This document shows, one piece after another, positions 1-64,000 of a stretch of DNA of 64,000 nucleotides. The stretch's first letter is position 1. Every line of letters starts with the position of its first letter. The position numbers and the translations under genes were made by a program. The DNA is taken from the NCBI GenBank assembly GCA_002786715.1, contig PCTW01000061.1, positions 124,001 through 188,000 on the forward strand, read 5' to 3'. The stretch comes from Bdellovibrio sp. CG22_combo_CG10-13_8_21_14_all_39_27. Its GTDB lineage: Bacteria; Bdellovibrionota; Bacteriovoracia; Bacteriovoracales; Bacteriovoracaceae. The notes under the pieces are model-generated. The model worked only from the letters and a program-made list of their open reading frames with translations. It did not search any database and was not told the DNA's origin.

Positions 1-2
1 GT

Positions 3-143
3 GAAGGTTGCTTTTCATTTGAAGGTAAATTGAGTGACCAGGTTTTAGTCTTTGCTGAAATTGTAAATCACCGCCTCACTTATAAAATTCAGGACCTGGA
101 AACAGGGAGTGAATTTGTAGCTCTTGAAGCAAACTGTAAATAA
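3..143 (+). CDS. C-terminal fragment of an unrecognised protein, truncated by the window edge
   Basis: An open frame runs from the left edge to a TAA at 141-143 and gives 46 residues ending in LEANCK. The only visible features are a Cys near the start and one at the end, and an alternating hydrophobic/polar pattern that would suit a beta-rich secreted or barrel protein. A strong hairpin terminator follows 10 bp later, which supports this being the real end of a gene. I do not recognise the family and too little is visible to assign a function. Confidence 0.5.
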   Translation, partial: EGCFSFEGKLSDQVLVFAEIVNHRLTYKIQDLETGSEFVALEANCK

Positions 144-152
144 AGTTTAAAT

Positions 153-182
153 AAAAAGGCCGCTTAAAGCGGCCTTTTTTTT
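153..182. terminator. Bidirectional rho-independent terminator
   Basis: GGCCGC (158-163) pairs with GCGGCC (169-174) across a 5-nt loop, with an A-run before and a T-run after, so it can act on both strands. It ends the partial plus-strand gene and also the convergent serine protease gene. Confidence 0.9.
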
Positions 183-197
183 AGTGCATTAAAGATT

Positions 198-1079
198 TTA
201 GAGATTTTTCAAAAACTGAATATTTGTGATTCTTGTCACATCTTCTCCACGACAGCCTGTGTTTGGGCATACGTTAGATACTCTACATCCATTTCTAGAA
301 ACAAAATCATTTTCACCACGAACGAGGATACCTTCGACTGTTCCATTGTCAGCATCGAAAACAGCTGAGCCTGAATTACCGCCATAAGTATCGAGGTTGG
401 CAACAAAGTAATATTTGTCATTGTTGTTGCGTACATTAGCACCATCAGCAATTTTAGTTGGAAGACCAGATGGATGGCCAATGACAACAAGTGGAGCGGC
501 ATCTGCAATCGTGTCATTCTTTCTGTAAGTTAGAGGCGAGCGGTCAGTAACAGCACGATCGAGTCTGATAAGTGCAAAATCATCTTGTGTCGAACGATCA
601 AGTTTGCGCTCAATCACTTCTTTACAAGAATAAACACTGGTTGCTGGAACTTTCATATTGATAGCTTCTGGAGCAGTAGGATCAATTTTGTAGTCAAAAA
701 CCCAAGCATACTGATCACAGTCATTTTGAGAGCGAATACAATGTCCGGCCGTTACAAGAAGATCTGGTCCAACTAAAAAACCAGAACACATAGCAGTTGC
801 AATTTGAGTTGCATAAGGTTCGCTTGCACAAACTCCAAATGAGTTTTGAAGAGAATCTCCCTTAATTTTATATTTGTTTTCTGAGCGAATGAGATTGAGC
901 TCTGAGTGATCAATCATTGCTGCTGTCGAACGAGAGAGCTCTACAAACATTGGATTGGTTGATTCAAAAACGTCTACTCGATTGTCGTCACCGTAAATGA
1001 CTTTTTCGCCAGAAGCGAAAGCATAACGAGCTCCCATTAAGAGAGTGAGAACTATGGCCAAAGATTTGATCATCTGCAT
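198..1079 (-). CDS. Secreted trypsin/V8-like serine protease
   Basis: Predicted exported serine endopeptidase of the chymotrypsin fold (S1/glutamyl-endopeptidase-like), 293 residues. A hydrophobic signal peptide ends near residue 22 (YAFA-S). The catalytic triad is visible as TAGHC (His113), DDFAL (Asp167) and GNSGS (Ser236). Several additional cysteines (84, 98, 114, 121, 152 and a C-terminal group) suggest disulfides in an oxidising compartment. I chose the ATG at 1079 because AAAGGA lies 8 nt upstream; an upstream TTG at 1085 is too close to that site. The substrate is unknown; in a predatory or scavenging bacterium it would be an extracellular digestive protease (inference). It converges on a shared terminator. 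Confidence 0.85.
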   Translation of the reverse strand: MQMIKSLAIVLTLLMGARYAFASGEKVIYGDDNRVDVFESTNPMFVELSRSTAAMIDHSELNLIRSENKYKIKGDSLQNSFGVCASEPYATQIATAMCSGFLVGPDLLVTAGHCIRSQNDCDQYAWVFDYKIDPTAPEAINMKVPATSVYSCKEVIERKLDRSTQDDFALIRLDRAVTDRSPLTYRKNDTIADAAPLVVIGHPSGLPTKIADGANVRNNNDKYYFVANLDTYGGNSGSAVFDADNGTVEGILVRGENDFVSRNGCRVSNVCPNTGCRGEDVTRITNIQFLKNL

Positions 1080-1164
1080 ATTCAATTCCTTTTGAAGGTG
1101 TTAGCGATGAGAAAAGTATGACTAAAATTGTTTGACTTCGACAACCTGTTTTAAATTTTATTTC

Positions 1165-1173
1165 TGTTATAAT
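1165..1173 (+). promoter_or_regulatory. Extended -10 promoter for the GNAT-nitrilase gene
   Basis: TGTTATAAT is a perfect extended -10 (TGnTATAAT) about 83 bp before the ATG at 1256. No good -35 lies 16-18 bp upstream, which fits an extended -10 promoter. The leader would be roughly 75 nt. Confidence 0.5.
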
Positions 1174-1255
1174 TTCCGACAGGATTAATAGGTTTTTAAC
1201 TTAAGACTAAAAGTGATATGGTCTATTGAATTTAAAGTTTGAGGAGATACTAACG

Positions 1256-2818
1256 ATGGTTGTTACTACAACAAAGAGACGCCCAAATACAAAACTTATT
1301 ATTCGCTCAGCTACGGTTGAGGATCTCGAAGGAATTTATAAGCTCGTTGAAAAAGTATATCCAGTTATGCCGCCATACCCCATAGATATGCTGCGTGGTC
1401 AAATTAATTCATATCCTGAAGGACATATGGTGGCCGTGTTTAATAATACGATTGTTGGTTACTCTGCATCAGTCAGGATATCAGGCAAAAAATGTTTAAA
1501 GCCTCATACCTGGCGAGAAATTACAGGGGGAGGTTATGGGTCAACCCATGATCCTGAAGGTGATTATCTCTACGGATATGAAGTGTGTGTCGATCCTGAA
1601 ATTCGAGGTTATAAAATTGGGCAACGTTTTTATAATGAAAGAAAAAAGATTGCCGCCTATCTTCGTTTGAAAGGAATCGCTTTTGCCGGAAGAATTCCTA
1701 ACCTCCATAAAAAAATGAAAGAAGTGGGGACCGTTGATAAATATTTAGAAATGGTTCAACAAAAGAAAATAAAAGATCCTGTATTGGGATTTCAGCTCAG
1801 AAATGGTTTCGAAATTTTAGGGTATTTCCAAAACTATCTTCCTTATGACAAAGAGTCGATGGGTTATGCTGTTCATTTGCTTTGGAAGAATCCTGCATAT
1901 ATCGATGAAAAAAGTATGGTGAAATCATCTCGTCAGCTTTATGTCGACAAAGTTCGAGTTGCAACAGTTCAATATGCTCAACGAAAAATCGAATCATTCG
2001 AGGAATTTTCAAACATCGTGGGTTATTTTGTAGAAGTTACGAGTGAGTACAAATCAGACTTTGTGCTTTTCCCTGAATATATTACTTTGCAATTGCTTTC
2101 AATTGACAATGATGAAGTTCCTCCACATATCGCCATTGAAAAAATGACTTCTTACACTGACAAGATTAAAGATCTCTTTCAAGGATTGGCCCTCAAGTAT
2201 AACATCAATATCATTGCGGGCTCTCATCCTATGATTATCGATGGAAAGGTCATGAACATCTCTATGATTTTTTTAAGAGATGGTTCATACCATGAACAAC
2301 CTAAAATACACGTCACTCCAGATGAAGCCTATTGGTGGAATACACAAGGTGGTGACAAAGTTAAAGTTATCGAAACAGACTGTGGTCCGATCGGAGTTCT
2401 CATTTGTTATGACTCTGAATTTCCTGAACTCACTCGCCACTTAGTCGATCAAGGGATGAACATTCTCTTTGTTCCTTATTTAACTTCAGAGAGACATGGC
2501 CATTCTCGTGTTCGCTATTGCTGTCAGGCAAGAGCTGTTGAAAACCAAATTTATGTCGTAACCGCTGGAAACGTTGGAAATCTTCCTAAAGTTCACAATA
2601 TGGATATTCATTATGGGCAAAGTTGTATTATTACTCCATGTGATTTTCCCTTTGCCAGAGATGGTATCGCAGCAGAAACCACTCCCAACGTAGAAATGGT
2701 GGCCTTCGCAGATCTAAGACTTGATTCACTTTTAGAGTCTAGAGTTAGTGGGACAGTGAGAAACTTAAAAGATCGTCGTCATGATCTTTACACTGTGAAA
2801 TGGCTTAATAAGGAGTAA
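1256..2818 (+). CDS. GNAT acetyltransferase fused to carbon-nitrogen hydrolase
   Basis: A two-domain enzyme of 520 residues. Residues about 15-205 form a GNAT-type N-acetyltransferase (RSATVEDLEGIYKL start, VCVDPEIRGYKIGQRF acetyl-CoA binding region). Residues about 225-510 form a nitrilase-superfamily hydrolase with the full catalytic triad: Glu274 (FPEY), Lys350 (PKIH) and Cys384 (ICYDSEFPE). This fusion is a known family, but its substrate is not established; it probably hydrolyses and acetylates a small amide or amine. The ATG at 1256 is preceded by GAGGAG at good spacing, so the 10-residue upstream extension from a TTG is rejected. A small membrane protein follows after 3 nt, so they are probably cotranscribed. 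Confidence 0.88.
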   Translation: MVVTTTKRRPNTKLIIRSATVEDLEGIYKLVEKVYPVMPPYPIDMLRGQINSYPEGHMVAVFNNTIVGYSASVRISGKKCLKPHTWREITGGGYGSTHDPEGDYLYGYEVCVDPEIRGYKIGQRFYNERKKIAAYLRLKGIAFAGRIPNLHKKMKEVGTVDKYLEMVQQKKIKDPVLGFQLRNGFEILGYFQNYLPYDKESMGYAVHLLWKNPAYIDEKSMVKSSRQLYVDKVRVATVQYAQRKIESFEEFSNIVGYFVEVTSEYKSDFVLFPEYITLQLLSIDNDEVPPHIAIEKMTSYTDKIKDLFQGLALKYNINIIAGSHPMIIDGKVMNISMIFLRDGSYHEQPKIHVTPDEAYWWNTQGGDKVKVIETDCGPIGVLICYDSEFPELTRHLVDQGMNILFVPYLTSERHGHSRVRYCCQARAVENQIYVVTAGNVGNLPKVHNMDIHYGQSCIITPCDFPFARDGIAAETTPNVEMVAFADLRLDSLLESRVSGTVRNLKDRRHDLYTVKWLNKE

Positions 2819-2821
2819 AAG

Positions 2822-3178
2822 ATGAGAAAGCATAGTATTTGGATGGATATTTTTCTGACGTTGATCACAGGAGGGTTGTTTAATCTTTGGGTTCAAGTGA
2901 GACAAATTTGGGATGCCAATGAAATGTTAGACGATGATCGCTTTGGGATTTTTAAACTTATCTTTTTATCAATCGTCACTTTTGGAATCTATTTTGCTTT
3001 TCATGAGTATAAAATGACAAGGGCCCTTCATGAGCGGCTCTATAAAATGCGCTATCCTGAAATCGAGATTGCTTGTGGGATCGCCACTTTCTTTGCTATG
3101 TGGTTTTTCGTCGATAGCTATCAGCAAGTTTTGATGAATCAATGGATAGAGAAGCACCCTCGAGTCTCTTTAAGTTAG
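2822..3178 (+). CDS. Small membrane protein, DUF4234-like
   Basis: A 118-residue inner-membrane protein with three hydrophobic stretches: near residues 8-24 (LTLITGGLFNLWV), 45-62 (IFLSIVTFGIYFAF) and 85-102 (CGIATFFAMWFFV). The ITGGLFNLW and FGIYFAFHEYK patterns resemble DUF4234-type proteins. Function is unknown. The start ATG is 3 nt after the previous stop and its ribosome site (AAGGAG) sits in the end of that gene, so the two are translationally linked. Its stop shares a 4-bp TTAG overlap with the convergent oxygenase. Confidence 0.6.
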   Translation: MRKHSIWMDIFLTLITGGLFNLWVQVRQIWDANEMLDDDRFGIFKLIFLSIVTFGIYFAFHEYKMTRALHERLYKMRYPEIEIACGIATFFAMWFFVDSYQQVLMNQWIEKHPRVSLS

Positions 3179-3780
3179 TCGTTGCGGACCCAGCCAGTTA
3201 AAGCAAAGCGGTCTTTTTGGCACAAGAGAACTTCATGATGAAGATCTTTGGTCAAAAAGCAAACGAATCGACCTCCCAGAGGGGGAACTCGTATCAATTC
3301 TTTTTTTGTATCCAATGGAGAGTAAATAACAAGTTCTCCGCCGTCTTCCTTTTTATAATCTAAGTTGAGGTACAAAATGCAGGACAATTGTCTGGCAGTA
3401 TGTCCTTGAAATTGGTCGACGTGTTTTTTGTAATAGGTACCCGCGGGATAGAAACTAAAATGGCATTCAAAACGTTTTAATCCTGCAAAGAATGTTTTAT
3501 TGATTTGGTCAGTAAGCTCACCAATTATTTGAAGATATTTTTGGATCGATTTGTTGGGCTCATCCTCTTCAATCCAAGAAGTCCAATCTCCACGCACATT
3601 AATTTCTCTCTGTTGATTTGCCCCTCGACCTATCTTTGCAGGCTCAAAAAATTTGAGATTGTGGCGGCGCAAAGCTTCTTGGTACAAGATATTAAGATCG
3701 GTTTTATCCAAAAGATCATCTCTCACAAAAAAGCGATGATCTTCTAGCATAGTCATAAAATCTTCGGAGAATTTTTCCAT
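3175..3780 (-). CDS. 2OG-Fe(II) oxygenase (prolyl-4-hydroxylase type)
   Basis: Non-haem iron dioxygenase of the SM-20/PHD-like 2OG-Fe(II) superfamily, about 201 residues. The iron triad is visible: HVDQF (His, Asp), then HHEV (His) about 65 residues later, followed by RFALTGWVR with the Arg that binds 2-oxoglutarate. Its likely reaction is hydroxylation of a protein side chain, perhaps a prolyl residue; the substrate is unknown. The start is uncertain. An upstream TTG (3816) gives 213 residues but has no ribosome site and lies within the candidate -35. The ATG at 3780 lies exactly 7 nt after a candidate -10, suggesting a leaderless transcript. Confidence 0.8.
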   Translation of the reverse strand: MEKFSEDFMTMLEDHRFFVRDDLLDKTDLNILYQEALRRHNLKFFEPAKIGRGANQQREINVRGDWTSWIEEDEPNKSIQKYLQIIGELTDQINKTFFAGLKRFECHFSFYPAGTYYKKHVDQFQGHTARQLSCILYLNLDYKKEDGGELVIYSPLDTKKELIRVPPLGGRFVCFLTKDLHHEVLLCQKDRFALTGWVRND

Positions 3781-3787
3781 GAATAAG

Positions 3788-3816
3788 TGATTAGCCTGTT
3801 TCGAAGAATTTTCCAA
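3788..3816 (-). promoter_or_regulatory. Candidate promoter giving a leaderless oxygenase mRNA
   Basis: On the minus strand TTGGAA (3811-3816), a 17-bp spacer and TAATCA (3788-3793), followed by exactly 7 nt and then ATG at 3780. There is no Shine-Dalgarno before the ATG. The site lies just downstream of the terminator of the preceding gene. Confidence 0.35.
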
Positions 3817-3828
3817 GAGGGGGTTGAT

Positions 3829-3855
3829 AAAAAAAAGCCGCCTTTCGGCGGCTTT
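3829..3855 (-). terminator. Rho-independent terminator of the barrel gene
   Basis: GCCGCC (3837-3842) pairs with GGCGGC (3847-3852) around a 4-nt loop. Read on the minus strand it is followed by eight T residues. It begins right after the stop of the barrel gene at 3865. Confidence 0.9.
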
Positions 3856-3864
3856 GTAATTGAT

Positions 3865-4491
3865 TTACATAATATCAAAGGGAACTGAAACGCTGAGTAT
3901 CATTTCACTGGCACTATGTTTTCCAACCCCGTTAGTGGTATCGGGAAGATTAAGTTTCGTTCCAGTGCTCGTCGTTGCTTCATCATAAGTAAATGAGCGA
4001 TATTCAAGATTGATATTTACAAATGGTAAGCCAGTAAAGCCAGCGCCTAAACCAAAACCATTTCCATTGAATTTAGTTCCTGATGGAGTATAAACACCAC
4101 CGGTTCCACTATCTTTGTCCTTGAGTTCGGCGTTGAAATAATATGTGCCCCATACTCTTAAAAGAACAGGAAACTTAAATCCAACAAATGCGCCAAAAGC
4201 ATTAAAGTCATAAGCATCTTTTAATTTGGTCGTAGAGTTGTTAGTTTCATAATCATAGCTGGCCATATTGTAGTCGAGACCCATTTGCAGGCCAAAAGTT
4301 GAGTAGCCCAAGCGGCCACCATAATTGAGTCCTGAATAATCATATTTGTAATCAAAAGAACCAGATCCTGAACCAGTTTCTTTTGTATCTGCACTAAAAA
4401 TATAGCCAAGATAAGGCTCAATTAAAATGCCGGCTTGTGCTTGAGTGATGAGACTTAAGGCAATGAGAGACGCGAATATAAGCTTTTTCAT
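3865..4491 (-). CDS. Outer-membrane beta-barrel protein
   Basis: A 208-residue protein with a clear signal peptide (MKKLIFASLIALSL...AQA-G). The mature part alternates aromatic/hydrophobic and polar residues with many Gly and Tyr (EPYLGYIF, GLNYGGRLGY, GFGLGAGFTGLP), typical of an 8-10-strand OmpW/OmpA-like barrel. The C-terminus (VSVPFDIM) lacks the usual terminal Phe. It has a strong ribosome site (GGGAGGA) and its own promoter and terminator, so it is a single-gene unit. The exact family is not recognised. Confidence 0.75.
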   Translation of the reverse strand: MKKLIFASLIALSLITQAQAGILIEPYLGYIFSADTKETGSGSGSFDYKYDYSGLNYGGRLGYSTFGLQMGLDYNMASYDYETNNSTTKLKDAYDFNAFGAFVGFKFPVLLRVWGTYYFNAELKDKDSGTGGVYTPSGTKFNGNGFGLGAGFTGLPFVNINLEYRSFTYDEATTSTGTKLNLPDTTNGVGKHSASEMILSVSVPFDIM

Positions 4492-4519
4492 CTATCCTCC
4501 CTGATAGTAATTTAACTAA

Positions 4520-4525
4520 ATTATA
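4520..4525 (-). promoter_or_regulatory. -10 element for the barrel gene
   Basis: A perfect TATAAT on the minus strand 28 bp before the ATG at 4491, with a weak -35. It lies in the divergent gap to the lipoprotein gene. Confidence 0.45.
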
Positions 4526-4613
4526 TCAGATATTTGAATTCTTGTACTTACAAAGACGATCAATTTGCTCAGTTTCTATTGATCGAGAGATTTTCACCGA
4601 TAAGTTAAGTGCA

Positions 4614-6206
4614 ATGATTAAAGCTGTATTGTTAACAATTATTCTTGGCCTCACATCATGTTCGTTATCCGTTCAAAGACGCGGACCTGCCTCTGAACTG
4701 GATTGCTTCGAAACAATATCAAATATGATTAGCAAGAAAAACTCGTTTACATGGGTTCGCAAGCAAGTTCAAAGCCTGAAATGGCAGAGCCGAAGGGCCC
4801 AGCTTTCAATGCTGACCTGGTTTGCCCAAAATATTTGGGAGTCTCCTCAACTGGCGCAGGGAATGGCCCAGTTAATGACTGAGCTTAAACTTACCAAAGC
4901 AGAATTTGAGAAACTTCTACCAGATTTATCCAAAAGTAAGAGATTTCATTTTGACTATCGCTTTCCCAAAGTGGTGTTGATTGATAATGAAAGTGCTCAG
5001 TTTTTCAAGAAAGAGATAAGTGTTGATCAAATCGCGGAATTATTCAAATTGGATGATGAGTTTCTTGAGGTCTATCGAAATAACAGTCAAGAATCTCTTT
5101 TAACCGCTGGAGAATGGAATGAGCTTCTTGCTCAATTTAAGAAACTTGATGAAAGTGAAAGAGATAGTGTTGTCTTAGGGAGATTGATTCCTTATTTTTC
5201 GACGCTCGCACCAAAGGAAAGGGTGCTGGCGGTAAGAGAAGGAGCTTCTTTTTTAAAAGGGGATTCATCAAATCCTAGAGTCGTCACTTTCTATAAAAAA
5301 ATGAAGAAGTTTGAAGGATACCAAAAAAAATTGGAGATCAAGTTTCAGGGTTTAAGTGAGAGTGAAAAACAGATTAATGTCATGAAAGCTTTGAAGACCT
5401 ATGAGAATTTATCTCTTTCCTGTCGCTCAAAAGGGCAAACCTTTGCTAAACGACAAGCCGCTAAAAACGGAACAAAATTTTTTATGGGAGTTGGTTTGGT
5501 TTCTACTTCAGGCTCCTATTTTTATAATAATTGGGACAAAGAAAAAGATTCTAAATGGTACGGAAATTTGGGCTACGACATCGTTACTGCTTCTATTTTC
5601 AATTTCGCATTTGCTAAAATATTGGGCAACAATCAAAGTGGATTTGCTACAACCTCAGTTAAGTCATACGCGACATTTGCAGGACTGGATTTCTTAAGTG
5701 CACAAGCTTATTCAGAACTCTTTGGAGTGAGCAAGGACGATGCCGTTGAACGCTTGAATGAAATTGTTGCTCAACCGGAAGCTCGTGAAAAGCTCGAACA
5801 ATTATTCAATGAACTTGAGTCTGAAGATTTGGATGGAGATGTTCAAAAGGTTATTACAGATTTGAGTCAACTCAATGAAGTTTCAAGCTTGGAAGAGATG
5901 CTTGCAAGTGAAGAGACAAGAGAGAAATTAATCGAAGCGATTTCACTCGATATGTATTACAAAGATTCGGGAGATTGGATTCGCACTGGTGATAAGGGAA
6001 CTGATCGTTATCTTTTTCATCGCGCCTATGACAGCATTGGAACACCAAAAGGTATTGCTGTGGGAATGGTTATCTTTAATATTCTTTGTCGAGATGCCAC
6101 GAACCCTAAAAAAGCCTTGGCCAAAGCGCTTAGCATTTATATTGCTGACAAAATTGCATCCGACTTTATCTATTACAAACTTCGTCGCAAAGCTATTAAT
6201 TTATAG
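4614..6206 (+). CDS. Predicted lipoprotein of unknown function
   Basis: A 530-residue protein that starts, in the frame chosen here, with a lipoprotein signal (MIKAVLLTIILGL) and a lipobox LTSC; Cys14 would be lipidated. The remainder is charged and largely helical, with a hydrophobic stretch near residues 285-360 (FFMGVGLVSTSGSYF, ASIFNFAFAKILG) and Glu/Leu-rich helices around 380-460. I do not recognise the family. The frame extends 24 codons upstream to 4542, but that extension would bury the signal peptide. Its last 11 bp overlap the convergent paaZ gene. Confidence 0.65.
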   Translation: MIKAVLLTIILGLTSCSLSVQRRGPASELDCFETISNMISKKNSFTWVRKQVQSLKWQSRRAQLSMLTWFAQNIWESPQLAQGMAQLMTELKLTKAEFEKLLPDLSKSKRFHFDYRFPKVVLIDNESAQFFKKEISVDQIAELFKLDDEFLEVYRNNSQESLLTAGEWNELLAQFKKLDESERDSVVLGRLIPYFSTLAPKERVLAVREGASFLKGDSSNPRVVTFYKKMKKFEGYQKKLEIKFQGLSESEKQINVMKALKTYENLSLSCRSKGQTFAKRQAAKNGTKFFMGVGLVSTSGSYFYNNWDKEKDSKWYGNLGYDIVTASIFNFAFAKILGNNQSGFATTSVKSYATFAGLDFLSAQAYSELFGVSKDDAVERLNEIVAQPEAREKLEQLFNELESEDLDGDVQKVITDLSQLNEVSSLEEMLASEETREKLIEAISLDMYYKDSGDWIRTGDKGTDRYLFHRAYDSIGTPKGIAVGMVIFNILCRDATNPKKALAKALSIYIADKIASDFIYYKLRRKAINL

Positions 6207-8238
6207 GCTGCTTCGCTACTAGTGTGAGAATCGTTGCTAGGGCAACTGTTTCTCCAGTTTCATCATAAACATCGACTTGCCATTTTACGACCCCGCGAGG
6301 AATTTCATTTTCTCTTGGGTCTTGTCCCATTTTTTCTTTTACCGTTAAGCGGACACCAATCGTTGCTCCGACATATACAGGTTTGATGAAACGCAATTCA
6401 TCCAGACCATAATTGGCGAGAACAGGTCCCTTGGCCGGCTCAACAAAGAGTCCAGCTGCGGCAGAAATAATGAAATAACCGTGGGCCACTCGTTTTTCAA
6501 AGAGTGTTCCTTCGAGAGAAGTTTCATCACAATGCGCGTAGAAATGATCCCATGAAAGATTGGCAAAATTCACCACATCGGCTTCAGTCACAGTTCTTTT
6601 ATGAGTGGTATGGGTCTCTCCAATTTCGAGTTGTTCAAAATACTTCTTGAAAGGATGAACCAGTGTTGAGAATTGTTCTGCGTGAGTTTGATAAACTTGA
6701 GAGACTGCCGTGATCATGGTCGGATGACCTTGAATTGCCGTTCTTTGCATATAATGTTTGATTCCACGTATGCCACCCATTTCTTCGCCTCCACCAGCAC
6801 GTCCTGGTCCGCCGTGAACGAGTTGTGGCATGGGAGAACCATGGCCTGTCGATTCTTTCGCACAGTCTTTATTTAGGATGAGAATTCTTCCGTGATAAGC
6901 ACCACAACCAATCACCATTTGGCGTGCAAAGGACTTATCACTTGTAATAATTGATCCTACTAAAGAGCCTTGGCCCATACGTGCCAGTTGTATAGCTTCT
7001 GCTGTATCGTTATAAGGCATTAACGTAGTTACCGGCCCAAAGCATTCGACTTCGTGAACGAGTAAACTTTTAAGCGGTTGATCACAATAGAGGAGAGTTG
7101 GCGCAATGAAAGCACCTTTATTTTTGTCAGCTCCCATCACTTTAAAATCTTCATTTTGATAAACGACATCACAACAAGTTTTGAGCTGTTGAATTTTTTC
7201 TTTAACTTCTTTGAGTTGGTCAAGTGAAGCCAAGGGCCCCATTTTGACACCTTCAGTTTTTGGGTCACCAATTGTGACTTTGCCAAGACGGGCACTAAGA
7301 GCTTTTGTGACTTCTTCAACAAACTGACGAGGAATAATCGTTCGTCTTATGGCAGTACATTTCTGTCCTGACTTGACGGTGATTTCTCGTGCTACTTCTT
7401 TGATGAAAATTTCAAAGTCTTCTGATCCAGGAATGGCATCAGGTCCTAGAATAGAACAATTGAGAGAATCGGCTTCCATATTAAAAGGAACGGATTGGGA
7501 GAGAATTCGAGGATGTGATTTGAGTTTCAAACCAGTTGAGGCAGAGCCAGTGAAAGTCACAACATCTTGCATACCGACATGATCAAGCATGTCTCCAGCA
7601 CTGCCACAAATCAATTGAAGTGAACCTTTTGGCATAATGCCTGAAGCAATAATATCTTCAACGACTGCATTGGTGAGATAACTTGTGGCGGTTGCAGGTT
7701 TTACTACGGCTGGAACTCCCGCTAACCAATTGACAGCAATTTTTTCAAGCATGCCCCAAACTGGAAAGTTGAAAGCATTGATATGAATGGCGACGCCTTC
7801 TTTAGGAACGAGCACATGATGTCCCATGAATGTCCCCATTTTTCCCATGGGTTCAGGCTTGCCATCGAGAACGAGGTAATCATCAGGAAGTTCACGTCTG
7901 CCTTTTGAAGAGTAGGTGAATAAATTTCCGCAACCTCCTTCAATATCAATCCAACTGTCGATGCGAGTAGCACCAGTGGCATAGGAGAGTTGATAATATT
8001 TTTCTTTTCTCTCTAATAAATAAAGCGCTAATTGCTTGAGCTTGCGAGCGCGCTCGTGAAAAGTCATCGAACGTAAAGCAGGAGAACCTGTTTCGCGAGC
8101 GTAATCAAGAATATTTTTAAAATTGAGCCCCTCAGTTGAAGCATAGGCTACAATTTCAGAGTTTGAAGCATTTAAAAGGGCCGTTCCTTGAGAGTTTGGA
8201 GTTACCCATTCGCCTTGGATATAATGTTTTAGTTTCAT
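6196..8238 (-). CDS. paaZ: PaaZ-type oxepin-CoA hydrolase / aldehyde dehydrogenase
   Basis: A bifunctional enzyme of 680 residues, the usual PaaZ length. Residues 1-520 are an aldehyde dehydrogenase with catalytic Cys294 (GQKC) and Glu255 (MEAD), within one residue of the E. coli positions. Residues about 550-680 are a MaoC-like hotdog hydratase with the Asp564-x4-His569 dyad. In the phenylacetate pathway the hydratase opens the oxepin-CoA ring and the dehydrogenase oxidises the resulting aldehyde. AAGGAT supports the ATG start. No other paa genes lie in the window, so it may serve another CoA-aldehyde here (inference). Confidence 0.9.
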   Translation of the reverse strand: MKLKHYIQGEWVTPNSQGTALLNASNSEIVAYASTEGLNFKNILDYARETGSPALRSMTFHERARKLKQLALYLLERKEKYYQLSYATGATRIDSWIDIEGGCGNLFTYSSKGRRELPDDYLVLDGKPEPMGKMGTFMGHHVLVPKEGVAIHINAFNFPVWGMLEKIAVNWLAGVPAVVKPATATSYLTNAVVEDIIASGIMPKGSLQLICGSAGDMLDHVGMQDVVTFTGSASTGLKLKSHPRILSQSVPFNMEADSLNCSILGPDAIPGSEDFEIFIKEVAREITVKSGQKCTAIRRTIIPRQFVEEVTKALSARLGKVTIGDPKTEGVKMGPLASLDQLKEVKEKIQQLKTCCDVVYQNEDFKVMGADKNKGAFIAPTLLYCDQPLKSLLVHEVECFGPVTTLMPYNDTAEAIQLARMGQGSLVGSIITSDKSFARQMVIGCGAYHGRILILNKDCAKESTGHGSPMPQLVHGGPGRAGGGEEMGGIRGIKHYMQRTAIQGHPTMITAVSQVYQTHAEQFSTLVHPFKKYFEQLEIGETHTTHKRTVTEADVVNFANLSWDHFYAHCDETSLEGTLFEKRVAHGYFIISAAAGLFVEPAKGPVLANYGLDELRFIKPVYVGATIGVRLTVKEKMGQDPRENEIPRGVVKWQVDVYDETGETVALATILTLVAKQPIN

Positions 8239-8334
8239 AGGCCATCCTTGAAAATTGCTAATGACGCAATGTGAATTAAAAAAGAAAATGCACCTCTAGC
8301 TTAGGCGCGATATGATTGAACGAAAAGGGGTATT

Positions 8335-9384
8335 ATGTCTCAAGAAATTCAACGCAAAATTGATCATGATCCGGGCTCCCTTGTATATACGGGAACTCAT
8401 TCAGATGTGCCTGTTGAGATTCGTGTCATCTCTTATAGCTCAATGCATATTAAGGAACAATTTTATTCCCCTGAAACTTTACAGTTAATGGAACTGCCCA
8501 CAAATAGTGTTCATTGGATATCAGTCCATGGACTTCATGATGCTAGCGTTGTTGAAAAGATTGGTCATCATTTTGGTATAAGTGTTCTAACTCTTGAAGA
8601 TATTTTGAATGTCAACCAACGCCCTAAGTTTGAAGAAGGGGATGAGTATCTCTACACCGTTTTAAAGAAGATTGATTTTAATCGTTCAGAATATGAAATT
8701 AATTACGAGCAAATTTCTCTTATCTTAAAAAATAATGTGGTGATTTCTTTTAAAGAAAATAAATCTGAAATCTTTTTACGTTTTCTGGAAAGACTCAAAA
8801 CAGGTAAAGCAAAAGCACGAAACGAAAATGCTGATTTTCTTTATTATCGTTTACTAGATCAAATTATCGATCATTGCTTTTTAGGACTTTCACGCCTCGA
8901 AGATAGAATGTTATTGCTCGAAGGTACAATTGATAAGCAACAAACAATGGAAGGCGTACGAGAAATTCACGATTTTAGATCTGAGCTCCATGACCTACAG
9001 TTGGAAGTCTTTCCTTTGAAAGATATGATTGCTGATTTATTAAAATCTGATTATTTCGAAGACGAAAGTTTGCCTTATTTTAAAGATCTAAGAGACCATA
9101 TTTCTAAGATCAATGATGAAATTAAAGCTTTAGGAGATCATTCTGCTTCAATTCTTGATCTGATGTTATCATTGAACTCGTTTCGAATGAATGAAGTCAT
9201 GAGAACTCTAACTGTTTTCACCGCAATTTTCATGCCTTTAACTTTCATAACTGGTATTTACGGTATGAACTTTCAGCATATGCCTATTTTGCAATATCAA
9301 TATGGATTTTTGATTGTCCTGTGTCTTATGATTTTAATTGGCGTTGGAATGTTTTTGTTAATTAAAAGAAAAAATTGGCTCTAG
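8335..9384 (+). CDS. corA: CorA-family magnesium/divalent cation transporter
   Basis: A 349-residue pentameric Mg2+ channel subunit. The large N-terminal cytoplasmic domain and long stalk helix are followed by two C-terminal membrane helices (about 290-310 and 322-342). The signature YGMNF after TM1 is intact ([10 protein letters not shown]), and the positively charged tail KRKNWL matches CorA. AAAGGGG lies ahead of the ATG. Its stop overlaps the convergent rimK stop in the palindrome CTAG. Confidence 0.93.
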
Positions 9385-10286
9385 CCTCTCCCTTTGGCCT
9401 TTGCTCTTTTGTCTCTGACGTTATTTTCAATGTATTCAACAATAAGTCCCGCAACATTGACATCACTGGCCTTCTCAATACCTTCTAATCCTGGCGAAGA
9501 ATTGACTTCAATGATTAGAGGTCCTCTCTCTGAACGAATGAGGTCTACACCTGCCACATTGAGACCCATGACTTTTGCTGCTTTGACAGCGATCTTATGC
9601 TCTTCAGCTGTTAACTCAACAGGAATTGCGCTACCACCTCTATGAAGGTTGGAACGAAAGTCTCCTTCTTTTGCCACTCTCATCATAGAGGCTACGACTT
9701 TATCTCCGATGACGAAGCAACGAATATCTGAACCCGAGGCTTCTTTAATAAATTCTTGAACTAAAAAATTGGCATTTACTGCCTTGAAAGCTTCAATCAC
9801 ACTTTCAGCCGCTTTTTTAGTTTCGGCTAATACAACTCCTGCTCCTTGGGAGCCCTCTAGAAGTTTAACCACCACAGGTGATCCTCCGACCATAGCAATA
9901 AGCTCTTCTGTTTGCTGAGTGGCATGGGCAAATGCGGTGTTAGGCATTGGCATATTTTGATTGGCCAATAGTTGAAGTGATCTTAGTTTATCTCTTGCAC
10001 GACCAATAGCATTTGATTCATTGAGGGGATAGACTCCCATCATTTCAAATTGACGAACAACTGCCATTCCATAAAAGGTAATGCTCGAACCAATGCGAGG
10101 TACGATCGCATGGTAATCGATGAGCTTTTCTCCTTTATATGAAATGCAAGGAACGCTTGCCGTTATATCGATAGAACATCTCAAGGGATCAATAATGAGA
10201 GTTTCATGTCCACGATTTTGACATTCTTGAAAGAGTCTCAAAGTCGAGTAGAGTGTAAAGTTACGAGATAAAATGCCAATTTTCAT
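9381..10286 (-). CDS. rimK: RimK-family ATP-grasp ligase (ribosomal protein S6 glutamate ligase)
   Basis: A 301-residue ATP-grasp enzyme that adds glutamates to the C-terminus of ribosomal protein S6 or makes a similar amide bond. The family hallmarks are visible: an N-terminal preATP domain ([18 protein letters not shown]), [34 protein letters not shown], the DIRCFVIG metal/ATP region, and [12 protein letters not shown] near the end. The length is typical of RimK. The basic tail (KRAKAKGRG) is unusual but not diagnostic. A perfect -10 TATAAT lies 16 nt upstream of the ATG. Confidence 0.9.
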
Positions 10287-10302
10287 GAGACCATTCTAAA
10301 GG

Positions 10303-10308
10303 ATTATA
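10303..10308 (-). promoter_or_regulatory. -10 element for rimK
   Basis: A perfect TATAAT on the minus strand, 16 nt upstream of the rimK ATG. No clear -35. The leader would be very short. Confidence 0.35.
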
Positions 10309-10339
10309 TTTGAAGAGAGGAGAAGTTTTTTAAATCTCT

Positions 10340-11467
10340 TTAAGTAGTTAAGAACTCAAGGAGATCTGATTCCTGACCAAAAACGTCTTCGCGTCCAAGT
10401 TCCAATAATCTCTTGGTAAAGGGGGCTTCGAACAAAATATAGCTAATTAAGTCAGAAGCTTCATGCGCGTTTCCGAGACCATTAATAAAAAAGCGAATGG
10501 TCTTAGGCAGGCTATCAATCTCTTGTTCTGCGATAGTAGAGAGAAGTCGAGAAGGTGTAATCACTCGGTTTTCAATGATTCGAAGCTCACTCATTCCTTC
10601 AGGAATTTTAGAAACAGTACGGTTAATACGCTCTAGTCTTTCGAGATCAGTGTCCAGTGCATCAAGGAGAATCCCGTTTAAGATAACGGAGAAGATTTTA
10701 GCTGGGGTAGGAGGATTCGGATCATAGTAGCCCCACTGATCACGCTTACGAACACCCATGATAAGAAGTTTATCTGCACCTAACTTGATGGCCGGACTTA
10801 AAGGAGTGTAATCGCGCAATGAACCGTCGCCATAATAATTAGCGCCAATTTTAATCGACGGAAAAACCAAAGGAATTGCTGATGAGGCCATAATATGATC
10901 ATGAGTAAGTTCAGAGTGCAGGCCTTCTCGCTTAATTCTCCTCCAATGGGGAAGATTTTCTTGTCCCATGAAAAAAGTTTGAGAAATTCCTGTTGAGTAA
11001 CATACCATGGAGAGAGAAAGGGCTTCAAAAACGTTCCCATCAATGGCACGTCTTACATCTTTAAAATCGATATATTTTTTGAGTAATTTTTTGAGAGGAG
11101 CATTGTCTAATAATGAAAGTGATTTCTTATTAGTCTTCACTCCACCCAAAGACAAAGATCTGACCCATTGAAAACCATTGGTCGTTAGATTCATCGGATT
11201 TACATCCATAACATGAGATGAATGTAGACCTCCCCACAAATCCTGCAATTCTTGAGACAGGGCCATCATGTTTTGATTTCCCGCTCGAGAAGCAATAAAA
11301 CAAGCGTTGATGCCACCAGCACTTGTGCCGCAAAGATACTTAAACGGCCATTCTAAATTATTGCGTGCACAGATTTCAAAAAGTGCACTGAGTGCGCCAG
11401 CTTGATAAGCACCGCGCGCACCACCACCAGTTAAAACGAGGCCTATTTTTTTTGGAATTTTATTCAT
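10340..11467 (-). CDS. Patatin-like phospholipase
   Basis: A 375-residue lipid acyl hydrolase with a Ser-Asp dyad. The oxyanion loop GGGARGAYQAG starts at residue 14, the nucleophile elbow GTSAGG has Ser49, and the catalytic Asp lies in YGDGSLRDYTPLSP. There is no signal peptide, so it acts in the cytosol or is exported by another route. Patatins of predatory bacteria and intracellular pathogens often attack foreign membranes, but a housekeeping lipid role is equally possible. There is no ribosome site; a candidate -10 lies exactly 7 nt before ATG. Confidence 0.9.
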   Translation of the reverse strand: MNKIPKKIGLVLTGGGARGAYQAGALSALFEICARNNLEWPFKYLCGTSAGGINACFIASRAGNQNMMALSQELQDLWGGLHSSHVMDVNPMNLTTNGFQWVRSLSLGGVKTNKKSLSLLDNAPLKKLLKKYIDFKDVRRAIDGNVFEALSLSMVCYSTGISQTFFMGQENLPHWRRIKREGLHSELTHDHIMASSAIPLVFPSIKIGANYYGDGSLRDYTPLSPAIKLGADKLLIMGVRKRDQWGYYDPNPPTPAKIFSVILNGILLDALDTDLERLERINRTVSKIPEGMSELRIIENRVITPSRLLSTIAEQEIDSLPKTIRFFINGLGNAHEASDLISYILFEAPFTKRLLELGREDVFGQESDLLEFLTT

Positions 11468-11474
11468 TGGCTAT

Positions 11475-11502
11475 ATGATACTCCAACTCTGTCAGATAAC
11501 AA
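11475..11502 (-). promoter_or_regulatory. Candidate promoter giving a leaderless patatin mRNA
   Basis: On the minus strand TTGTTA (11497-11502), a 16-bp spacer and TATCAT (11475-11480), then 7 nt to ATG. The -35 overlaps the T-run of the terminator of the upstream gene. Confidence 0.45.
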
Positions 11503-11528
11503 AAAAAAAGGCCCGCTTAGGCGGGCCT
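11501..11528 (-). terminator. Rho-independent terminator of the small secreted protein gene
   Basis: GGCCCGC (11510-11516) pairs with GCGGGCC (11521-11527) around TTAG; nine T residues follow on the minus strand. Confidence 0.9.
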
Positions 11529-11550
11529 CATTTAATAAATAGTATTGAAT

Positions 11551-11757
11551 TTAATATTCGCCGCCTTCACTACTTTCTTCAGGAATATAAATTGAACTTG
11601 AATCAGTTGGCATTTCACTATCCATTGAAGAATCTGAAGTTGGAGTTGTTGTTGGAGCAACAATTTCCTCAGTTGTGCTTTCAAGATCGTCTTGCGCGTA
11701 AGCAAAAGAAAAACTAGTACCGAGAAGTAACAAAGATAAGAATAGACGTGTTTTCAT
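11551..11757 (-). CDS. Small secreted Ser/Thr/Glu-rich protein
   Basis: A 68-residue protein with a signal peptide (MKTRLFLSLLLLGTSFSFAYA). The mature part of about 47 residues is an acidic, low-complexity chain of Ser, Thr, Pro and Glu ending in EGGEY, and is probably disordered. The start ATG is set by CGGAGGA 5 nt upstream; an upstream in-frame extension is not supported. It is a monocistronic unit with its own terminator. No family recognised. Confidence 0.7.
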   Translation of the reverse strand: MKTRLFLSLLLLGTSFSFAYAQDDLESTTEEIVAPTTTPTSDSSMDSEMPTDSSSIYIPEESSEGGEY

Positions 11758-11946
11758 AATTCCTCCGTGGAACATGTATAATTGTTGCAGTCTTAGACTC
11801 ATTGAATGTGGGGGGATTTTCATCGAATTGAAGGGCTACCTTTGCCCTCCTCCTTAAAGTGATTTTACACCTCTTTTTAAAAAATGGTATCTAGGAGAAT
11901 TGTCATTTTTTTGTCTTATAAAACTGGTTAAGTACTGGGAAGGTTG

Positions 11947-12837
11947 ATGGGGAAAAAAGCTAGGGGTGCGGAAGCATTCGAAGAATTCTACTCTAAGGCT
12001 TGGGGTGAGCGTTGGCCAAAATTGAAGCAATCACTAGTAGGTCCAAAGACTTACGCTGCTATCAAGAATCCTCATTTTGAGGGGAATATCGATTGGTCCT
12101 CAATAAAAACTAAGGAATTATGGCCTCAAATTCACCTTTTAGAATGTGGTGGAACTTGGCCGGAAGTTGCCACTGATGAGCAGGGAAATAGGTCCCATTA
12201 CATGATGGATCCTGCCAGTTGTTTGGCTGCCCACTATTTAGGAGTAGAGCCAGGTGATGAGGTTTTGGATTTGTGTGCAGCTCCTGGCGGAAAAAGTTTA
12301 ATCCTTCTTAATAGACTCAAGGATCAAGGAAAACTTGTTTCGAACGACCGTTCACGCGACAGAAGAGAGCGCTTAAAACGTGTTCTCGCCGAGCACCACC
12401 CACTAAAAGAGAGTATTGATCTTCAAATCACTGGTCATGATGCTAGCTCTTGGTGTCTACATCAAAAAGAAGCTTTTGATAAAATACTTCTCGATGCTCC
12501 ATGCTCATCAGAACGTCATGTTTTTGAATCGCCTAAGCATTTAAATGAATGGGGTGAAGGCCGAACACAACGTTTATCAAAAGATCAATGGACAATGTTG
12601 GCCAGTGCTCTCGACGTGGTGAAAATCGGTGGCAGGATTATTTACTCGACATGTTCATTGTCGCCTCTTGAAAACGAAAAAATAATTGAAAAGCTTTTGG
12701 CCAAGAGAGGGGAGAGAGTTCGCCTCATCGACATTGATTCACCTTACATAGAGAAGGCCTCATTCGGTTACTATATGCTTCCAGATAACGGAGGGTGGGG
12801 ACCCATTTTTTTCTGTTTAATTGAACGAATTGGTTAG
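11947..12837 (+). CDS. RNA (cytosine-5) methyltransferase, RsmB/NSUN4-like
   Basis: A SAM-dependent m5C RNA methyltransferase of 296 residues. Motif I is DLCAAPGGKS; both catalytic cysteines are present, in DAPCSSERH and YSTCSLSP. There is no N-terminal NusB-like domain as in E. coli RsmB. Instead the N-terminus (FYSKAWGERWPKLKQSL) and the YMMDPASCLAAHYLG stretch resemble mitochondrial NSUN4, which methylates small-subunit rRNA. The target is therefore probably rRNA, but a tRNA cannot be excluded. An in-frame TTG directly precedes the chosen ATG. Confidence 0.82.
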   Translation: MGKKARGAEAFEEFYSKAWGERWPKLKQSLVGPKTYAAIKNPHFEGNIDWSSIKTKELWPQIHLLECGGTWPEVATDEQGNRSHYMMDPASCLAAHYLGVEPGDEVLDLCAAPGGKSLILLNRLKDQGKLVSNDRSRDRRERLKRVLAEHHPLKESIDLQITGHDASSWCLHQKEAFDKILLDAPCSSERHVFESPKHLNEWGEGRTQRLSKDQWTMLASALDVVKIGGRIIYSTCSLSPLENEKIIEKLLAKRGERVRLIDIDSPYIEKASFGYYMLPDNGGWGPIFFCLIERIG

Positions 12838-12920
12838 GATTTTTCTGAGGACTTTTGCTAATGCTCTGAGTAGTAAACGAACTTTCAAAGACTTAAAACG
12901 TGATATTTTAAAAAAGCCAT

Positions 12921-12949
12921 TTGAAATTAAGAGTTTATAAGTTTATTAT
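12921..12949 (+). promoter_or_regulatory. Sigma-70-type promoter for the 69-residue protein
   Basis: TTGAAA (12921-12926), a 17-bp spacer, TATTAT (12944-12949). The transcript would start about 28 nt before the ATG. Confidence 0.6.
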
Positions 12950-12983
12950 GAATTCATTATTTGTATCTCTTTCGGAGGAGTAA

Positions 12984-13193
12984 ATGGAAGTGGTTAAGAA
13001 AACTGACTCCTACACAATTATTAAAAAACGCTCTGGACGCTTCGGAGTTAAGCATAAAAATGGTCGTTGGATCAATGGCGATGAGAAAACGAAAGTTTTA
13101 CTTGCTGAAGGCTTAATTAAAGCACCTGCACCAAAAGAAGTTGCAGCAGAAGCTGGACCTGATACAACAACTGAAGAAGTTGGGGCTCAGTAA
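12984..13193 (+). CDS. Small basic protein of unknown function
   Basis: A 69-residue cytoplasmic protein. The first 45 residues are basic and beta-prone (SYTIIKKRSGRFGVKHKNGRW), and the rest is an Ala/Pro/Glu/Thr-rich flexible tail (KAPAPKEVAAEA). A good promoter, a strong ribosome site (GGAGGAG) and a terminator make it a well-expressed single-gene unit. The order (compact basic head, acidic tail) would suit an RNA- or DNA-associated protein, but this is inference only. Confidence 0.7.
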   Translation: MEVVKKTDSYTIIKKRSGRFGVKHKNGRWINGDEKTKVLLAEGLIKAPAPKEVAAEAGPDTTTEEVGAQ

Positions 13194-13215
13194 TTTCGTT
13201 TTAAAATTAAAATCT

Positions 13216-13246
13216 TTAAGGCCCGATATTTTCGGGCTTTTTTTTT
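13216..13246 (+). terminator. Rho-independent terminator
   Basis: GCCCGA (13221-13226) pairs with TCGGGC (13232-13237), followed by nine T residues. The next ATG is only 12 bp further on. Confidence 0.9.
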
Positions 13247-13258
13247 AGGTTTTAGCTT

Positions 13259-13792
13259 ATGAAGAACCCTGTCGAGTCACTCCATCAAAATATTGATCAG
13301 TTCTTTGAAAAGATTGTTTCCAAATATCCTGAAAAAATGAAATGTAAAATCAATTGCACACAATGCTGTCACGTTGACTTGAGCATTACCCAAGTCGAAG
13401 TTGTGCGAATTCAAGATTGGTTTAATGCATTAGATGAAGAGAGAAAAAAATCTTTAAAAGACTTATGGCAAAGCAAGCAACCTTTAGGGAAAAGCTATAC
13501 TTCCAATGAATCTAAGCCGTGTGCTTTCCTTTATGATGGTGGATGTTCGATCTATGAATCGCGGCCAACAATTTGTCGAAGTCACGGTCTCGCTTTAATG
13601 AGAACAGAAAACGAAAGTACTAAACATATCGATGCCTGCGAACTCAACTTTAAAGATCAATTACCTCCAATGGAAGATTGCCTTGATCTTGATCGTCTCA
13701 ATTCCTTATTGGTCGTCGCAAACAAAGTAATGAATTTCGATGATAAAAGAACAAGACTGAAAAAGTTAAAAGATTCTTTTTTAAATAAATAA
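13259..13792 (+). CDS. YkgJ-type cysteine-cluster protein
   Basis: A 177-residue protein of the YkgJ cysteine-cluster family, thought to bind Zn or an Fe-S centre. The cluster is visible as CKINCTQCC near residues 23-31 followed by CAFL...GGCSIYESRPTICRSHG. The exact biochemical role of the family is not established. The start ATG is 12 bp after the upstream terminator and has no Shine-Dalgarno, so the mRNA may be leaderless or the promoter may overlap the terminator; I see no convincing -10. Confidence 0.8.
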   Translation: MKNPVESLHQNIDQFFEKIVSKYPEKMKCKINCTQCCHVDLSITQVEVVRIQDWFNALDEERKKSLKDLWQSKQPLGKSYTSNESKPCAFLYDGGCSIYESRPTICRSHGLALMRTENESTKHIDACELNFKDQLPPMEDCLDLDRLNSLLVVANKVMNFDDKRTRLKKLKDSFLNK

Positions 13793-13939
13793 TTTGATGA
13801 AATCCCTATGACTTTTCACGTCAAGTCAAACTGATATCAATCTTATGTCAATTCTTAGTCAACTATGGCGAATCAACCTTCACACCCTTAAATATAGAGC
13901 TATCTTGGGAAAGAGGAAAAAAACTGATCGGAGGATGTT

Positions 13940-14524
13940 GTGAAAAAGTTCGTCCCTTTAATCATCACTTTCATTATCGGTGCCAGTATAGGCACTGTAT
14001 CTACATTTCTCATTCTGAGATCCTCAAATCCACAACAAGCTCAAAGGATGACATCTTCCGATCAATTTCAAGACGGCCACACATTGGATCATCTTTTTGA
14101 TCGAGCTTTTGATAGCGATTTTTTTGATCAATCGCAGAATCCTTTTGATGATATGAAGAAACTGCGAGAACGTATGCGCCAGCTTTATGGAGATAAGCAG
14201 TTTGATCAAGGCTTTGATGACTGGTATGGCAATCGGTTTGGTGGAAAACTTGGGGAAATAGAAAGCCGTGAAGATCATGAGTTTATTTATTTTGAAGTTG
14301 ATCTCAAAGATATCGATCAAGACTCTCTCAAATTCAATGTTCAAAATGGGCAAATGACAATTCAGGGAACGTACCAGCGCAATGAAGGTGGAACTTCGAT
14401 GAGCTCTACTTTTATGCGCTCGTTCCCTCTACCTCCAGGTATCAATGAGGCAGCTATGAGTTCTGAAATAAAAGATGAAAAATTGGTAATTAAATTTCCT
14501 AAAATGAGCGGTGAAACCATCTAA
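13940..14524 (+). CDS. Membrane-anchored Hsp20/alpha-crystallin-like protein
   Basis: A 194-residue protein with an N-terminal membrane anchor or uncleaved signal (VPLIITFIIGASIGTVSTFLIL, residues 5-26). A linker rich in Asp, Phe and Gln follows, then a C-terminal alpha-crystallin-like domain (DHEFIYFEVDLKDID, LKFNVQNGQMTIQG, RSFPLPPGI, IKDEKLVIKFPK). Small heat-shock proteins are normally soluble holdases; here the chaperone domain would face the periplasm (inference). A GTG start is set by CGGAGGA upstream. The gap before it (13793-13939) holds no gene I can support. Confidence 0.75.
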   Translation: MKKFVPLIITFIIGASIGTVSTFLILRSSNPQQAQRMTSSDQFQDGHTLDHLFDRAFDSDFFDQSQNPFDDMKKLRERMRQLYGDKQFDQGFDDWYGNRFGGKLGEIESREDHEFIYFEVDLKDIDQDSLKFNVQNGQMTIQGTYQRNEGGTSMSSTFMRSFPLPPGINEAAMSSEIKDEKLVIKFPKMSGETI

Positions 14525-14606
14525 CGACCTGTATTTTTTTCAGATGAATTGTTCCTTTTTTGAGAACGTGCTAAGTCCAAGCATATCTATAAATAAGGGG
14601 TTTAAC

Positions 14607-14939
14607 GTGAAGAAAATGGTCGTTCTATTGATGATGACTTTAAGTACAACTGCTTTTGCATCAACTGAGTTTGTTGATTGTTTCAGCATGAGAGGAACAG
14701 GACACGAGTTAACTCTTGTTGTTGCAAGACAAGAATTAAGACAGGTCAGAGTTCTTTCAAGTGGAAATCGTCAAAGAGCTTTTTTACCAATTAGATTAAA
14801 TAATCAAACAACGAGAGCATATAGCTTTTATAAGCTTCCAGGAACTTCAATGATTTTAGAAGTTAGCAATAGCATTCTAACCGACTTGAGAGGAATCGTA
14901 CGTGCTCTAGATGGAAGCGATACTTTTTCTTGTAACTAA
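14607..14939 (+). CDS. Small secreted protein of unknown function
   Basis: A 110-residue protein with a signal peptide (MVVLLMMTLSTTAFA-S). The mature part has two Cys (FVDCFSM near the start, FSCN at the end), compatible with a disulfide-tied beta domain. The GTG at 14607 is preceded by AAGGGG at 6-nt spacing, so the longer frame from 14511 that overlaps the sHsp gene is rejected. Its stop shares CTAA with the convergent methyltransferase and its terminator lies inside that gene. Confidence 0.7.
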   Translation: MKKMVVLLMMTLSTTAFASTEFVDCFSMRGTGHELTLVVARQELRQVRVLSSGNRQRAFLPIRLNNQTTRAYSFYKLPGTSMILEVSNSILTDLRGIVRALDGSDTFSCN

Positions 14940-15808
14940 TCTTTTAAAATTATCTTTTGTATTTTGTTAAGTGGGATATCCCCCGAAGTTTCGGGGGATT
15001 TTATTGTTGAAAAGGTTGAAAATTCGCAAAGATGACAGCTTAGCTGTTCGATCTTGGGTGAGCGATGGATAGAAACAAATTTCCAATCATTTCGAGTAAA
15101 GGCATGTTCCCATAAATGACGATCTTCAGCCGTCCAGTTGCATTCACCATGAATTCTTAAATCGCGATCTAAGAGCATTAAGCTTCTTTTGAGTTGAGAC
15201 TCATAGTTATTATTGATGCTTTCAAAAATAAGAGCACGAGGAGAGTGGCGCTCGCTTTTTAAGGGGATGGAATGAATGACCTTAAGCCATGAACGGGATT
15301 GAAGGTCAGGCAAAAGATCTCCATGGGATTCAATGGCCACGATTTTAAAATCACGAGAAGAAGATTCCCTTAAAAGTTGATTGATCAAATGTGAATAAGT
15401 TTTTCCTGTGGCCAAGTAGATAAAATAAACGTCTGCCCTTGGAATGTTCACTTCAGTTAAATGACCTTGAATAAGTTTTAGGTTGTTAAGTTTTAACTCT
15501 TGAGCACATGCTCTCGCAACTTGGAGCCTTTCTTCGACAACTTCAATCCCCCAAAAAGTAATATCAGAATAATTTTGGGCACCAGTTAAGACAAGCGAAC
15601 CAATACCACAGCCTAAATCAACAACTCGATCACCTGGTTTTAAGTTGAGCGAAGCTAAAATATTTGCAGCGTCTTCTTCACTGGTATAAAGAGCTTCTGG
15701 TAGTAATCGATCTCCAGCATAGGTTTCTGGTAGACCTTTGATAAGATCCTTTTCAATGGCTTCTAAATCGATGTTGAGTTGATTTAAAATTTGTTTTAGT
15801 AGTGCCAT
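14936..15808 (-). CDS. SAM-dependent class I methyltransferase
   Basis: A 290-residue Rossmann-fold methyltransferase. Motif I is VVDLGCGIGS, with GIEVVEERLQVAR as the acidic loop after strand 2 and RADVYFIYLATG as the motif IV region. The substrate is unknown. The layout resembles DOT1-like or PRMT-like protein methyltransferases more than small-molecule enzymes, but this is weak. The gene overlaps the end of menB by 13 bp, so the two are cotranscribed. The last 25 or so codons contain a perfect 10-bp hairpin that acts as terminator for the opposing gene. Confidence 0.75.
   Translation of the reverse strand: MALLKQILNQLNIDLEAIEKDLIKGLPETYAGDRLLPEALYTSEEDAANILASLNLKPGDRVVDLGCGIGSLVLTGAQNYSDITFWGIEVVEERLQVARACAQELKLNNLKLIQGHLTEVNIPRADVYFIYLATGKTYSHLINQLLRESSSRDFKIVAIESHGDLLPDLQSRSWLKVIHSIPLKSERHSPRALIFESINNNYESQLKRSLMLLDRDLRIHGECNWTAEDRHLWEHAFTRNDWKFVSIHRSPKIEQLSCHLCEFSTFSTIKSPETSGDIPLNKIQKIILKD
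14978..15003 (+). terminator. Terminator embedded in the opposing coding sequence
   Basis: ATCCCCCGAA (14978-14987) pairs perfectly with TTCGGGGGAT (14990-14999), followed by TTTTA. It serves the small secreted protein gene ending at 14939 but lies inside the 3' end of the minus-strand methyltransferase gene. Confidence 0.8.
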
Positions 15809-16692
15809 GGGAAACGAGAATAATCCTGATCTCTTTTTTCAAGAAAAGCATCTCTGCCTTCTTGAGCTTCTTCTGTACCATAAGCCAATCTCGTTGCTTC
15901 TCCAGCAAACATTTGCTGTCCTACTAAGCCATCATCGATGAGGTTGAATCCGAATTTAAGCATACGAATGGCCGTTGGAGATTTAGAATTTATTTCTTTC
16001 GCCCAAGCAAGTGCCTCGTTTTCAAGTTCTACATGAGGAACAACTGCATTAACCATGCCCATGCGATAAGCCTCTTCTGCTGAATAGTTTTTGCCCACGA
16101 AGAAAATTTCACGCGCAAATTTTTGTCCAACTTGGCGAGCAAGATAGGCAGAGCCATAGCCAGAATCAAAACTGGCCACGTCAGGATCAGTTTGCTTGAA
16201 AATGGCATGTTCTTTAGAGGCCAATGTGAGGTCGCAAATAACATGGAGTGAATGTCCTCCGCCAACGGCCCAGCCGGGGACTACCGCAATGACAACTTTG
16301 GGCATAAATCTTATCTGTCTTTGGACTTCCAAAATATGAAGTCTGCCTAACTTTGCTTTATCTATTTTTCCAGCATCGCCTTCATATTTGTAACCATCTT
16401 TTCCACGAATTCTTTGATCACCACCCGAGCAAAATGCCCATCCGCCATCCTTAGGAGAGGGACCATTTCCAGTGAGTAAAACAGTTCCAACATTACTTAA
16501 TGTTTTAACGTGCTCAAGGGCGATATAGAGTTCGTCAACGGTATGTGGTCGAAAGGCATTACGCACTTCTGGACGATTTATAGCGATTCTCACCGTTCCT
16601 TGATGACGGGCCTTGTGATAAGTAATATCAGTAAAATCGAAGCCAGAAATCTCATCCCAAAGCTCAGGATTGAAGATTGGTGAAATGCTCAT
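15796..16692 (-). CDS. menB: 1,4-dihydroxy-2-naphthoyl-CoA synthase
   Basis: MenB, a crotonase-fold enzyme that closes the second ring of menaquinone from o-succinylbenzoyl-CoA, 298 residues. Visible family features are RPEVRNAFRPHTVDEL, the long MenB insertion with CSGGDQRIRG, the oxyanion region VVPGWAVGGGHSLHV, DPDVASFDSGYGSAYLA, and the conserved C-terminus FLEKRDQDYSRFPWHY. I chose the ATG at 16692, preceded by AAAGGA with 6-nt spacing, over one at 16719 that lacks a ribosome site. No other men genes are nearby. It supports use of menaquinone or a related quinone. Confidence 0.93.
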   Translation of the reverse strand: MSISPIFNPELWDEISGFDFTDITYHKARHQGTVRIAINRPEVRNAFRPHTVDELYIALEHVKTLSNVGTVLLTGNGPSPKDGGWAFCSGGDQRIRGKDGYKYEGDAGKIDKAKLGRLHILEVQRQIRFMPKVVIAVVPGWAVGGGHSLHVICDLTLASKEHAIFKQTDPDVASFDSGYGSAYLARQVGQKFAREIFFVGKNYSAEEAYRMGMVNAVVPHVELENEALAWAKEINSKSPTAIRMLKFGFNLIDDGLVGQQMFAGEATRLAYGTEEAQEGRDAFLEKRDQDYSRFPWHY

Positions 16693-16758
16693 GGATAGTC
16701 CTTTAAAAAGATTCTCCATGGTCTAACAAATAGGCCTCTGTTTGGCAATTGAGACAGC

Positions 16759-16787
16759 TTGACAAGGTGCAAGTATAAGCGTTCAAT
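16759..16787 (+). promoter_or_regulatory. Candidate promoter for yaeQ-gluQ
   Basis: A perfect -35 TTGACA (16759-16764), 17-bp spacer, and TTCAAT (16782-16787) as a -10 with two mismatches. It lies in the divergent gap to menB. Confidence 0.4.
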
Positions 16788-16811
16788 GCCTCGAAATCAT
16801 AAGGAGTTTAA

Positions 16812-17300
16812 TTGTCTGCGCCTAAGCTTTATGACATTCAAGGTGAATATAATGGGAAGGAATTTGAAATAAAAATTTCTCGTCATCAATCAGAATCCAA
16901 TGAATTTTTTCTCTGCAGAATTCTCGCCTATCTTCTTTATAAAAAAGATGGAGCCCGTTTTTATTCTGAGGTCTGTGAAGGAGATGAACCTGCCGTCGTC
17001 GTGGAAGAGGCCAGTGCGATTGAATATTGGATTGACGTTGGTATACCAACTTTAAAGAAAATGAAGCACGCTCGCTCAAAGGCTAAGAATATTGTGGTGG
17101 TTGCTTATCGCGATCTCGATGGTCTCAAAAAGCTTAGAGAACAGATCAGTGAATGGAGTCATGTTCGTATGCTCTATATAAAACCTCCCTTGTTGAAAGA
17201 AGCTTCAAGTTTGGTAAAACCCAAAATGAGAGTCACTATAGAGTGGGATGGTGAATGGTTAAGCATTGGAGGCTTTGGAGGAAAAATTCTTGAGTTCTAA
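16812..17300 (+). CDS. yaeQ: YaeQ-family PD-(D/E)XK-fold protein
   Basis: A 162-residue protein of the YaeQ family, which has a nuclease-like fold and an unsettled function. Matching features are RHQSESNEFFLCRILAYLLY, CEGDEPAVVVE, IEYWIDVGIPTLKKMKHARSKA and the C-terminal WDGEWLSIGG. The start is a TTG with AAGGAG 5 nt upstream. The gene overlaps gluQ by 11 bp and supplies its ribosome site, so the two products are coexpressed. Confidence 0.85.
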   Translation: MSAPKLYDIQGEYNGKEFEIKISRHQSESNEFFLCRILAYLLYKKDGARFYSEVCEGDEPAVVVEEASAIEYWIDVGIPTLKKMKHARSKAKNIVVVAYRDLDGLKKLREQISEWSHVRMLYIKPPLLKEASSLVKPKMRVTIEWDGEWLSIGGFGGKILEF

Positions 17301-18069
17301 AGTGATCTCACGAATGGCCCCAACTCCTTCCGGTTTTCTTCATTTAGGTAACCTCACAAATTTTTACTTTATTCATAAAATTATACATGAAAAAAAAGGA
17401 AGTCTTTGGCTTCGTATTGATGATTGTGATGGGACACGCAGTAGGGACTCTTATATAGAACATCTCTTCGAATCTTTACGTTTTCTGGAACTTGATTGGG
17501 ATAATGGCCCTCATGATCTAACTGATTTTAAGAATAATTTTTCTCAAAATTTAAAAAAGGAAAAATACTTCGAAAAAGTTAACTCCCTTGGTGACAAAGT
17601 TTACGCTTGTTCTTGCTCAAGATCAGAAATTGGAAATCAACCCTATCAAGGGACTTGTCGCAATTTAAATTTATCCTTTGTCCCCGGCAAAACTTCACTT
17701 CGTATAAAGGTTGAGGACCAAGATCTTTTCACAGAGTTTGGTGATGTTATTTTATGGAGAAAAGATGATGGGCCGGCATACCACTTAGCAAGCGTTCTCG
17801 ATGACCTTGAAATGAAAGTAAACCTCATCATTAGAGGCGCCGACTTGGAACCTACAAGTCGTTTTCAAAAGTATTTGGCCTCACAGTTTGATCCTATGGG
17901 CTTCTCAAAAGTGACATTTTTTCATCATCCTCTCTTGCGTGATCAAAATGGTGAGAAGCTTTCAAAAAGCAGAGGAGTTTATTCTTTGGTTGATATGAGG
18001 GCAAAAGGGATGACGGCATCAAAAATAAAAGAGGATCTTTTGCGCTTAACTAAGGATTGGAAGCTCTAG
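17290..18069 (+). CDS. gluQ: Glutamyl-Q tRNA(Asp) synthetase
   Basis: A 259-residue truncated GluRS-like enzyme with only the catalytic domain. It would charge glutamate onto queuosine at position 34 of tRNA(Asp). The HIGH-type motif is APTPSGFLHLGN and the KMSKS-type motif is EKLSKS. The GluQ zinc site is visible as CSCSR followed by YQGTCR. There is no anticodon-binding domain. I chose the TTG at 17290, which has GGAGG 8 nt upstream; the frame opens a little earlier. The last 20 bp overlap the convergent acyltransferase. Confidence 0.9.
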   Translation: MSSKVISRMAPTPSGFLHLGNLTNFYFIHKIIHEKKGSLWLRIDDCDGTRSRDSYIEHLFESLRFLELDWDNGPHDLTDFKNNFSQNLKKEKYFEKVNSLGDKVYACSCSRSEIGNQPYQGTCRNLNLSFVPGKTSLRIKVEDQDLFTEFGDVILWRKDDGPAYHLASVLDDLEMKVNLIIRGADLEPTSRFQKYLASQFDPMGFSKVTFFHHPLLRDQNGEKLSKSRGVYSLVDMRAKGMTASKIKEDLLRLTKDWKL

Positions 18070-18706
18070 AATAAGTCACGTGAGAGAGGTCTCTCAACTC
18101 TTCGATGTTTAACTGTCTCACTTGATCAATATTAATACTGCCCAATTCTGAAATCGAAAATCCATCGGGAGTAAATTCTATAAATAATTGAATGATTGGG
18201 TAGTTCAATTCCTTGGCCAAGTAAAAGGCGCCTTTGTTGAATGGCAGAAGATTCTTTTCACCACTTCTTCGACCTTCTGGGGAAATGATCGCCGACTCGT
18301 GATATTTTTTAAGCTCGATACAAGCTTTAGTGAACTCCGCTTTTCTCTTATTGGGATATTGCTGATCTGAGAGATAGAAGGCTTTAATGATTTTCATAAA
18401 TAATGTTAAAGGTAGTAGCCACAAAGTCGAACGAGAAATAAAAAAGCGTGTATGAGTAAATCCTAAGCAACCAAGAATAATAAGGTCAGCTCTTCCTTGA
18501 TGATTAAAGAGGTAGATCGCAGGTTCATCTTTTTGTTGAATGTGGATCCTTAGTTTTTTTGAATAAAGCTTCAAAACCGTTTGGCAATGCCAAGGAAGCA
18601 ACTTGGATCTAATGATTTCTAATCCATTACTTGGCGATATTTCGCGCAAAAAAAGTGCCACTATATCAGTGGCACAATTTAATAATATTGCAATGAAGAG
18701 CCTCAT
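18050..18706 (-). CDS. 1-acylglycerol-3-phosphate acyltransferase (PlsC-like)
   Basis: A membrane-associated acyltransferase of 218 residues that would make phosphatidic acid or acylate a related lysolipid. The catalytic NHx4D box is NHQGRAD, and the substrate region SPEGRRSGEKNLLPFNKG matches the PlsC EGTR-type motif. An N-terminal hydrophobic helix (MRLFIAILLN) anchors it. The chosen ATG lies 1 nt after the stop of the upstream barrel gene, without its own ribosome site, so translation is coupled. Confidence 0.85.
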   Translation of the reverse strand: MRLFIAILLNCATDIVALFLREISPSNGLEIIRSKLLPWHCQTVLKLYSKKLRIHIQQKDEPAIYLFNHQGRADLIILGCLGFTHTRFFISRSTLWLLPLTLFMKIIKAFYLSDQQYPNKRKAEFTKACIELKKYHESAIISPEGRRSGEKNLLPFNKGAFYLAKELNYPIIQLFIEFTPDGFSISELGSINIDQVRQLNIEELRDLSHVTYSRASNP

Positions 18707-18707
18707 T

Positions 18708-19499
18708 TTAGAAATAGAATGAAATTTTGCCAGCGTATTTACTAACACCCATAACGCTACTCGCTTCAGCTCCGATTTTAAGAATGAATAAATTCAGGTT
18801 AAATCCTCCGTAGACTTGGCTTCCCGAATTTTTTGCAGTGTAGGATTGCGCAGTTGTGAAGGTAAAGATGTTGACGTTGGTGGCAGCAGATACCCCAATC
18901 TTTGTTTCCGTGCTTACTGTTCCGAAACCAAAATAAGGTTCAAAGAAAAGAAGTTTTTTAGAAATCTCTAAATTAGCGCCACTAGAACTGGTTTCCCATT
19001 TTACGTTGGCATTAACGTTAGTATCAACAACATCGGCATAGGAGAGGTCACTTGAACCTGCATGCAATCGTACCGCCATATCAAACGGGAGCTTGGTCAA
19101 CTCTGTAAAAGTCCACTTCAGAGCAAACGATGTATTTTGAAGGGTAACGTCTCCAAGTTTTGTACTTGGAATCATGCTTAACTCGCCAGTTATTCCAAAA
19201 GGGACACTGACTCCAAGGGCAAGTCCTGCATGAGGTATCATTTCTATATCAGCTGATGGATCAAACGTTTTTGAAATGCGATTGATATTGGGTGTTTTAG
19301 TTAGCCCTCCGACAACTCCTAATTCAAAGCCAAAGACTTTTCCGTAAGTGCTAGCAGGTGCAACAATGGTATGGACAAAGTTGGCCGAAAATTCTTTTGA
19401 AATTTTCGTAACGTCATCTTGTGTTAAGTTATCCAAGGTGATATCGCCGGCATAGGCTTGTCCCAAAAACAGAAATAACATCGTCATCATTATTTTCAC
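18708..19499 (-). CDS. Predicted outer-membrane beta-barrel protein
   Basis: A 263-residue protein with signal peptide (KIMMTMLFLFLGQAYA-G) and a mature part of repeated amphipathic strands (GFELGVVGG, AGLALGVSVPFG, SFALKWTF, FEPYFGFGTV) ending in GKISFYF with a terminal Phe, as BAM substrates do. The N-terminal LTQDDVTKISKEFSANF segment is helical. Function unknown. A GTG start is set by AAAGGAG 5 nt upstream. It heads a two-gene unit with the acyltransferase. Confidence 0.7.
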   Translation of the reverse strand: MKIMMTMLFLFLGQAYAGDITLDNLTQDDVTKISKEFSANFVHTIVAPASTYGKVFGFELGVVGGLTKTPNINRISKTFDPSADIEMIPHAGLALGVSVPFGITGELSMIPSTKLGDVTLQNTSFALKWTFTELTKLPFDMAVRLHAGSSDLSYADVVDTNVNANVKWETSSSGANLEISKKLLFFEPYFGFGTVSTETKIGVSAATNVNIFTFTTAQSYTAKNSGSQVYGGFNLNLFILKIGAEASSVMGVSKYAGKISFYF

Positions 19500-19582
19500 A
19501 AATACTCCTTTTACACACACCAATAGTCTTCTTTATTTTAGCTGATTTTAATTGAGCTTTTTTTGACTGGGCAGAATTTGCT

Positions 19583-19608
19583 AAAAAAAGGGCCCGATTG
19601 CTCGGGCC
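19583..19608 (-). terminator. Orphan minus-strand terminator
   Basis: GGCCCGA (19591-19597) pairs with TCGGGCC (19602-19608); seven T residues follow on the minus strand. No intact gene lies upstream of it on that strand; the open frame ending at 19691 is the only candidate. Confidence 0.8.
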
Positions 19609-19690
19609 TGTGTGCAGGGATAAGAAAAGGGATAGTTGAATAATTCCATTCAACGTGACTTTATTGTGCCAATTCAAACGGGGAAAATTG

Positions 19691-19858
19691 TCAGGAATGT
19701 GTGAATTCTTCGGTAAAATCAGGCTTTTTTAGAAGAAGACGAGTGGAATAGTCGGGTTCGCTATAGATAATATCTATTTCAGTATAGCAATAATCGATTT
19801 TATTTATCCATGGTAAGGGCGTAAAGTGATTTAAGAAATCGAAACCAACGGAGGATTT
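19691..19858 (-). pseudogene. Possible 3' remnant of a lost gene
   Basis: Within the 359-bp gap 19500-19858 the minus strand holds an open frame with no ATG, GTG or TTG start. It reads in from the start of the rubrerythrin gene and stops with TGA at 19691. Its translation is protein-like, for example PLPWINKIDYCYTEI and KKPDFTEEFTHS, and it is followed by a good terminator with nothing else to terminate. It could be the tail of a gene whose 5' part was lost. An sRNA or chance are the alternatives. Confidence 0.3.
19763..19777. promoter_or_regulatory. 7-1-7 palindrome upstream of rubrerythrin
   Basis: ATAGATA-A-TATCTAT is a perfect 7-1-7 inverted repeat 82 bp upstream of the rubrerythrin ATG. 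The geometry is that of Fur/PerR-family operators, and rubrerythrin is a frequent PerR target. The half-site differs from the PerR consensus, so the regulator is inferred. Confidence 0.4.
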
Positions 19859-20404
19859 ATGACAAATAAAAAACCAGAAATTAAGACTTGGAAAAACCTA
19901 GAAGCCGCTTTTGCTGGAGAGTCTATGGCGTATCAAAAGTATATGTATTTCGCGAAGATCGCTCGTAAAAATGGTGATGAAGATGTGGCCAAGCTTTTTG
20001 AAGAGACGGCCCGTCATGAAACAGGTCACGCTGAGGGGCATTTGAGAAACCTCTATCCAATGGAACTGATGACAACAGAAGAGTGTTTAAAAGTGGCTTC
20101 TGAAGGTGAGCATTTTGAATATACAGAAATGTATCCCCAATATGCCAAGACCGCTCGTGAAGAAGGTGCTGATGCTCATTTGATTAAAGAATTTATGGAC
20201 GGAGCAGAAGAGTGTAAAGAGCACGCTCAAATCTTCAAGGCCAAGTGGGATCAAAAACGAGTAGAAAAAGTTTCAAAAGTTTTTAATGCTCTTGCAAAAG
20301 TTGAACAGGAACATTACGAGAACTATAAAGCAGCCCTAGACAAACAGCCAAAAGGTAAGTTTAGTGTTTCTGACGATTACTTAAAAGAGAATCCGAACTC
20401 TTAA
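19859..20404 (+). CDS. Rubrerythrin without a rubredoxin domain
   Basis: A 181-residue ferritin-like di-iron protein, probably a peroxide reductase. The diiron ligands are seen in FAGESMAYQKY (Glu), FEETARHETGHAEGH (Glu-x2-His), DGAEECKEHAQIF and KVEQEHYENY. The C-terminal CxxC rubredoxin domain of classical rubrerythrin is absent, so electrons must come from another partner. CGGAGGA precedes the ATG. A 7-1-7 palindrome upstream may be its operator. The stop overlaps the convergent MipA gene in TTAA. Confidence 0.9.
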   Translation: MTNKKPEIKTWKNLEAAFAGESMAYQKYMYFAKIARKNGDEDVAKLFEETARHETGHAEGHLRNLYPMELMTTEECLKVASEGEHFEYTEMYPQYAKTAREEGADAHLIKEFMDGAEECKEHAQIFKAKWDQKRVEKVSKVFNALAKVEQEHYENYKAALDKQPKGKFSVSDDYLKENPNS

Positions 20405-21246
20405 CGAACTCCTCGGGCTTCACTTTGGTAAAACCACCAGATGAAGCCCGCTCCAAAACTGATGGTGCGACGGCTGATCAACAACGGCGAATCCCAATTA
20501 GTTGCACCATCATAGTAGGAGTAATGAAAGCCTGCGAAAGTCGTCCATTTGGGACTCCAGCTATATGAGAGACCAATCGAAGCTGAAGATCCTGAATATC
20601 CACCACGAGCATTGTATTGATCTCTACCGCTTTTGGCATACTCAGGTGCAACCTCATAGAAATAATCTTGATATTGTTCTGTCGTCCAACGTGCATCTAA
20701 AGATGTAAAGAGAATGAGATCATTCACCAAAAAGCTCTCACGGTAATAAAACAAAAGGGGGTTAAAGACAAAGCCACGGGAATCAAGACTTTTAAAATCT
20801 GTCGAAAGCCCAAGACGAATTGGAATGTTCAATGAAAGTTTCTGCTTGATAGAGCTTGGCTTAATAAGTGTGATAATGAGACCTGGTCCGACTTCAATGA
20901 GCGGATCGATATTGCTCATTCCAGAACGTGCACGGTTGTTTTTGCTTTTAACCGGAAGGGCCCCTCCAAAAGAGAGATTGATTTCTGTGTATTCACTTTT
21001 AAAGAAGCGACCGCGAGCTCCACCATTTTCATCTACCCGAAAAGTCTCATCTCTTATAATGGCGGTGGGAAAAGGAAGGCTGATAGTGCTACTTTGATCG
21101 GAGCCTGGATAGTCTGGAATCGAAAAACTAGCAGCCCCAGCTCCAGCTTCAATCAAAGGAAGCTCTCCACTCAGGGATGATTTGACTTGACCAAAAAGAG
21201 GCCAAGTTATCAAAAAGAGACAATAAATTGGCCATTTCATAATCAT
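20401..21246 (-). CDS. MipA/OmpV-family outer-membrane protein
   Basis: A 281-residue barrel protein of the MipA/OmpV family, members of which are linked to murein-synthesising complexes or porin-like scaffolds. Signal peptide about 1-20 (IYCLFLITWPLFG). Family features are VEAG-type opening (LIEAGAGAASFSIPDYPGSDQS), the ENGGARGRFF segment, VGPGLIITL and the final strands SFGAGFIWWFY. A short RGVR tail follows the last strand. The stop codons of this gene and rubrerythrin overlap. Confidence 0.82.
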   Translation of the reverse strand: MIMKWPIYCLFLITWPLFGQVKSSLSGELPLIEAGAGAASFSIPDYPGSDQSSTISLPFPTAIIRDETFRVDENGGARGRFFKSEYTEINLSFGGALPVKSKNNRARSGMSNIDPLIEVGPGLIITLIKPSSIKQKLSLNIPIRLGLSTDFKSLDSRGFVFNPLLFYYRESFLVNDLILFTSLDARWTTEQYQDYFYEVAPEYAKSGRDQYNARGGYSGSSASIGLSYSWSPKWTTFAGFHYSYYDGATNWDSPLLISRRTISFGAGFIWWFYQSEARGVR

Positions 21247-21364
21247 TATTTATGTCTAGCTGTTTGCCACAGGCTTGTGAAGTCCTATTTTATTTACACA
21301 GTGCATTAATTATATTTTGTAAACATGGTACTTCTTAGGGGTCCACCACAAAACGGAGAATAAA

Positions 21365-22321
21365 ATGAAAACAAAGAACATTGTGGCCCTCGCGGTCCTT
21401 GCTACTACAGTCTTATCATCAAATAGTTTTGCACAAGACAGAAGAGATCATCGCCGCGGAGAGCGATTTGAAGTTTGTCGCCCTTATGGTGAAGCGGTTA
21501 GAGATCTATCGCGGCAATTAAATAATTTTGAAGGCGAAGTGATTCGTCCTTTAATGAATCAATTGGATGACCAAAGATCACGTATCAGTGCTCGTCAATC
21601 AGAAGATCGCAAGCTGCAAGGTGCTGTTGATTCAATACGTAATGATATCAAAAATAAAGAAAGATACTTAAAGCAGATTCCAAGTTTAATCGTGGATGCC
21701 CAAAATAGTATTATAGCTTCTCAAACTGCATTGCCTGGACTAGAGCAAGAAAGAATTCGTCGTCAAAAAGATGTGGACGATTCAAATCTATTTAACAGAT
21801 TGGGAAGAAAGGCAAAATTGAAAGATGCTATCCGTGCCATCGAAAATGCAAATAACAATATCAAAAACAGAACTCAAGAAATTTCTCAAATGCAATCTGA
21901 GGCTCCTCGCTTGCCTGGACAAATTGAGCAATTGCGTTCAAGTTTGATCATTGCTGAACAAAATCTTTCAGTTTCACGCAATCAACAACCTTCAATGAGT
22001 GAGTTGACTGAAAGAGAAATTCAAATTCGCAATCAATTGGACTCTCAAGAAGAAATGAAGCAACGTATGAATAGTGATCTTGCAGGTGCTAATCAAGACT
22101 TGTCACAATGTAAGCAAATCGATCAAGATGCTGAAACATATCAAGAGTTGTTGATGATGACTCACCGTCTACGTGCTGCAAACTGTGATGTCGAATTAGT
22201 TCGTAATCGCCTTCCATACAACTTAACAGAAGCTCAAAAGAGAGCCTTCTCACAAGCTGCTCGTTTGGTTTGTGATCCAGTTGTAGACGACAACGGTGGA
22301 GATCGTCCACGTCACCAATAA
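21365..22321 (+). CDS. Secreted coiled-coil protein
   Basis: A 318-residue periplasmic protein. A signal peptide (MKTKNIVALAVLATTVLSSNSFA-Q) precedes a mature part that is almost entirely helical with heptad-like coiled coil from about 45 to 265 (LSRQLNNFEGEVIRPL, IRNQLDSQEEMKQRM). It ends in a small Cys-containing helical region and a RPRHQ tail. Four Cys are present in the mature chain (CRPYG, CKQID, NCDVE, VCDPV), perhaps two disulfides. No family recognised. ACGGAG precedes the ATG, and a strong terminator follows. Confidence 0.7.
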   Translation: MKTKNIVALAVLATTVLSSNSFAQDRRDHRRGERFEVCRPYGEAVRDLSRQLNNFEGEVIRPLMNQLDDQRSRISARQSEDRKLQGAVDSIRNDIKNKERYLKQIPSLIVDAQNSIIASQTALPGLEQERIRRQKDVDDSNLFNRLGRKAKLKDAIRAIENANNNIKNRTQEISQMQSEAPRLPGQIEQLRSSLIIAEQNLSVSRNQQPSMSELTEREIQIRNQLDSQEEMKQRMNSDLAGANQDLSQCKQIDQDAETYQELLMMTHRLRAANCDVELVRNRLPYNLTEAQKRAFSQAARLVCDPVVDDNGGDRPRHQ

Positions 22322-22345
22322 TTTTAAAATAAATTGATTTCAACT

Positions 22346-22372
22346 AAAGGCCCGTTAAACGGGCCTTTTTTT
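22346..22372. terminator. Bidirectional rho-independent terminator
   Basis: GGCCCGT pairs with ACGGGCC around TAA, with A and T runs either side. It ends the coiled-coil gene and, on the other strand, overlaps the stop codon of the ABC permease gene. Confidence 0.9.
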
Positions 22373-23156
22373 ATGAAGAGGCTGATTCGTATCGTCGAAT
22401 TCCAGTTGTCCACAAAAAGCTTAAGACAAAACCTAAGACAATAATGGAAGTCACAAGTCCCAAAGGCCAATACCATTTCGATTGATCAATCAAAAAACTT
22501 ACAGGGGCTGAGCCTATAACAAGAATTGGAAAGATTAAGGTAAACACTCTTCTTGGCATTGATGCGTAGACAAAGTTGGGCCAGCGAGCGAGCTTTTGAA
22601 ATTGCATTCTTAGAAAATTAATTCCGAGGCCATCAATAACCCAAAACATACTTGTCGTAATAATAAATTCAACTTGAATAAGTAAAATAAAAGACAAGAT
22701 CACGAAAACGGGGAGAAGTGCCCATGCTGAAGGGGCCAAACCAATTTTGAGCCCATAGTGAATCAACACTCCCACTGCAATCGGAAAATTGAGCATAGTC
22801 GAAGGTCTAAAAAATCGGAAGAAGGTAGAGAAGAGCGTATTCATTGGTCGTAAAACCACATAATCAAATTGTCCTGTTTTGAGCATCATGGAGAGTTCCC
22901 AGAAACTTTCAGAGACAAAAGTCATATGGAGATTATCCAGCAAAAGCATAAAGGCCATAAAGAACATGAGCTGGTCGCGATTCCAAGGACCCATATGTTG
23001 AATATGGTTAAAAATAAAATCAATAGTAAGTAAGGAGGTAAAATAAAAACAGAGATCCATCACAATCAGGAGAACAAAGGGCAGGCGAAAGCTCATCGCC
23101 ATAGTTGTCGATGTCGAAACAAATTTTTTATAAATTTCCCAGTAGTTTCTCATCAT
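22371..23156 (-). CDS. ABC-2 type permease subunit (COG3694-like)
   Basis: An inner-membrane permease of 261 residues with six hydrophobic segments (for example RLPFVLLIVMDLCFYF, LMFFMAFMLLLDNLHM, LLPVFVILSFILL, LGLVTSIIVLGFVLSFL). The family member usually pairs with a second ABC-2 permease and an ATPase, as here, in an exporter related to COG4586/4587/3694 systems. The ATG at 23156 overlaps the upstream stop by one base (TGATG) with AGGAA ahead, so it is translationally coupled. An earlier in-frame start inside the upstream gene is rejected. Confidence 0.82.
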   Translation of the reverse strand: MMRNYWEIYKKFVSTSTTMAMSFRLPFVLLIVMDLCFYFTSLLTIDFIFNHIQHMGPWNRDQLMFFMAFMLLLDNLHMTFVSESFWELSMMLKTGQFDYVVLRPMNTLFSTFFRFFRPSTMLNFPIAVGVLIHYGLKIGLAPSAWALLPVFVILSFILLIQVEFIITTSMFWVIDGLGINFLRMQFQKLARWPNFVYASMPRRVFTLIFPILVIGSAPVSFLIDQSKWYWPLGLVTSIIVLGFVLSFLWTTGIRRYESASS

Positions 23157-23953
23157 CACATTCCTGCGGCCGTATAAAGCTTCATACCTTTTTTCCAAAC
23201 CAAATGATTACAATAGGTAATAAGCGCCATCCAACCCGTCATAACTCCAATGGCAAAGAGATAATTAGGTTCAACCCCCATAAAAATTTTAATGGGGTAA
23301 TAAGAAAGATAGGGGAAGGGAGTCCATTTTAATACTTCAACCAAGCCTGCAGGAAACAGATCCAAGGGTAGAATGGCACCTGAGAGAAAAGAAGAAATAA
23401 CCATGAGAATGACTTTTAAAATCCAAGTATCTTCCAACCAAAAGGCCAATAACCCGATACCATAATTCATCACGAACCAGAGAAAAGAGATAAATAAGGT
23501 GTAACTAAAACCCTTTACTAATAATGTGAACATGGGAACTTCGATGAGTCCTGATAAAGCAACGGCACCAAAAGTGACGAGAGCAATAAAGACCTGAGTG
23601 ATTTGAAATCCGATGAAGCTCGCCGTGTGGAATTCCCAGAAATTAAAAGGATAAATCAAATAGGTCGAAATGCGACCTAGACGAATATCTTCAGAAAGAT
23701 TCATCGCTGTAAATCCTGAAGCTAACAATTCAACAACTAATCCCCATGTGTGATAGGCAAGCATGGCGGTTAAAGTGTAGCCACTAATAAGTATGGTTCG
23801 GTCCCCTTGGTAGATGGAAGACCAAAGATTATATTTGATGAAAAAGAAAACTAATGTCGGGCCAATTATCTGCAATAGAAAATTAAGTCGATAAGCCATG
23901 ACTTTGCTGATCGAAATGCGAATAGTTTCTAGCCACTTGGGAATCGAGTTCAT
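23156..23953 (-). CDS. ABC-2 type permease subunit (COG4587-like)
   Basis: A 265-residue inner-membrane permease. Six hydrophobic segments are visible, including LNFLLQIIGPTLVFFFI, LVTFGAVALSGL and LMVISSFLSGAILPLDLFP, the last typical of ABC-2 permeases. The pair of different permeases would form the membrane channel of a heterodimeric exporter. The substrate is not evident. The start overlaps the ATPase stop in ATGA. Confidence 0.83.
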   Translation of the reverse strand: MNSIPKWLETIRISISKVMAYRLNFLLQIIGPTLVFFFIKYNLWSSIYQGDRTILISGYTLTAMLAYHTWGLVVELLASGFTAMNLSEDIRLGRISTYLIYPFNFWEFHTASFIGFQITQVFIALVTFGAVALSGLIEVPMFTLLVKGFSYTLFISFLWFVMNYGIGLLAFWLEDTWILKVILMVISSFLSGAILPLDLFPAGLVEVLKWTPFPYLSYYPIKIFMGVEPNYLFAIGVMTGWMALITYCNHLVWKKGMKLYTAAGM

Positions 23954-24966
23954 GCATTATACTCACTTAAGAGTTTTGGATTATTCATTAACGTTTTCAT
24001 CACTCGCTCTATGGGCATTTTCTCGGTCGCAAAATCGATCACTGGAAATTGTTCAATGATTTGACCTGATATTTTTCGGAGTTCATTTTCTGGAATTCGA
24101 AGTTCAACTTGATTGTTGAGTTCATTCCATTTCGGGTCCAAACCTTTCCAAAGTGGAAGGAGGGGATCAATCGCCTTTTCAAATGTAAAGCTAACAACTT
24201 TTTCATTACCCAGAATTTTTTCGAACTGAGTCAGTGGTCCATCGAAGCCTTTTTTCCCATCGAGGATAAGTGTTAAGCGCTGGCAGAGGGCCTGAACATC
24301 GGCCATGTAATGGGAGGTGATGATGATCGAGCATTGGTTTTGTTTGTGATAGTTGATGATAAACTGACGAATATTTTCTTGGGCGACGAGGTCAAGACCA
24401 ATAGTGGGCTCATCTAAGAATAAGACTTCGGGAGAATGAAGAAGTGAAGCCATCAATTCAAGCTTCATTCTTTCTCCAAGTGAGAGGCGACGAATTTGAA
24501 TGTGCATGAGTTTCTTCACATCGAGAAGCTCACTCATCATATCTATTCTTTGCTTAAAATCGCGATCATTGATTTCGTAATATTTTTGTAGCAAGAGAAA
24601 AGAGTCCATGGCGGGAATGTCCCACCACAACTGAGATTTTTGTCCCATCACGAGGGCTATTTTTTTACGAAAGTCTTTGCTTCTCTCCCAAGGATTATGA
24701 CCTAAAACTTTGAGCTCTCCAGCACTTGGGACAATAATTCCAGTGAACATTTTCATCAAGGTTGTTTTGCCGGCACCGTTAGGACCTAAGAGCCCAATAA
24801 TCTCGCCTTTTTGAACTTCAAAATCAAACTGTCCAACCGCCGTTTTGACGACAGATTCTCGATTAAAAAAGCCTTTTAATGTGCCTTTGAGTCCGGCCTC
24901 TTTTTTATAGCTGACAAATTGTTTAGTGAGGCCGTTGGCCTGAATTAAAGCAGTTGAGTTTTTCAT
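23950..24966 (-). CDS. ABC exporter ATP-binding protein (COG4586-like)
   Basis: ATPase of the three-gene exporter, 338 residues. Walker A is GLLGPNGAGKTT, signature RRLSLGERMKLEL, Walker B VLFLDEPTIGLD, and the switch His is in ITSHYMADV. The insertion before the nucleotide domain (EAGLKGTLKGFFNRE) and the EFQ-type C-terminal domain fit the COG4586 subgroup. I chose the ATG giving MKNSTALIQANGLTKQF; the frame extends 47 codons upstream across the divergent gene's start, which is unlikely. No clear ribosome site is present. Confidence 0.88.
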   Translation of the reverse strand: MKNSTALIQANGLTKQFVSYKKEAGLKGTLKGFFNRESVVKTAVGQFDFEVQKGEIIGLLGPNGAGKTTLMKMFTGIIVPSAGELKVLGHNPWERSKDFRKKIALVMGQKSQLWWDIPAMDSFLLLQKYYEINDRDFKQRIDMMSELLDVKKLMHIQIRRLSLGERMKLELMASLLHSPEVLFLDEPTIGLDLVAQENIRQFIINYHKQNQCSIIITSHYMADVQALCQRLTLILDGKKGFDGPLTQFEKILGNEKVVSFTFEKAIDPLLPLWKGLDPKWNELNNQVELRIPENELRKISGQIIEQFPVIDFATEKMPIERVMKTLMNNPKLLSEYNA

Positions 24967-25056
24967 GGCCGGAGTTTGCCCGATTTGGCCCTTTTCGGCC
25001 ATCTTTTTGCAGAATGTCGATAGGCAAAGAAGGTGAGACATGATAAACCCCCGTCT

Positions 25057-25896
25057 ATGTTGAAAAAGATCGTTAAAGCCGCCTATGTGAAAGGAGACCC
25101 CCTCCAATTAGTGGATTTTCTGGCACTTAAAAGTGGACTGTCCAAGGCCAAGTTGAAAGAAGCGATGGTCAAGGGAGCTGTTTGGATTAAGGGGAAAAAG
25201 CGCAAAGGCAATTTTCGTGTTCGCCGTGCCACGGCCGAACTTCGAAATGGTGATATCGTCGAACTCTATTACGACGAAAAAATTCTCTCAGTTCCGGAAA
25301 TAGAAATCACTGAATTGCAAAGAGGCAGAGGATGGATAGCCTATTTCAAACCAGCAGGAGTGCTTTCTCAAGGGACAAAATATGGCGATCATATCAGTCT
25401 CCTTCGCCACGTTGAAAAGAAAGAGCGAGAGTCTTTTCTCATTCATCGACTTGATCGCGAGGCGAGTGGAGTGATGGTTGTTGCAACAAACAAAAAAATG
25501 GCGACAGATTTGTCCCGTCAGTTTGCAGAAAATAAAACCGTCAAAATCTATCGCGCCATTATTGAAGGTGAGATTGAGAGTTTAGGTAAAAAAGGCACGA
25601 TTGATCTTCCTCTCGAAGGTAAAGAAGCTCGCACCGATTATCAAATTTTAAAAACAAAGGGCAATCGGGCCCTGGTTGAAATTCTTTTGCACACAGGAAG
25701 AACTCATCAAATTAGAAAACACTTTTCCATGAAAAATTGTCCACTATATGGAGACGTAGAATATGGTCCTTATCGAGGACAACATTACGATCTTCCTCTG
25801 GTCGCCCACAGCCTAACTTTCTTTGATTTAGGCACGAAAAAGCCAGTCACAGTCGAGGTTTCGGGCGATCACGTCTTAACAGAGATTCCCGACTAA
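25057..25896 (+). CDS. RluA-family pseudouridine synthase
   Basis: An RNA uridine isomerase of 279 residues. An S4-like RNA-binding region (LVDFLALKSGLSKAKLKEAMVKGAVWIKG) leads into the synthase domain with the catalytic Asp in HRLDREASG and the RTHQIRKHF motif. The target could be 23S rRNA or tRNA; RluA, RluC and RluD types cannot be separated here. The start is uncertain: a GTG at 25033 adds 8 residues, and neither has a good ribosome site. Confidence 0.85.
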   Translation: MLKKIVKAAYVKGDPLQLVDFLALKSGLSKAKLKEAMVKGAVWIKGKKRKGNFRVRRATAELRNGDIVELYYDEKILSVPEIEITELQRGRGWIAYFKPAGVLSQGTKYGDHISLLRHVEKKERESFLIHRLDREASGVMVVATNKKMATDLSRQFAENKTVKIYRAIIEGEIESLGKKGTIDLPLEGKEARTDYQILKTKGNRALVEILLHTGRTHQIRKHFSMKNCPLYGDVEYGPYRGQHYDLPLVAHSLTFFDLGTKKPVTVEVSGDHVLTEIPD

Positions 25897-25969
25897 TTTG
25901 CGCCGGAAATAATTTCTTAAGCCCCTCTAAAATTGAGCCGAAGAGACTTCACCAGAAAAAGGGGGAGTC

Positions 25970-26194
25970 GTGAGTTCATCTTCAGCCGTTAAAAGTGATT
26001 TTGAAATAGAGTATTTTGAAAAATATTTTGGCGACATCAAGAATGTAAAGAAGTTAGTTGAGGATTGTCCTCGCTGCGGCTTTAAACTGTTCTTTCTTCA
26101 CAATTCAGATTTTTCTCACTTAGTCATTAAAGAGACCGCAAGTTGCAGCCACTGTGATTATGGTCAGCGCAAAGTTCTTCATCACATCAATTAA
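25970..26194 (+). CDS. Small zinc-ribbon protein
   Basis: A 74-residue protein with two CxxC pairs, CPRCG near residue 34 and CSHCD near residue 60, that would form a single zinc ribbon. The N-terminal 30 residues are acidic and helical. The start is GTG with GGGGGAG just upstream. Its function is unknown; the closeness to leuS may be accidental. A weak long-loop hairpin (AAACTCCT 26198 with AGGAGTTT 26241, then T-rich) lies downstream. Confidence 0.7.
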   Translation: MSSSSAVKSDFEIEYFEKYFGDIKNVKKLVEDCPRCGFKLFFLHNSDFSHLVIKETASCSHCDYGQRKVLHHIN

Positions 26195-26322
26195 TTAAAA
26201 CTCCTTCACTGCAGGCCACTAATTAATGTCCTTTGAGAGGAGGAGTTTCCTTTTATCATGGTCGACTCGAGCTTCCTTTGTTAGAATAGCGCCATTCTCT
26301 AATCTAAATAAACAGGTGCGTT

Positions 26323-29100
26323 ATGAGTTACAATTTTCAAGACATCGAAACGAAGTGGCAAAAGCATTGGGCAAAGAATAAAACCTTTAAAACCACAAAT
26401 GATACTTCAAAGCCAAAGTATTACGTCCTTGATATGTTTCCTTATCCTTCCGGAGCTGGTCTCCACGTTGGTCACCCGTTGGGTTATATCGCTTCAGATA
26501 TTTATACTCGCTATAAAAGATCGCAAGGCTTTAATGTTCTTCATCCGATGGGCTATGATGCTTTTGGTTTGCCAGCTGAACAGTACGCCATTCAAACGGG
26601 AACACATCCTGCGATTACAACAGATCAAAATATTAAAACTTACCGTTCGCAGCTAGATAAGCTTGGCTTCTCTTATGATTGGGATCGCGAATTTAAGACC
26701 TGTGATTCAAGTTATTACAAATGGACTCAATGGGTTTTTATTAAAATGTTTGAGTCTTGCTACGATCTTAAAGCTGACAAAGCAGTTTCAATTGATAATG
26801 TCGTTAAGCATATTGAAGCTCAAGGTTCAAAAGGCCTTCACTTTGCTTGCAATGAAGAGCTGGTTTTTAGCAAGGAAGAATGGAATTCCTTTTCAGAAGA
26901 AAAAAGAGAAGAAACACTCCAAAATTATCGCTTGGCCTATCTTGCAGATACTCCGGTCAATTGGTGTCCCGCTCTTGGCACAGTCTTGGCCAATGATGAA
27001 GTCAAAGACGGCCTCTCTGTTCGCGGAGCCCATCCGGTCGAACAAAGAATTATGAAACAATGGAATTTGCGCTTGAGCTGTTATGCTCAACGCCTCCTTG
27101 ATGGCCTTGACAAAATTGATTGGTCAGAATCAATCAAAGAAATTCAACGCAACTGGATTGGTCGCTCTGAAGGAGCAGAAGTCCTTTTTAAATTAAAAGG
27201 CCAAGATACGGGCTTTGAAATCTTCACGACGAGACCTGATACGATTTTTGGCGTGAGCTTTATGGTTCTCGCACCAGAGAGTGAATGGGTTCAGAAAGTG
27301 ACGACTAAAGAACAGACTTCAGCGGTTGAAAACTATTTAGAAGATTGTAAAAAGAAATCTCAACGCGAAAGAATGACAGATGTTAAAAAAGTCAGTGGTG
27401 TCTTTACTGGTGCTTACTGTACCCATCCATTTAGTGGCAAAGATATTCCCATTTGGATTGGTGACTATGTGTTAGGTGGTTATGGAACGGGCGCGATTAT
27501 GGCGGTTCCGGCCCACGACACTCGCGATTATGCCTTTGCTAAACATTTTAATCTTCCGATCACCGAAGTTGTGAGCGGTGGAGATATTTCAAAAGAGAGC
27601 TATGATGCGAAAGAGGGGAAGCTTGTTAATTCTGATTTCCTCAATGGACTTGAAGTAAAAGAAGCCATCAAAAAAGCAATCGCCCAAATTGAAGAGAAGA
27701 AATTAGGTGTGAAGAAGATTAATTATCGTCTTCGCGATGCTATTTTTTCTCGTCAAAGATACTGGGGAGAACCGTTTCCTGTTTATTATAAAAATGGCAT
27801 TCCTAAGATGTTAAAAGAAAGTGAACTTCCTCTTGAGCTCCCAGAAGTTGATGCTTACTTGCCAACCGAAACAGGCGAGCCACCTTTGGGACGTGCTAGA
27901 AATTGGCACAATAAAGATGGTGATGCTTATGAACTCTCGACGATGCCAGGATTTGCGGGATCATCCGCTTATTTCTTGCGCTATATGGACTCACAAAATA
28001 ATAAAGAACTTGTGAGCAAAGAAGCCGTTTCCTACTGGCAAGATGTGGATCTCTATCTCGGAGGTTCTGAGCACGCAACAGGACATCTTATTTATTCTCG
28101 TTTTTGGAATAAGTTTTTATTTGATCTCGGAATCGCCGTCAAAGATGAGCCTTTTAAAAAGCTCATCAATCAAGGGATGATTCAAGGTCGTTCTAATTTC
28201 GTTTATCGCCTAAAAAATGATGTAAATAAATTTGTCTCAGTGGGATTGAAAGATAAATATGATACCCAAGAATTGCACGTCGACGTCAATATTGTGGAAA
28301 ACGATATTTTAGATACCCAAGCTTTTAAAAAGTGGAGAGCAGAATTCGCGAAAGCCGAATTTATATTTGAACAGGCCGATGGCAAAGATGTTTATCGTTG
28401 TGGTTGGGCGGTTGAAAAAATGAGTAAGTCCATGTTCAACGTGGTCAACCCTGATCTTGTCGTTGAAAAGTACGGTGCTGATACTTTAAGACTTTATGAA
28501 ATGTTCTTAGGGCCACTCGAACAAAGTAAGCCATGGAACACGCAAGGGATTGAGGGCGTTTCTCGCTTTTTAAATAAGTTCTGGAGACTCTTTCATAACG
28601 ATAATGAGCAGTGGGAATTATCAAATGCTGAACCTAGCAAAGATGAGCTCAAGGTCCTTCATGGGACTATTAAAAAGGTGCACGAAGATATTGAGAATTT
28701 CTCATTCAATACTTCAGTAGCGGCTTTTATGATTGCCGCTAATGAATTAGGTAAGCTCAAGTGCAACAAAAAGGCCATTCTGGAGCCTTTGGTAGTTGTT
28801 TTGGCACCATTTGCTCCGCATTTCGCAGAAGAGCTTTGGAATCAACTAGGACACTCTGAGAGCATCACTACCGCGCCTTGGCCAGTGCATGAAGAAAAGT
28901 ATTTAGTTGAATCGAGTTATAATTATCCCATTTCATTTAATGGAAAAACTCGCTTCTTCATTGAAATCTCTCTCGATGCCGATGCAAAAGCTGTAGAGGA
29001 ATTGGTTAAGAGTCATGAAGAGACAATTAAGTATCTCGATGGTAAACCGATTAAGAAGTTGATCTTTGTACCAAAGCGAATCGTTAATATCGTTATTTAG
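26323..29100 (+). CDS. leuS: Leucyl-tRNA synthetase, Bacteroidetes-like type
   Basis: Class I synthetase of 925 residues that charges tRNA(Leu). The HIGH motif is [16 protein letters not shown] and the KMSKS motif is [10 protein letters not shown]. The editing domain ([27 protein letters not shown]) is present. It is about 60 residues longer than E. coli LeuRS. The extra stretches ([19 protein letters not shown] and [14 protein letters not shown] before the editing domain, and the long leucine-specific insertion before KMSKS) match what I know of Bacteroidetes LeuRS rather than proteobacterial ones, which suggests transfer (inference). The final stop shares TTAG with the convergent gene. Confidence 0.95.
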
Positions 29101-30872
29101 AAGTTGCCGATCAGGCTTCCTTCAAAAACGATACTATCTTGGCCAGCAAGTTCGACCATGGTTTTGAGCATGAGCAATCCTCGAGAACCCTTTCTTAAAT
29201 ATTTTAAAAAGAGCTTTGCTTGCTTCGATGGGTTCTGTTCTTTTTGAATTTCACTGAACCATCTTTGAACATCATTCGCTCTATCGTAAAGCTTTTCTTC
29301 TTTAGTCGAATTGTTCGAATTATCATTGTCGTTTGAGAAGTATTTACTTCTGAATTTCCATCTTGCATTTTGATTTCCCCACATCATTGGATCTGGCAAG
29401 CCAACTGCAGAACCAAGTGACGCCCAAATTTCATCATTTGATGATTCGAGAATGTACTTGAGCGCTTGTGGGAAAAAGCGAATTCTCACGTCTACCGAAG
29501 TTGGTCCATAGTTTTTCTCTGGATCAAACTTTACAGGCAATCTTAAGAATTGAGAGGCATTTTGAAGTTCTTCAGAAAGTTCATGTAACTCTTCGCCATA
29601 AGAATTATTATCACTGAATTGAAAAATAGCATCTAAAACAAAAGGTCCTTTTTTAATTGGAGCTTCGCCATTTGGTAAGTTCACTTTTAAAGGAATCAGC
29701 GTTGTAAACTTCGCAACTCTTCGCTCTTTTGATGAGAACCATTTTGAGTCTGAAATATCCTCTTGTTCAAGTTCTAGGTATTCAAACTCACGTCCGTCTT
29801 TGTATTTAGTGTTATAGTGAGTTTCAATGTAAATATTTCTAAAACCAGATCTCCAGATGATGAGATTGATAGAAAAGTTGTATTCACGTTTGAACTGATC
29901 TCCCTCCTTAACCATTTCTATTTCAACTCCTTCCGCCTTAGCAGCAAGAAGATCTTCAATAACTGTAAAGTCTCCAGTCATCATCGCATCATAAGCCTTT
30001 TTGCCATTCTCACTTTTGAGATCAAAGCGATAGACGAGAGTTTTAAAAATTGAAGTCGTTGTTTTGTAATTTAGAGTAATGGGTGAAAAACCACCATCAC
30101 TGCCCATGCTAATTGCAACAGGAACATCAATAACGTCAGAGAAGTAAATTCCAAATCCAAGACCAAAACCAGTGATAACGTCTTTGGCCTTCTCGATGGC
30201 AACCAAGGCCACATCTTCTTTTTCTTTAGAAACAGTAATTTTTAAATTCTGTTGAACTTGAATTTTTGTTTTCGGTCCAAAGTTAAAATGAGCTGGAAGT
30301 TCCATCCCCAAAAGATCGAGAATCCCACCACCAAAACGGACATACATTCCCGTTGTCGTTAGCGTTGTTACTTGTTCTCCCTCATTGAGGTTGTTAACCA
30401 ATTCCGAAGAAACTGGTAGTTTTTCTAAACTAAAGGGTTCAGCAAGAAGAGCATCTCTATAGCTTTTATATGAGCGAACATTGACAAAATTCTTATCCTT
30501 GATTGGCCCAGCTTGTACGTAAGGAAAGTAATATTGGAAAAGGAGGTTTGCAGCTAGCGTTGCTCCTTCCATGAGAAGTGAAGGGCCGATATTAACGGTA
30601 TCTACGGCAAGCCATCCTTTTTCCATGTCCGGCACGATTTGACGAGACACGCGCGGATTTAACCATCCCTTAGAATAAATTGTTCCTGCGACTTGAAGAT
30701 AGGTTTGTTCATTTAACCATTCAGGGTCCTGTTGCCATTCAACAAGATTTTCCCATTTTGGAGCTGCTTTATCTTGAATGTCAGACAACTCAATTTTAAG
30801 ATCTTCAGTTTTGTTTTGAGCAAAACCTTGAAGAGAGAGAGTAATTAAAATAAGTGCTAATATTCTTTTCAT
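29097..30872 (-). CDS. Large secreted protein paired with a BamA-like gene
   Basis: A 591-residue protein with a signal peptide ([19 protein letters not shown]). The chain is beta-rich, with a Gly-rich stretch ([20 protein letters not shown]) and a charged C-terminal helical part from about 500. There is no lipobox. I do not recognise the family. The gene starts 8 nt after the BamA-like gene and must be cotranscribed. Such pairing suggests a substrate, a periplasmic partner, or a barrel that depends on the BamA-like protein (inference). Confidence 0.65.
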
Positions 30873-30880
30873 TATTAATC

Positions 30881-33130
30881 CTATAAGTCGTATGCGGGAT
30901 CATAATCCCCAAAAATAAAATAGAAAGGTTTAAGTTGGTCACCATTTTGACGTTTGAATGGAACTGCAACGCCGGCTTCGAGAACACCATTTAAGAAAGT
31001 TCCGGCCATGTTTGCTCTAAGTCCTAATCCTCCAACTGCTCTGATATCGGAAAAACCTGAGCTATCACCCATTGTCGCTGCTTCTAGAAAGACCACGCCT
31101 TTCAATTTGTTTTTCCACAATGGGAATGCATACTCTACGTTTGTTGAAACAACTGTATTTGCGGGTTTTCCATTTGGACCCTTAATTGAGTTTTCTTCGA
31201 AGCCTCTGAGTGTTCCTGGTCCACCTGCTTGGAAGCGTTCATAGAAAGGTGCTTTCGCTGTTGCATGGCCTAAAGTCACTCTGCCTTTTATTGTATGTGA
31301 AACGCCGTTTTCATTTGTCGCAAAAGAATGGGCGGCCATAAACGATGAGAATACTTTTACGTAGGCATCTCCATTGGCCATACTTGGCAGCATGGCCAAT
31401 TTGATTTTAACTCCATCTTTAACATCATTTGCAGAGTCAAGAGTTGTCGTTGAGTATAAGAGTGTTCCAATCATACCAACGATCACGCCATTTCCACTGG
31501 CATCATAATCTTCGACTTGCATAAGATCAGAAAGGTCGTCATAAGAGACAAATTCCAAACGCATTCCGATTCCCAATTTCATATGCTCAGTAATCTTTTT
31601 TTCAATGACAGCTTGAAGCTTAGCTCTGTACTCTTCGTAATCATGTTTATCGGCTTGACTCCCACTGAGCTCCGTTCTCATTTCAAGGTCTGAGCCAAAG
31701 AGGTGAGGGTCTTGATACATCAAACCGATTCTCGCCATTTCCATAGACTTCATTGCCGAGAAGTTGATTTTCTTTCCAGTGTTAAAGAGGTTGTTGTTGT
31801 TGTAACCAATTTCGCCAGCAAGTCCCGATTCAGTGCCCATACCTGCGCCAAAACGGATCATTTGGTTACCAGCTTGAGCAACCATAATGATGATATCTCC
31901 TGTCGTCTCAGAGTTTGGACGATAGTCGATTTGAACATCAGAGTAGTAGCCTGTCTCTTTCATTTTCTTTAAGGTTTTTTCAATTTCCTTGGTATTGACC
32001 ATTTGGCCTTCTTTTAGACCAACATCAAGTAAGATCGTTTCTTTCTTCATTTTAAATTGTCCTTCAAGGACAATATTATCAATGAATTGTTTTTTTCCTT
32101 CATCGACAGTGACGTAGACAATGCCTTCAGTATTGTCGAGAGAGGCTAAAACTTGAACAAGAGAGTGACCAACCTCACCATAAGCTTCTCTCAATTTTTG
32201 CATGCCAGTTCTAATATTTTTATCGCTGTATCCTGGCTTTTCTCCAAATTTGAAAAGTTTCGCAAGATCTTGATCAGAGAAAAGGGTATTCCCATAAATT
32301 CCCATTCCTCGAACTATTGTTTGTTCACCTTCTTCTACCGTAATATCAATTTCAATATAGCGTTGGTTTTTGATTTTGTACTTGTAGCTTGCCTTCGCAA
32401 GGAGGTAGCCATTATCACGATAAAAATCCTCAATCGTCTTGATGTCTTCATCTAATGAAAAGAGCTTGAATGTTGGACGACTCGCTAGGAAGAATGATCG
32501 CTTTTGAGTTTTTAGTACATCGAGGATTTGGCTTTCTCTCATTCCTTTATTACCGTGAATGCGAATATCATTGATAAGAATTCTTTTTGAACCAAAGTTT
32601 ACTTTAAATGTTACATCTACAGTTCTCTTTCTTCTTGTTTCAGTAATATCACTTGTGATTTTTACCTGTGGATATCCCATATTGATGAATTCATCTGAAA
32701 GCATTTTCTTGTCTCTTTCAATATTGCGAGCTTTAAAAAGAGCTCCTTTGAAAGTAGATAAGCGATCTCTTAAGTTGAGTGGTAGCTCTTCCATTTCGCC
32801 TGCATCGATTCTAACCATGCCAATTTTCCAGCGACGTTGCATTTCAAAGACTATGCGGATCATATTATCTTCAACAAGCGGACTAATTTTTGGAACGACT
32901 TCAGAGAATTGAGGGTTTTCTTTTTTTAGAAGTTCTGTATCTTCAATGAGATCACCAGTATTAAGAATTGAATTCCTTTGAGTTTTTAAATTGGAGATAT
33001 CAACTTCAACCATTTGAGATTGGTCATCGATAAAATCGATAGCAACAACAGTGAAAGGTTGGGCCATCGCCTCCCAAGAAAGGATGAGACCGATTGCGAT
33101 TATCCAAAAATAGTTCAAATATTTTGACAT
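30881..33130 (-). CDS. BamA/TamA-family outer-membrane assembly protein
   Basis: A 749-residue Omp85-family protein. After a signal peptide (WIIAIGLILSWEAMA-Q) come about four to five POTRA domains (to residue about 420; for example ILINDIRIHGNKGMRESQI and TIVRGMGIYGNTLFSDQDL) and a 16-strand barrel. The loop-6 motif is GGPGTLRGFEE. The C-terminus ends in DPAYDL rather than an aromatic residue. It could be the essential BamA or a second paralogue: the usual neighbours (skp/ompH, lpxD, rseP) are absent and a secreted unknown follows. Confidence 0.87.
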   Translation of the reverse strand: MSKYLNYFWIIAIGLILSWEAMAQPFTVVAIDFIDDQSQMVEVDISNLKTQRNSILNTGDLIEDTELLKKENPQFSEVVPKISPLVEDNMIRIVFEMQRRWKIGMVRIDAGEMEELPLNLRDRLSTFKGALFKARNIERDKKMLSDEFINMGYPQVKITSDITETRRKRTVDVTFKVNFGSKRILINDIRIHGNKGMRESQILDVLKTQKRSFFLASRPTFKLFSLDEDIKTIEDFYRDNGYLLAKASYKYKIKNQRYIEIDITVEEGEQTIVRGMGIYGNTLFSDQDLAKLFKFGEKPGYSDKNIRTGMQKLREAYGEVGHSLVQVLASLDNTEGIVYVTVDEGKKQFIDNIVLEGQFKMKKETILLDVGLKEGQMVNTKEIEKTLKKMKETGYYSDVQIDYRPNSETTGDIIIMVAQAGNQMIRFGAGMGTESGLAGEIGYNNNNLFNTGKKINFSAMKSMEMARIGLMYQDPHLFGSDLEMRTELSGSQADKHDYEEYRAKLQAVIEKKITEHMKLGIGMRLEFVSYDDLSDLMQVEDYDASGNGVIVGMIGTLLYSTTTLDSANDVKDGVKIKLAMLPSMANGDAYVKVFSSFMAAHSFATNENGVSHTIKGRVTLGHATAKAPFYERFQAGGPGTLRGFEENSIKGPNGKPANTVVSTNVEYAFPLWKNKLKGVVFLEAATMGDSSGFSDIRAVGGLGLRANMAGTFLNGVLEAGVAVPFKRQNGDQLKPFYFIFGDYDPAYDL

Positions 33131-33239
33131 AGGCTTCCCAAGTTCATTTATTTGATTGTATCGATAATAGGGGGAAGGGTAGAGTGAACGGGTAGAAAGG
33201 ATAGACCTGTAAAAAGATTAGTCAGAGAGGAGTTATTTC

Positions 33240-33749
33240 ATGGCCTTAAGTGAAGACGCTCAAAAAATGCGTGATCAAAGAAATGCCCAAATCAGGGCCG
33301 AACTTGGTGAAAGAACTGCCTTGGATGACCTCATTTCAAGTGTTTTAAGCAACTTTGCTTATCGTTATATAGAAACGAATGAAACGGGACCACTCAAGTC
33401 CAGCTATTTAGAAGATTCAATTATTGGAATAGAGGCCATAGAAACTTCCATGGTTAATGCCTTGAAAACGCAAAATCCACAGCTGCGAGCGGGCTTTATT
33501 GAATTGGCCCGTACCTTCACTAAAAAGGATCGCCCTTTCGTGAAATATTATCTGCTTTGCGAGTTTAAAGATTGGAGAGATTCTGGAAAAGGTGAAATCG
33601 CCGTTACCGCCAAAGCCGATTGGGGATTTCCAGATTTCAATGACTCATCAAAAAAAATGAAGATTGAAAAGAGATTAAAATTTGATGATCCCTTGGATGT
33701 GAGAAATAAATTGCCCTTAATTCTTGAAGAAGTTTGTACGCTCTTTTAA
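33240..33749 (+). CDS. Protein of unknown function
   Basis: A 169-residue soluble protein, helical in the first half (SEDAQKMRDQRNAQIRAEL) and beta-like in the second (FVKYYLLCEFKDWRD, GEIAVTAKADWGFPDF). GAGGAG precedes the ATG at good spacing. No signal peptide or family recognised. It diverges from the BamA-like gene and shares its stop (TTAA) with the convergent DUF309 gene. Confidence 0.6.
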   Translation: MALSEDAQKMRDQRNAQIRAELGERTALDDLISSVLSNFAYRYIETNETGPLKSSYLEDSIIGIEAIETSMVNALKTQNPQLRAGFIELARTFTKKDRPFVKYYLLCEFKDWRDSGKGEIAVTAKADWGFPDFNDSSKKMKIEKRLKFDDPLDVRNKLPLILEEVCTLF

Positions 33750-34204
33750 TAATTGATTTTGTAATTATGAATTTTCCAACTCTTAAGAATTTCATCCAAA
33801 TTTAGACCTAAAATTTTCTTATGTTCTTTTAAAAGTATATTAATGAGCTCGTGTGCCCTTTTGTGATGGGCATCGGAAGCAGGAATTTGTCCTTTAATTC
33901 TTTTCACTTCGCCTGCGCAACAGATGATTATCGCCTTGAGAAATTCGGCAATCGGGCCAGTTCTTTTGTGAGCATTCCATAAAGCCTCTAGATAAACATG
34001 GGCCTCCCAGAAATAATCGTGATTAATTAAATCAAGCGCATAACAGAAGTCCTTATTTGTAAGAGGATCACTTTCATCGATTTGTTTTGCAATCGGTTCT
34101 TCTTGACCAAACCAATGGCCACCTTCTTTGAAGGGATGAGGGTTTAAACCTGGAATGAAAGCATAATCGGGGAGTTGTCGTTCAGGACAATATTGTTTAT
34201 TCAT
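33746..34204 (-). CDS. DUF309-family protein
   Basis: A 152-residue soluble helical protein with the DUF309 core: LINHDYFWEAHVYLEALW, followed by EFLKAIIICCAGEVKRIKG and a conserved HHKRAHEL. The conserved Glu and His suggest metal binding, but the family has no settled function. The N-terminal LPDYAFIPGLNPHPF segment is also typical. Confidence 0.75.
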   Translation of the reverse strand: MNKQYCPERQLPDYAFIPGLNPHPFKEGGHWFGQEEPIAKQIDESDPLTNKDFCYALDLINHDYFWEAHVYLEALWNAHKRTGPIAEFLKAIIICCAGEVKRIKGQIPASDAHHKRAHELINILLKEHKKILGLNLDEILKSWKIHNYKINY

Positions 34205-34299
34205 GTGTTCATATTATGACAGAGTCCTAAAATTTTTTCTCTCTCTCTTTTTACGGTACATATTAAACGTTATGATTTCACGTGTCATAAGGAGTTATC

Positions 34300-34980
34300 A
34301 TGTTTAAGCTTATTATTTTAGGGCTAATGGCCTCTCCATCTGTTTGGGCACAAGCTGATCTTCAAATAGATTTTCGAAAAAACGTTTCTAAGCGTTTAGA
34401 GAATATCCGTTTGGCCCAAGAAAAAGCACAAGAAGTCATGGACTCGGTTTTGAGCCTCGCGCAGAAAAATGAAGAAGCTAAGCCTCTCGTCTCGCAATTT
34501 TATTATGAAGTTGCACAAAGAATGGAATTTAAGAGTGAAAATTCTCAGATCGATACTCATCGATTTTTAGTCTCAGAGTACTCACCTTATTTAGCGGCCC
34601 TCAATGAAAAAGATAATTCAAAGGCCAGCCTTTGGAAAAATAAACTAGAAAAACTCGACCAAAAGTATCAGTCGGGAAGTTCTTCATATGAATTTTGGTT
34701 TGAAAATATTGGTCAATTGCCTATGCGGTTTGATGATGAAACCTGTAACCAAAATGAAAAAGAGAAATTAAATAGACAGCTTTCTCTCGGCTTTTCACAC
34801 AACCAATTAACCCTTTTAGAAAATGGGCCGCTGATTCAATCTTGGCTTTCAAGAGGGGAACTTAAAGTCAGTTGCCTTGCAGATAAAACAGACTATTCTG
34901 ATCAGGAACATCGGTTAAGTGTTAGACCTCTCGAGACGATTGCAAAAATAAGGGAAGCATTAACTCGTCATCTTGAATAG
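34300..34980 (+). CDS. Secreted protein of unknown function
   Basis: A 226-residue predicted periplasmic protein. Signal peptide MFKLIILGLMASPSVWA-Q; the mature part is charged and helical in the first 100 residues, with two widely spaced Cys (DETCNQ, KVSCLAD) that may form a disulfide. A TAAGGAG site precedes the ATG. No family recognised. The next gene, a lipoprotein, begins about 85 bp downstream on the same strand. Confidence 0.65.
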   Translation: MFKLIILGLMASPSVWAQADLQIDFRKNVSKRLENIRLAQEKAQEVMDSVLSLAQKNEEAKPLVSQFYYEVAQRMEFKSENSQIDTHRFLVSEYSPYLAALNEKDNSKASLWKNKLEKLDQKYQSGSSSYEFWFENIGQLPMRFDDETCNQNEKEKLNRQLSLGFSHNQLTLLENGPLIQSWLSRGELKVSCLADKTDYSDQEHRLSVRPLETIAKIREALTRHLE

Positions 34981-35065
34981 AAGAGCGACTGATTTGCCCT
35001 TTCATGCAATAAATCATGTTTTGATATAAACTTAAGACTGTTCATCAATGGCATGGGAGGCGATG

Positions 35066-35773
35066 ATGAAATGGGTGTTAAGTGGGATATTCTTACTGTT
35101 CTTTTCTTCGGGCTGTAGTCACAACCATAAAAGTGGTGGGCGGTCTCTGGCCTCTGTTGCGACTTCTGAATTGCAAAAAGATGATCTAAGACTTCAAAGA
35201 AATGCTGAAAAATTTAGTGGTCAATTCCAGGGATCAAAGATTGCTGGAAAAAGACAGCTTTACGATATAGCCGACTGTCACTTTATTTACGATCGTGGAT
35301 TGGAAATGACAGAGGATGGAAGTGGGCAGTATCAGTACGAAAGATTCATTATCAATTTTATGGGTAGCAATCAAAAATCAAATGAGAAAGCATTTGATAG
35401 CGTCGTTTACAATCAAAGAGTTTATGGACAGAAATTAGTAAAATGGAACTTCTCTCAAAGCTTTGGCCCTGTAGCCCTTCATCCAGGGCAGGGTCATGAA
35501 AATTTGGATTCGCAAAAGGCCCAAATGACTTTTGAAAGAATGGACGGAACTAAAGCAAAAATGATTTTTACTCATAGCGATACTTACTCTGTGCAAAATA
35601 GTGCTTTTTACCTTCCAGGTGAGAAAAGAGACTATAAAGTCGTGCTTGAATTTGATGAATTTACAGACATTAGGACTAAGTTAAGCCACGCATCTGTAGA
35701 GGCAACTTCTTCAACTGGCGGCAAAGTCGTTGATGTGCAATGTTCCCAATTTTACGATCCTGAAGAAAAATAA
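35066..35773 (+). CDS. Predicted lipoprotein
   Basis: A 235-residue protein with a lipoprotein signal (MKWVLSGIFLLFFSSGC), Cys17 as lipid site. The mature part is beta-rich with two further Cys (IADCHFIYDR and VDVQCSQFYD) that could form a disulfide. The start is chosen at 35066 because GGGAGG lies 5 nt upstream; two closer upstream ATGs are in frame. Function unknown. Confidence 0.65.
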   Translation: MKWVLSGIFLLFFSSGCSHNHKSGGRSLASVATSELQKDDLRLQRNAEKFSGQFQGSKIAGKRQLYDIADCHFIYDRGLEMTEDGSGQYQYERFIINFMGSNQKSNEKAFDSVVYNQRVYGQKLVKWNFSQSFGPVALHPGQGHENLDSQKAQMTFERMDGTKAKMIFTHSDTYSVQNSAFYLPGEKRDYKVVLEFDEFTDIRTKLSHASVEATSSTGGKVVDVQCSQFYDPEEK

Positions 35774-35799
35774 CTCGCAAGCTTAAATTCCTCATTTCT

Positions 35800-35828
35800 T
35801 TGTCAAATGACTATAAATAGACTAAATT
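35800..35828 (+). promoter_or_regulatory. Candidate promoter for serS
   Basis: TTGTCA (35800-35805), a 17-bp spacer, TAAATT (35823-35828). It lies in the only gap upstream of serS. Confidence 0.4.
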
Positions 35829-35867
35829 CTAGGAATCGCTTTATCCGTTATTCAGGAGTCATTGGTC

Positions 35868-37136
35868 ATGCTAGATCTCAAGTTTATTCGCGAAAATTCA
35901 GACATCGTTAAAAATGTTGTCACTCAAAAAAACGTCAAACTTTCGATTGATGATTTATTGTCTTTGGATAAAAAAGCCCTTGAGCTGAAAAGTGAAATGC
36001 AAAAACTTCAAGAAGAGCGCAACGCTCATTCTAAAAAAATACCTAAGGCAACGGCCGAAGAAAGGCCAAAGCTTATTGAAGAAGGACGTGCCATCGGTCA
36101 AAAGCTTGATGCCATGAAACCAGAGGTTGAAGCAGTCGAAAGCCAACTCAAAGAGCTTCTGTATCTTGTTCCTAATCTTCCTCATCCTTCAGCTCCAGTT
36201 GGTAAAGATGAAAGTGAGAATGTCGAAGTCAAAAAATGGGGAACTCCTCGAAAATTTGATTTCAAACCACTCGATCACGTTGAACTTTTAGAAAAAAATA
36301 ATTGGGCTGAGTTTGAAAAAATTGCGGAAGTCTGTGGCTCTCGCAGTTACTCTCTTCGTAATGATATGGTTCTACTTGAGATGGCCTTGCATCGTATGGC
36401 CCTTGAGAAATTGAAAAAGAAAGGATTTACGCTTGTCTCTACTCCGGCGTTTGCAAGAGAAAGTGCTCTCTATGGAACTGGTCATTTTCCGACAGGAAGA
36501 GATCAAGTTTACCATCTTCAAGACCAAGACCTCTATCTGTCAGGTACCGCCGAAGTACAGTTAAATTCACTTCATGCCAATGAAATCATGAGCGAAAAAG
36601 ATCTTCCGATATTATATGCTGGATTTTCTCCTTGCTTTAGAAGTGAAGCAGGTAGTTATGGAAAAGATGTTCGCGGTCTTATTCGTGTTCACCAATTTAT
36701 GAAAGTTGAGCAGTATGTCGTTTGTAAAAATGATACGGCAGAAGCCGAAAAGTGGCATAAAGTATTGCTCGAAACTTCAGAAGAAATTGTCCAAGAGCTT
36801 GAACTTCCTTATCGTATTGTCGAATGTTGTACAGGCGACATGGGTGCTGGAAAAATTCGCATGTACGATGTCGAAAGTTGGGTCCCTTCTGAAGAAAAAT
36901 ATCGTGAAACACATAGCTGTTCTTCTCTTGGTGAATGGCAAGCGAGAAGAACGAATACACGTTACCGTGACAATGACGGAAAGGTTCAATTTGTGAATAC
37001 ATTGAATAATACCGCTGTTGCAACTCCGAGGATTTTAGTCTGTTTAATCGAAAATCATCAACAAGCAGACGGTTCAGTCCATATTCCAGCGAAGTTGAGA
37101 CCCTATATGGGCGGTGTCGAAAGCATTAAAGGTTAA
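35868..37136 (+). CDS. serS: Seryl-tRNA synthetase
   Basis: Class II synthetase of 422 residues. The N-terminal coiled-coil tRNA-binding arm (about 30-105) is followed by the core with motif 2 (CFRSEAGSYGKDVRGLIRVHQFMKVE) and motif 3 (NTLNNTAVATPRILVCLIENHQ). The start at 35868 gives the normal SerRS opening MLDLKFIREN with AGGAG 9 nt upstream; a TTG six bases earlier is rejected. Confidence 0.96.
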   Translation: MLDLKFIRENSDIVKNVVTQKNVKLSIDDLLSLDKKALELKSEMQKLQEERNAHSKKIPKATAEERPKLIEEGRAIGQKLDAMKPEVEAVESQLKELLYLVPNLPHPSAPVGKDESENVEVKKWGTPRKFDFKPLDHVELLEKNNWAEFEKIAEVCGSRSYSLRNDMVLLEMALHRMALEKLKKKGFTLVSTPAFARESALYGTGHFPTGRDQVYHLQDQDLYLSGTAEVQLNSLHANEIMSEKDLPILYAGFSPCFRSEAGSYGKDVRGLIRVHQFMKVEQYVVCKNDTAEAEKWHKVLLETSEEIVQELELPYRIVECCTGDMGAGKIRMYDVESWVPSEEKYRETHSCSSLGEWQARRTNTRYRDNDGKVQFVNTLNNTAVATPRILVCLIENHQQADGSVHIPAKLRPYMGGVESIKG

Positions 37137-37192
37137 TCCTGACTTAAATGCTCTTTTCTTCATTAAATCCTTAATCTTCCGATAAAGAATGA

Positions 37193-39487
37193 GTGAAGAA
37201 AAGTAGAATTTCTAAACTCTTTATCTTGATTTTAGTTCTCATGAGCGGAAGCTTCATGGGGAGGAAATATTTAGATTGGATCAGTTCAACCATCTACCAA
37301 TTGAACGTTCATGATAATCGACTTGAAAAAAATATTTTTAAAATTTCAAATGTTCTTTCAGGGATTGAAATTTCGAGAACGAAAGAACTTGAAAATCATC
37401 TTTCTAATTTGCTAGATCAATTAGAAGAACAAAAAAAGATCTACACCAATCTCCATCTCGAGTTAAGTCAATGGAATATCCTTTCTCATGATTTACAAGA
37501 TCCAATCAATCGCCTTGATCAATTAATCGATCTCTATTTAAGAGTTTCAAGAAGTCTTATCATCAATGATAATAATAGTACTGTCATCTATGATCGAATA
37601 TCTTTTCTTCAACAGCAAAAGTCATCAATGCTTATTCAAATCAATGTTGTCTCACAAACTCTTGTTGACGAGATTGAAAGGATTAATCTTTTTATCGATG
37701 CTTGGATGTTGTTTTCATCCTTTGCTATTTTCTCTCTGATGATTCGTTTTTATCGATCTGAGTATCAAACGTTAGAAAAGAATCTGAAATTTCTCGTGAA
37801 AGAAAAAGGACACGTTGAAAAACTTTTGCAAGAAACTCAAAGTACGGTGGATAACGGATTATGGGAATTTGATTACCAAACAAAAGAAACTAAATGGTCT
37901 CCGATGATTTATAATATCTATGATGTCGAAGATAATGAGAAGCTATCCTTACAAAAGGAATTTTCTTTATACATTGAGTCCGATCGTGAGCGATTCCTTT
38001 ATGCATTGAAAGAAATTCGTCGTTTTAAGCAAAGCAAGACATTGGAACTCGAATTATTATCGTTCAAGGAAACGCGTAAATATTTAAAAATAGATTTGAG
38101 ACCAATTATCGTTTCAGGCCAAGTCGTCAGAGCAATTGCAACCGTTCAAGACATTTCAAAGAAAAAGGAATTGGAAAATCAATTTTGGAATCTCTACAAC
38201 GGATTACCTCTACCTTTACTGATAATAAAAGACACAACCATTATCCATTGGAATAAATCTTCTGAAGATTTTCTTGCTGTCGAAGATTCATCTATCCTTC
38301 AAAATAATCACATCGCAAGCTTTATGCCAATGTATCAAAATGAGGAAGTAACCTCGACTTCATTTTTCAGATCAGTTCTTGAAAGATTGAATCAAGAGGA
38401 TGAAGTCTCTGAAATCATTTCTTTTAGAAAAACTAATGGTGAATCAGAAAGTGTTAAAGTGCGAATTCTTAATTTTCAATCAGCTGGCCCCCAAATGTAT
38501 CTTCTCATTTTTGAAAAGGGACAAGATTTTTTTGAGCTACGAGAAAAAGTGGAAGAACTTAAATTTAACAACAGCTCCACTTTAATGTCTCTGGAAGAAC
38601 TCATCGCTTCTTTGGAAGCTGAGCTTTTAAAAAAACAGCATGTCCTAGAAAAAAGTTTTCCACTTTTGAAAGTGCATTTTGATGAAGTGTTTAGTTTGTT
38701 TGAAAACAAGCTTGAAGCCTATCACAGACGGATCTATCAAAGCAAAATAGGTTATCAAAAACTCGAGCTTTCTCAATTTACAAATAAAGTCGTTGATAAA
38801 TTACGTAAAGTTTTCAATAAGTCGGAATTTGAAAGTAACGGCGAAAGAGCATTGCAAGGTGTTTATCATTTAAAGCAAGAGGAGATGCTCAATGATATCC
38901 TGAAAATAGCGGAATCTGTGAGAAGAGATTTTGCGCCAAAGTCTATTTCTCTTAATTGGGAACAAAAAAATCATTCAATGAGGGCAGTACTTATTTTGTC
39001 ACTGCAATTTGAAAGTTCTTCTCTAAAGCATAATTACAATGAAAAGTGGGGAATGGAGTTAAGAACTTTAATAAAAGACTCTGGACCAATTATCGAGGTC
39101 AGCCAGTTTCAGCAGGAAGGTATTATTCGTATTTCCTATGGTGTGAGAAGTGTCAATCATCATATTGTTGATGTTTCTCCTCACGAAATACTTTTTGATC
39201 GACAGTATGTCTCTGATTATCATGCATCTCTCATAAAATTCTCTAATCAGGCCAAGCAATGCTTGGATCACGGTGATATGAAGCGTTTTCAATTTATTTT
39301 AAATGACATTGCTTATGTACTCGAAGGCCTTAATCAAAGTGGTCTTGCGCTTCAAGCGACAAAAATCAGCAAATTTGCTTCAGCTGAGATGTTCAAGGAG
39401 AGTCGAGAACTTTGGATCGATTTCTACGATCAGCTGCGCAGAGTTACTCAAAAAGTTGATGTCGTCCATTCTAAGTTGTCAGCTTAG
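37193..39487 (+). CDS. Membrane PAS sensor lacking a histidine kinase core
   Basis: A 764-residue sensor-like protein. TM helices at about 8-24 and 169-186 flank a helical periplasmic domain. A PAS domain follows at about 215-325 (GLWEFDYQTKETKWSPMIYNIYDV, ending in the PAC-like VQDISKKKELE) and a second at about 330-440. The C-terminal 300 residues have no H-box or ATP-binding motifs. The last 90 residues resemble a histidine phosphotransfer domain in which the HxLKG-type motif reads AYVLEG, with Tyr708 at the His position. It may act as a signalling scaffold. The start is GTG with a weak ribosome site. Confidence 0.6.
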   Translation: MKKSRISKLFILILVLMSGSFMGRKYLDWISSTIYQLNVHDNRLEKNIFKISNVLSGIEISRTKELENHLSNLLDQLEEQKKIYTNLHLELSQWNILSHDLQDPINRLDQLIDLYLRVSRSLIINDNNSTVIYDRISFLQQQKSSMLIQINVVSQTLVDEIERINLFIDAWMLFSSFAIFSLMIRFYRSEYQTLEKNLKFLVKEKGHVEKLLQETQSTVDNGLWEFDYQTKETKWSPMIYNIYDVEDNEKLSLQKEFSLYIESDRERFLYALKEIRRFKQSKTLELELLSFKETRKYLKIDLRPIIVSGQVVRAIATVQDISKKKELENQFWNLYNGLPLPLLIIKDTTIIHWNKSSEDFLAVEDSSILQNNHIASFMPMYQNEEVTSTSFFRSVLERLNQEDEVSEIISFRKTNGESESVKVRILNFQSAGPQMYLLIFEKGQDFFELREKVEELKFNNSSTLMSLEELIASLEAELLKKQHVLEKSFPLLKVHFDEVFSLFENKLEAYHRRIYQSKIGYQKLELSQFTNKVVDKLRKVFNKSEFESNGERALQGVYHLKQEEMLNDILKIAESVRRDFAPKSISLNWEQKNHSMRAVLILSLQFESSSLKHNYNEKWGMELRTLIKDSGPIIEVSQFQQEGIIRISYGVRSVNHHIVDVSPHEILFDRQYVSDYHASLIKFSNQAKQCLDHGDMKRFQFILNDIAYVLEGLNQSGLALQATKISKFASAEMFKESRELWIDFYDQLRRVTQKVDVVHSKLSA

Positions 39488-39510
39488 TTCTTAATTGGCA
39501 TGATCTGCAT

Positions 39511-39900
39511 ATGAAAAATATCTTTCTATTGTTTATACTTCTGATCTCGAATCTTACTTTTGCAGGGGAATTTGATAACAAAATCTCTGGCGAAATATGG
39601 TGGTCAAAAAATGAGAAAGGCGATGGAACATTAAAAGAAGCTGAGATTGTTGTAAAGGCATATACTCTGGCGAAGGGGTTAAGGAGATTGCTGGCCGAGA
39701 CAACTATTAAGAAGCCTTCATTTCCACAACTATTCTTGTTAGGTCCAAAGCAAACACTCATTCCCGGCGATCAATTCGTTGGTCCCTTTGAAGTTGAAAT
39801 TAAATTTATCCATGAAGGTAAAGTGAATTATGCAAGTCCTATGAGTGAGGACCTTGTTCCTAATGGAAAAAGAAATTCAATTTTTTACCTCTTTCCTTAG
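39511..39900 (+). CDS. Secreted Ig-like protein resembling the CcmI/CycH C-terminal domain
   Basis: A 129-residue protein with signal peptide (MKNIFLLFILLISNLTFA-G). The mature part reads ISGEIWW, VVKAYTLAKGLRRLLAETTI, LLGPKQTLIPGDQFVGPFEVEIKF, which resembles the small beta-sandwich found at the end of CcmI/CycH cytochrome c maturation proteins. I cannot assign a function on its own. It has a 4-bp TTAG stop overlap with the convergent TetR gene. Confidence 0.55.
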   Translation: MKNIFLLFILLISNLTFAGEFDNKISGEIWWSKNEKGDGTLKEAEIVVKAYTLAKGLRRLLAETTIKKPSFPQLFLLGPKQTLIPGDQFVGPFEVEIKFIHEGKVNYASPMSEDLVPNGKRNSIFYLFP

Positions 39901-40550
39901 TTTAATTCGAATACAGGTAGCTCTACACCCAACAATGCTTCCGCATTAAGTCTTATTTCAGTTAAAAGATCATTGGCATCTTGGGTTCTATTTGTAGAGA
40001 TCATGATAATCAACGAGCCGGTAATCATCGATTGCAATCCATTGATATGAATTCGCAACTCTTCGAGCGATTTATAGCGCATGGACTCAAGAAAAATTCT
40101 TTCCCATAAGTCATGAGCTGTTTGCAGGATTTCTTTTAATATTTTTTGCATCTGCGGATTTTTAGTTCCAGAGTGGAACATCAATATAAAAAACTCACTT
40201 ACTTCTTTGTTATATAAAGTCCATTCAAAGAGGGACTTGATCATTTGCATGACTTTGGTTTCAAAAGAAGCTTCTCGATTGAGGTTCTTTTCAATAAAAT
40301 ATCGGGCCATTTTTCCGCTAAAGAAAAAAAGCTCTTCAATGATCGAGTCGAGGGTGGGGTAATGGTAGAGGATTAAAGGTTTAGAGATTCCGGACTCTCG
40401 AGAAAGCTCAGCAATGGAGAGTTGATGGAGTCCTTTTTCTGAAATAATCCGCAAGGCACTATCGAGAATAAGTATTTTTTTACTAGAAAGATCCTTAGAA
40501 CCAGGTAATTGAGTTAGAGCTTTCCAATCAATTTTTAAGCGAATTCGCAT
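39897..40550 (-). CDS. TetR/AcrR-family transcriptional regulator
   Basis: A 217-residue one-component regulator. The N-terminal helix-turn-helix (ILDSALRIISEKGLHQLSIAELSRESGISKPLILYHYPTLDSIIEE) is typical. The C-terminal ligand domain is helical. The ATG at 40550 has AAGGA 9 nt upstream; a 14-residue upstream extension is rejected. It diverges from the 34-codon small gene, which may be its target (inference). Confidence 0.85.
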   Translation of the reverse strand: MRIRLKIDWKALTQLPGSKDLSSKKILILDSALRIISEKGLHQLSIAELSRESGISKPLILYHYPTLDSIIEELFFFSGKMARYFIEKNLNREASFETKVMQMIKSLFEWTLYNKEVSEFFILMFHSGTKNPQMQKILKEILQTAHDLWERIFLESMRYKSLEELRIHINGLQSMITGSLIIMISTNRTQDANDLLTEIRLNAEALLGVELPVFELN

Positions 40551-40627
40551 CGTTTCAATCCTTTTTCTGATTGTACCATGTAAAACATACATATGTTTAA
40601 ATAAAATTGAATATTGTTAAAGAAATA

Positions 40628-40656
40628 TTGACCAGGAGATAAAATTTGATTATTGT
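40628..40656 (+). promoter_or_regulatory. Promoter of the 34-codon gene
   Basis: TTGACC (40628-40633), 17-bp spacer, TATTGT (40651-40656). Transcription would start near 40663, leaving an 18-nt leader that holds the GGGAGG ribosome site. Confidence 0.55.
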
Positions 40657-40680
40657 AGTCAAGAAATCCGGGAGGTTGTC

Positions 40681-40785
40681 ATGTTGAAGGTATGCATAAT
40701 CGCAGTGCTTTTAAGCCTGCCCCTAGAGACGGGTTATTCAAAAACGATTCCTCCAAGACTCGAAAGAATAACTCACTCATTATAG
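40681..40785 (+). CDS. Small exported peptide of 34 residues
   Basis: A short gene supported by a promoter, a strong ribosome site (GGGAGG, 5 nt before ATG) and a terminator about 50 bp after the stop. The peptide starts with a hydrophobic stretch (CIIAVLLSLPLE) resembling a signal peptide or short membrane anchor, then a basic tail (KTIPPRLERITHSL). The transcript would be about 200 nt. It could be a secreted peptide, a small membrane peptide, or the coding part of a dual-function sRNA. Divergent from the TetR gene. Confidence 0.5.
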   Translation: MLKVCIIAVLLSLPLETGYSKTIPPRLERITHSL

Positions 40786-40831
40786 GGACACGGAGAGAGA
40801 GAGCTGGCTCCACCGGATTGGGTCCAGAGGG

Positions 40832-40864
40832 TAACGAGGGGTCTTAACGCTCCTCGTTTTTTTT
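40832..40864 (+). terminator. Terminator embedded in the opposing coding sequence
   Basis: AACGAGG (40833-40839) pairs with CCTCGTT (40852-40858), then eight T residues. It ends the small gene and covers the 3' coding end and stop of the convergent membrane protein gene. Confidence 0.75.
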
Positions 40865-41242
40865 ATCCGCTTTTATATAGAAAGTTTGATTCTCAAGTCT
40901 TGTTATTCCCTCACTTATTTCCATGACCTTTTTTGCTTTTATTTTTTGCTCAAGGATCATAATAGAAGCTCGGATTTTTTGTTCTATCGAAAAATGGTCT
41001 CTATCAGTCTCAAAATCCAATTTTCCCATCAATATTAATAGTTCTCTTTCAATTTTTTTCTGAGTTTTGGAGTCAGTGTTTGAATATTGAGAATGAAAAG
41101 AGGCAAGGAACTCGCGCCAAGCTTCAGGGAACTCATAGGAGACAAATCTTCTCCACTCGAGCAGCCCGAAGAACCAGAGAAGCATGACAAGCAACAGAGC
41201 AGATGCAAAAAAAATGATGAGAAAGAGTGTCAGGGTATTCAT
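40844..41242 (-). CDS. Membrane protein with an MtfA-like segment
   Basis: A 132-residue protein in the frame chosen here. One membrane helix (LFLIIFFASALLLVMLLWFF) is followed by a soluble region (EFPEAWREFLASFHSQYSNTD, then ERELLILMGKLDFET and IEQKIRASIMILEQKI) that resembles the N-terminal part of MtfA-type peptidases. It ends before the HExxH-type zinc site of that family, so it cannot be an active MtfA. The start is uncertain: upstream in-frame codons exist and none has a clear ribosome site. Confidence 0.45.
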   Translation of the reverse strand: MNTLTLFLIIFFASALLLVMLLWFFGLLEWRRFVSYEFPEAWREFLASFHSQYSNTDSKTQKKIERELLILMGKLDFETDRDHFSIEQKIRASIMILEQKIKAKKVMEISEGITRLENQTFYIKADKKNEER

Positions 41243-41343
41243 AGAATTATTGTGCATGGATGAAATGCTAACTGCAAGCCAATGCTTTACAGCTTTGTTC
41301 AGCAAACTGTAGAATAAACCCTAACTTCTTAAGGTAATCAATT

Positions 41344-41535
41344 ATGACATCTGAACATAAAAGAAAAAAAGCACGTCAACGGCAAGAAGCCAAAGCTCAA
41401 AAAAAGCATATGGCCCAAATGAGAAAAAATGACGGACTACCTCCAGAAGAGAAAAAATTTGGTCAAATTCAATTGGCCATTGTTATTCTCATCGCAATAG
41501 CTGGCTCAGCCGCTATTCTCTATGCTCTAAGCTAA
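41344..41535 (+). CDS. Small tail-anchored membrane protein
   Basis: A 63-residue protein. The first 30 residues are strongly basic (KRKKARQRQEAKAQKKH), and the last 20 form one hydrophobic helix (LAIVILIAIAGSAAILYAL). The C-terminal anchor leaves the basic head in the cytosol, where it could bind nucleic acid or the membrane surface. AAGG lies 9 nt before ATG. It precedes rapA by 17 bp and is probably cotranscribed with it. Confidence 0.65.
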   Translation: MTSEHKRKKARQRQEAKAQKKHMAQMRKNDGLPPEEKKFGQIQLAIVILIAIAGSAAILYALS

Positions 41536-41552
41536 CATACTAAGGAGAAATT

Positions 41553-44318
41553 TTGTACAAAGTAGGACAACGCTATATGAGCGTTACAGAGCCTGAATTA
41601 GGTTTAGGCTTAGTAACCGCACTCGAAGACAAAACAATAGTCGTTAGTTTCGCAGGCAGCGAAATTGATCGACGTTATCGTAGTCAAAATGCTCCTTTAA
41701 AAAGAGTTTTGTTTGAAGTCGGTGATTCGCTTCAAGATAACAAGGGTGAAACTTTTGTTGTCGAAGAGTTTATGGATAATCAAGACCTACGAATATATAA
41801 ATCTGGAGATCAGATAATTCCGGAAAGCGAATTGTCTTCAAGAATTTCTTTTAATAAGCCTGAAGAAAAACTCTTACAAGGACAAGGCGACTCAGACTCG
41901 CTTTTTTGTTTGAGATTGAGAACTCAAGAAGTTCACAAGAAAATTGTCTCCTCTGACTGGAGAGGTTTCCAAGGTGGTCGAATGGCCCTCATTCCTCATC
42001 AGTTTTATATTGCAGATCGAATAGCGCATCAACCAAGACCACGCGTTCTCCTTGCTGATGAAGTTGGTTTAGGGAAAACAATTGAAGCAGGTCTCATTAT
42101 GCACCATTTGGTGCTGACAGGACGAGCTGAAAGAGTGCTCGTTATTGTTCCTGATTCATTAGTATATCAATGGTTTTTGGAAATGAGACGCCGCTTTAGC
42201 ACTGGTTTTACTTTTATCAATCAAGAAGTGCCGTTAGAAAGAGGATCAAATCCATTTAAAGATTCTGAACGAGTCATCGTATCTATGGGGCTACTAAAAG
42301 GTGCTCCAATCGCGAGACAGCTTTTGGCCGAAGCTCATTTTGATTTACTCGTAGTTGATGAAGCCCATCAACTGACTTGGTCAGTAGAGGGCAAGAGTCC
42401 TGAGTATGAAATAGTAGAGAATCTTACCAATCGAATTGAAGGTGTTTTACTTTTAACTGCTACTCCTGAACAGCTTGGACTAGAAGGTCACTTTGCTCGA
42501 CTCAGGCTATTAGATCCTAATCGTTTTCATGACTATCATGCCTTTTTAGAAGAAACTAAACAGTTCAATCAAATTGCCACTCTGGCCAGGGCCCTTGATT
42601 CACAAAAAACTTTATCCGAGGATGATTGGAAATTATGTTCAGAGCACTTGAGAGAGAAAGATGTCGTCGCTCTAAAGGCCCAAGAATCTTCACCTGAATT
42701 AAGATCTCAACTCATTAACCATTTAATCGACAGACATGGAACAGGGCGAGTTTTCTTTCGCAATACTCGCCAAGCTTTAGGTGAGGAATTTTCTTTTTTT
42801 CCCAAAAGAGAATTGCATTCTTATCCAATCAAAAATACGCCTAAGGCCCTAAAAGAATCATTTGAAAAACGTCAAGGCAGAGGTGAGCTATTTAAATTGA
42901 AAGCCTTGTGGCTTGCTGAATTCGTTGCTCAAAGTCCTCATAAAATCTTTTTAATCTGCCATGGTAAGGAAATGGTATTAGAGCTTGAAGAGATTCTCAA
43001 AAATTCTATTCCAGGAATTAAAACTGGAGTTTTCCACAGTGGTCTATCTCTTATGGCAAGAGATAGACAAGCCGCTTATTTTGCGGAAGCAGATGGCGCG
43101 AAAATTCTACTCTCAACCGAGATCGGTTCAGAAGGGCGAAACTTTGAATTTGTTCAGCATCTCGTTCTTTTTGATTTGCCAATAAAGCCTGATTTGCTTG
43201 AACAAAGAATTGGTCGACTCGATCGTATTGGGCAGAAGGGAGTCGTCAATATTCACGTTCCCTATGTTGAGCAAACTTATGAGCAAATTCTTTTTGAATG
43301 GTATGATCAGGCCATTAATTCCTTTCTCCATTCCCAAAGTGCAGGAACACTACTTTACAAAAAATTCCACGAGCAATTGCACTCTTTACTTGAAGGGGGA
43401 AAGAGCGTTGACTGGAATGCATTGTGTGAAGAAGTTAAGGTAGAACATCAAAAAATCAATATTGAAATGGAGCAGAGTCGAGACTATTTAATTGAAATGA
43501 ATTCTTTTAATCCTGAGATGGCACGCAGTATTGTCAATAAAATTAAGGAACAAGATAAATCAGATGATCTTTCTCTGTATATGGATACAGTATTTAATCA
43601 GCTCGGCGTCGATAGTGAAGATTTAGATGACTCTAGTTTGTTTGTTCGTCCAGGCGACAATATGTTTATTCCTTCTTTCCCAAGTTTGCCTCAGGAAGGG
43701 ATAACAGTCACTTTCCAGCGATCGAGGGCCCTTCAAAGAGAAGAGTTTCAATTTTTAACTTGGGATCACCCCATGGTTTATGGAGCAATCGACTTAATTA
43801 GAAATAGTTCATTCGGTAATGCAACCTTGGCCATGAGAGCGGAGCAAAAGGCTGGAGCAAAATCTTATTTGGAATCTTATTTTTTAGTAAAAGTCGTCGC
43901 GCCATTGCGACTCCATTGCGACCGCTTTTTACCACCAACTCTCATTCGTGTGCTTATTGATAAAGATGGAATGGATTTAACCGCAAAGTTTACTTCCGAT
44001 TTTCTTGATCAAAGGGTTGTTCCAGCTGACAAAGAAACTATTGCTAAGATCTCAGCTCTTCCCAAAGACTCATTAAAGAAGTGGTTGGTTCAGGCCAAAG
44101 CGATTGCGGACAAGCAAGCAGCCTCTTTGCTGGATGAAGTTAAGCAAAATGTTTTAAGTTTCTACAGTGAGGAGATTGAAAGATTGATTGAACTTTCTCA
44201 AGTCAATCCTAATATTTCGACTGCTGATATTGATAAAATTAAAAACGAATTTGAAGAAATTCAACAGTTCTTGAATAAAGCGACTGTCGATATTGATTGC
44301 TTAAGACTGATCGTTTAG
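41553..44318 (+). CDS. rapA: RNA polymerase-associated ATPase RapA
   Basis: A 921-residue SWI2/SNF2 ATPase that recycles RNA polymerase after transcription. The N-terminal tandem Tudor-like domains (GQRYMSVTEPELGLGLV) match RapA. The ATPase shows motif I DEVGLGKTIEAG (Lys175), DEAH at 269-272, LLTATPEQLGLEGHFARL, and motif VI-like EQRIGRLDRIGQ. A C-terminal RapA-specific domain follows. The TTG start has AAGGAG 5 nt upstream. It is a little shorter than the roughly 968-residue E. coli protein. Confidence 0.93.
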   Translation: MYKVGQRYMSVTEPELGLGLVTALEDKTIVVSFAGSEIDRRYRSQNAPLKRVLFEVGDSLQDNKGETFVVEEFMDNQDLRIYKSGDQIIPESELSSRISFNKPEEKLLQGQGDSDSLFCLRLRTQEVHKKIVSSDWRGFQGGRMALIPHQFYIADRIAHQPRPRVLLADEVGLGKTIEAGLIMHHLVLTGRAERVLVIVPDSLVYQWFLEMRRRFSTGFTFINQEVPLERGSNPFKDSERVIVSMGLLKGAPIARQLLAEAHFDLLVVDEAHQLTWSVEGKSPEYEIVENLTNRIEGVLLLTATPEQLGLEGHFARLRLLDPNRFHDYHAFLEETKQFNQIATLARALDSQKTLSEDDWKLCSEHLREKDVVALKAQESSPELRSQLINHLIDRHGTGRVFFRNTRQALGEEFSFFPKRELHSYPIKNTPKALKESFEKRQGRGELFKLKALWLAEFVAQSPHKIFLICHGKEMVLELEEILKNSIPGIKTGVFHSGLSLMARDRQAAYFAEADGAKILLSTEIGSEGRNFEFVQHLVLFDLPIKPDLLEQRIGRLDRIGQKGVVNIHVPYVEQTYEQILFEWYDQAINSFLHSQSAGTLLYKKFHEQLHSLLEGGKSVDWNALCEEVKVEHQKINIEMEQSRDYLIEMNSFNPEMARSIVNKIKEQDKSDDLSLYMDTVFNQLGVDSEDLDDSSLFVRPGDNMFIPSFPSLPQEGITVTFQRSRALQREEFQFLTWDHPMVYGAIDLIRNSSFGNATLAMRAEQKAGAKSYLESYFLVKVVAPLRLHCDRFLPPTLIRVLIDKDGMDLTAKFTSDFLDQRVVPADKETIAKISALPKDSLKKWLVQAKAIADKQAASLLDEVKQNVLSFYSEEIERLIELSQVNPNISTADIDKIKNEFEEIQQFLNKATVDIDCLRLIV

Positions 44319-44321
44319 GAA

Positions 44322-44618
44322 TTATTTTTGAAATCTTTTAAGATCATCGCTCGTGAAGCATCCTGAAATGGGCTCTCCAAATTTCTTTTGGATTAGCTCT
44401 AGGTCTCCCTTCATCATCAATTCCTGTAACGCTTTTTGACAAATACTATGACTATACTTCAGTTGAAAAGAAGAGCACTCATCTTTAAATCTTCTGGCTT
44501 CAAAAGGTTTTCCTTGAAAGGAGAGCATTGACCAATTTTCACAATCCTCTTGAGATGCAGGTTCTTGCTTACAAGAAGAAAAAGAGGCAAAAATCAAAAA
44601 CAAAAATAAATATTTCAA
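44322..44618 (-). CDS. Small lipoprotein
   Basis: A 98-residue protein. A lipoprotein signal (KYLFLFLIFASFSSC) places the lipid on Cys16. The mature part contains four more Cys (EDCEN, DECSS, SICQK, SGCFT), likely two disulfides, in a compact helical domain. The start is TTG, overlapping the HD-GYP stop as TTGA, with AAGG 9 nt upstream. Function unknown. Confidence 0.65.
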   Translation of the reverse strand: MKYLFLFLIFASFSSCKQEPASQEDCENWSMLSFQGKPFEARRFKDECSSFQLKYSHSICQKALQELMMKGDLELIQKKFGEPISGCFTSDDLKRFQK

Positions 44619-45649
44619 TCGAGTAGACCTTCACTTTTTAAAACTTCTTTAAACTTATTAATGACTTCTAAAGTATAATTTCCAACTTCATCGATAGTAA
44701 ATTTCTTAAAAGCTTCCATGGGAGTAATATTCTCACAAATAATTTTCTTATCGTAAGTATTTACGATTGATAGAATTTCAGTCAGTTTATCCAATTTTTT
44801 AACCTTGTTTGGACCAGTTCCTTGATTATTCTCTTCGTGATTCATGACAAGGTCCTGGACTCGCTTATTGATATAAGGCTTATCGTGCATCAGCAAAGTT
44901 GATTCTCGACAATGAGTATTATAAATTCTTTTGTCATCAGGGGTGAACTTGGTAGGGTCCTTGATAAAAAGATTTCTTTCTTCTTTCGTCAGTCTGGTCA
45001 AACCCACATCATGAATAAGTGCTGCTGTTGCCAAATCTTCCAGCTCATCTTCCTTGAGTTTGAACCTTTCTCCCAGTTTGGTACACAAACCACAAACGTT
45101 AAGTGAGTGCTGGATTATGCGATCGGCTTCGCGGCTTTTGTGACCAAATAGTTTTTTTAAGGCCATCGGGTTTTGCTGAATAACTTGGCGAAGAGAATTG
45201 GCAGCTTTTTTCGTGAGTTTAAAATTTTGCTCAGTTTCTTCTAACTGAAAGTTTTCAAAAGCTGTCTTGGCGGCACCTTGTGTAAAAGTAACTTTTTCAT
45301 CTGCTTGAAATTCCTTACTCATGACAACTTCTTTTAAGCTTAGATCAAGAGTGAGATAGACATTATCAACATCCGATTTATTGACAAAAAAACGAGCAAC
45401 TGTTTGGGTTCTCAATTTGTTGAGCTTGTCAGTAGAAAGAGGCTGGCCCTTTGGGGTGTAGCACAAATATGTTTCTTTAAAAAAGATAAACAAATCAAAA
45501 CTCAGTGGCCGATCTGGGAGCACTGACTCAATGTGGAGAGGTAAATAATCTTGCACAAAACCTTTTAGTTTCAAGTCCTTCGCAACTAAAATTGTAGAGG
45601 GAATTGGAGATAAAACAAGGGAAACCTTTTCGCCTAATGAATGTCTCAC
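44615..45649 (-). CDS. Unconventional HD-GYP-domain protein
   Basis: A 344-residue protein. The N-terminal 130 residues are an uncharacterised domain; residues about 175-340 form an HD domain (HSLNVCGLC, LIHDVGL with His213 and Asp214, THCRESTLL, MNHEENNQG). The GYP signature of c-di-GMP phosphodiesterases is altered: after the HE motif the sequence reads NNQGTGPNK with no Tyr. A Bdellovibrio HD-GYP protein of known structure (Bd1817) also lacks this Tyr. The HD metal ligands look intact, so hydrolysis is possible. The start is GTG and not well supported by a ribosome site. Confidence 0.75.
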   Translation of the reverse strand: MRHSLGEKVSLVLSPIPSTILVAKDLKLKGFVQDYLPLHIESVLPDRPLSFDLFIFFKETYLCYTPKGQPLSTDKLNKLRTQTVARFFVNKSDVDNVYLTLDLSLKEVVMSKEFQADEKVTFTQGAAKTAFENFQLEETEQNFKLTKKAANSLRQVIQQNPMALKKLFGHKSREADRIIQHSLNVCGLCTKLGERFKLKEDELEDLATAALIHDVGLTRLTKEERNLFIKDPTKFTPDDKRIYNTHCRESTLLMHDKPYINKRVQDLVMNHEENNQGTGPNKVKKLDKLTEILSIVNTYDKKIICENITPMEAFKKFTIDEVGNYTLEVINKFKEVLKSEGLLD

Positions 45650-45719
45650 TGCAATGTGAAATGACTAGCGTAAACCCTTAATGATAGATAGAATGCTGGC
45701 ACTATTTGAGGACTTTTTT

Positions 45720-46373
45720 TTGATCATAATTGACTACTACTTTGATTTTCAATCACCTTACAGCTATTTGTCTTGGAAGCTGATTGAAAGAATCAAATTT
45801 AATCAGAATACTTCGTTTAACCCTATACCTGTGGCGATGGGCCCAATTATTAAGTCACATGAGACAAAAGGCCCAGCAGAAATTGGTACTAAACGTGATT
45901 ACTTGATGAAGGACTGTTTACGAAAAGCATTTCTGAATGATTTTCCGATGCAAATTCCTTTTAAACTTCCTTTTAATAGTCTCGATCTTTTGCGAATGTC
46001 TTTAAAGGAAATCTCTGGAGATCAGCAGCTTAAGTTGATCACTCTTTTCTTTTCTGCTGTTTGGGAACAAAAGCTAGATGTTGAAAATCAAGATGTTCTC
46101 AAGTCTTTGTTGATGAAAGAAAATATTGATTTTGAAAACTTAAATGCTCAAACAGGATCAAAATTAGCAAGATCACAATTAAAGATAAATATTCAATCAG
46201 CCATTGATCTAGATCTCTTTGGAGTTCCCACTTTTATTGTACAAAAAGATGGTAAGCAAGAACTTTTCTGGGGAGCCGACTCAATTCCTAGTCTTTTAAA
46301 ATTTATCGAAGGAAAAGATCAGCTTGATCTCAACAAATATCAACAATACCTAGAGCTATTCCAAGCTCGATAA
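45720..46373 (+). CDS. DsbA-fold protein, HCCA isomerase-like
   Basis: A 217-residue thioredoxin-superfamily protein of the 2-hydroxychromene-2-carboxylate isomerase/kappa-GST type. The start IIIDYYFDFQSPYSYLSW and the C-terminal LFGVPTFIV with cis-Pro fit this group; there is no CxxC, so it is not a disulfide oxidase. It is cytosolic and may use glutathione. The chosen TTG at 45720 has GAGGA 7 nt upstream, and gives the typical family N-terminus. It is 15 bp upstream of slyD. Confidence 0.78.
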   Translation: MIIIDYYFDFQSPYSYLSWKLIERIKFNQNTSFNPIPVAMGPIIKSHETKGPAEIGTKRDYLMKDCLRKAFLNDFPMQIPFKLPFNSLDLLRMSLKEISGDQQLKLITLFFSAVWEQKLDVENQDVLKSLLMKENIDFENLNAQTGSKLARSQLKINIQSAIDLDLFGVPTFIVQKDGKQELFWGADSIPSLLKFIEGKDQLDLNKYQQYLELFQAR

Positions 46374-46388
46374 CAAAAAGGTGGAATT

Positions 46389-46871
46389 ATGGAAATTGCA
46401 AAAAACAAAGTAGTAGGTATGGATTATACCTTGACCAATAATGAAGGGACAGTCATCGACACGTCTAAGAACCAAGGACCTCTCTTTTTCATTTTCGGGC
46501 TTGGCCATATTATTCCAGGTCTTGAGAATGCTCTTACTGGAAAGAAGAAAGGCGATTCTTTAAAAGTAAGTATTCAGCCGAAAGATGGTTATGGAGAGAG
46601 AGAAGACGAATTAGTTCAAGCAGTTCCTCGCGCCCAATTTGATGCACCAGAAGGAATTGAAATTGGCATGCAATTTGAAGTTCAAACAGAACAAGGTGGA
46701 CTTGTAGTAACTGTTACTGAGTTAACAGACGAGCATGTCACTGTTGATGGAAACCATCCATTAGCTGGTGAAGTTCTTAATTTTGATGTTTCTATTGTTG
46801 ACGTAAGAGAAGCTACTGCAGAAGAAATGGCGCATGGTCATGTTCATGGTCCAGGCGGTCATCACCACTAA
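46389..46871 (+). CDS. slyD: FKBP-type peptidyl-prolyl isomerase SlyD
   Basis: A 160-residue prolyl isomerase/chaperone. FKBP core (MDYTLTNNEGTVIDTS, GLGHIIPGLENAL, GDSLKVSIQPKDGYG) with the inserted-in-flap domain (about 75-130), and a His-rich metal-binding tail (HGHVHGPGGHHH). It binds Ni and other metals and assists folding. It is followed after 1 nt by the next gene. Confidence 0.92.
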   Translation: MEIAKNKVVGMDYTLTNNEGTVIDTSKNQGPLFFIFGLGHIIPGLENALTGKKKGDSLKVSIQPKDGYGEREDELVQAVPRAQFDAPEGIEIGMQFEVQTEQGGLVVTVTELTDEHVTVDGNHPLAGEVLNFDVSIVDVREATAEEMAHGHVHGPGGHHH

Positions 46872-46872
46872 T

Positions 46873-47952
46873 ATGGCTGATCATATTTTGTTTCAGCAAT
46901 GGGATGAATGGTTTCCTTTTAACCCGAAAATGAATGAAAAGGTTCAATGTTTATTGCGAAATCGCTCATTCGACGGATTAAGTCCAAGCGAACTTATCAA
47001 AACCCATTATCTCATACAGCACTACGATTCTTCTTTAGGTGCTCCATTATTGATGGAGCACCTAAAGAAGCCCGAGCTTTATCAAAATATTTCTCAAACT
47101 GAATTTTTCGTTACAATGAGTTTGCTTGATCTCGTTTCTGAAAAAAGGGCCGTGATCGAAGAATTCCTTTTTAAGAATAATCCAGAATGGTTTGAGTTTT
47201 TTAAATCATCCTTGCGTTCGTCAGCTCTTAATAATGAGCAGATGAAATCATTATTATCTTACAATCTTGAGCCCGATGAGGGATTCGTCGGTCGATATAG
47301 TGAGGGTGTAAAACTCTTTTTGATTCTTTCAAAAGAAAGAACAGTACCTGGATTGTTTATTCTCAAAGATCACGCCAATCGATGGGTAAGAAACGAGAAT
47401 GGAGAGTTGTGGTCACAGCTTGCGCTCGCTTCTTCAAAACATGATTTGCCTTTTTATTCAGCAAATGGGCAAACCCCTCAGGGAATAATGACCATCGATG
47501 CAGTAATGCCTGAAGCCAATAATCAAACCTTGTTTGGAAAAAATAGACGATTGGTTATTAATTTTGTTCCTCACTCTAAAGATCACGAAACTCTCAAAAG
47601 TTTCCTACCCTTCGATCATCAGGTGAGCGATTGGTGGAAGCAAGCTGTTATCGCCCGTGATATTGGTCGTCGCTATTTTAGAATTCATGGGACGGGTTTG
47701 AAATGCCAAGATGAGCACGAATCTTATTATCCCTTTGTCCGAACTTCTGGGTGCATTGCTCAAAGAGAGGTTGAAGGAAAATTTAATGATCAAAGAGTTC
47801 TTTTAAATCAATTAATGAAGGCCATGGACTTAGAACCCATCATGGAAAATGAAACTCTTATCAAGGGAGTTCTCACAGTAGTTGAATCAAATCATCAAGA
47901 TAGAGCTATCTCGTTGAAAGATATAGAGCTCTTGATTGACTCATTTGAGTAA
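46873..47952 (+). CDS. L,D-transpeptidase-like protein (YkuD type)
   Basis: A 359-residue protein with a YkuD-like catalytic region. His272 (RIHGTG) and Cys294 (TSGCIAQRE) match the HG...SxGCI signature of L,D-transpeptidases, which crosslink peptidoglycan 3-3 or attach proteins to it. GQTPQGIMTIDAVMP is also typical. No signal peptide is obvious, which is unusual for a periplasmic wall enzyme; the N-terminal 170 residues are unknown. It starts 1 nt after slyD. A perfect 18-bp inverted repeat lies inside the gene. Confidence 0.72.
   Translation: MADHILFQQWDEWFPFNPKMNEKVQCLLRNRSFDGLSPSELIKTHYLIQHYDSSLGAPLLMEHLKKPELYQNISQTEFFVTMSLLDLVSEKRAVIEEFLFKNNPEWFEFFKSSLRSSALNNEQMKSLLSYNLEPDEGFVGRYSEGVKLFLILSKERTVPGLFILKDHANRWVRNENGELWSQLALASSKHDLPFYSANGQTPQGIMTIDAVMPEANNQTLFGKNRRLVINFVPHSKDHETLKSFLPFDHQVSDWWKQAVIARDIGRRYFRIHGTGLKCQDEHESYYPFVRTSGCIAQREVEGKFNDQRVLLNQLMKAMDLEPIMENETLIKGVLTVVESNHQDRAISLKDIELLIDSFE
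47030..47070. repeat. Perfect 18-bp inverted repeat inside a coding sequence
   Basis: CTTCTTTAGGTGCTCCAT (47030-47047) and its exact complement (47053-47070) surround the 5-nt loop TATTG. It lies near codons 53-66 of the transpeptidase-like gene and forms a very stable mRNA hairpin. No T-run follows it. Confidence 0.95.
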
Positions 47953-48010
47953 TGTGAATCTTTTTGCCCTCTAGAAACTTCTTTTGGCTAGTCGGCCATT
48001 GTCACTTAAA

Positions 48011-49855
48011 ATGATTTATAGAATGACGCAATTAAAATTAAGGCGAGCGTCCCAAAGTGACGGCCTATACGATTATTCTCAATTTAACAAAATAGACGGA
48101 GAGCATCCGTTACGTGAGACCAATTGCGATTGTTTTGTTGATTACCGAGCACGTCATCGCAAAGGTGCGAAGATTGCTGCTTTTAATTTTGGCCTTGCGA
48201 GAGACATGGGGCTTATTGCTGAAGATCACCCCAATGTTTTAACTCCAGAACTTGAAAAAATTCTCTTAGATAAGTTCTCACTTGTGATCATCAATGAATA
48301 CGACATTCTCAATAAAGTACATATAGATGAAAGTGAAATACTTCCTGGCAAGTACATGGCGACAAAGTACTTGCAGCTACAACATCCTAACAAACAGGGG
48401 AAAACCTCTGGGGACGGAAGAAGTATTTGGAATGGATGTTTTAAAAATCGTAAAGGTCATTGGGATGTTTCGAGTCGAGGAACTGGTGCGACCAGATTAT
48501 CTCCAGCAACATCAATTCATAACAAGTTTTGGAAAACTGGTGATCCTAACATTTCATATGGTTGTGGATATTGCGAATTAGATGAAGGTATTTCCACTCT
48601 CTTTTTTAGTGAAGTCCTCCATAAGAATGGACTTCCTACGGAAAGAGTTTTACTTGTTTTAGAATATCCTAAGAAAATTTCTATTGTCGTAAGGGCCCAT
48701 CAAAATTTGATTCGGCCGAGTCATCTCTTTAGTCATTTAAAGCAGGGGAACGTTCATGCTTTAAAGTCGATGCTTGACTATTACATTGAAAGACAAGTTC
48801 TCAATAAAGTTTGGAAAGATTGTCCGAAAGGAAAAAATAAATACAAGTACTTCCTAACAAAGCAAACTGAAATCTTTGCTAAGATGGCAGCAAACTTTGA
48901 AGATGAGTACATCTTTTGTTGGCTGGATTGGGATGGTGACAATATCCTAATGGATGGTGGAATCATTGATTATGGTTCTGTAAGGCAATTTGGATTGTTT
49001 CATGCCGAATATCGTTATGATGATGTTCAACGATATTCTACAACCATCGTAGAACAAAAACACAAAGCAAAATATATTGTCCAAACATTTGCTCAAATTG
49101 TTGAGTTTATACAAACGGGAAAAAAGAAAAATATAAAACTCTTTTCAGAGCATTGGAGCCAGCAACATTTTGATCTCATATTCCAAAACGTAAAAGACAG
49201 AAATCTTGTCAAAAAAATTGGTTTCAAAGATCAGGACATAGATTTTCTTTTGAAGAACAAGAAATCATTAGTAAAAGAATTTAGAAAAACGTTTACATAT
49301 TTTGAAAGAATGCGATCGAAGCGAGAAGTTTATCAAGTGGCTGATGGAATCACACGTGATGCCCTTTTTTGCATGAGAGATATTCTACGTGAACTGCCCC
49401 AGATGTATCTCTTGCGTGACAATGTTATCGAGAGAAAAGAATTCATTGATATTATGCGATCTTCCTATTGTAAGGACAAAGATCTACAACAAAACCATTA
49501 TCGCGACCGCATGGTTGATCAATTTCAGCAGCAGTATTTGGCCATTATCCAAGCCGTTGCTCGAAAAAGAAAAATGCGGAAATTTGAAGTTGTTCTAGAA
49601 TTGACAATGAGAGCTTCAATTATTAATAAATTTGATCGAGTGACAGGGGATTCTATTACTCTGATTACAGATCGAATTTTGCGAGACTTTAAAAAACTAG
49701 ATAATGATGAGATTTATAGAATTCTTATGGATTTTGTTGAATATCAAAATCATAATCCTGACACTAAAATTCATATGGATGAGCTCCATGTTAAAAAATC
49801 ACCCATCATTCGTTCTATGATTTCGATTGTAAGAGAAAATCGTGAGGGGCTGTGA
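48011..49855 (+). CDS. Divergent SelO-like (protein AMPylase fold) protein
   Basis: A 614-residue protein with the layout of SelO, a pseudokinase-fold enzyme that transfers AMP to proteins. Matching blocks are GDGRSIWNG, SRGTGATRLSP, ELDEGISTLFFSEVLHKNGLPTERVLLVL, VVRAHQNLIRPSHLF, and WDGDNILMDGGIIDYGSV with Asp310-Asn311 and the DFG-like Asp320-Tyr-Gly. Where SelO has Lys in LKGxG this protein has Arg156. It is longer than typical SelO and has an unmatched helical C-terminal 250 residues. The start is uncertain (TTG at 47984 also in frame; no ribosome site). It overlaps the next gene by 4 bp. Confidence 0.65.
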   Translation: MIYRMTQLKLRRASQSDGLYDYSQFNKIDGEHPLRETNCDCFVDYRARHRKGAKIAAFNFGLARDMGLIAEDHPNVLTPELEKILLDKFSLVIINEYDILNKVHIDESEILPGKYMATKYLQLQHPNKQGKTSGDGRSIWNGCFKNRKGHWDVSSRGTGATRLSPATSIHNKFWKTGDPNISYGCGYCELDEGISTLFFSEVLHKNGLPTERVLLVLEYPKKISIVVRAHQNLIRPSHLFSHLKQGNVHALKSMLDYYIERQVLNKVWKDCPKGKNKYKYFLTKQTEIFAKMAANFEDEYIFCWLDWDGDNILMDGGIIDYGSVRQFGLFHAEYRYDDVQRYSTTIVEQKHKAKYIVQTFAQIVEFIQTGKKKNIKLFSEHWSQQHFDLIFQNVKDRNLVKKIGFKDQDIDFLLKNKKSLVKEFRKTFTYFERMRSKREVYQVADGITRDALFCMRDILRELPQMYLLRDNVIERKEFIDIMRSSYCKDKDLQQNHYRDRMVDQFQQQYLAIIQAVARKRKMRKFEVVLELTMRASIINKFDRVTGDSITLITDRILRDFKKLDNDEIYRILMDFVEYQNHNPDTKIHMDELHVKKSPIIRSMISIVRENREGL

Positions 49856-50514
49856 AACTAGTCTTTCATGGTGGCGGCTACGATCGAGATAATCGCGAAC
49901 TCAATCTCAAGGCCATTGAGCTCTCTGGTGAAAAAAAACCAGTTATCGCTTATATTCCAGCACAAAGTTATGATTCAGAAGTCGACTTTAGAGATTTCGT
50001 CAAAGAACATCAAAAGTATGGTCTTAGACAATTCCTTTATTTTCCCATTGATTACCCTTTTGACAATACTCTTAAACGGGAGCTTCTCAAGGCAGATATT
50101 ATTCATCTCTCAGGTGGAAACACCTTTCATTTTTTAAAGTATTTAAAAGAGCATAAAGTTTTTAATGATTTAAAAAATTTTGCTAAGAAAGGTGGAATTC
50201 TAACCGGGCTTTCGGCCGGTGCCATTGTAATGACTCCGAGAATTTCTGCAGCCACTTATCCCGATTTTGATTGTGATGAAAATGAAGTCGGTCTTCTCAA
50301 TTTTACAGGTATGGGCTTGGTCAAATTTGAGTTTTTTCCTCATTATAGTAATTCACGCCGCTACGATGATGAATTAAAGAAACAATCACTAAAATTAAAA
50401 TATCCACTTTATGCAGCACCGGATGGAGCTGGAGTTATTGTAGAGGAAGATAAAATTAAATTCGTTGGCAAAGTTGCTTGCTTTTTTCAAGGCAAGAAAA
50501 TGTTTATGAATTAG
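49852..50514 (+). CDS. S51-family peptidase (dipeptidase E/cyanophycinase-like)
   Basis: A 220-residue serine peptidase of the S51 class. The nucleophile elbow is GLSAGA (Ser121), with HLSGGNTFHFL ahead and PHYSNSRRYDDEL with the second catalytic His after. These enzymes cleave Asp-Xaa dipeptides or cyanophycin. The GTG start overlaps the upstream stop (GTGA) with GAGGGG ahead. The last gene of the operon; its final 11 bp overlap the convergent DUF454 gene. Confidence 0.82.
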   Translation: MKLVFHGGGYDRDNRELNLKAIELSGEKKPVIAYIPAQSYDSEVDFRDFVKEHQKYGLRQFLYFPIDYPFDNTLKRELLKADIIHLSGGNTFHFLKYLKEHKVFNDLKNFAKKGGILTGLSAGAIVMTPRISAATYPDFDCDENEVGLLNFTGMGLVKFEFFPHYSNSRRYDDELKKQSLKLKYPLYAAPDGAGVIVEEDKIKFVGKVACFFQGKKMFMN

Positions 50515-50878
50515 AAGGGCGAGTCCAAATAAAAGTGAGTACACTTACACCGGTTATGGCAACTATTATCTTAATAACCAAGTTCACCTCGACAAAAATC
50601 AAAGAGTAGCTAAATAGAACAACTATCATTGATGTTGCTAAAATCTTCGCTTTTAAAGAAATTGATCCATTCTGTTCCCAATCTTTTACCATTGGGCCTA
50701 AATGGGGACGGCTTAATAACCATTGGTGAACTCTTACTGAGCTCTTTGAAAAACAAGCCGCTGCCAAAATCACAAAAGGAGTTGTTGGCAGAAGGGGAAG
50801 AAAAATACCAATGATTCCAAGAATGAGGCTTGACCAACCGACAATCAAATAAAGAGTTTGTTGGGTTGCTCTGATCAT
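50504..50878 (-). CDS. DUF454/YbaN-family membrane protein
   Basis: A 124-residue inner-membrane protein with the YbaN pattern: LIVGWSSLILGIIGIFLPLLPTTPFVILAAACFSKSS, then RPHLGPMVKDWEQNGSISLKAK and two further helices (about 80-117). Function is unknown. The start overlaps the cmoB stop in ATGA, so it is translationally coupled to tRNA modification genes. Confidence 0.85.
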   Translation of the reverse strand: MIRATQQTLYLIVGWSSLILGIIGIFLPLLPTTPFVILAAACFSKSSVRVHQWLLSRPHLGPMVKDWEQNGSISLKAKILATSMIVVLFSYSLIFVEVNLVIKIIVAITGVSVLTFIWTRPSNS

Positions 50879-51843
50879 TTTTTCTGAACCTTAATCATCA
50901 TTCGTCTGGGTGCAGGATATCCTTCAATTGTTCTTAACGGGTCATTTGGGTCAAGAGCGTGCTCGAGGGAGTTCTTATTTGCCCATTCGGTAGGACGTTG
51001 TTCATCTGTTGTCGTTAATGTGTCGTCGATCACTTCAATATTAATAAATTGAGATTTATGCGCCCAGTTGATTAAACATGATAATGTTGGAACAAAGTAA
51101 ATATTCTTCATTCCAGCATAGCGATCTTCTGGAAAGAGAGCGACGGATTCCTCTCCGGCAATCCCAATGGTTTCAATGATCGCAGTGCCACCAGGTTTTA
51201 GGGCTTCTCGTATATCGATGAGTTGTTCAAGCGGGTGACGGTGATGATAGATAATTCCCATATGCAAAATGACATCGAATGAGTTTTTGAATGCCTTAAC
51301 ATCTTCAACTCCCCATAATTCAAAATGAATTTGTGGTGATTTCACAAAATGATTTATGAATTGAAACTGATGCATACAAGGTAAAACGGGGTCGATCCCT
51401 AAAACAAATTGTGCTCCCGCTCCTAAAGCGCGAAACATAAAGTATCCGTTATTACACCCAATATCTAAAACTGATTTCCCTTCAAGTGAACCAAGAGCGT
51501 GACTTAATCTATTCCACTTAAAATCGGATCTCCACTCGGCGTCAATCTCCATGCCATAGAGATTGAATGGACCCTTTTTCCATGGGCCTAAAGTCAAAGC
51601 CTTTTGTTTGAGGTTTTCATATAGCTCAGATTCAATCGTCTTATCTGTTGAAAGTGTTATTGAGTTTTGATTTAGGTCGTACTTTGAATTTTCAATAGAA
51701 GGGAGATCTTGAAAAAAATGAACCCAGGAATCTTGATTTTTAAAAGTAGGCCATCGATCTTTTTCCGCACAAAGACGATGAAGATAATCTTCATCTCGCT
51801 CACCAGATAAAGGGCGAAGATAAGCTAATCTTTCTTTTTCCAT
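50875..51843 (-). CDS. cmoB: tRNA uridine-34 carboxymethyltransferase CmoB
   Basis: A 322-residue carboxy-SAM-dependent enzyme that forms cmo5U34 in wobble tRNAs. Features are LGPWKKGPFNLYGMEIDAEWRSDFKW, VLDIGCNNGYFMFRALGAGA, GIDPVLPCMHQF, LHMGIIYHHRHPLEQL and RYAGMKNIYFVPT, all diagnostic of CmoB. I chose MEKERLAYL at 51843; nine further codons are open upstream. It overlaps cmoA by 19 bp. Confidence 0.95.
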   Translation of the reverse strand: MEKERLAYLRPLSGERDEDYLHRLCAEKDRWPTFKNQDSWVHFFQDLPSIENSKYDLNQNSITLSTDKTIESELYENLKQKALTLGPWKKGPFNLYGMEIDAEWRSDFKWNRLSHALGSLEGKSVLDIGCNNGYFMFRALGAGAQFVLGIDPVLPCMHQFQFINHFVKSPQIHFELWGVEDVKAFKNSFDVILHMGIIYHHRHPLEQLIDIREALKPGGTAIIETIGIAGEESVALFPEDRYAGMKNIYFVPTLSCLINWAHKSQFINIEVIDDTLTTTDEQRPTEWANKNSLEHALDPNDPLRTIEGYPAPRRMMIKVQKK

Positions 51844-52565
51844 CCAATATAACTCGCAAAATTGTACCATCTGAAAATCATTTCGCTTCTTTCAAAACCG
51901 GCACGTTTAAGGGCTCCTATTTGTTCTTCAGGAGTGATGGGGACGAGTACATTTTCAAGAGCTTCGCGCTTTTGAGAAATTTCAAGCTCGCTATATCCAT
52001 TTCTTCTTTTAAAATCGTAATACAGAGTGGTGATTAAATCTTGAACCTGAGATTGAGGAGAACTGATTTTTTCACTCAATACAAGAATGCCGTTTGGCTT
52101 TAACGATTGGTAGATTTTATTCAGTAATTGGTCTCGATCATTGGGACTAATAAACTGCAGTGTATAATTCATGATAACCATATTCGCAGGTTTGATTTGC
52201 CAATTTAAAATATCAGCTTCTTCAAATGTGATATTTGAATTCTTGATTTGATTTTTTTTCTCATGAGCTTTGGCTATCATGGCCGCTGAATTATCAATTC
52301 CAACACCAGTGATTTTTTTATTGAGTGCTTCACACACACTGGCCAGATGAATGAGAGTCGTTCCTGTGGAGCAACCGAGGTCTACTATTACTGATTCAGG
52401 CGGAAGGACATGAGTCGCCAGATCGGCCAGGATTCGATGGATCTCATCATAGAAGGGAATGGAACGACTCACCATGTCGTCAAAAACTTCTGCAACATCG
52501 TGATTGAATTTAAAAGGCTCTATTTCCTTAAGGGGTTGGCTAAAAATCTGATCTTTCTTTGTCAT
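51825..52565 (-). CDS. cmoA: Carboxy-SAM synthase CmoA
   Basis: A 246-residue Rossmann methyltransferase-like enzyme that converts SAM and prephenate to carboxy-SAM, the cofactor of CmoB. Features are FDDMVSRSIPFYDEI, VIVDLGCSTGTTLIHL, GIDNSAAMIAKA, MNYTLQFISPNDR and the C-terminal EMIFRWYNFASYIGWKK. It heads the cmoA-cmoB-DUF454 operon. No ribosome site is evident before the ATG. Confidence 0.95.
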   Translation of the reverse strand: MTKKDQIFSQPLKEIEPFKFNHDVAEVFDDMVSRSIPFYDEIHRILADLATHVLPPESVIVDLGCSTGTTLIHLASVCEALNKKITGVGIDNSAAMIAKAHEKKNQIKNSNITFEEADILNWQIKPANMVIMNYTLQFISPNDRDQLLNKIYQSLKPNGILVLSEKISSPQSQVQDLITTLYYDFKRRNGYSELEISQKREALENVLVPITPEEQIGALKRAGFERSEMIFRWYNFASYIGWKKKD

Positions 52566-52656
52566 AACATATGTCTAGCAATTTGTTATGAATTTGGCGA
52601 GCGGCTACAAAAAAAATTATTTACGATCTAAATACCTGTTGATACCTTGTTGAACC

Positions 52657-53322
52657 ATGACACCTAATGATTTTATACGACAACCAATGTGCAAGGTCTT
52701 TACTGATGGAGCCTCGCTTGTTGCCCATGATATTGCAGCTCAATTGCATGTCATTGGTTTTTGTCTAGACGAACTTGAAAAGAATCTTAATCCTGAAAGC
52801 GAGAGGTATTTCCTTCAGGTCAAAGAAGCTATAGGACTTATCAATCTAGAAGTCTCTGATTTTAGAAGTTATCTAAAAGACCTTGTTCCAAGCGAGAGCG
52901 ATTTAGAGATTAAGATTATGATCGATAGAGTGATTCGAATATTAAATCTATTTCAAGGTAAGCTCGTTAGAAAAATCAATATTTCTTGGGGTGCAATCCC
53001 TGAGGGCTTTGTTCCTGCGAATAAGGTTGTTCAATTAACATACGCTCTTTATTCATTTATCCTTGATGGTATTCAAGAAATTAAAAATCAAACTTTGAAG
53101 ATTGATATTAAGCGAAGTGAAAACCAATTAGTTTTTGAAATCAATGAACAATGGAAGTCTCGCTGGTGGGAAGCTAAACCTCAGTCTCAAGGAACGATTT
53201 TGAAAGGTATGCAATCTAAAATTTTCGGCGACGAAATGATTCGCGTGTCAGAATCGGTTATCAAGGCAGGAGAAGCTGGCATCATGGGGAGAATTCCCGT
53301 ATCAATAAGGTTCAATTTTTAG
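52657..53322 (+). CDS. Stand-alone histidine phosphotransfer protein, ChpT-like
   Basis: A 221-residue soluble protein with an H-box (SLVAHDIAAQLHVIGF, His24) in a two-helix dimerisation region, followed by a histidine-kinase-type ATPase-like domain (about 95-220) without recognisable N, G1 or G2 boxes. This is the arrangement of ChpT and similar phosphotransferases that borrow a kinase fold but do not bind ATP. It lies 2 nt ahead of a response regulator, its likely partner. It has no sensor domain, so phosphate must come from a separate kinase. Confidence 0.65.
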   Translation: MTPNDFIRQPMCKVFTDGASLVAHDIAAQLHVIGFCLDELEKNLNPESERYFLQVKEAIGLINLEVSDFRSYLKDLVPSESDLEIKIMIDRVIRILNLFQGKLVRKINISWGAIPEGFVPANKVVQLTYALYSFILDGIQEIKNQTLKIDIKRSENQLVFEINEQWKSRWWEAKPQSQGTILKGMQSKIFGDEMIRVSESVIKAGEAGIMGRIPVSIRFNF

Positions 53323-53324
53323 AA

Positions 53325-53993
53325 ATGGAAGCGAAACAGGAAATTTGGATTTTAGAAGACGATTCTGGTTGCCAGTTTGTCTATGAAGAAATTTTAAAGG
53401 ATGATTTCGATCTCACTTTCTTCAGATCTATCGAAGAATTCAAGCACTTTATTGCTCGTCAGGATGGACATTGGCCATCTATTCTCATTTCAGATCTTAT
53501 CTTAGAAGATGGAAATTTTTTATCCGTTATTGAGCAAGAGTGGATGTTAAATGTTCTGCGGGCCCGAGTTCCCTTGGTGGTAGTCTCTAGTATGGAAGAC
53601 ATTGAGTCGCTACGAACATCTTACCAAGCAGGAGCCAGCGAATATATTACGAAACCGTTTAAGCGAAACGAGTTGTTAGTAAAAATCGAAAATATTTTGA
53701 GATCAGGTGGAAAACTTAATAAGAAGTTTAAACCTAAAGTTCAAATCAATGGTGTCGTTATTGACAATTTGTCAGCTAAACAAAATCAACTTTTAAGTCT
53801 TTTTGTGGAAAGTCCTGATCGCATTGTCGACCGTGACAAGATCATCAACAGCATTTGGGGCGGGATGAATGTTCACGGAAAAGTGGTTGATGTGCATATT
53901 TACCACTTGCGTCGCAAACTTTCTGACTATGGCTTTACTTTAAAGAGCTTGCGCGGTGGACAATGGGAACTCATTTCTACTCTTCTCACTTGA
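53325..53993 (+). CDS. OmpR-family response regulator
   Basis: A 222-residue regulator. Receiver domain 5-125 with acidic pocket (LEDD, 12-13), phospho-acceptor Asp57 (LISDLILEDG) and the TKPF Lys at about 112. A winged-helix DNA-binding domain follows (about 140-220; VDRDKIINSIWGG, VVDVHIYHLRRKLSDYG). It is encoded 2 nt after the phosphotransfer protein and would be its target. A CtrA-like role is possible but not shown by the sequence. Confidence 0.88.
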   Translation: MEAKQEIWILEDDSGCQFVYEEILKDDFDLTFFRSIEEFKHFIARQDGHWPSILISDLILEDGNFLSVIEQEWMLNVLRARVPLVVVSSMEDIESLRTSYQAGASEYITKPFKRNELLVKIENILRSGGKLNKKFKPKVQINGVVIDNLSAKQNQLLSLFVESPDRIVDRDKIINSIWGGMNVHGKVVDVHIYHLRRKLSDYGFTLKSLRGGQWELISTLLT

Positions 53994-54055
53994 AACTTTC
54001 TCTCTCTATAGGCATAATTCATTATACTTTTTTCAATAATTTAACGGGGTGAAGC

Positions 54056-56713
54056 ATGAGCAAAACCAAAACCACACTTTCGGTGGGAAACAAGAATTAT
54101 CAAATCTACTCTCTCAAAAAGGCTAAAGAATTAGGCTTGGCCAATATCGATAAGCTTCCGAGAAGCATGAAAGTTCTTCTTGAGAATCTTCTTCGTCATG
54201 AAAATGGAACGACTGTTGTTTGGGACGACGTCAAAGCGGTCGATCAATGGGCCATCGATAAAAAAAGTAATCGCGAAATTGCCTATCACCCAGCTCGCGT
54301 AGTGATGCAAGACTTTACTGGCGTTCCCGCGGTTGTCGATCTTGCGGCCATGAGAGAAGCTATGAAAACTCTTGGTGGCGATGTCGAAAAAATTAATCCA
54401 CTTTGCCCAGTTGATCTTGTGATTGATCACTCTGTTATGGTTGGTTCTTACGGACAAAAAGATTCTTTTGAGAAAAACGTAAAAGATGAGTATGAACAAA
54501 ACATGGAACGTTACCGCTTTTTAAAGTGGGGGCAAAAAACATTTAAAAACTTCCGCGTTGTTCCTCCTGGTACAGGAATTATTCACCAAGTGAACTTAGA
54601 GTATTTGGCCCAAGTTGTTTGGACCAAAGGTGATGTGGCTTATCCTGATACTTGTGTTGGGACCGATTCACATACAACTATGATTAATGGTCTCTCTGTT
54701 CTTGGTTGGGGTGTCGGTGGTATTGAAGCTGAAGCTGCAATGCTCGGACAGCCAGTGGCCATGCTCATTCCTGAAGTTGTTGGTTTTAAACTCCATGGAA
54801 AATTAAAAGAAGGCTTAACTGCTACTGATTTGGTTCTTGAAGTGGTTCAACGTCTTCGTAAGCATGGAGTCGTCGAGAAGTTTGTTGAATTTTACGGACC
54901 AGGGATGAAAGAACTTTCACTTGCTGATCGTGCGACACTTGCCAATATGGCCCCAGAGTACGGAGCGACTTGCGGTTTCTTTCCTATTGATGAAAAAACG
55001 ATTGAGTATTTAAAACTCTCTGGCCGTGAAGAAGATACCGTTAAATTGGTAGAAGCTTATGCTAAAGAGCAAGGGCTTTGGTCATATGCTGATGAAGCGG
55101 ATCCTGTCTTCTCTAGCTTTCTTGAACTAGATCTTTCAACAGTAGAACCTTGTATTTCAGGACCTTCACGTCCTCAAGATAAGATTTTCTTAAAAGATGG
55201 CAAAGCTGCTTTTGATAAAGCCGCGCGCGAGACTTTTAAATATGAAGCAAGCGCAATGACTGCTGCTCAAAAAGTTGAAGGAAAAGATTTTACAATTAAG
55301 AATGGAGATGTGGTAATTGCGGCCATTACTTCATGTACAAATACTTCGAACCCCGCAGTACTAGTGGCTGCAGGTTTAGTAGCGAAAAAAGCTCATGAAC
55401 TTGGACTAACATCAAAACCATGGGTAAAGACATCACTTGCGCCAGGTTCAAAAGTGGTCACTGATTATTTAGTTGAGTCAGGACTTCAAACCCATCTTGA
55501 TGCCATGGGATTTAACCTCGTTGGTTACGGGTGTACGACTTGCATTGGGAACTCTGGCCCTCTAATGCCAGAAATCAGTAAAACAATTAACGATCATAAA
55601 ATGTTGGTAACTGCAGTTCTTTCTGGGAATAGAAACTTTGAAGGAAGAATTTCTCCAGATGTTAAGGCCAATTATCTTGCCTCTCCTCCTCTCGTCGTAA
55701 TCTATGCGATTGCAGGAACGATGAATATCGATCTCAACAAAGAACCAATTGGGAAAGATAAAAATGGCAAAGATGTTTTTATGAAGGACCTTTGGCCAGC
55801 TAATGACGAAATTGCCAATGTCGTTAATAAGCACATCACTGGTGAAATGTATAAGAAGAGATATTCTAACGTATTTGAAGGTGATCAAAATTGGCAAAAT
55901 GTTAAAGCTCCAACTGGAGAAATGTTTGATTGGGAAGCCAACTCAACTTATATCCGTTGCCCCAATTATTTTGACGATATTGCCAAAGGCACAAGAGATG
56001 GTTTCAAATTAGACCACGCCAAAGTACTTGCTCTCTTTGGTGATTCAGTAACGACTGACCATATCTCTCCAGCTGGTAACATTGCGAAGGATTCTCCAGC
56101 TGCAAAATACTTAGATACCAATGGCGTTCCAAAGAAAGACTACAACTCTTATGGATCACGTCGCGGAAATCACGAAGTGATGATGAGAGGAACATTTGCC
56201 AATATTCGTATCAAAAACGAAATGCTTGGTGGAGTTGAGGGCGGTTTGACTCTTCATCATCCTAGCAAATCTCAAATGACAATTTACGATGCGGCCATGA
56301 AATATAAAGAAGAGAAAAAAGAAGTCGTGGTCTTTGGTGGTAAGGAATATGGAACAGGCTCTTCAAGAGACTGGGCTGCAAAAGGTCCTTTCCTTCAAGG
56401 TGTAAAAGCAGTGATCGTTGAAAGCTTTGAAAGAATTCACCGTTCAAACCTTGTGGGGATGGGAATTCTTCCTCTTCAGTTTAAAAACGGTGAAACTCGC
56501 AAAACGTTTAACCTTAAAGGTGATGAAGAAATTTCATTAAGCCCAGTGGGTGACTTTAAGCCTCGTATGGATTTTGAACTCACTATTCATCATGCCGATG
56601 GTAATTCAACTAAGACGACAGTGATGTCTCGAATTGATACTTTGGATGAGATTAGTTATTTCAATAACGGTGGAATTTTACAGTACGTGCTTAGAAATTT
56701 AAAAAATAGCTAA
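54056..56713 (+). CDS. acnA: Aconitate hydratase A
   Basis: An 885-residue [4Fe-4S] aconitase of the AcnA/IRP type, interconverting citrate and isocitrate. Cluster ligands are visible in ITSCTNTSNP and GCTTCIGNSG. The substrate-binding regions GTDSHTTMINGLSVLGWGVGGIEAEA and GSRRGNHEVMMRGTF, and the swivel domain motif GKEYGTGSSRDWAAKG, are intact. GGGGTGA precedes ATG. A terminator follows. Confidence 0.96.
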   Translation: MSKTKTTLSVGNKNYQIYSLKKAKELGLANIDKLPRSMKVLLENLLRHENGTTVVWDDVKAVDQWAIDKKSNREIAYHPARVVMQDFTGVPAVVDLAAMREAMKTLGGDVEKINPLCPVDLVIDHSVMVGSYGQKDSFEKNVKDEYEQNMERYRFLKWGQKTFKNFRVVPPGTGIIHQVNLEYLAQVVWTKGDVAYPDTCVGTDSHTTMINGLSVLGWGVGGIEAEAAMLGQPVAMLIPEVVGFKLHGKLKEGLTATDLVLEVVQRLRKHGVVEKFVEFYGPGMKELSLADRATLANMAPEYGATCGFFPIDEKTIEYLKLSGREEDTVKLVEAYAKEQGLWSYADEADPVFSSFLELDLSTVEPCISGPSRPQDKIFLKDGKAAFDKAARETFKYEASAMTAAQKVEGKDFTIKNGDVVIAAITSCTNTSNPAVLVAAGLVAKKAHELGLTSKPWVKTSLAPGSKVVTDYLVESGLQTHLDAMGFNLVGYGCTTCIGNSGPLMPEISKTINDHKMLVTAVLSGNRNFEGRISPDVKANYLASPPLVVIYAIAGTMNIDLNKEPIGKDKNGKDVFMKDLWPANDEIANVVNKHITGEMYKKRYSNVFEGDQNWQNVKAPTGEMFDWEANSTYIRCPNYFDDIAKGTRDGFKLDHAKVLALFGDSVTTDHISPAGNIAKDSPAAKYLDTNGVPKKDYNSYGSRRGNHEVMMRGTFANIRIKNEMLGGVEGGLTLHHPSKSQMTIYDAAMKYKEEKKEVVVFGGKEYGTGSSRDWAAKGPFLQGVKAVIVESFERIHRSNLVGMGILPLQFKNGETRKTFNLKGDEEISLSPVGDFKPRMDFELTIHHADGNSTKTTVMSRIDTLDEISYFNNGGILQYVLRNLKNS

Positions 56714-56718
56714 TGAGT

Positions 56719-56748
56719 CTGGCCCTCTTAATGAGGGCCTTCTCTTTA
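56719..56748 (+). terminator. Rho-independent terminator of acnA
   Basis: GGCCCTC (56721-56727) pairs with GAGGGCC (56733-56739) followed by a T-rich tract. Confidence 0.85.
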
Positions 56749-56764
56749 ATTGGGAGGCTAGGGA

Positions 56765-57121
56765 ATGGCCAAAATCTTTCATATTATTTCAAAAGCCGAT
56801 TGGGACTTGGCCCAGAAAAAGGGGATTTATGAACCTGAATCTCTTCAAAATGAAGGCTTTATTCACTTCTCAAAAACTGATCAAGTCAAAAATGTAGCTG
56901 ATCATCTCTATAAAGGAAGATCAGGAATGGTTTTGTTAAGAGTTGATGAGAGCAAGATTATGTCGAAGATTGTCTATGAAGTTCCTAAAGAAGCCCCTTA
57001 TTCCGAAATTAAATTCCCGCATATTTACGGCCCACTTCATTTAGATGCTGTTGAAGCTGCTATTGCTTTTCCTTGTTCAACAGACGGAACTTTTGCCTTA
57101 CCCGATAATCTCTTAAAGTAG
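56765..57121 (+). CDS. DUF952-family protein
   Basis: A 118-residue soluble protein of the DUF952 family (IFHIISKADWDLAQ, EGFIHFSKTDQVKNVADHLY, FPHIYGPLHLDAVEA). The fold is thought to be ADP-ribosyltransferase-like (ART-like), but activity is unproven. It starts after a terminator and is 13 bp upstream of mscS, probably the first gene of that operon. TGGGAGG precedes the ATG. Confidence 0.8.
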   Translation: MAKIFHIISKADWDLAQKKGIYEPESLQNEGFIHFSKTDQVKNVADHLYKGRSGMVLLRVDESKIMSKIVYEVPKEAPYSEIKFPHIYGPLHLDAVEAAIAFPCSTDGTFALPDNLLK

Positions 57122-57134
57122 AGGTATTTTTAAA

Positions 57135-57998
57135 ATGGAATCACTTACTTATCTGAAAGACATGTGGGGTTATTTAACCCATCCTTTGTTTGAAATTAAT
57201 GGTCATGCCTTTTCTTTCATGTCTATGGTAACGGCGATTGCTATTTTTGTGATTGGTCTCAAACTATCGAAAGTTGCAGAAAAAATTATCGGAAATTTTT
57301 TCTCTGATAAAGGTGTTGAGAAAGGTGTTCAAGCATCAGTCGAGAGGATAACTCGATATATCGTCATGATAACGGCCATGTTTATGGCCTTAGATACAGT
57401 TGGTGTTTCACTAAAGTCCTTGGCCGCTCTTGGTGCCGTCTTAATGGTTGGTATCGGATTTGGTTTACAAAATATTGCACAAAACTTTATTTCTGGATTG
57501 ATTATTTTATTAGAACGCCCGGTTCGAGTGGGGGATTTGATTAAAGTAGGCGATATTACCGGTAAAATTACCGATATTTCAGCTCGCTATACTGTCGTTC
57601 AAACACGTGATGACATATCGATCATCGTTCCTAACTCTCAACTCATTTCTGAACAAGTGACAAGCCAGACCTTCAACTCTGAGCAAATTCGCTTTGGGGT
57701 TGATGTTGGGGTTGCTTATGGCAGTGATGTTCGTTTGGTCGAAAAAATCCTGTTTGATGTAGCGATGATGCATAAAGATGTACTTAAAAATCCAGCTCCC
57801 AGTGTTTTCTTTACCAATTTCGGTGAAAGTAGTCTCGATTTTAGACTTTTGGTTTGGGTCGAAGATCTTTGGCACTATGAAAAAATTCTTTCCGACTTGA
57901 GATTTGCTATAGATCAAAGCTTTAGAGATCATAACGTAACGATTCCTTTTCCCCAAAGAGACCTGCATATTGTTTCTGGCTTAGAAAAGAGGTTTTAA
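57135..57998 (+). CDS. MscS-family mechanosensitive channel (first)
   Basis: A 287-residue small-conductance channel. Three TM helices (about 25-45, 70-88, 93-125) include the pore helix TM3 pattern GAVLMVGIGFGLQNIAQNFISGLIIL, followed by LLERPVRVGDLIKVGDITGKI and the beta and alpha/beta domains of MscS. It would relieve hypo-osmotic pressure. It is followed after 2 nt by the large ATPase and is one of two MscS proteins around it. Confidence 0.92.
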   Translation: MESLTYLKDMWGYLTHPLFEINGHAFSFMSMVTAIAIFVIGLKLSKVAEKIIGNFFSDKGVEKGVQASVERITRYIVMITAMFMALDTVGVSLKSLAALGAVLMVGIGFGLQNIAQNFISGLIILLERPVRVGDLIKVGDITGKITDISARYTVVQTRDDISIIVPNSQLISEQVTSQTFNSEQIRFGVDVGVAYGSDVRLVEKILFDVAMMHKDVLKNPAPSVFFTNFGESSLDFRLLVWVEDLWHYEKILSDLRFAIDQSFRDHNVTIPFPQRDLHIVSGLEKRF

Positions 57999-58000
57999 TC

Positions 58001-61000
58001 TTGAAAATTGTTTTTCTCTCTCTTTTCCTTTTGATATCTACCAATGTGTTTGCCATTGAATGCAATGACTCTAAGACTATCTCTCAAGCTTATTCAATTG
58101 AGAAAGAAAAGTGGTCTACTTCTATTAAGCTGCTTACAGGACTCTTAGAAGGTGTCCCAATTGATGGAGCCACTCCTTTAGAGTCCACTAAAAAGCTTCT
58201 CTTAACGAAAGAAAGTGAAATTAGTGATGTCAAAAAGAAACTTAATGAAGACCGTATTGATTTTATTTATCGCGATTGTCTAAAAGATTCAAAAATTGAG
58301 AGCATGATCGAATTAGATCGCCTTTACGATCTCCGTAAAGGTTTATTGATAAAGCTCCTCGATCTTCCTTTTGAAAAAAGGAACTCACTTGTTTCGCTAT
58401 ATCAGGTATCGACTTCTCAAGAAGCAGTAACTGTTCAAATTAAAACTGAACGGGATGAGGCGATAAAGGCGAAAGAGGAATCAGATAAGCAAATTGAAAA
58501 AGCTAAAATTGAAGCGCAAAAAGCCCAAGATGCTGTTCAGAAGGCCCTCGCATCTATTCGAGGAGAGATTGAAAGCTATAGAAGTGATCTTGCTTCAAAA
58601 GAAATTAAATGGACAACGGAACTTGAGTTAAAGTCCAATTGGTACCTCGAAAAAAGTAAAGAACTTGCCTCCGTAAACACATTGCTTTTAAGAGGCGGAA
58701 GTGATTCGGAGCTTTTAGATTCTTATCGGAAAGTTTTGGAACTTTGGCGATCGATGCTTTCAGATACATTTGGGCTTTTGGATCGTCACAAAGAATTTTT
58801 GCAGATCCCAGCTCCTAAAGCTCCGGGCCAACCGGTGGCACTCACAGCTGAGACGGAACAAACTTGGGCAGACATCACTAAAAGTTATGAAGAAGCTGAT
58901 ATCTTTTGGCAAAACTTGCGGTTAAAAACTCAGCAACGACTTGAAAGAGAACTCAGCCTGCATTACGGATTACTCCTAGAAACTAGTAAATTGCGATCAA
59001 TGCTCTTTGATGAAGGGAAAAGAAGAGGGCTGTTAACGATAGATCTTCTCTCAACCGATACATTGCTCGATTTTAAACGTGAATTTCAAATTATCCCTTA
59101 TCGATTTATAGCTACTTTTTCAGTGAAATGGATTGGAACCAAACAACTTTTAAGTGAAGGCCCAAAAGGCGTTGCCTCAGTGATCAAGGATATCTTCCTT
59201 CTCCTCGTGGTCATTCTCATTCCTTTATTAATGTGGAAAAGTACTAAAAAAGCCACCGAAGGTTTTGAAAAGCTTCGCTACAACTTACTTCGAAAGCAAT
59301 GGTCCAGCCACAAAGAAGGGCACTTTGTTTTCTATCTCCAAAAATTTGTTCCTTATATCCCTTGGCTTTTAGGCGTTGTTTTTCTTAAAATTGCTCAGTT
59401 TCTCATTATTCACACAGCGTTTCCAGAGCTTAGTAAAGTATTGGACTATGCTTATTACTTGATTTGGTACAACGTTTTTAAATTAATATTAACGAATTTG
59501 CTAAGTGCAGTTTCATTAAGTGCCAATTACAGTTCTAATATCGAATTAAAGAATAAGGTTAATAGAGTCTCCGGGATTATTGGGACCGTCCTTTTTTCTT
59601 CTTTAGCAACACTCGAATTATTCGAAGGTGTTGTAGGTCGTGGTCTCATTTATAATGCTATTCATACACTCCTCGTTTACGGTGGAATGGTCCTCTTATT
59701 TCAATTGGCCACTTCTTGGAAAGTTGAGATTGAAGTCTTTTTTAAACGTTTTTCTAGTCCGAAAACTTTGGAAGTGATTAATTTCTTGTTATCCAAGAAA
59801 TGGAGTCTCGTTCTCGTGAGTCTTCCTCTTTTGTTGTGGATCGTCTTTTTACACGTAGGCAATCAGTTCGTTCAATGGAGTTCTCGTTTTGATTTTTCAA
59901 AAAAGATTTCAGCTCGGCTTTTTAAGCGTCGCCTCGAAAGTTCAGAAGTAGAAGAAACGGGCGAGTCAATTCCTCCAGAGTATCGCAAGCTCTTTACCTA
60001 CGATCCGCTTGATGATGAAGAGTTTAAAATTGAACCGAGTCTTAGTTTAACTCCTGATCTCATAGAGCAAGTTCATTCGTGGAGTGCTTTTGTCTATGGT
60101 GAGGATGAAATAGAAGATGAGACTGAAGTTGAAGAACATTCAGTCGCTATTTATGGCCCAAAGGGAAGTGGTAAAAGTTCACTTTCTAATGATTTGGGCC
60201 ACAAGCTTAAGGATGTAGAGGTTATCACTTTAAAACTCAATCGCAGAATTTCTTCTCGTGAAAAATTTCTGCGTTTTGTTTCTCAAAGACTTAATGTTGA
60301 ACTTGAAAATGGCGCTCTTGATCTCAGAAGACTCGACTCCAAACTCAAAAAGACTGTTGTCATAATTGACGATGCTCATAACCTTTTCCTATCGCATGTG
60401 AATGGATTCGATGCCTATAAGACTTTTCTTGAGCTGATCAATGCACAAACTCGCAATATCTTCTGGATTGCTTTTTTTAATGATCATGCATGGAACTTCT
60501 TGAATAATGTTTTTGGCAGAAACCAATATTTTAGCTCAGTATTAAGCATGAAGAAGTGGAAGGAGTCAGACATTCAAAATATGATTATGAATCGTCATAA
60601 GAAAAGTGAATTTAAATTGTCATTTGATGAAATAATTAATGCTTCCCGCGGACAACTTGAAGTTAATCCCTATGCTCATGTTGAGACAAAATTCTTTAGA
60701 CTCTTATGGGAGCAATCTCGAGGTAATCCAAGAGTCGCTATTTATTTGTGGCTCTCATCGTTAAGTCGTAAGGATCATGTCACAATCAAAGTTGGTATTC
60801 CCGATGATCCAGAAACAAAGTATTTAACTTCATTAGCTGAAGTTTCATATTTTGTTTATGCAGAAATTGTTAAGCATGAAAATATGAATTCTAGAGAGTT
60901 GATCCAAACTTCCGGCTTAGAAGAAGGTATTGTTCGCAATGCACTCAAACAAGGCCTTGAAGGAAGTTTTCTCTATCGTTCCACTACGGGACGCTACCGC

Positions 61001-61072
61001 ATGACGACTCGATTTCAAAATGATCTCATTTCAATCCTTAAAACAAAGAATATGATTTATGCCATCGAGTGA
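58001..61072 (+). CDS. Large membrane protein with C-terminal AAA-type ATPase domain
   Basis: A 1023-residue protein. Signal peptide (KIVFLSLFLLISTNVFA), then a long charged helical periplasmic region with a coiled coil near 150-215 (RDEAIKAKEESDKQIEKAKI). At least six membrane helices lie at about 390-635. The cytosolic C-terminal part has Walker A GPKGSGKSS (719-727), Walker B VVIIDDAHN (786-794), a sensor-2-like RGNPRVAIYL and a winged-helix-like end (SRELIQTSGLEEGIVRNAL). The ATPase resembles ORC/Cdc6/ExeA-like P-loop proteins. No channel pore motif of its own. The TTG start has AGAGG upstream; sandwiched between two mscS genes. Confidence 0.8.
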   Translation: MKIVFLSLFLLISTNVFAIECNDSKTISQAYSIEKEKWSTSIKLLTGLLEGVPIDGATPLESTKKLLLTKESEISDVKKKLNEDRIDFIYRDCLKDSKIESMIELDRLYDLRKGLLIKLLDLPFEKRNSLVSLYQVSTSQEAVTVQIKTERDEAIKAKEESDKQIEKAKIEAQKAQDAVQKALASIRGEIESYRSDLASKEIKWTTELELKSNWYLEKSKELASVNTLLLRGGSDSELLDSYRKVLELWRSMLSDTFGLLDRHKEFLQIPAPKAPGQPVALTAETEQTWADITKSYEEADIFWQNLRLKTQQRLERELSLHYGLLLETSKLRSMLFDEGKRRGLLTIDLLSTDTLLDFKREFQIIPYRFIATFSVKWIGTKQLLSEGPKGVASVIKDIFLLLVVILIPLLMWKSTKKATEGFEKLRYNLLRKQWSSHKEGHFVFYLQKFVPYIPWLLGVVFLKIAQFLIIHTAFPELSKVLDYAYYLIWYNVFKLILTNLLSAVSLSANYSSNIELKNKVNRVSGIIGTVLFSSLATLELFEGVVGRGLIYNAIHTLLVYGGMVLLFQLATSWKVEIEVFFKRFSSPKTLEVINFLLSKKWSLVLVSLPLLLWIVFLHVGNQFVQWSSRFDFSKKISARLFKRRLESSEVEETGESIPPEYRKLFTYDPLDDEEFKIEPSLSLTPDLIEQVHSWSAFVYGEDEIEDETEVEEHSVAIYGPKGSGKSSLSNDLGHKLKDVEVITLKLNRRISSREKFLRFVSQRLNVELENGALDLRRLDSKLKKTVVIIDDAHNLFLSHVNGFDAYKTFLELINAQTRNIFWIAFFNDHAWNFLNNVFGRNQYFSSVLSMKKWKESDIQNMIMNRHKKSEFKLSFDEIINASRGQLEVNPYAHVETKFFRLLWEQSRGNPRVAIYLWLSSLSRKDHVTIKVGIPDDPETKYLTSLAEVSYFVYAEIVKHENMNSRELIQTSGLEEGIVRNALKQGLEGSFLYRSTTGRYRMTTRFQNDLISILKTKNMIYAIE

Positions 61073-61886
61073 TATCAGCGCCCTAATTGAAGCGGGCTCT
61101 TTATTTAAGTTTAGAAATATATCCTATCTCATCATAGGTATGGTGACTCTTGTTTGGAGTGTGCGCTTTATTCAAGATAGAGCAAAGTCTCTTCATGAGA
61201 AATTTCCAGCACGCAGACTGCTCATTCTTCAAATTGTAACGATTTTCACTTTTTTCATTTATATTTTTGGAACAATCTTTTTGGTGATGAATGCCCTTCG
61301 TCCTCCAAGAGAACTTTTGATTGCACTGGGTGGATCAGCTGCGGTAGCCATTGGTTTTGCAACTAAAGATATTTTTGCTTCACTTGTGGCAGGCCTTATT
61401 TTGCTTTTTGATCGGCCTTTTCAAGTGGGTGATCGTGTAAAATATGGCGAAATCTATGGAGAAATTAATAGCATTGGACTTCGTGCAGTTCGCTTAGTTA
61501 CATTAGACGATTCAGTGGTAACTATTCCGAATCTCAAATTTATTACCGATGCCGTTTCTTCAGGAAATGCTGGGGCCCTCGATATGATGATTGAAATTCC
61601 TTTTTATATCTCTCTCGATGAAGATGTGAAAAAGGTTAGAGATCTTCTCTACGAGATTGTAGTGACCTCGCGTTTTGTTTATTTAAAAAAGCCTGTAAGT
61701 ATTGTGGTTAAGGAAGTCGAAATTGCCGGCCGTCTGGCCTACCGTTTAACAATCAAAGCCTATGTATTAGATGTGCGTTACGAGAAATCTTTTGAAACAG
61801 ATGTAACCATCCGTGCCAGCCGTTATTTCCAAGAGCTGGCCGTTCGTCGACCTCTTTTATTTGTAGCAAGCCCGACATCGAAGTGA
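61059..61886 (+). CDS. MscS-family mechanosensitive channel (second)
   Basis: A 275-residue channel protein. Two N-terminal TM helices (about 20-35, 52-75) and a pore helix (ALGGSAAVAIGFATKDIFASLVAGLILLF) are followed by DRPFQVGDRVKYGEIYGEI and an MscS beta domain (VTIPNLKFITDAV). It is only distantly related to the first MscS. The ATG lies within the end of the ATPase gene (14-bp overlap), so expression is coupled. Confidence 0.9.
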   Translation: MPSSDISALIEAGSLFKFRNISYLIIGMVTLVWSVRFIQDRAKSLHEKFPARRLLILQIVTIFTFFIYIFGTIFLVMNALRPPRELLIALGGSAAVAIGFATKDIFASLVAGLILLFDRPFQVGDRVKYGEIYGEINSIGLRAVRLVTLDDSVVTIPNLKFITDAVSSGNAGALDMMIEIPFYISLDEDVKKVRDLLYEIVVTSRFVYLKKPVSIVVKEVEIAGRLAYRLTIKAYVLDVRYEKSFETDVTIRASRYFQELAVRRPLLFVASPTSK

Positions 61887-61891
61887 AGAGT

Positions 61892-61930
61892 AAAAAAGGT
61901 GAGGGAACGCAATTTTCAACTACGTTCCCT
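61892..61930 (-). terminator. Terminator of the tricorn-like protease gene
   Basis: AGGGAACG (61902-61909) pairs with CGTTCCCT (61923-61930). On the minus strand CACC and then six T residues (61892-61897) follow, about 10 bp after the stop at 61941. Confidence 0.6.
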
Positions 61931-61940
61931 GTTAAATAAT

Positions 61941-64000
61941 TTATTTTAAAAGCGGTGCTCTGAGATTAGGCAACTTTTTTAAATCAGGTTTTAGATACAT
62001 AAATTTCTTCGCCAATTTATCCATTTCGATCAAGCCTCTTTCGAGCTGAGAATCAATTCCCTTTTTCCAATCTTGCGGAGTGATCTCAACATCTATATCT
62101 GGATCTGTCCCGTAATTTTCAACTTGATAACCAACATCTCTGAACCAAAATGAAAATTCTGGTTGCGAAGTCCAACTTCCGTCATTGAGCTCTTGTCTTG
62201 GCCAGATTCCAATGACTCCTCCCCATGTTCTTTTTCCAATAAGAGGGCCGAGTTCCATTAGTTTGAAATTGTGCGAGAATATATCACCATCAGAACCTGC
62301 TAGTTCATTAGTGAGACAAACAATTGGTCCATGGAAAGCATCGCGAGGATATTTCTCAATTCCCATGTATCTAGTGATGTCGTATCCCTGAAGTTTTTGA
62401 GCTAGCGTTTTTAAAATTAATTGAGAAACATTGCCTCCGCCATTATAGCGAACATCAACAATTAATCCCTCGCGATGAACTTCTTGAAGATAACCCTTCC
62501 AGAATTCAGAGAATCCCTTCACTCCCATGTCTGGAATATGCAGATATCCGAATTTTCCTTTGGATTTTTTATGAACATATTCTCGATTGGCATTAACCCA
62601 TTCACGGTAATGGATATTTCCTTGATGACCAATAAGCTTAACCGAGACGACCTCAGTTTGAGTTGATTTCTTTCTTTTTACTCTGAGTGTAACTCTTCTA
62701 TTTACTTTACCTTCAAGTAACTGCTGCAACTCTTTTAAGTTCTGTGGTTTGACGCCATCTATTTCTTGAATACTATCTCCTTCACTTAAAGCTGCTCCTG
62801 GTCCCAAAAGAGGAGAAGTGTGACCTTTTACCCATGAGTCACCGCGATTAATTGAAACGATCTCAAAAGATTTGCCTTTTGAATTATACTTTAGCTCCGC
62901 TCCTAGTTGGCCAACAGGGTGATGATGGGGACGACGATGGTAATCTCCGCCAGATTCATAACAATGACTAGTTCCAAGTTCTCCTTGCATTTCCCAAACA
63001 AGGTCTGAGAACTCAACCCTAGTGTTGACTTTATCGAGAAGTGGTAAGTATTTGTTGTAGACGTCAACCCAATCAATATTACTCATATTGGGTGTCCAGA
63101 AGTGCTCTCGCTGTAATACCCATGCTTCTTGATACATATGAAGCCATTCCAACTTTGGATTAATTTTGAGCAACATTCTTTCAGGGTCTATCCACCCATC
63201 GCGTTTGATATTTTCTTCACCTTCATTAGGTTTTAATTCAACGCTAACGAGACGAAGATCCCCTGAAGCATCAGCAATTAAGAATCTTTTATCAGGTGAA
63301 AAGGCTAAAGAATGTATTTGCCGTAAAAAGTCTTCGCAGCGATTTTCCTTATAGCAAAAACTGCTGAGAGTCGATGGGGACCCATCGTCTCGCCAATCAC
63401 CATTGGGGTCATATCCTTTAACTTCATTTCTAATAAAAAAGAGTTTGTCGTTGACTGCTTCAAGCTGTGAGTAACCACCCATTGGTAAAGGGAGTGGATG
63501 AATACGTTGTTCAATATCTTTCCAAACAATATTGACAACAACTTTTGCTGGCTTCTTTGATTTTTTACCGACCTGTTCTTCTCCAGGAGGAAAATCCCAA
63601 CGATCAAATTGCTTCCAAGGAAGAGGAGCTTTAGGATCAAGAAGAATGACATATGGGCGAGTTATAGAAGAAAATGACATTTCAAAATTGATTTCTCCGT
63701 AAGTTGGATGAAACTCTCTTGCTCCAATAAAGAATAAGTACTTTCCTGAGGGACAGAAAGAGGGTGAATAGTCACTTCCTACTGGCGGAATAACGAAACG
63801 ACTTGTTTTCGTTTTCGTATCATAAATTTTAATTCCCATCAAAAAGTGAGTAGGGTTGTCATTCCAACAAACATATCTCCCATCAGGCGACCAAGTTAAC
63901 CCATTGATGAAATGGCATTCATTCGTTGCAATTTTAACTTTCTTTTTTGTCGCTCGATCAAACAGCCAAACTTCATTTCGATTCGTAACGAGGGCAATTC
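61941..64000 (-). CDS. Tricorn-type protease, 5' end beyond the window
   Basis: The frame stays open to the right edge, so the N-terminal part is missing; at least 686 residues are visible. The left part reads as beta-propeller WD-like repeats (TWSPDGRYVCW, CPSGKYLFFIGA, SPDKRFLIADASG). Then follow the tricorn core: a helical segment with GTSHCYESGGDY (likely Ser-His charge relay), a PDZ domain (AALSEGDSIQEIDGVKPQN) and the C-terminal protease domain with NELAGSDGDIFSHNF, whose Ser codon at 62292-62294 is the likely nucleophile. Tricorn proteases degrade peptides produced by larger proteases. An M start near 63842 is not real. Confidence 0.85.
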   Translation of the reverse strand, partial: IALVTNRNEVWLFDRATKKKVKIATNECHFINGLTWSPDGRYVCWNDNPTHFLMGIKIYDTKTKTSRFVIPPVGSDYSPSFCPSGKYLFFIGAREFHPTYGEINFEMSFSSITRPYVILLDPKAPLPWKQFDRWDFPPGEEQVGKKSKKPAKVVVNIVWKDIEQRIHPLPLPMGGYSQLEAVNDKLFFIRNEVKGYDPNGDWRDDGSPSTLSSFCYKENRCEDFLRQIHSLAFSPDKRFLIADASGDLRLVSVELKPNEGEENIKRDGWIDPERMLLKINPKLEWLHMYQEAWVLQREHFWTPNMSNIDWVDVYNKYLPLLDKVNTRVEFSDLVWEMQGELGTSHCYESGGDYHRRPHHHPVGQLGAELKYNSKGKSFEIVSINRGDSWVKGHTSPLLGPGAALSEGDSIQEIDGVKPQNLKELQQLLEGKVNRRVTLRVKRKKSTQTEVVSVKLIGHQGNIHYREWVNANREYVHKKSKGKFGYLHIPDMGVKGFSEFWKGYLQEVHREGLIVDVRYNGGGNVSQLILKTLAQKLQGYDITRYMGIEKYPRDAFHGPIVCLTNELAGSDGDIFSHNFKLMELGPLIGKRTWGGVIGIWPRQELNDGSWTSQPEFSFWFRDVGYQVENYGTDPDIDVEITPQDWKKGIDSQLERGLIEMDKLAKKFMYLKPDLKKLPNLRAPLLK

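Follow-up and report, generated by a model that had tools for sequence, protein, structure and literature searches.

The 64,000-nucleotide stretch of DNA that was analyzed, termed the window here, includes three consecutive genes that specify a small mechanosensitive-type channel (MscS-A), a large membrane ATPase and a second channel (MscS-B). The features of the locus and of the ATPase are as follows.

56765–57121, plus strand: DUF952 protein (PF06108, 5.8e-26), 13 nt upstream of MscS-A; neighbor outside the conserved unit.
57135–57998, plus strand: MscS-A, 287 aa, an ordinary MscS/MscK-like channel (Pfam MscS beta-domain, 1.2e-19); neighbor outside the conserved unit.
58001–61072, plus strand: membrane AAA+ ATPase, 1023 aa with a TTG start (P0001), partner gene of the conserved pair (Pfam, AlphaFold2, Foldseek).
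58001–58054, plus strand: predicted signal peptide of the ATPase, aa 1–18 (...NVFA/IEC cleavage), from the sequence and the signal-like N-termini across homologues.
58055–59170, plus strand: probable periplasmic helical/coiled-coil domain, aa 19–390 (AlphaFold2 secondary structure; column occupancy 0.55–0.9).
59171–59881, plus strand: membrane region with six predicted hydrophobic helices near aa 404, 459, 487, 536, 558 and 614 (AlphaFold2, hydrophobicity).
60050–60805, plus strand: AAA+ core, aa 684–935, Orc1/Cdc6-like (Pfam, Foldseek).
60155–60178, plus strand: Walker A motif, GPKGSGKS, aa 719–726.
60353–60373, plus strand: Walker B motif, aa 785–791, with Asp-790 and with Asp-791 at the catalytic position.
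60722–60733, plus strand: GNPR motif, aa 908–911, sensor-2-like and STAND GxP-like.
60839–61045, plus strand: predicted C-terminal winged-helix domain, aa 947–1015 (AlphaFold2 secondary structure; family conservation).
61059–61072, plus strand: 14-nt overlap of the ATPase and MscS-B genes (open reading frame coordinates).
61059–61886, plus strand: MscS-B, 275 aa, the dedicated MscS-family channel (P0003; PF00924 5e-19, AlphaFold2, Foldseek, profile score).

The MscS-A and ATPase genes are separated by 2 nt and the ATPase and MscS-B genes share 14 nt, which reproduces the three-gene layout of an earlier sequence-only reading of this DNA. The Walker motifs noted in that reading also are present, at the residues listed above. 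The two channels had been described as unrelated; however, a phmmer comparison produced ~70 bits, showing that MscS-A and MscS-B are related proteins of different subfamilies.

The ATPase matches the Pfam families AAA_22 (3.9e-8, 34.1 bits against a cut-off of 27) and AAA (5.5e-5, 24.1 bits against a cut-off of 21.2) across residues 713–830. Modeling with AlphaFold2 using 58 homologues (mean pLDDT 87, pTM 0.69) predicted a signal peptide, periplasmic helices to residue ~385, six membrane-type helices, an AAA+ core and a C-terminal winged helix, consistent with the periplasmic coiled coil and approximately six transmembrane helices proposed from the sequence. The best Foldseek matches of the model were Cdc6/Orc1 proteins (1fnn, E 2.8e-7; 2qby, 3.4e-6) and the archaeal ATPase 2qen. 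As modeled, the core is an Orc1/Cdc6-like AAA+ domain with a winged helix. A comparison with the STAND and ORC/Cdc6 families had been suggested: Foldseek matched the latter, and matches to nSTAND and AAA_16 Pfam profiles were weak, with scores below the STAND cut-offs (nSTAND6, 16.9 bits against 27.7). Hydrophobicity-based topology yielded an even helix count of six, and no odd number of crossings was obtained. As a cleaved signal peptide followed by six full crossings would place the ATPase domain outside, one of the six predicted helices probably does not cross the membrane. In the N-terminal region, Cys-21 and Cys-93 are conserved together in all 33 members that have the periplasmic domain, as for a periplasmic disulfide bond, and short homologues (~620–780 aa) are without most of this part of the protein.

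The nucleotide site was compared across 58 members of the family. Within Walker A, Gly-719, Gly-722 and Gly-724 are invariant and Lys-725 is retained in 56 of the proteins. The P-loops of homologues, whose degeneracy had been raised earlier as a possible objection, thus are mostly intact; the few altered examples are in loci L105, L123 and L124 and in an archaeal form described below. The Walker B residue Asp-790 is present in 55 of 58 members. The adjacent position is occupied by the catalytic glutamate that characterizes AAA+ proteins in only 29 members, the remainder possessing aspartate (18, including the window protein), asparagine (10) or glutamine (1). The GNPR motif is conserved to differing extents (Gly in 58, Asn in 57, Pro in 57 and Arg in 40 of 58). 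As the P-loop is maintained but the catalytic acid varies, a nucleotide switch fits the family better than a motor. Judged by sequence, the variable acid, the GNP[R] motif and the winged helix collectively resemble slow switch ATPases such as Orc1/Cdc6 and STAND proteins more than motors. It had been proposed that ATP hydrolysis controls gating: the dedicated ATPase in this proposal stands, whereas the role of hydrolysis is weakened by the replacement of the catalytic glutamate in half of the family and by the altered archaeal P-loop.

The variation at position 791 and the altered P-loops also would suit a protein that binds nucleotide solely for structural purposes, without hydrolysis, and that acts as a scaffold or sensor tethering the periplasm or peptidoglycan to the channel. 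The long periplasmic helices are in keeping with such a tether. However, Walker A and the Walker B aspartate otherwise are strongly constrained over deep divergence, and the AAA core is retained where the periplasmic part is short or missing, as in several lineages, or missing altogether, as in the archaeon. A non-hydrolyzing scaffold is judged distinctly unlikely.

The MscS beta-domain (PF00924) was identified in all 56 MscS-B members examined, and PF21082 was detected by sequence in only eight of these. The AlphaFold2 model of MscS-B (pLDDT 84) comprises a three-helix membrane part with a Gly/Ala-rich pore helix and an alpha/beta cytosolic domain. Foldseek matched this model to MscS (2.5e-15) and to MscK (query TM-score 0.69). 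Relative conservation was higher in MscS-B than in ordinary MscS-A channels of the same family in both the beta-domain (0.785 vs. 0.665) and the C-domain (0.554 vs. 0.494), but lower in the TM3 pore helix (0.728 vs. 0.834). The pattern is as expected for a cytosolic surface that contacts a partner, although the difference is modest. A weak beta-domain match (22 bits) within a 5529-residue open frame elsewhere in the source genome (L004; G000:C72:90157–90315) is probably due to chance.

The association of the ATPase with MscS-B was assessed in related genomes. In searches in which full-length genuine members of the ATPase family scored >100 bits and background AAA proteins <47 bits, the ATPase was found in 38 of 95 genomes of the source organism's own family, and profile searches extended the set over the phylum. 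Flanks of up to 7 kb were collected for 69 ATPase loci, 64 of which have the 3′ end of the gene inside the contig. MscS-B is the next gene on the same strand in all 64 of these Bdellovibrionota loci, with two of the MscS-B copies themselves cut by the end of the contig. Conversely, an MscS-B profile (A4) that awarded 412 bits to the window protein and ≤154 bits to ordinary MscS proteins was searched against 358 genomes. All 65 places that scored >240 bits adjoin the ATPase, other than where a contig breaks off (G236, where the contig ends, and G091, in which the locus is split over two contigs). The best MscS proteins below the MscS-B cluster scored 154 and 148 bits (L277 and L278) and have no such ATPase nearby, as is the case also for the MscK-like channels in L279 and L280. 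The distance between the paired genes is −11 nt in 29 loci, −8 nt in 17 and −14 nt in three, with six others. These genomes encode ~5 MscS proteins each, yet the same subfamily adjoins the ATPase in every locus; as chance adjacency would amount to a fraction of a percent per genome, the linkage is far above that expected at random. The sequence-only reading had proposed that the ATPase is dedicated to MscS channels and had allowed that it might prove to occur mostly without mscS neighbors. The outcome was the opposite, one MscS, namely MscS-B, being always adjacent in both search directions. The conserved unit is two genes, the ATPase and the downstream MscS-B, and is both smaller and far more widespread than the three-gene operon.

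Additional observations relate to the gene pair and its detection. The ATPase terminates in KNFIYG (alignment A1; window 61040–61072), and the conserved YG residues share bases with the MscS-B start, ATGGA, in 11-nt overlaps. Conservation of these residues may reflect the gene overlap rather than the protein. The ATPase frame is interrupted or split in L118, L258 and L271 with MscS-B remaining open, which denotes either sequencing error or decay. A single-sequence pattern scan of genome contigs recovered nothing, but an alignment-based scan of named genomes did detect members.

MscS-A behaves differently from MscS-B. In related genomes, some of which have no ATPase, orthologues of MscS-A (>250 bits) are located elsewhere. 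The gene adjoins the pair upstream only in the source genome, and the single other genome with a relative beside the pair (L067) has it immediately downstream. MscS-A is an incidental neighbor, and the earlier picture of two flanking MscS channels in a conserved three-gene order holds for this genome only; a three-gene unit was rejected on the basis of gene neighborhoods. Second MscS genes of varying subfamily adjoin the pair in several independent lineages, namely in L067, L100, L132, L123, L237–L244, L271 and L273, and may still matter, since a rough estimate places their frequency above chance. Together with the tight spacing in the source genome, these extra channels would favor a three-part complex in which both MscS channels and the ATPase act together. 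This arrangement nevertheless is extremely improbable: the MscS-A orthologues are unlinked and occur also where the ATPase is absent, the extra MscS proteins differ in subfamily and position, and most loci have none.

Other genes recur beside the pair, among them RimK/AstE, sensor kinase and pyrophosphatase genes. A RimK ATP-grasp ligase is encoded nearby in Bdellovibrionota (L089, L091–L094, L097, L098, L100 and L109) and in Gammaproteobacteria (L238, L240 and L241), and genes for an AstE/AspA-type deacylase and an ATP-dependent zinc protease are found in those Bdellovibrionota loci only. The RimK/AstE-type genes are directly upstream on the same strand in several loci. A functional link of the RimK-type neighbors with the pair, in two phyla, is possible. 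Histidine kinase gene clusters are located near the pair in L087, L238–L242, L244 and L246, and the kinase in L087 has an ethylene-receptor-like N-terminal domain (PF25487).

The pair also is distributed beyond Bdellovibrionota. A scan of named genomes identified the ATPase in Gammaproteobacteria, Gallionella, Gallionellaceae, a Spirochaetes metagenome-assembled genome (MAG) and two Hahella, with MscS-B after the ATPase in nine of nine loci from groups outside the phylum. In the order of Hahella, MscS-B is present in 35 of 295 genomes and the ATPase is directly upstream in all 35; a diverged subset in this order has ATPase scores of only 96–153 bits, yet MscS-B still is paired. The pair is rare in the order of Gallionella (3 of 300 genomes). 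Plasmid records add Alphaproteobacteria, comprising Novosphingobium with an “AAA family ATPase” plus MscS, and Caulobacter with an “ATP-binding protein,” MscS and a second MscS. Overall, about a third of the genomes sampled from one Bdellovibrionota family have the pair, as do approximately an eighth of those from one gammaproteobacterial order. For the source organism, class-level and order-level searches covered identical genomes, as that class is represented by a single family.

Trees of the ATPase and MscS-B were compared for 65 pairs. Patristic distances were strongly correlated (r = 0.88; permutation maximum 0.16), and the ATPase branches that conflict with the MscS tree numbered 0 of 34 at SH-aLRT ≥95 and 3 of 40 at ≥90. 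Members from outside Bdellovibrionota nest at matching places in both trees, with Gallionellaceae inside a Bdellovibrionales group and the Spirochaetes MAG beside L068, as expected if both genes moved together. The ATPase and MscS-B are co-inherited across phyla. The patchy distribution, covering about a third of the family, and the plasmid-borne copies might be viewed as signs of a STAND-like defense or suicide module in which the ATPase senses infection and opens MscS-B so that the cell leaks, and the GxP-like GNP motif, Asp-Asp Walker B and winged helix are STAND-like traits. However, PADLOC models produced no relevant match for the pair or for ten sampled neighbors, the recurrent neighbors are housekeeping or signaling genes, the co-inheritance is largely congruent and the ATPase has no C-terminal repeat sensor. 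A defensive role is judged highly improbable.

The most reduced version of the pair was found on a plasmid of the haloarchaeon Salinirubellus sp. SYNS196, where the gene for a 331-aa “hypothetical” protein overlaps an MscS gene by 4 nt. The family signature is recognizable in this protein in the region of Walker B and sensor 1, with a score of 37 bits (E 2e-10 for 4000 genes), compared to ≤7.8 bits for shuffled or reversed decoys and 13.4 bits for the best unrelated natural protein. The protein is a soluble AAA-type core that lacks both membrane helices and a periplasmic domain, and its P-loop is altered (GDPFSGRES). With only the core and MscS in the archaeal pair, association with the channel seems to reside in the AAA-type core, and the membrane and periplasmic portions look like additions to it. 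On a plasmid of Halomonas sp. PA16-9 (L276:3226–4738), a 206-aa open reading frame with an ATPase-core match of 22 bits precedes a diverged MscS gene and is tentatively another soluble-core pair, perhaps frameshifted.

The obligate pairing in both directions, the co-inheritance, the folds, the P-loop conservation and the minimal archaeal core with MscS suggest that opening of MscS-B is set by the nucleotide state of an AAA+ regulatory subunit dedicated to this channel. The contact, the switch action and the signal are inferred, and we give the reading as a whole an even chance of being correct. In this scheme, MscS-B would form a channel with the MscS fold, presumably a heptamer, and the ATPase would be a regulatory subunit anchored in the membrane through its own helices and, in many lineages, bearing a helical sensor in the periplasm. 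The cytosolic ATPase core would contact the channel, most likely at the cytosolic cage. The nucleotide state (bound or free, turnover being slow or nil in many members) would toggle the channel between an easy-to-open and a locked form, and opening thereby would respond to cellular energy state or to a signal in the periplasm. Alternatively, tension alone could gate the channel with the ATPase serving assembly. More generally, the AAA+ protein may be an assembly, remodeling or quality-control chaperone of MscS-B that does not set gating. AAA+ proteins often remodel complexes, and the overlapping genes would yield partner and chaperone in fixed proportion. Nevertheless, a chaperone is judged unlikely: the lack of the catalytic glutamate in half of the family is odd for a motor, the ordinary MscS proteins of the same genomes have no such partner, and large periplasmic domains are not expected. 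A dedicated AAA+ regulatory subunit is the best-supported reading, ranking above a chaperone, a non-hydrolyzing scaffold and a defense module. More tentatively, and with slightly less than even confidence, the pair may represent a widespread bacterial and archaeal class of “ATP-switched” mechanosensitive channel in which the nucleotide state of an Orc1/Cdc6-like AAA+ subunit gates an MscS pore and lineages have added interchangeable periplasmic sensors.

If the pair forms a complex, energy state or a signal would control when a mechanosensitive pore opens, and a fold of the AAA+ type akin to that of replication initiators would gain a new job at the membrane. The Bdellovibrionota family that harbors the pair belongs to a group that includes predatory bacteria. 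Direct testing is possible, as the pair is present in cultured Hahella ganghwensis, Novosphingobium pentaromativorans and Bacteriovorax sp.

MscS channels are textbook tension valves; to our knowledge, known members of the family act without an ATPase partner, and we know of none with a dedicated ATPase. A full-text literature search of partial coverage found no description of such an MscS, which constitutes absence of evidence only. One study notes enrichment of mscS (K03442) in certain groups of marine Bdellovibrionota and mentions no ATPase (PMC8067016). The component superfamilies are known and the ATPase–MscS pairing appears to be new. MscS-B shares the beta-domain, pore helix and overall fold of the MscS family (E. 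coli MscS and YnaI; 3udc/3t9n), but is a sharply separated subfamily that always is paired with the ATPase. As in MscK/MscM, a channel is combined with a large periplasmic helical domain and extra membrane helices; here, in contrast, the extra parts form a separate protein with an AAA+ core, and N-terminal homology is not detectable. The idea of a split MscK, with the N-terminal part of the ATPase homologous to MscK/MscM, was ruled out by hhalign (probability 0.6%) and Pfam. The AAA+ core followed by a winged helix has its best fold match in the Orc1/Cdc6 initiators; unlike these, the ATPase is membrane-anchored and paired with a channel. The Asp-Asp Walker B (18 of 58 members, including the window protein), the GxP-like motif (GNP in 57–58 of 58) and the winged helix are shared with STAND NTPases and archaeal MNS-type ATPases (2qen), but the ATPase ends at the winged helix, with neither a C-terminal repeat (TPR, WD40 or LRR) nor a fused effector. 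In KATP channels (Kir6 + SUR), a separate nucleotide-binding subunit sets channel opening; the parallel with the ATPase and MscS-B pair is an analogy of working principle between unrelated protein families.
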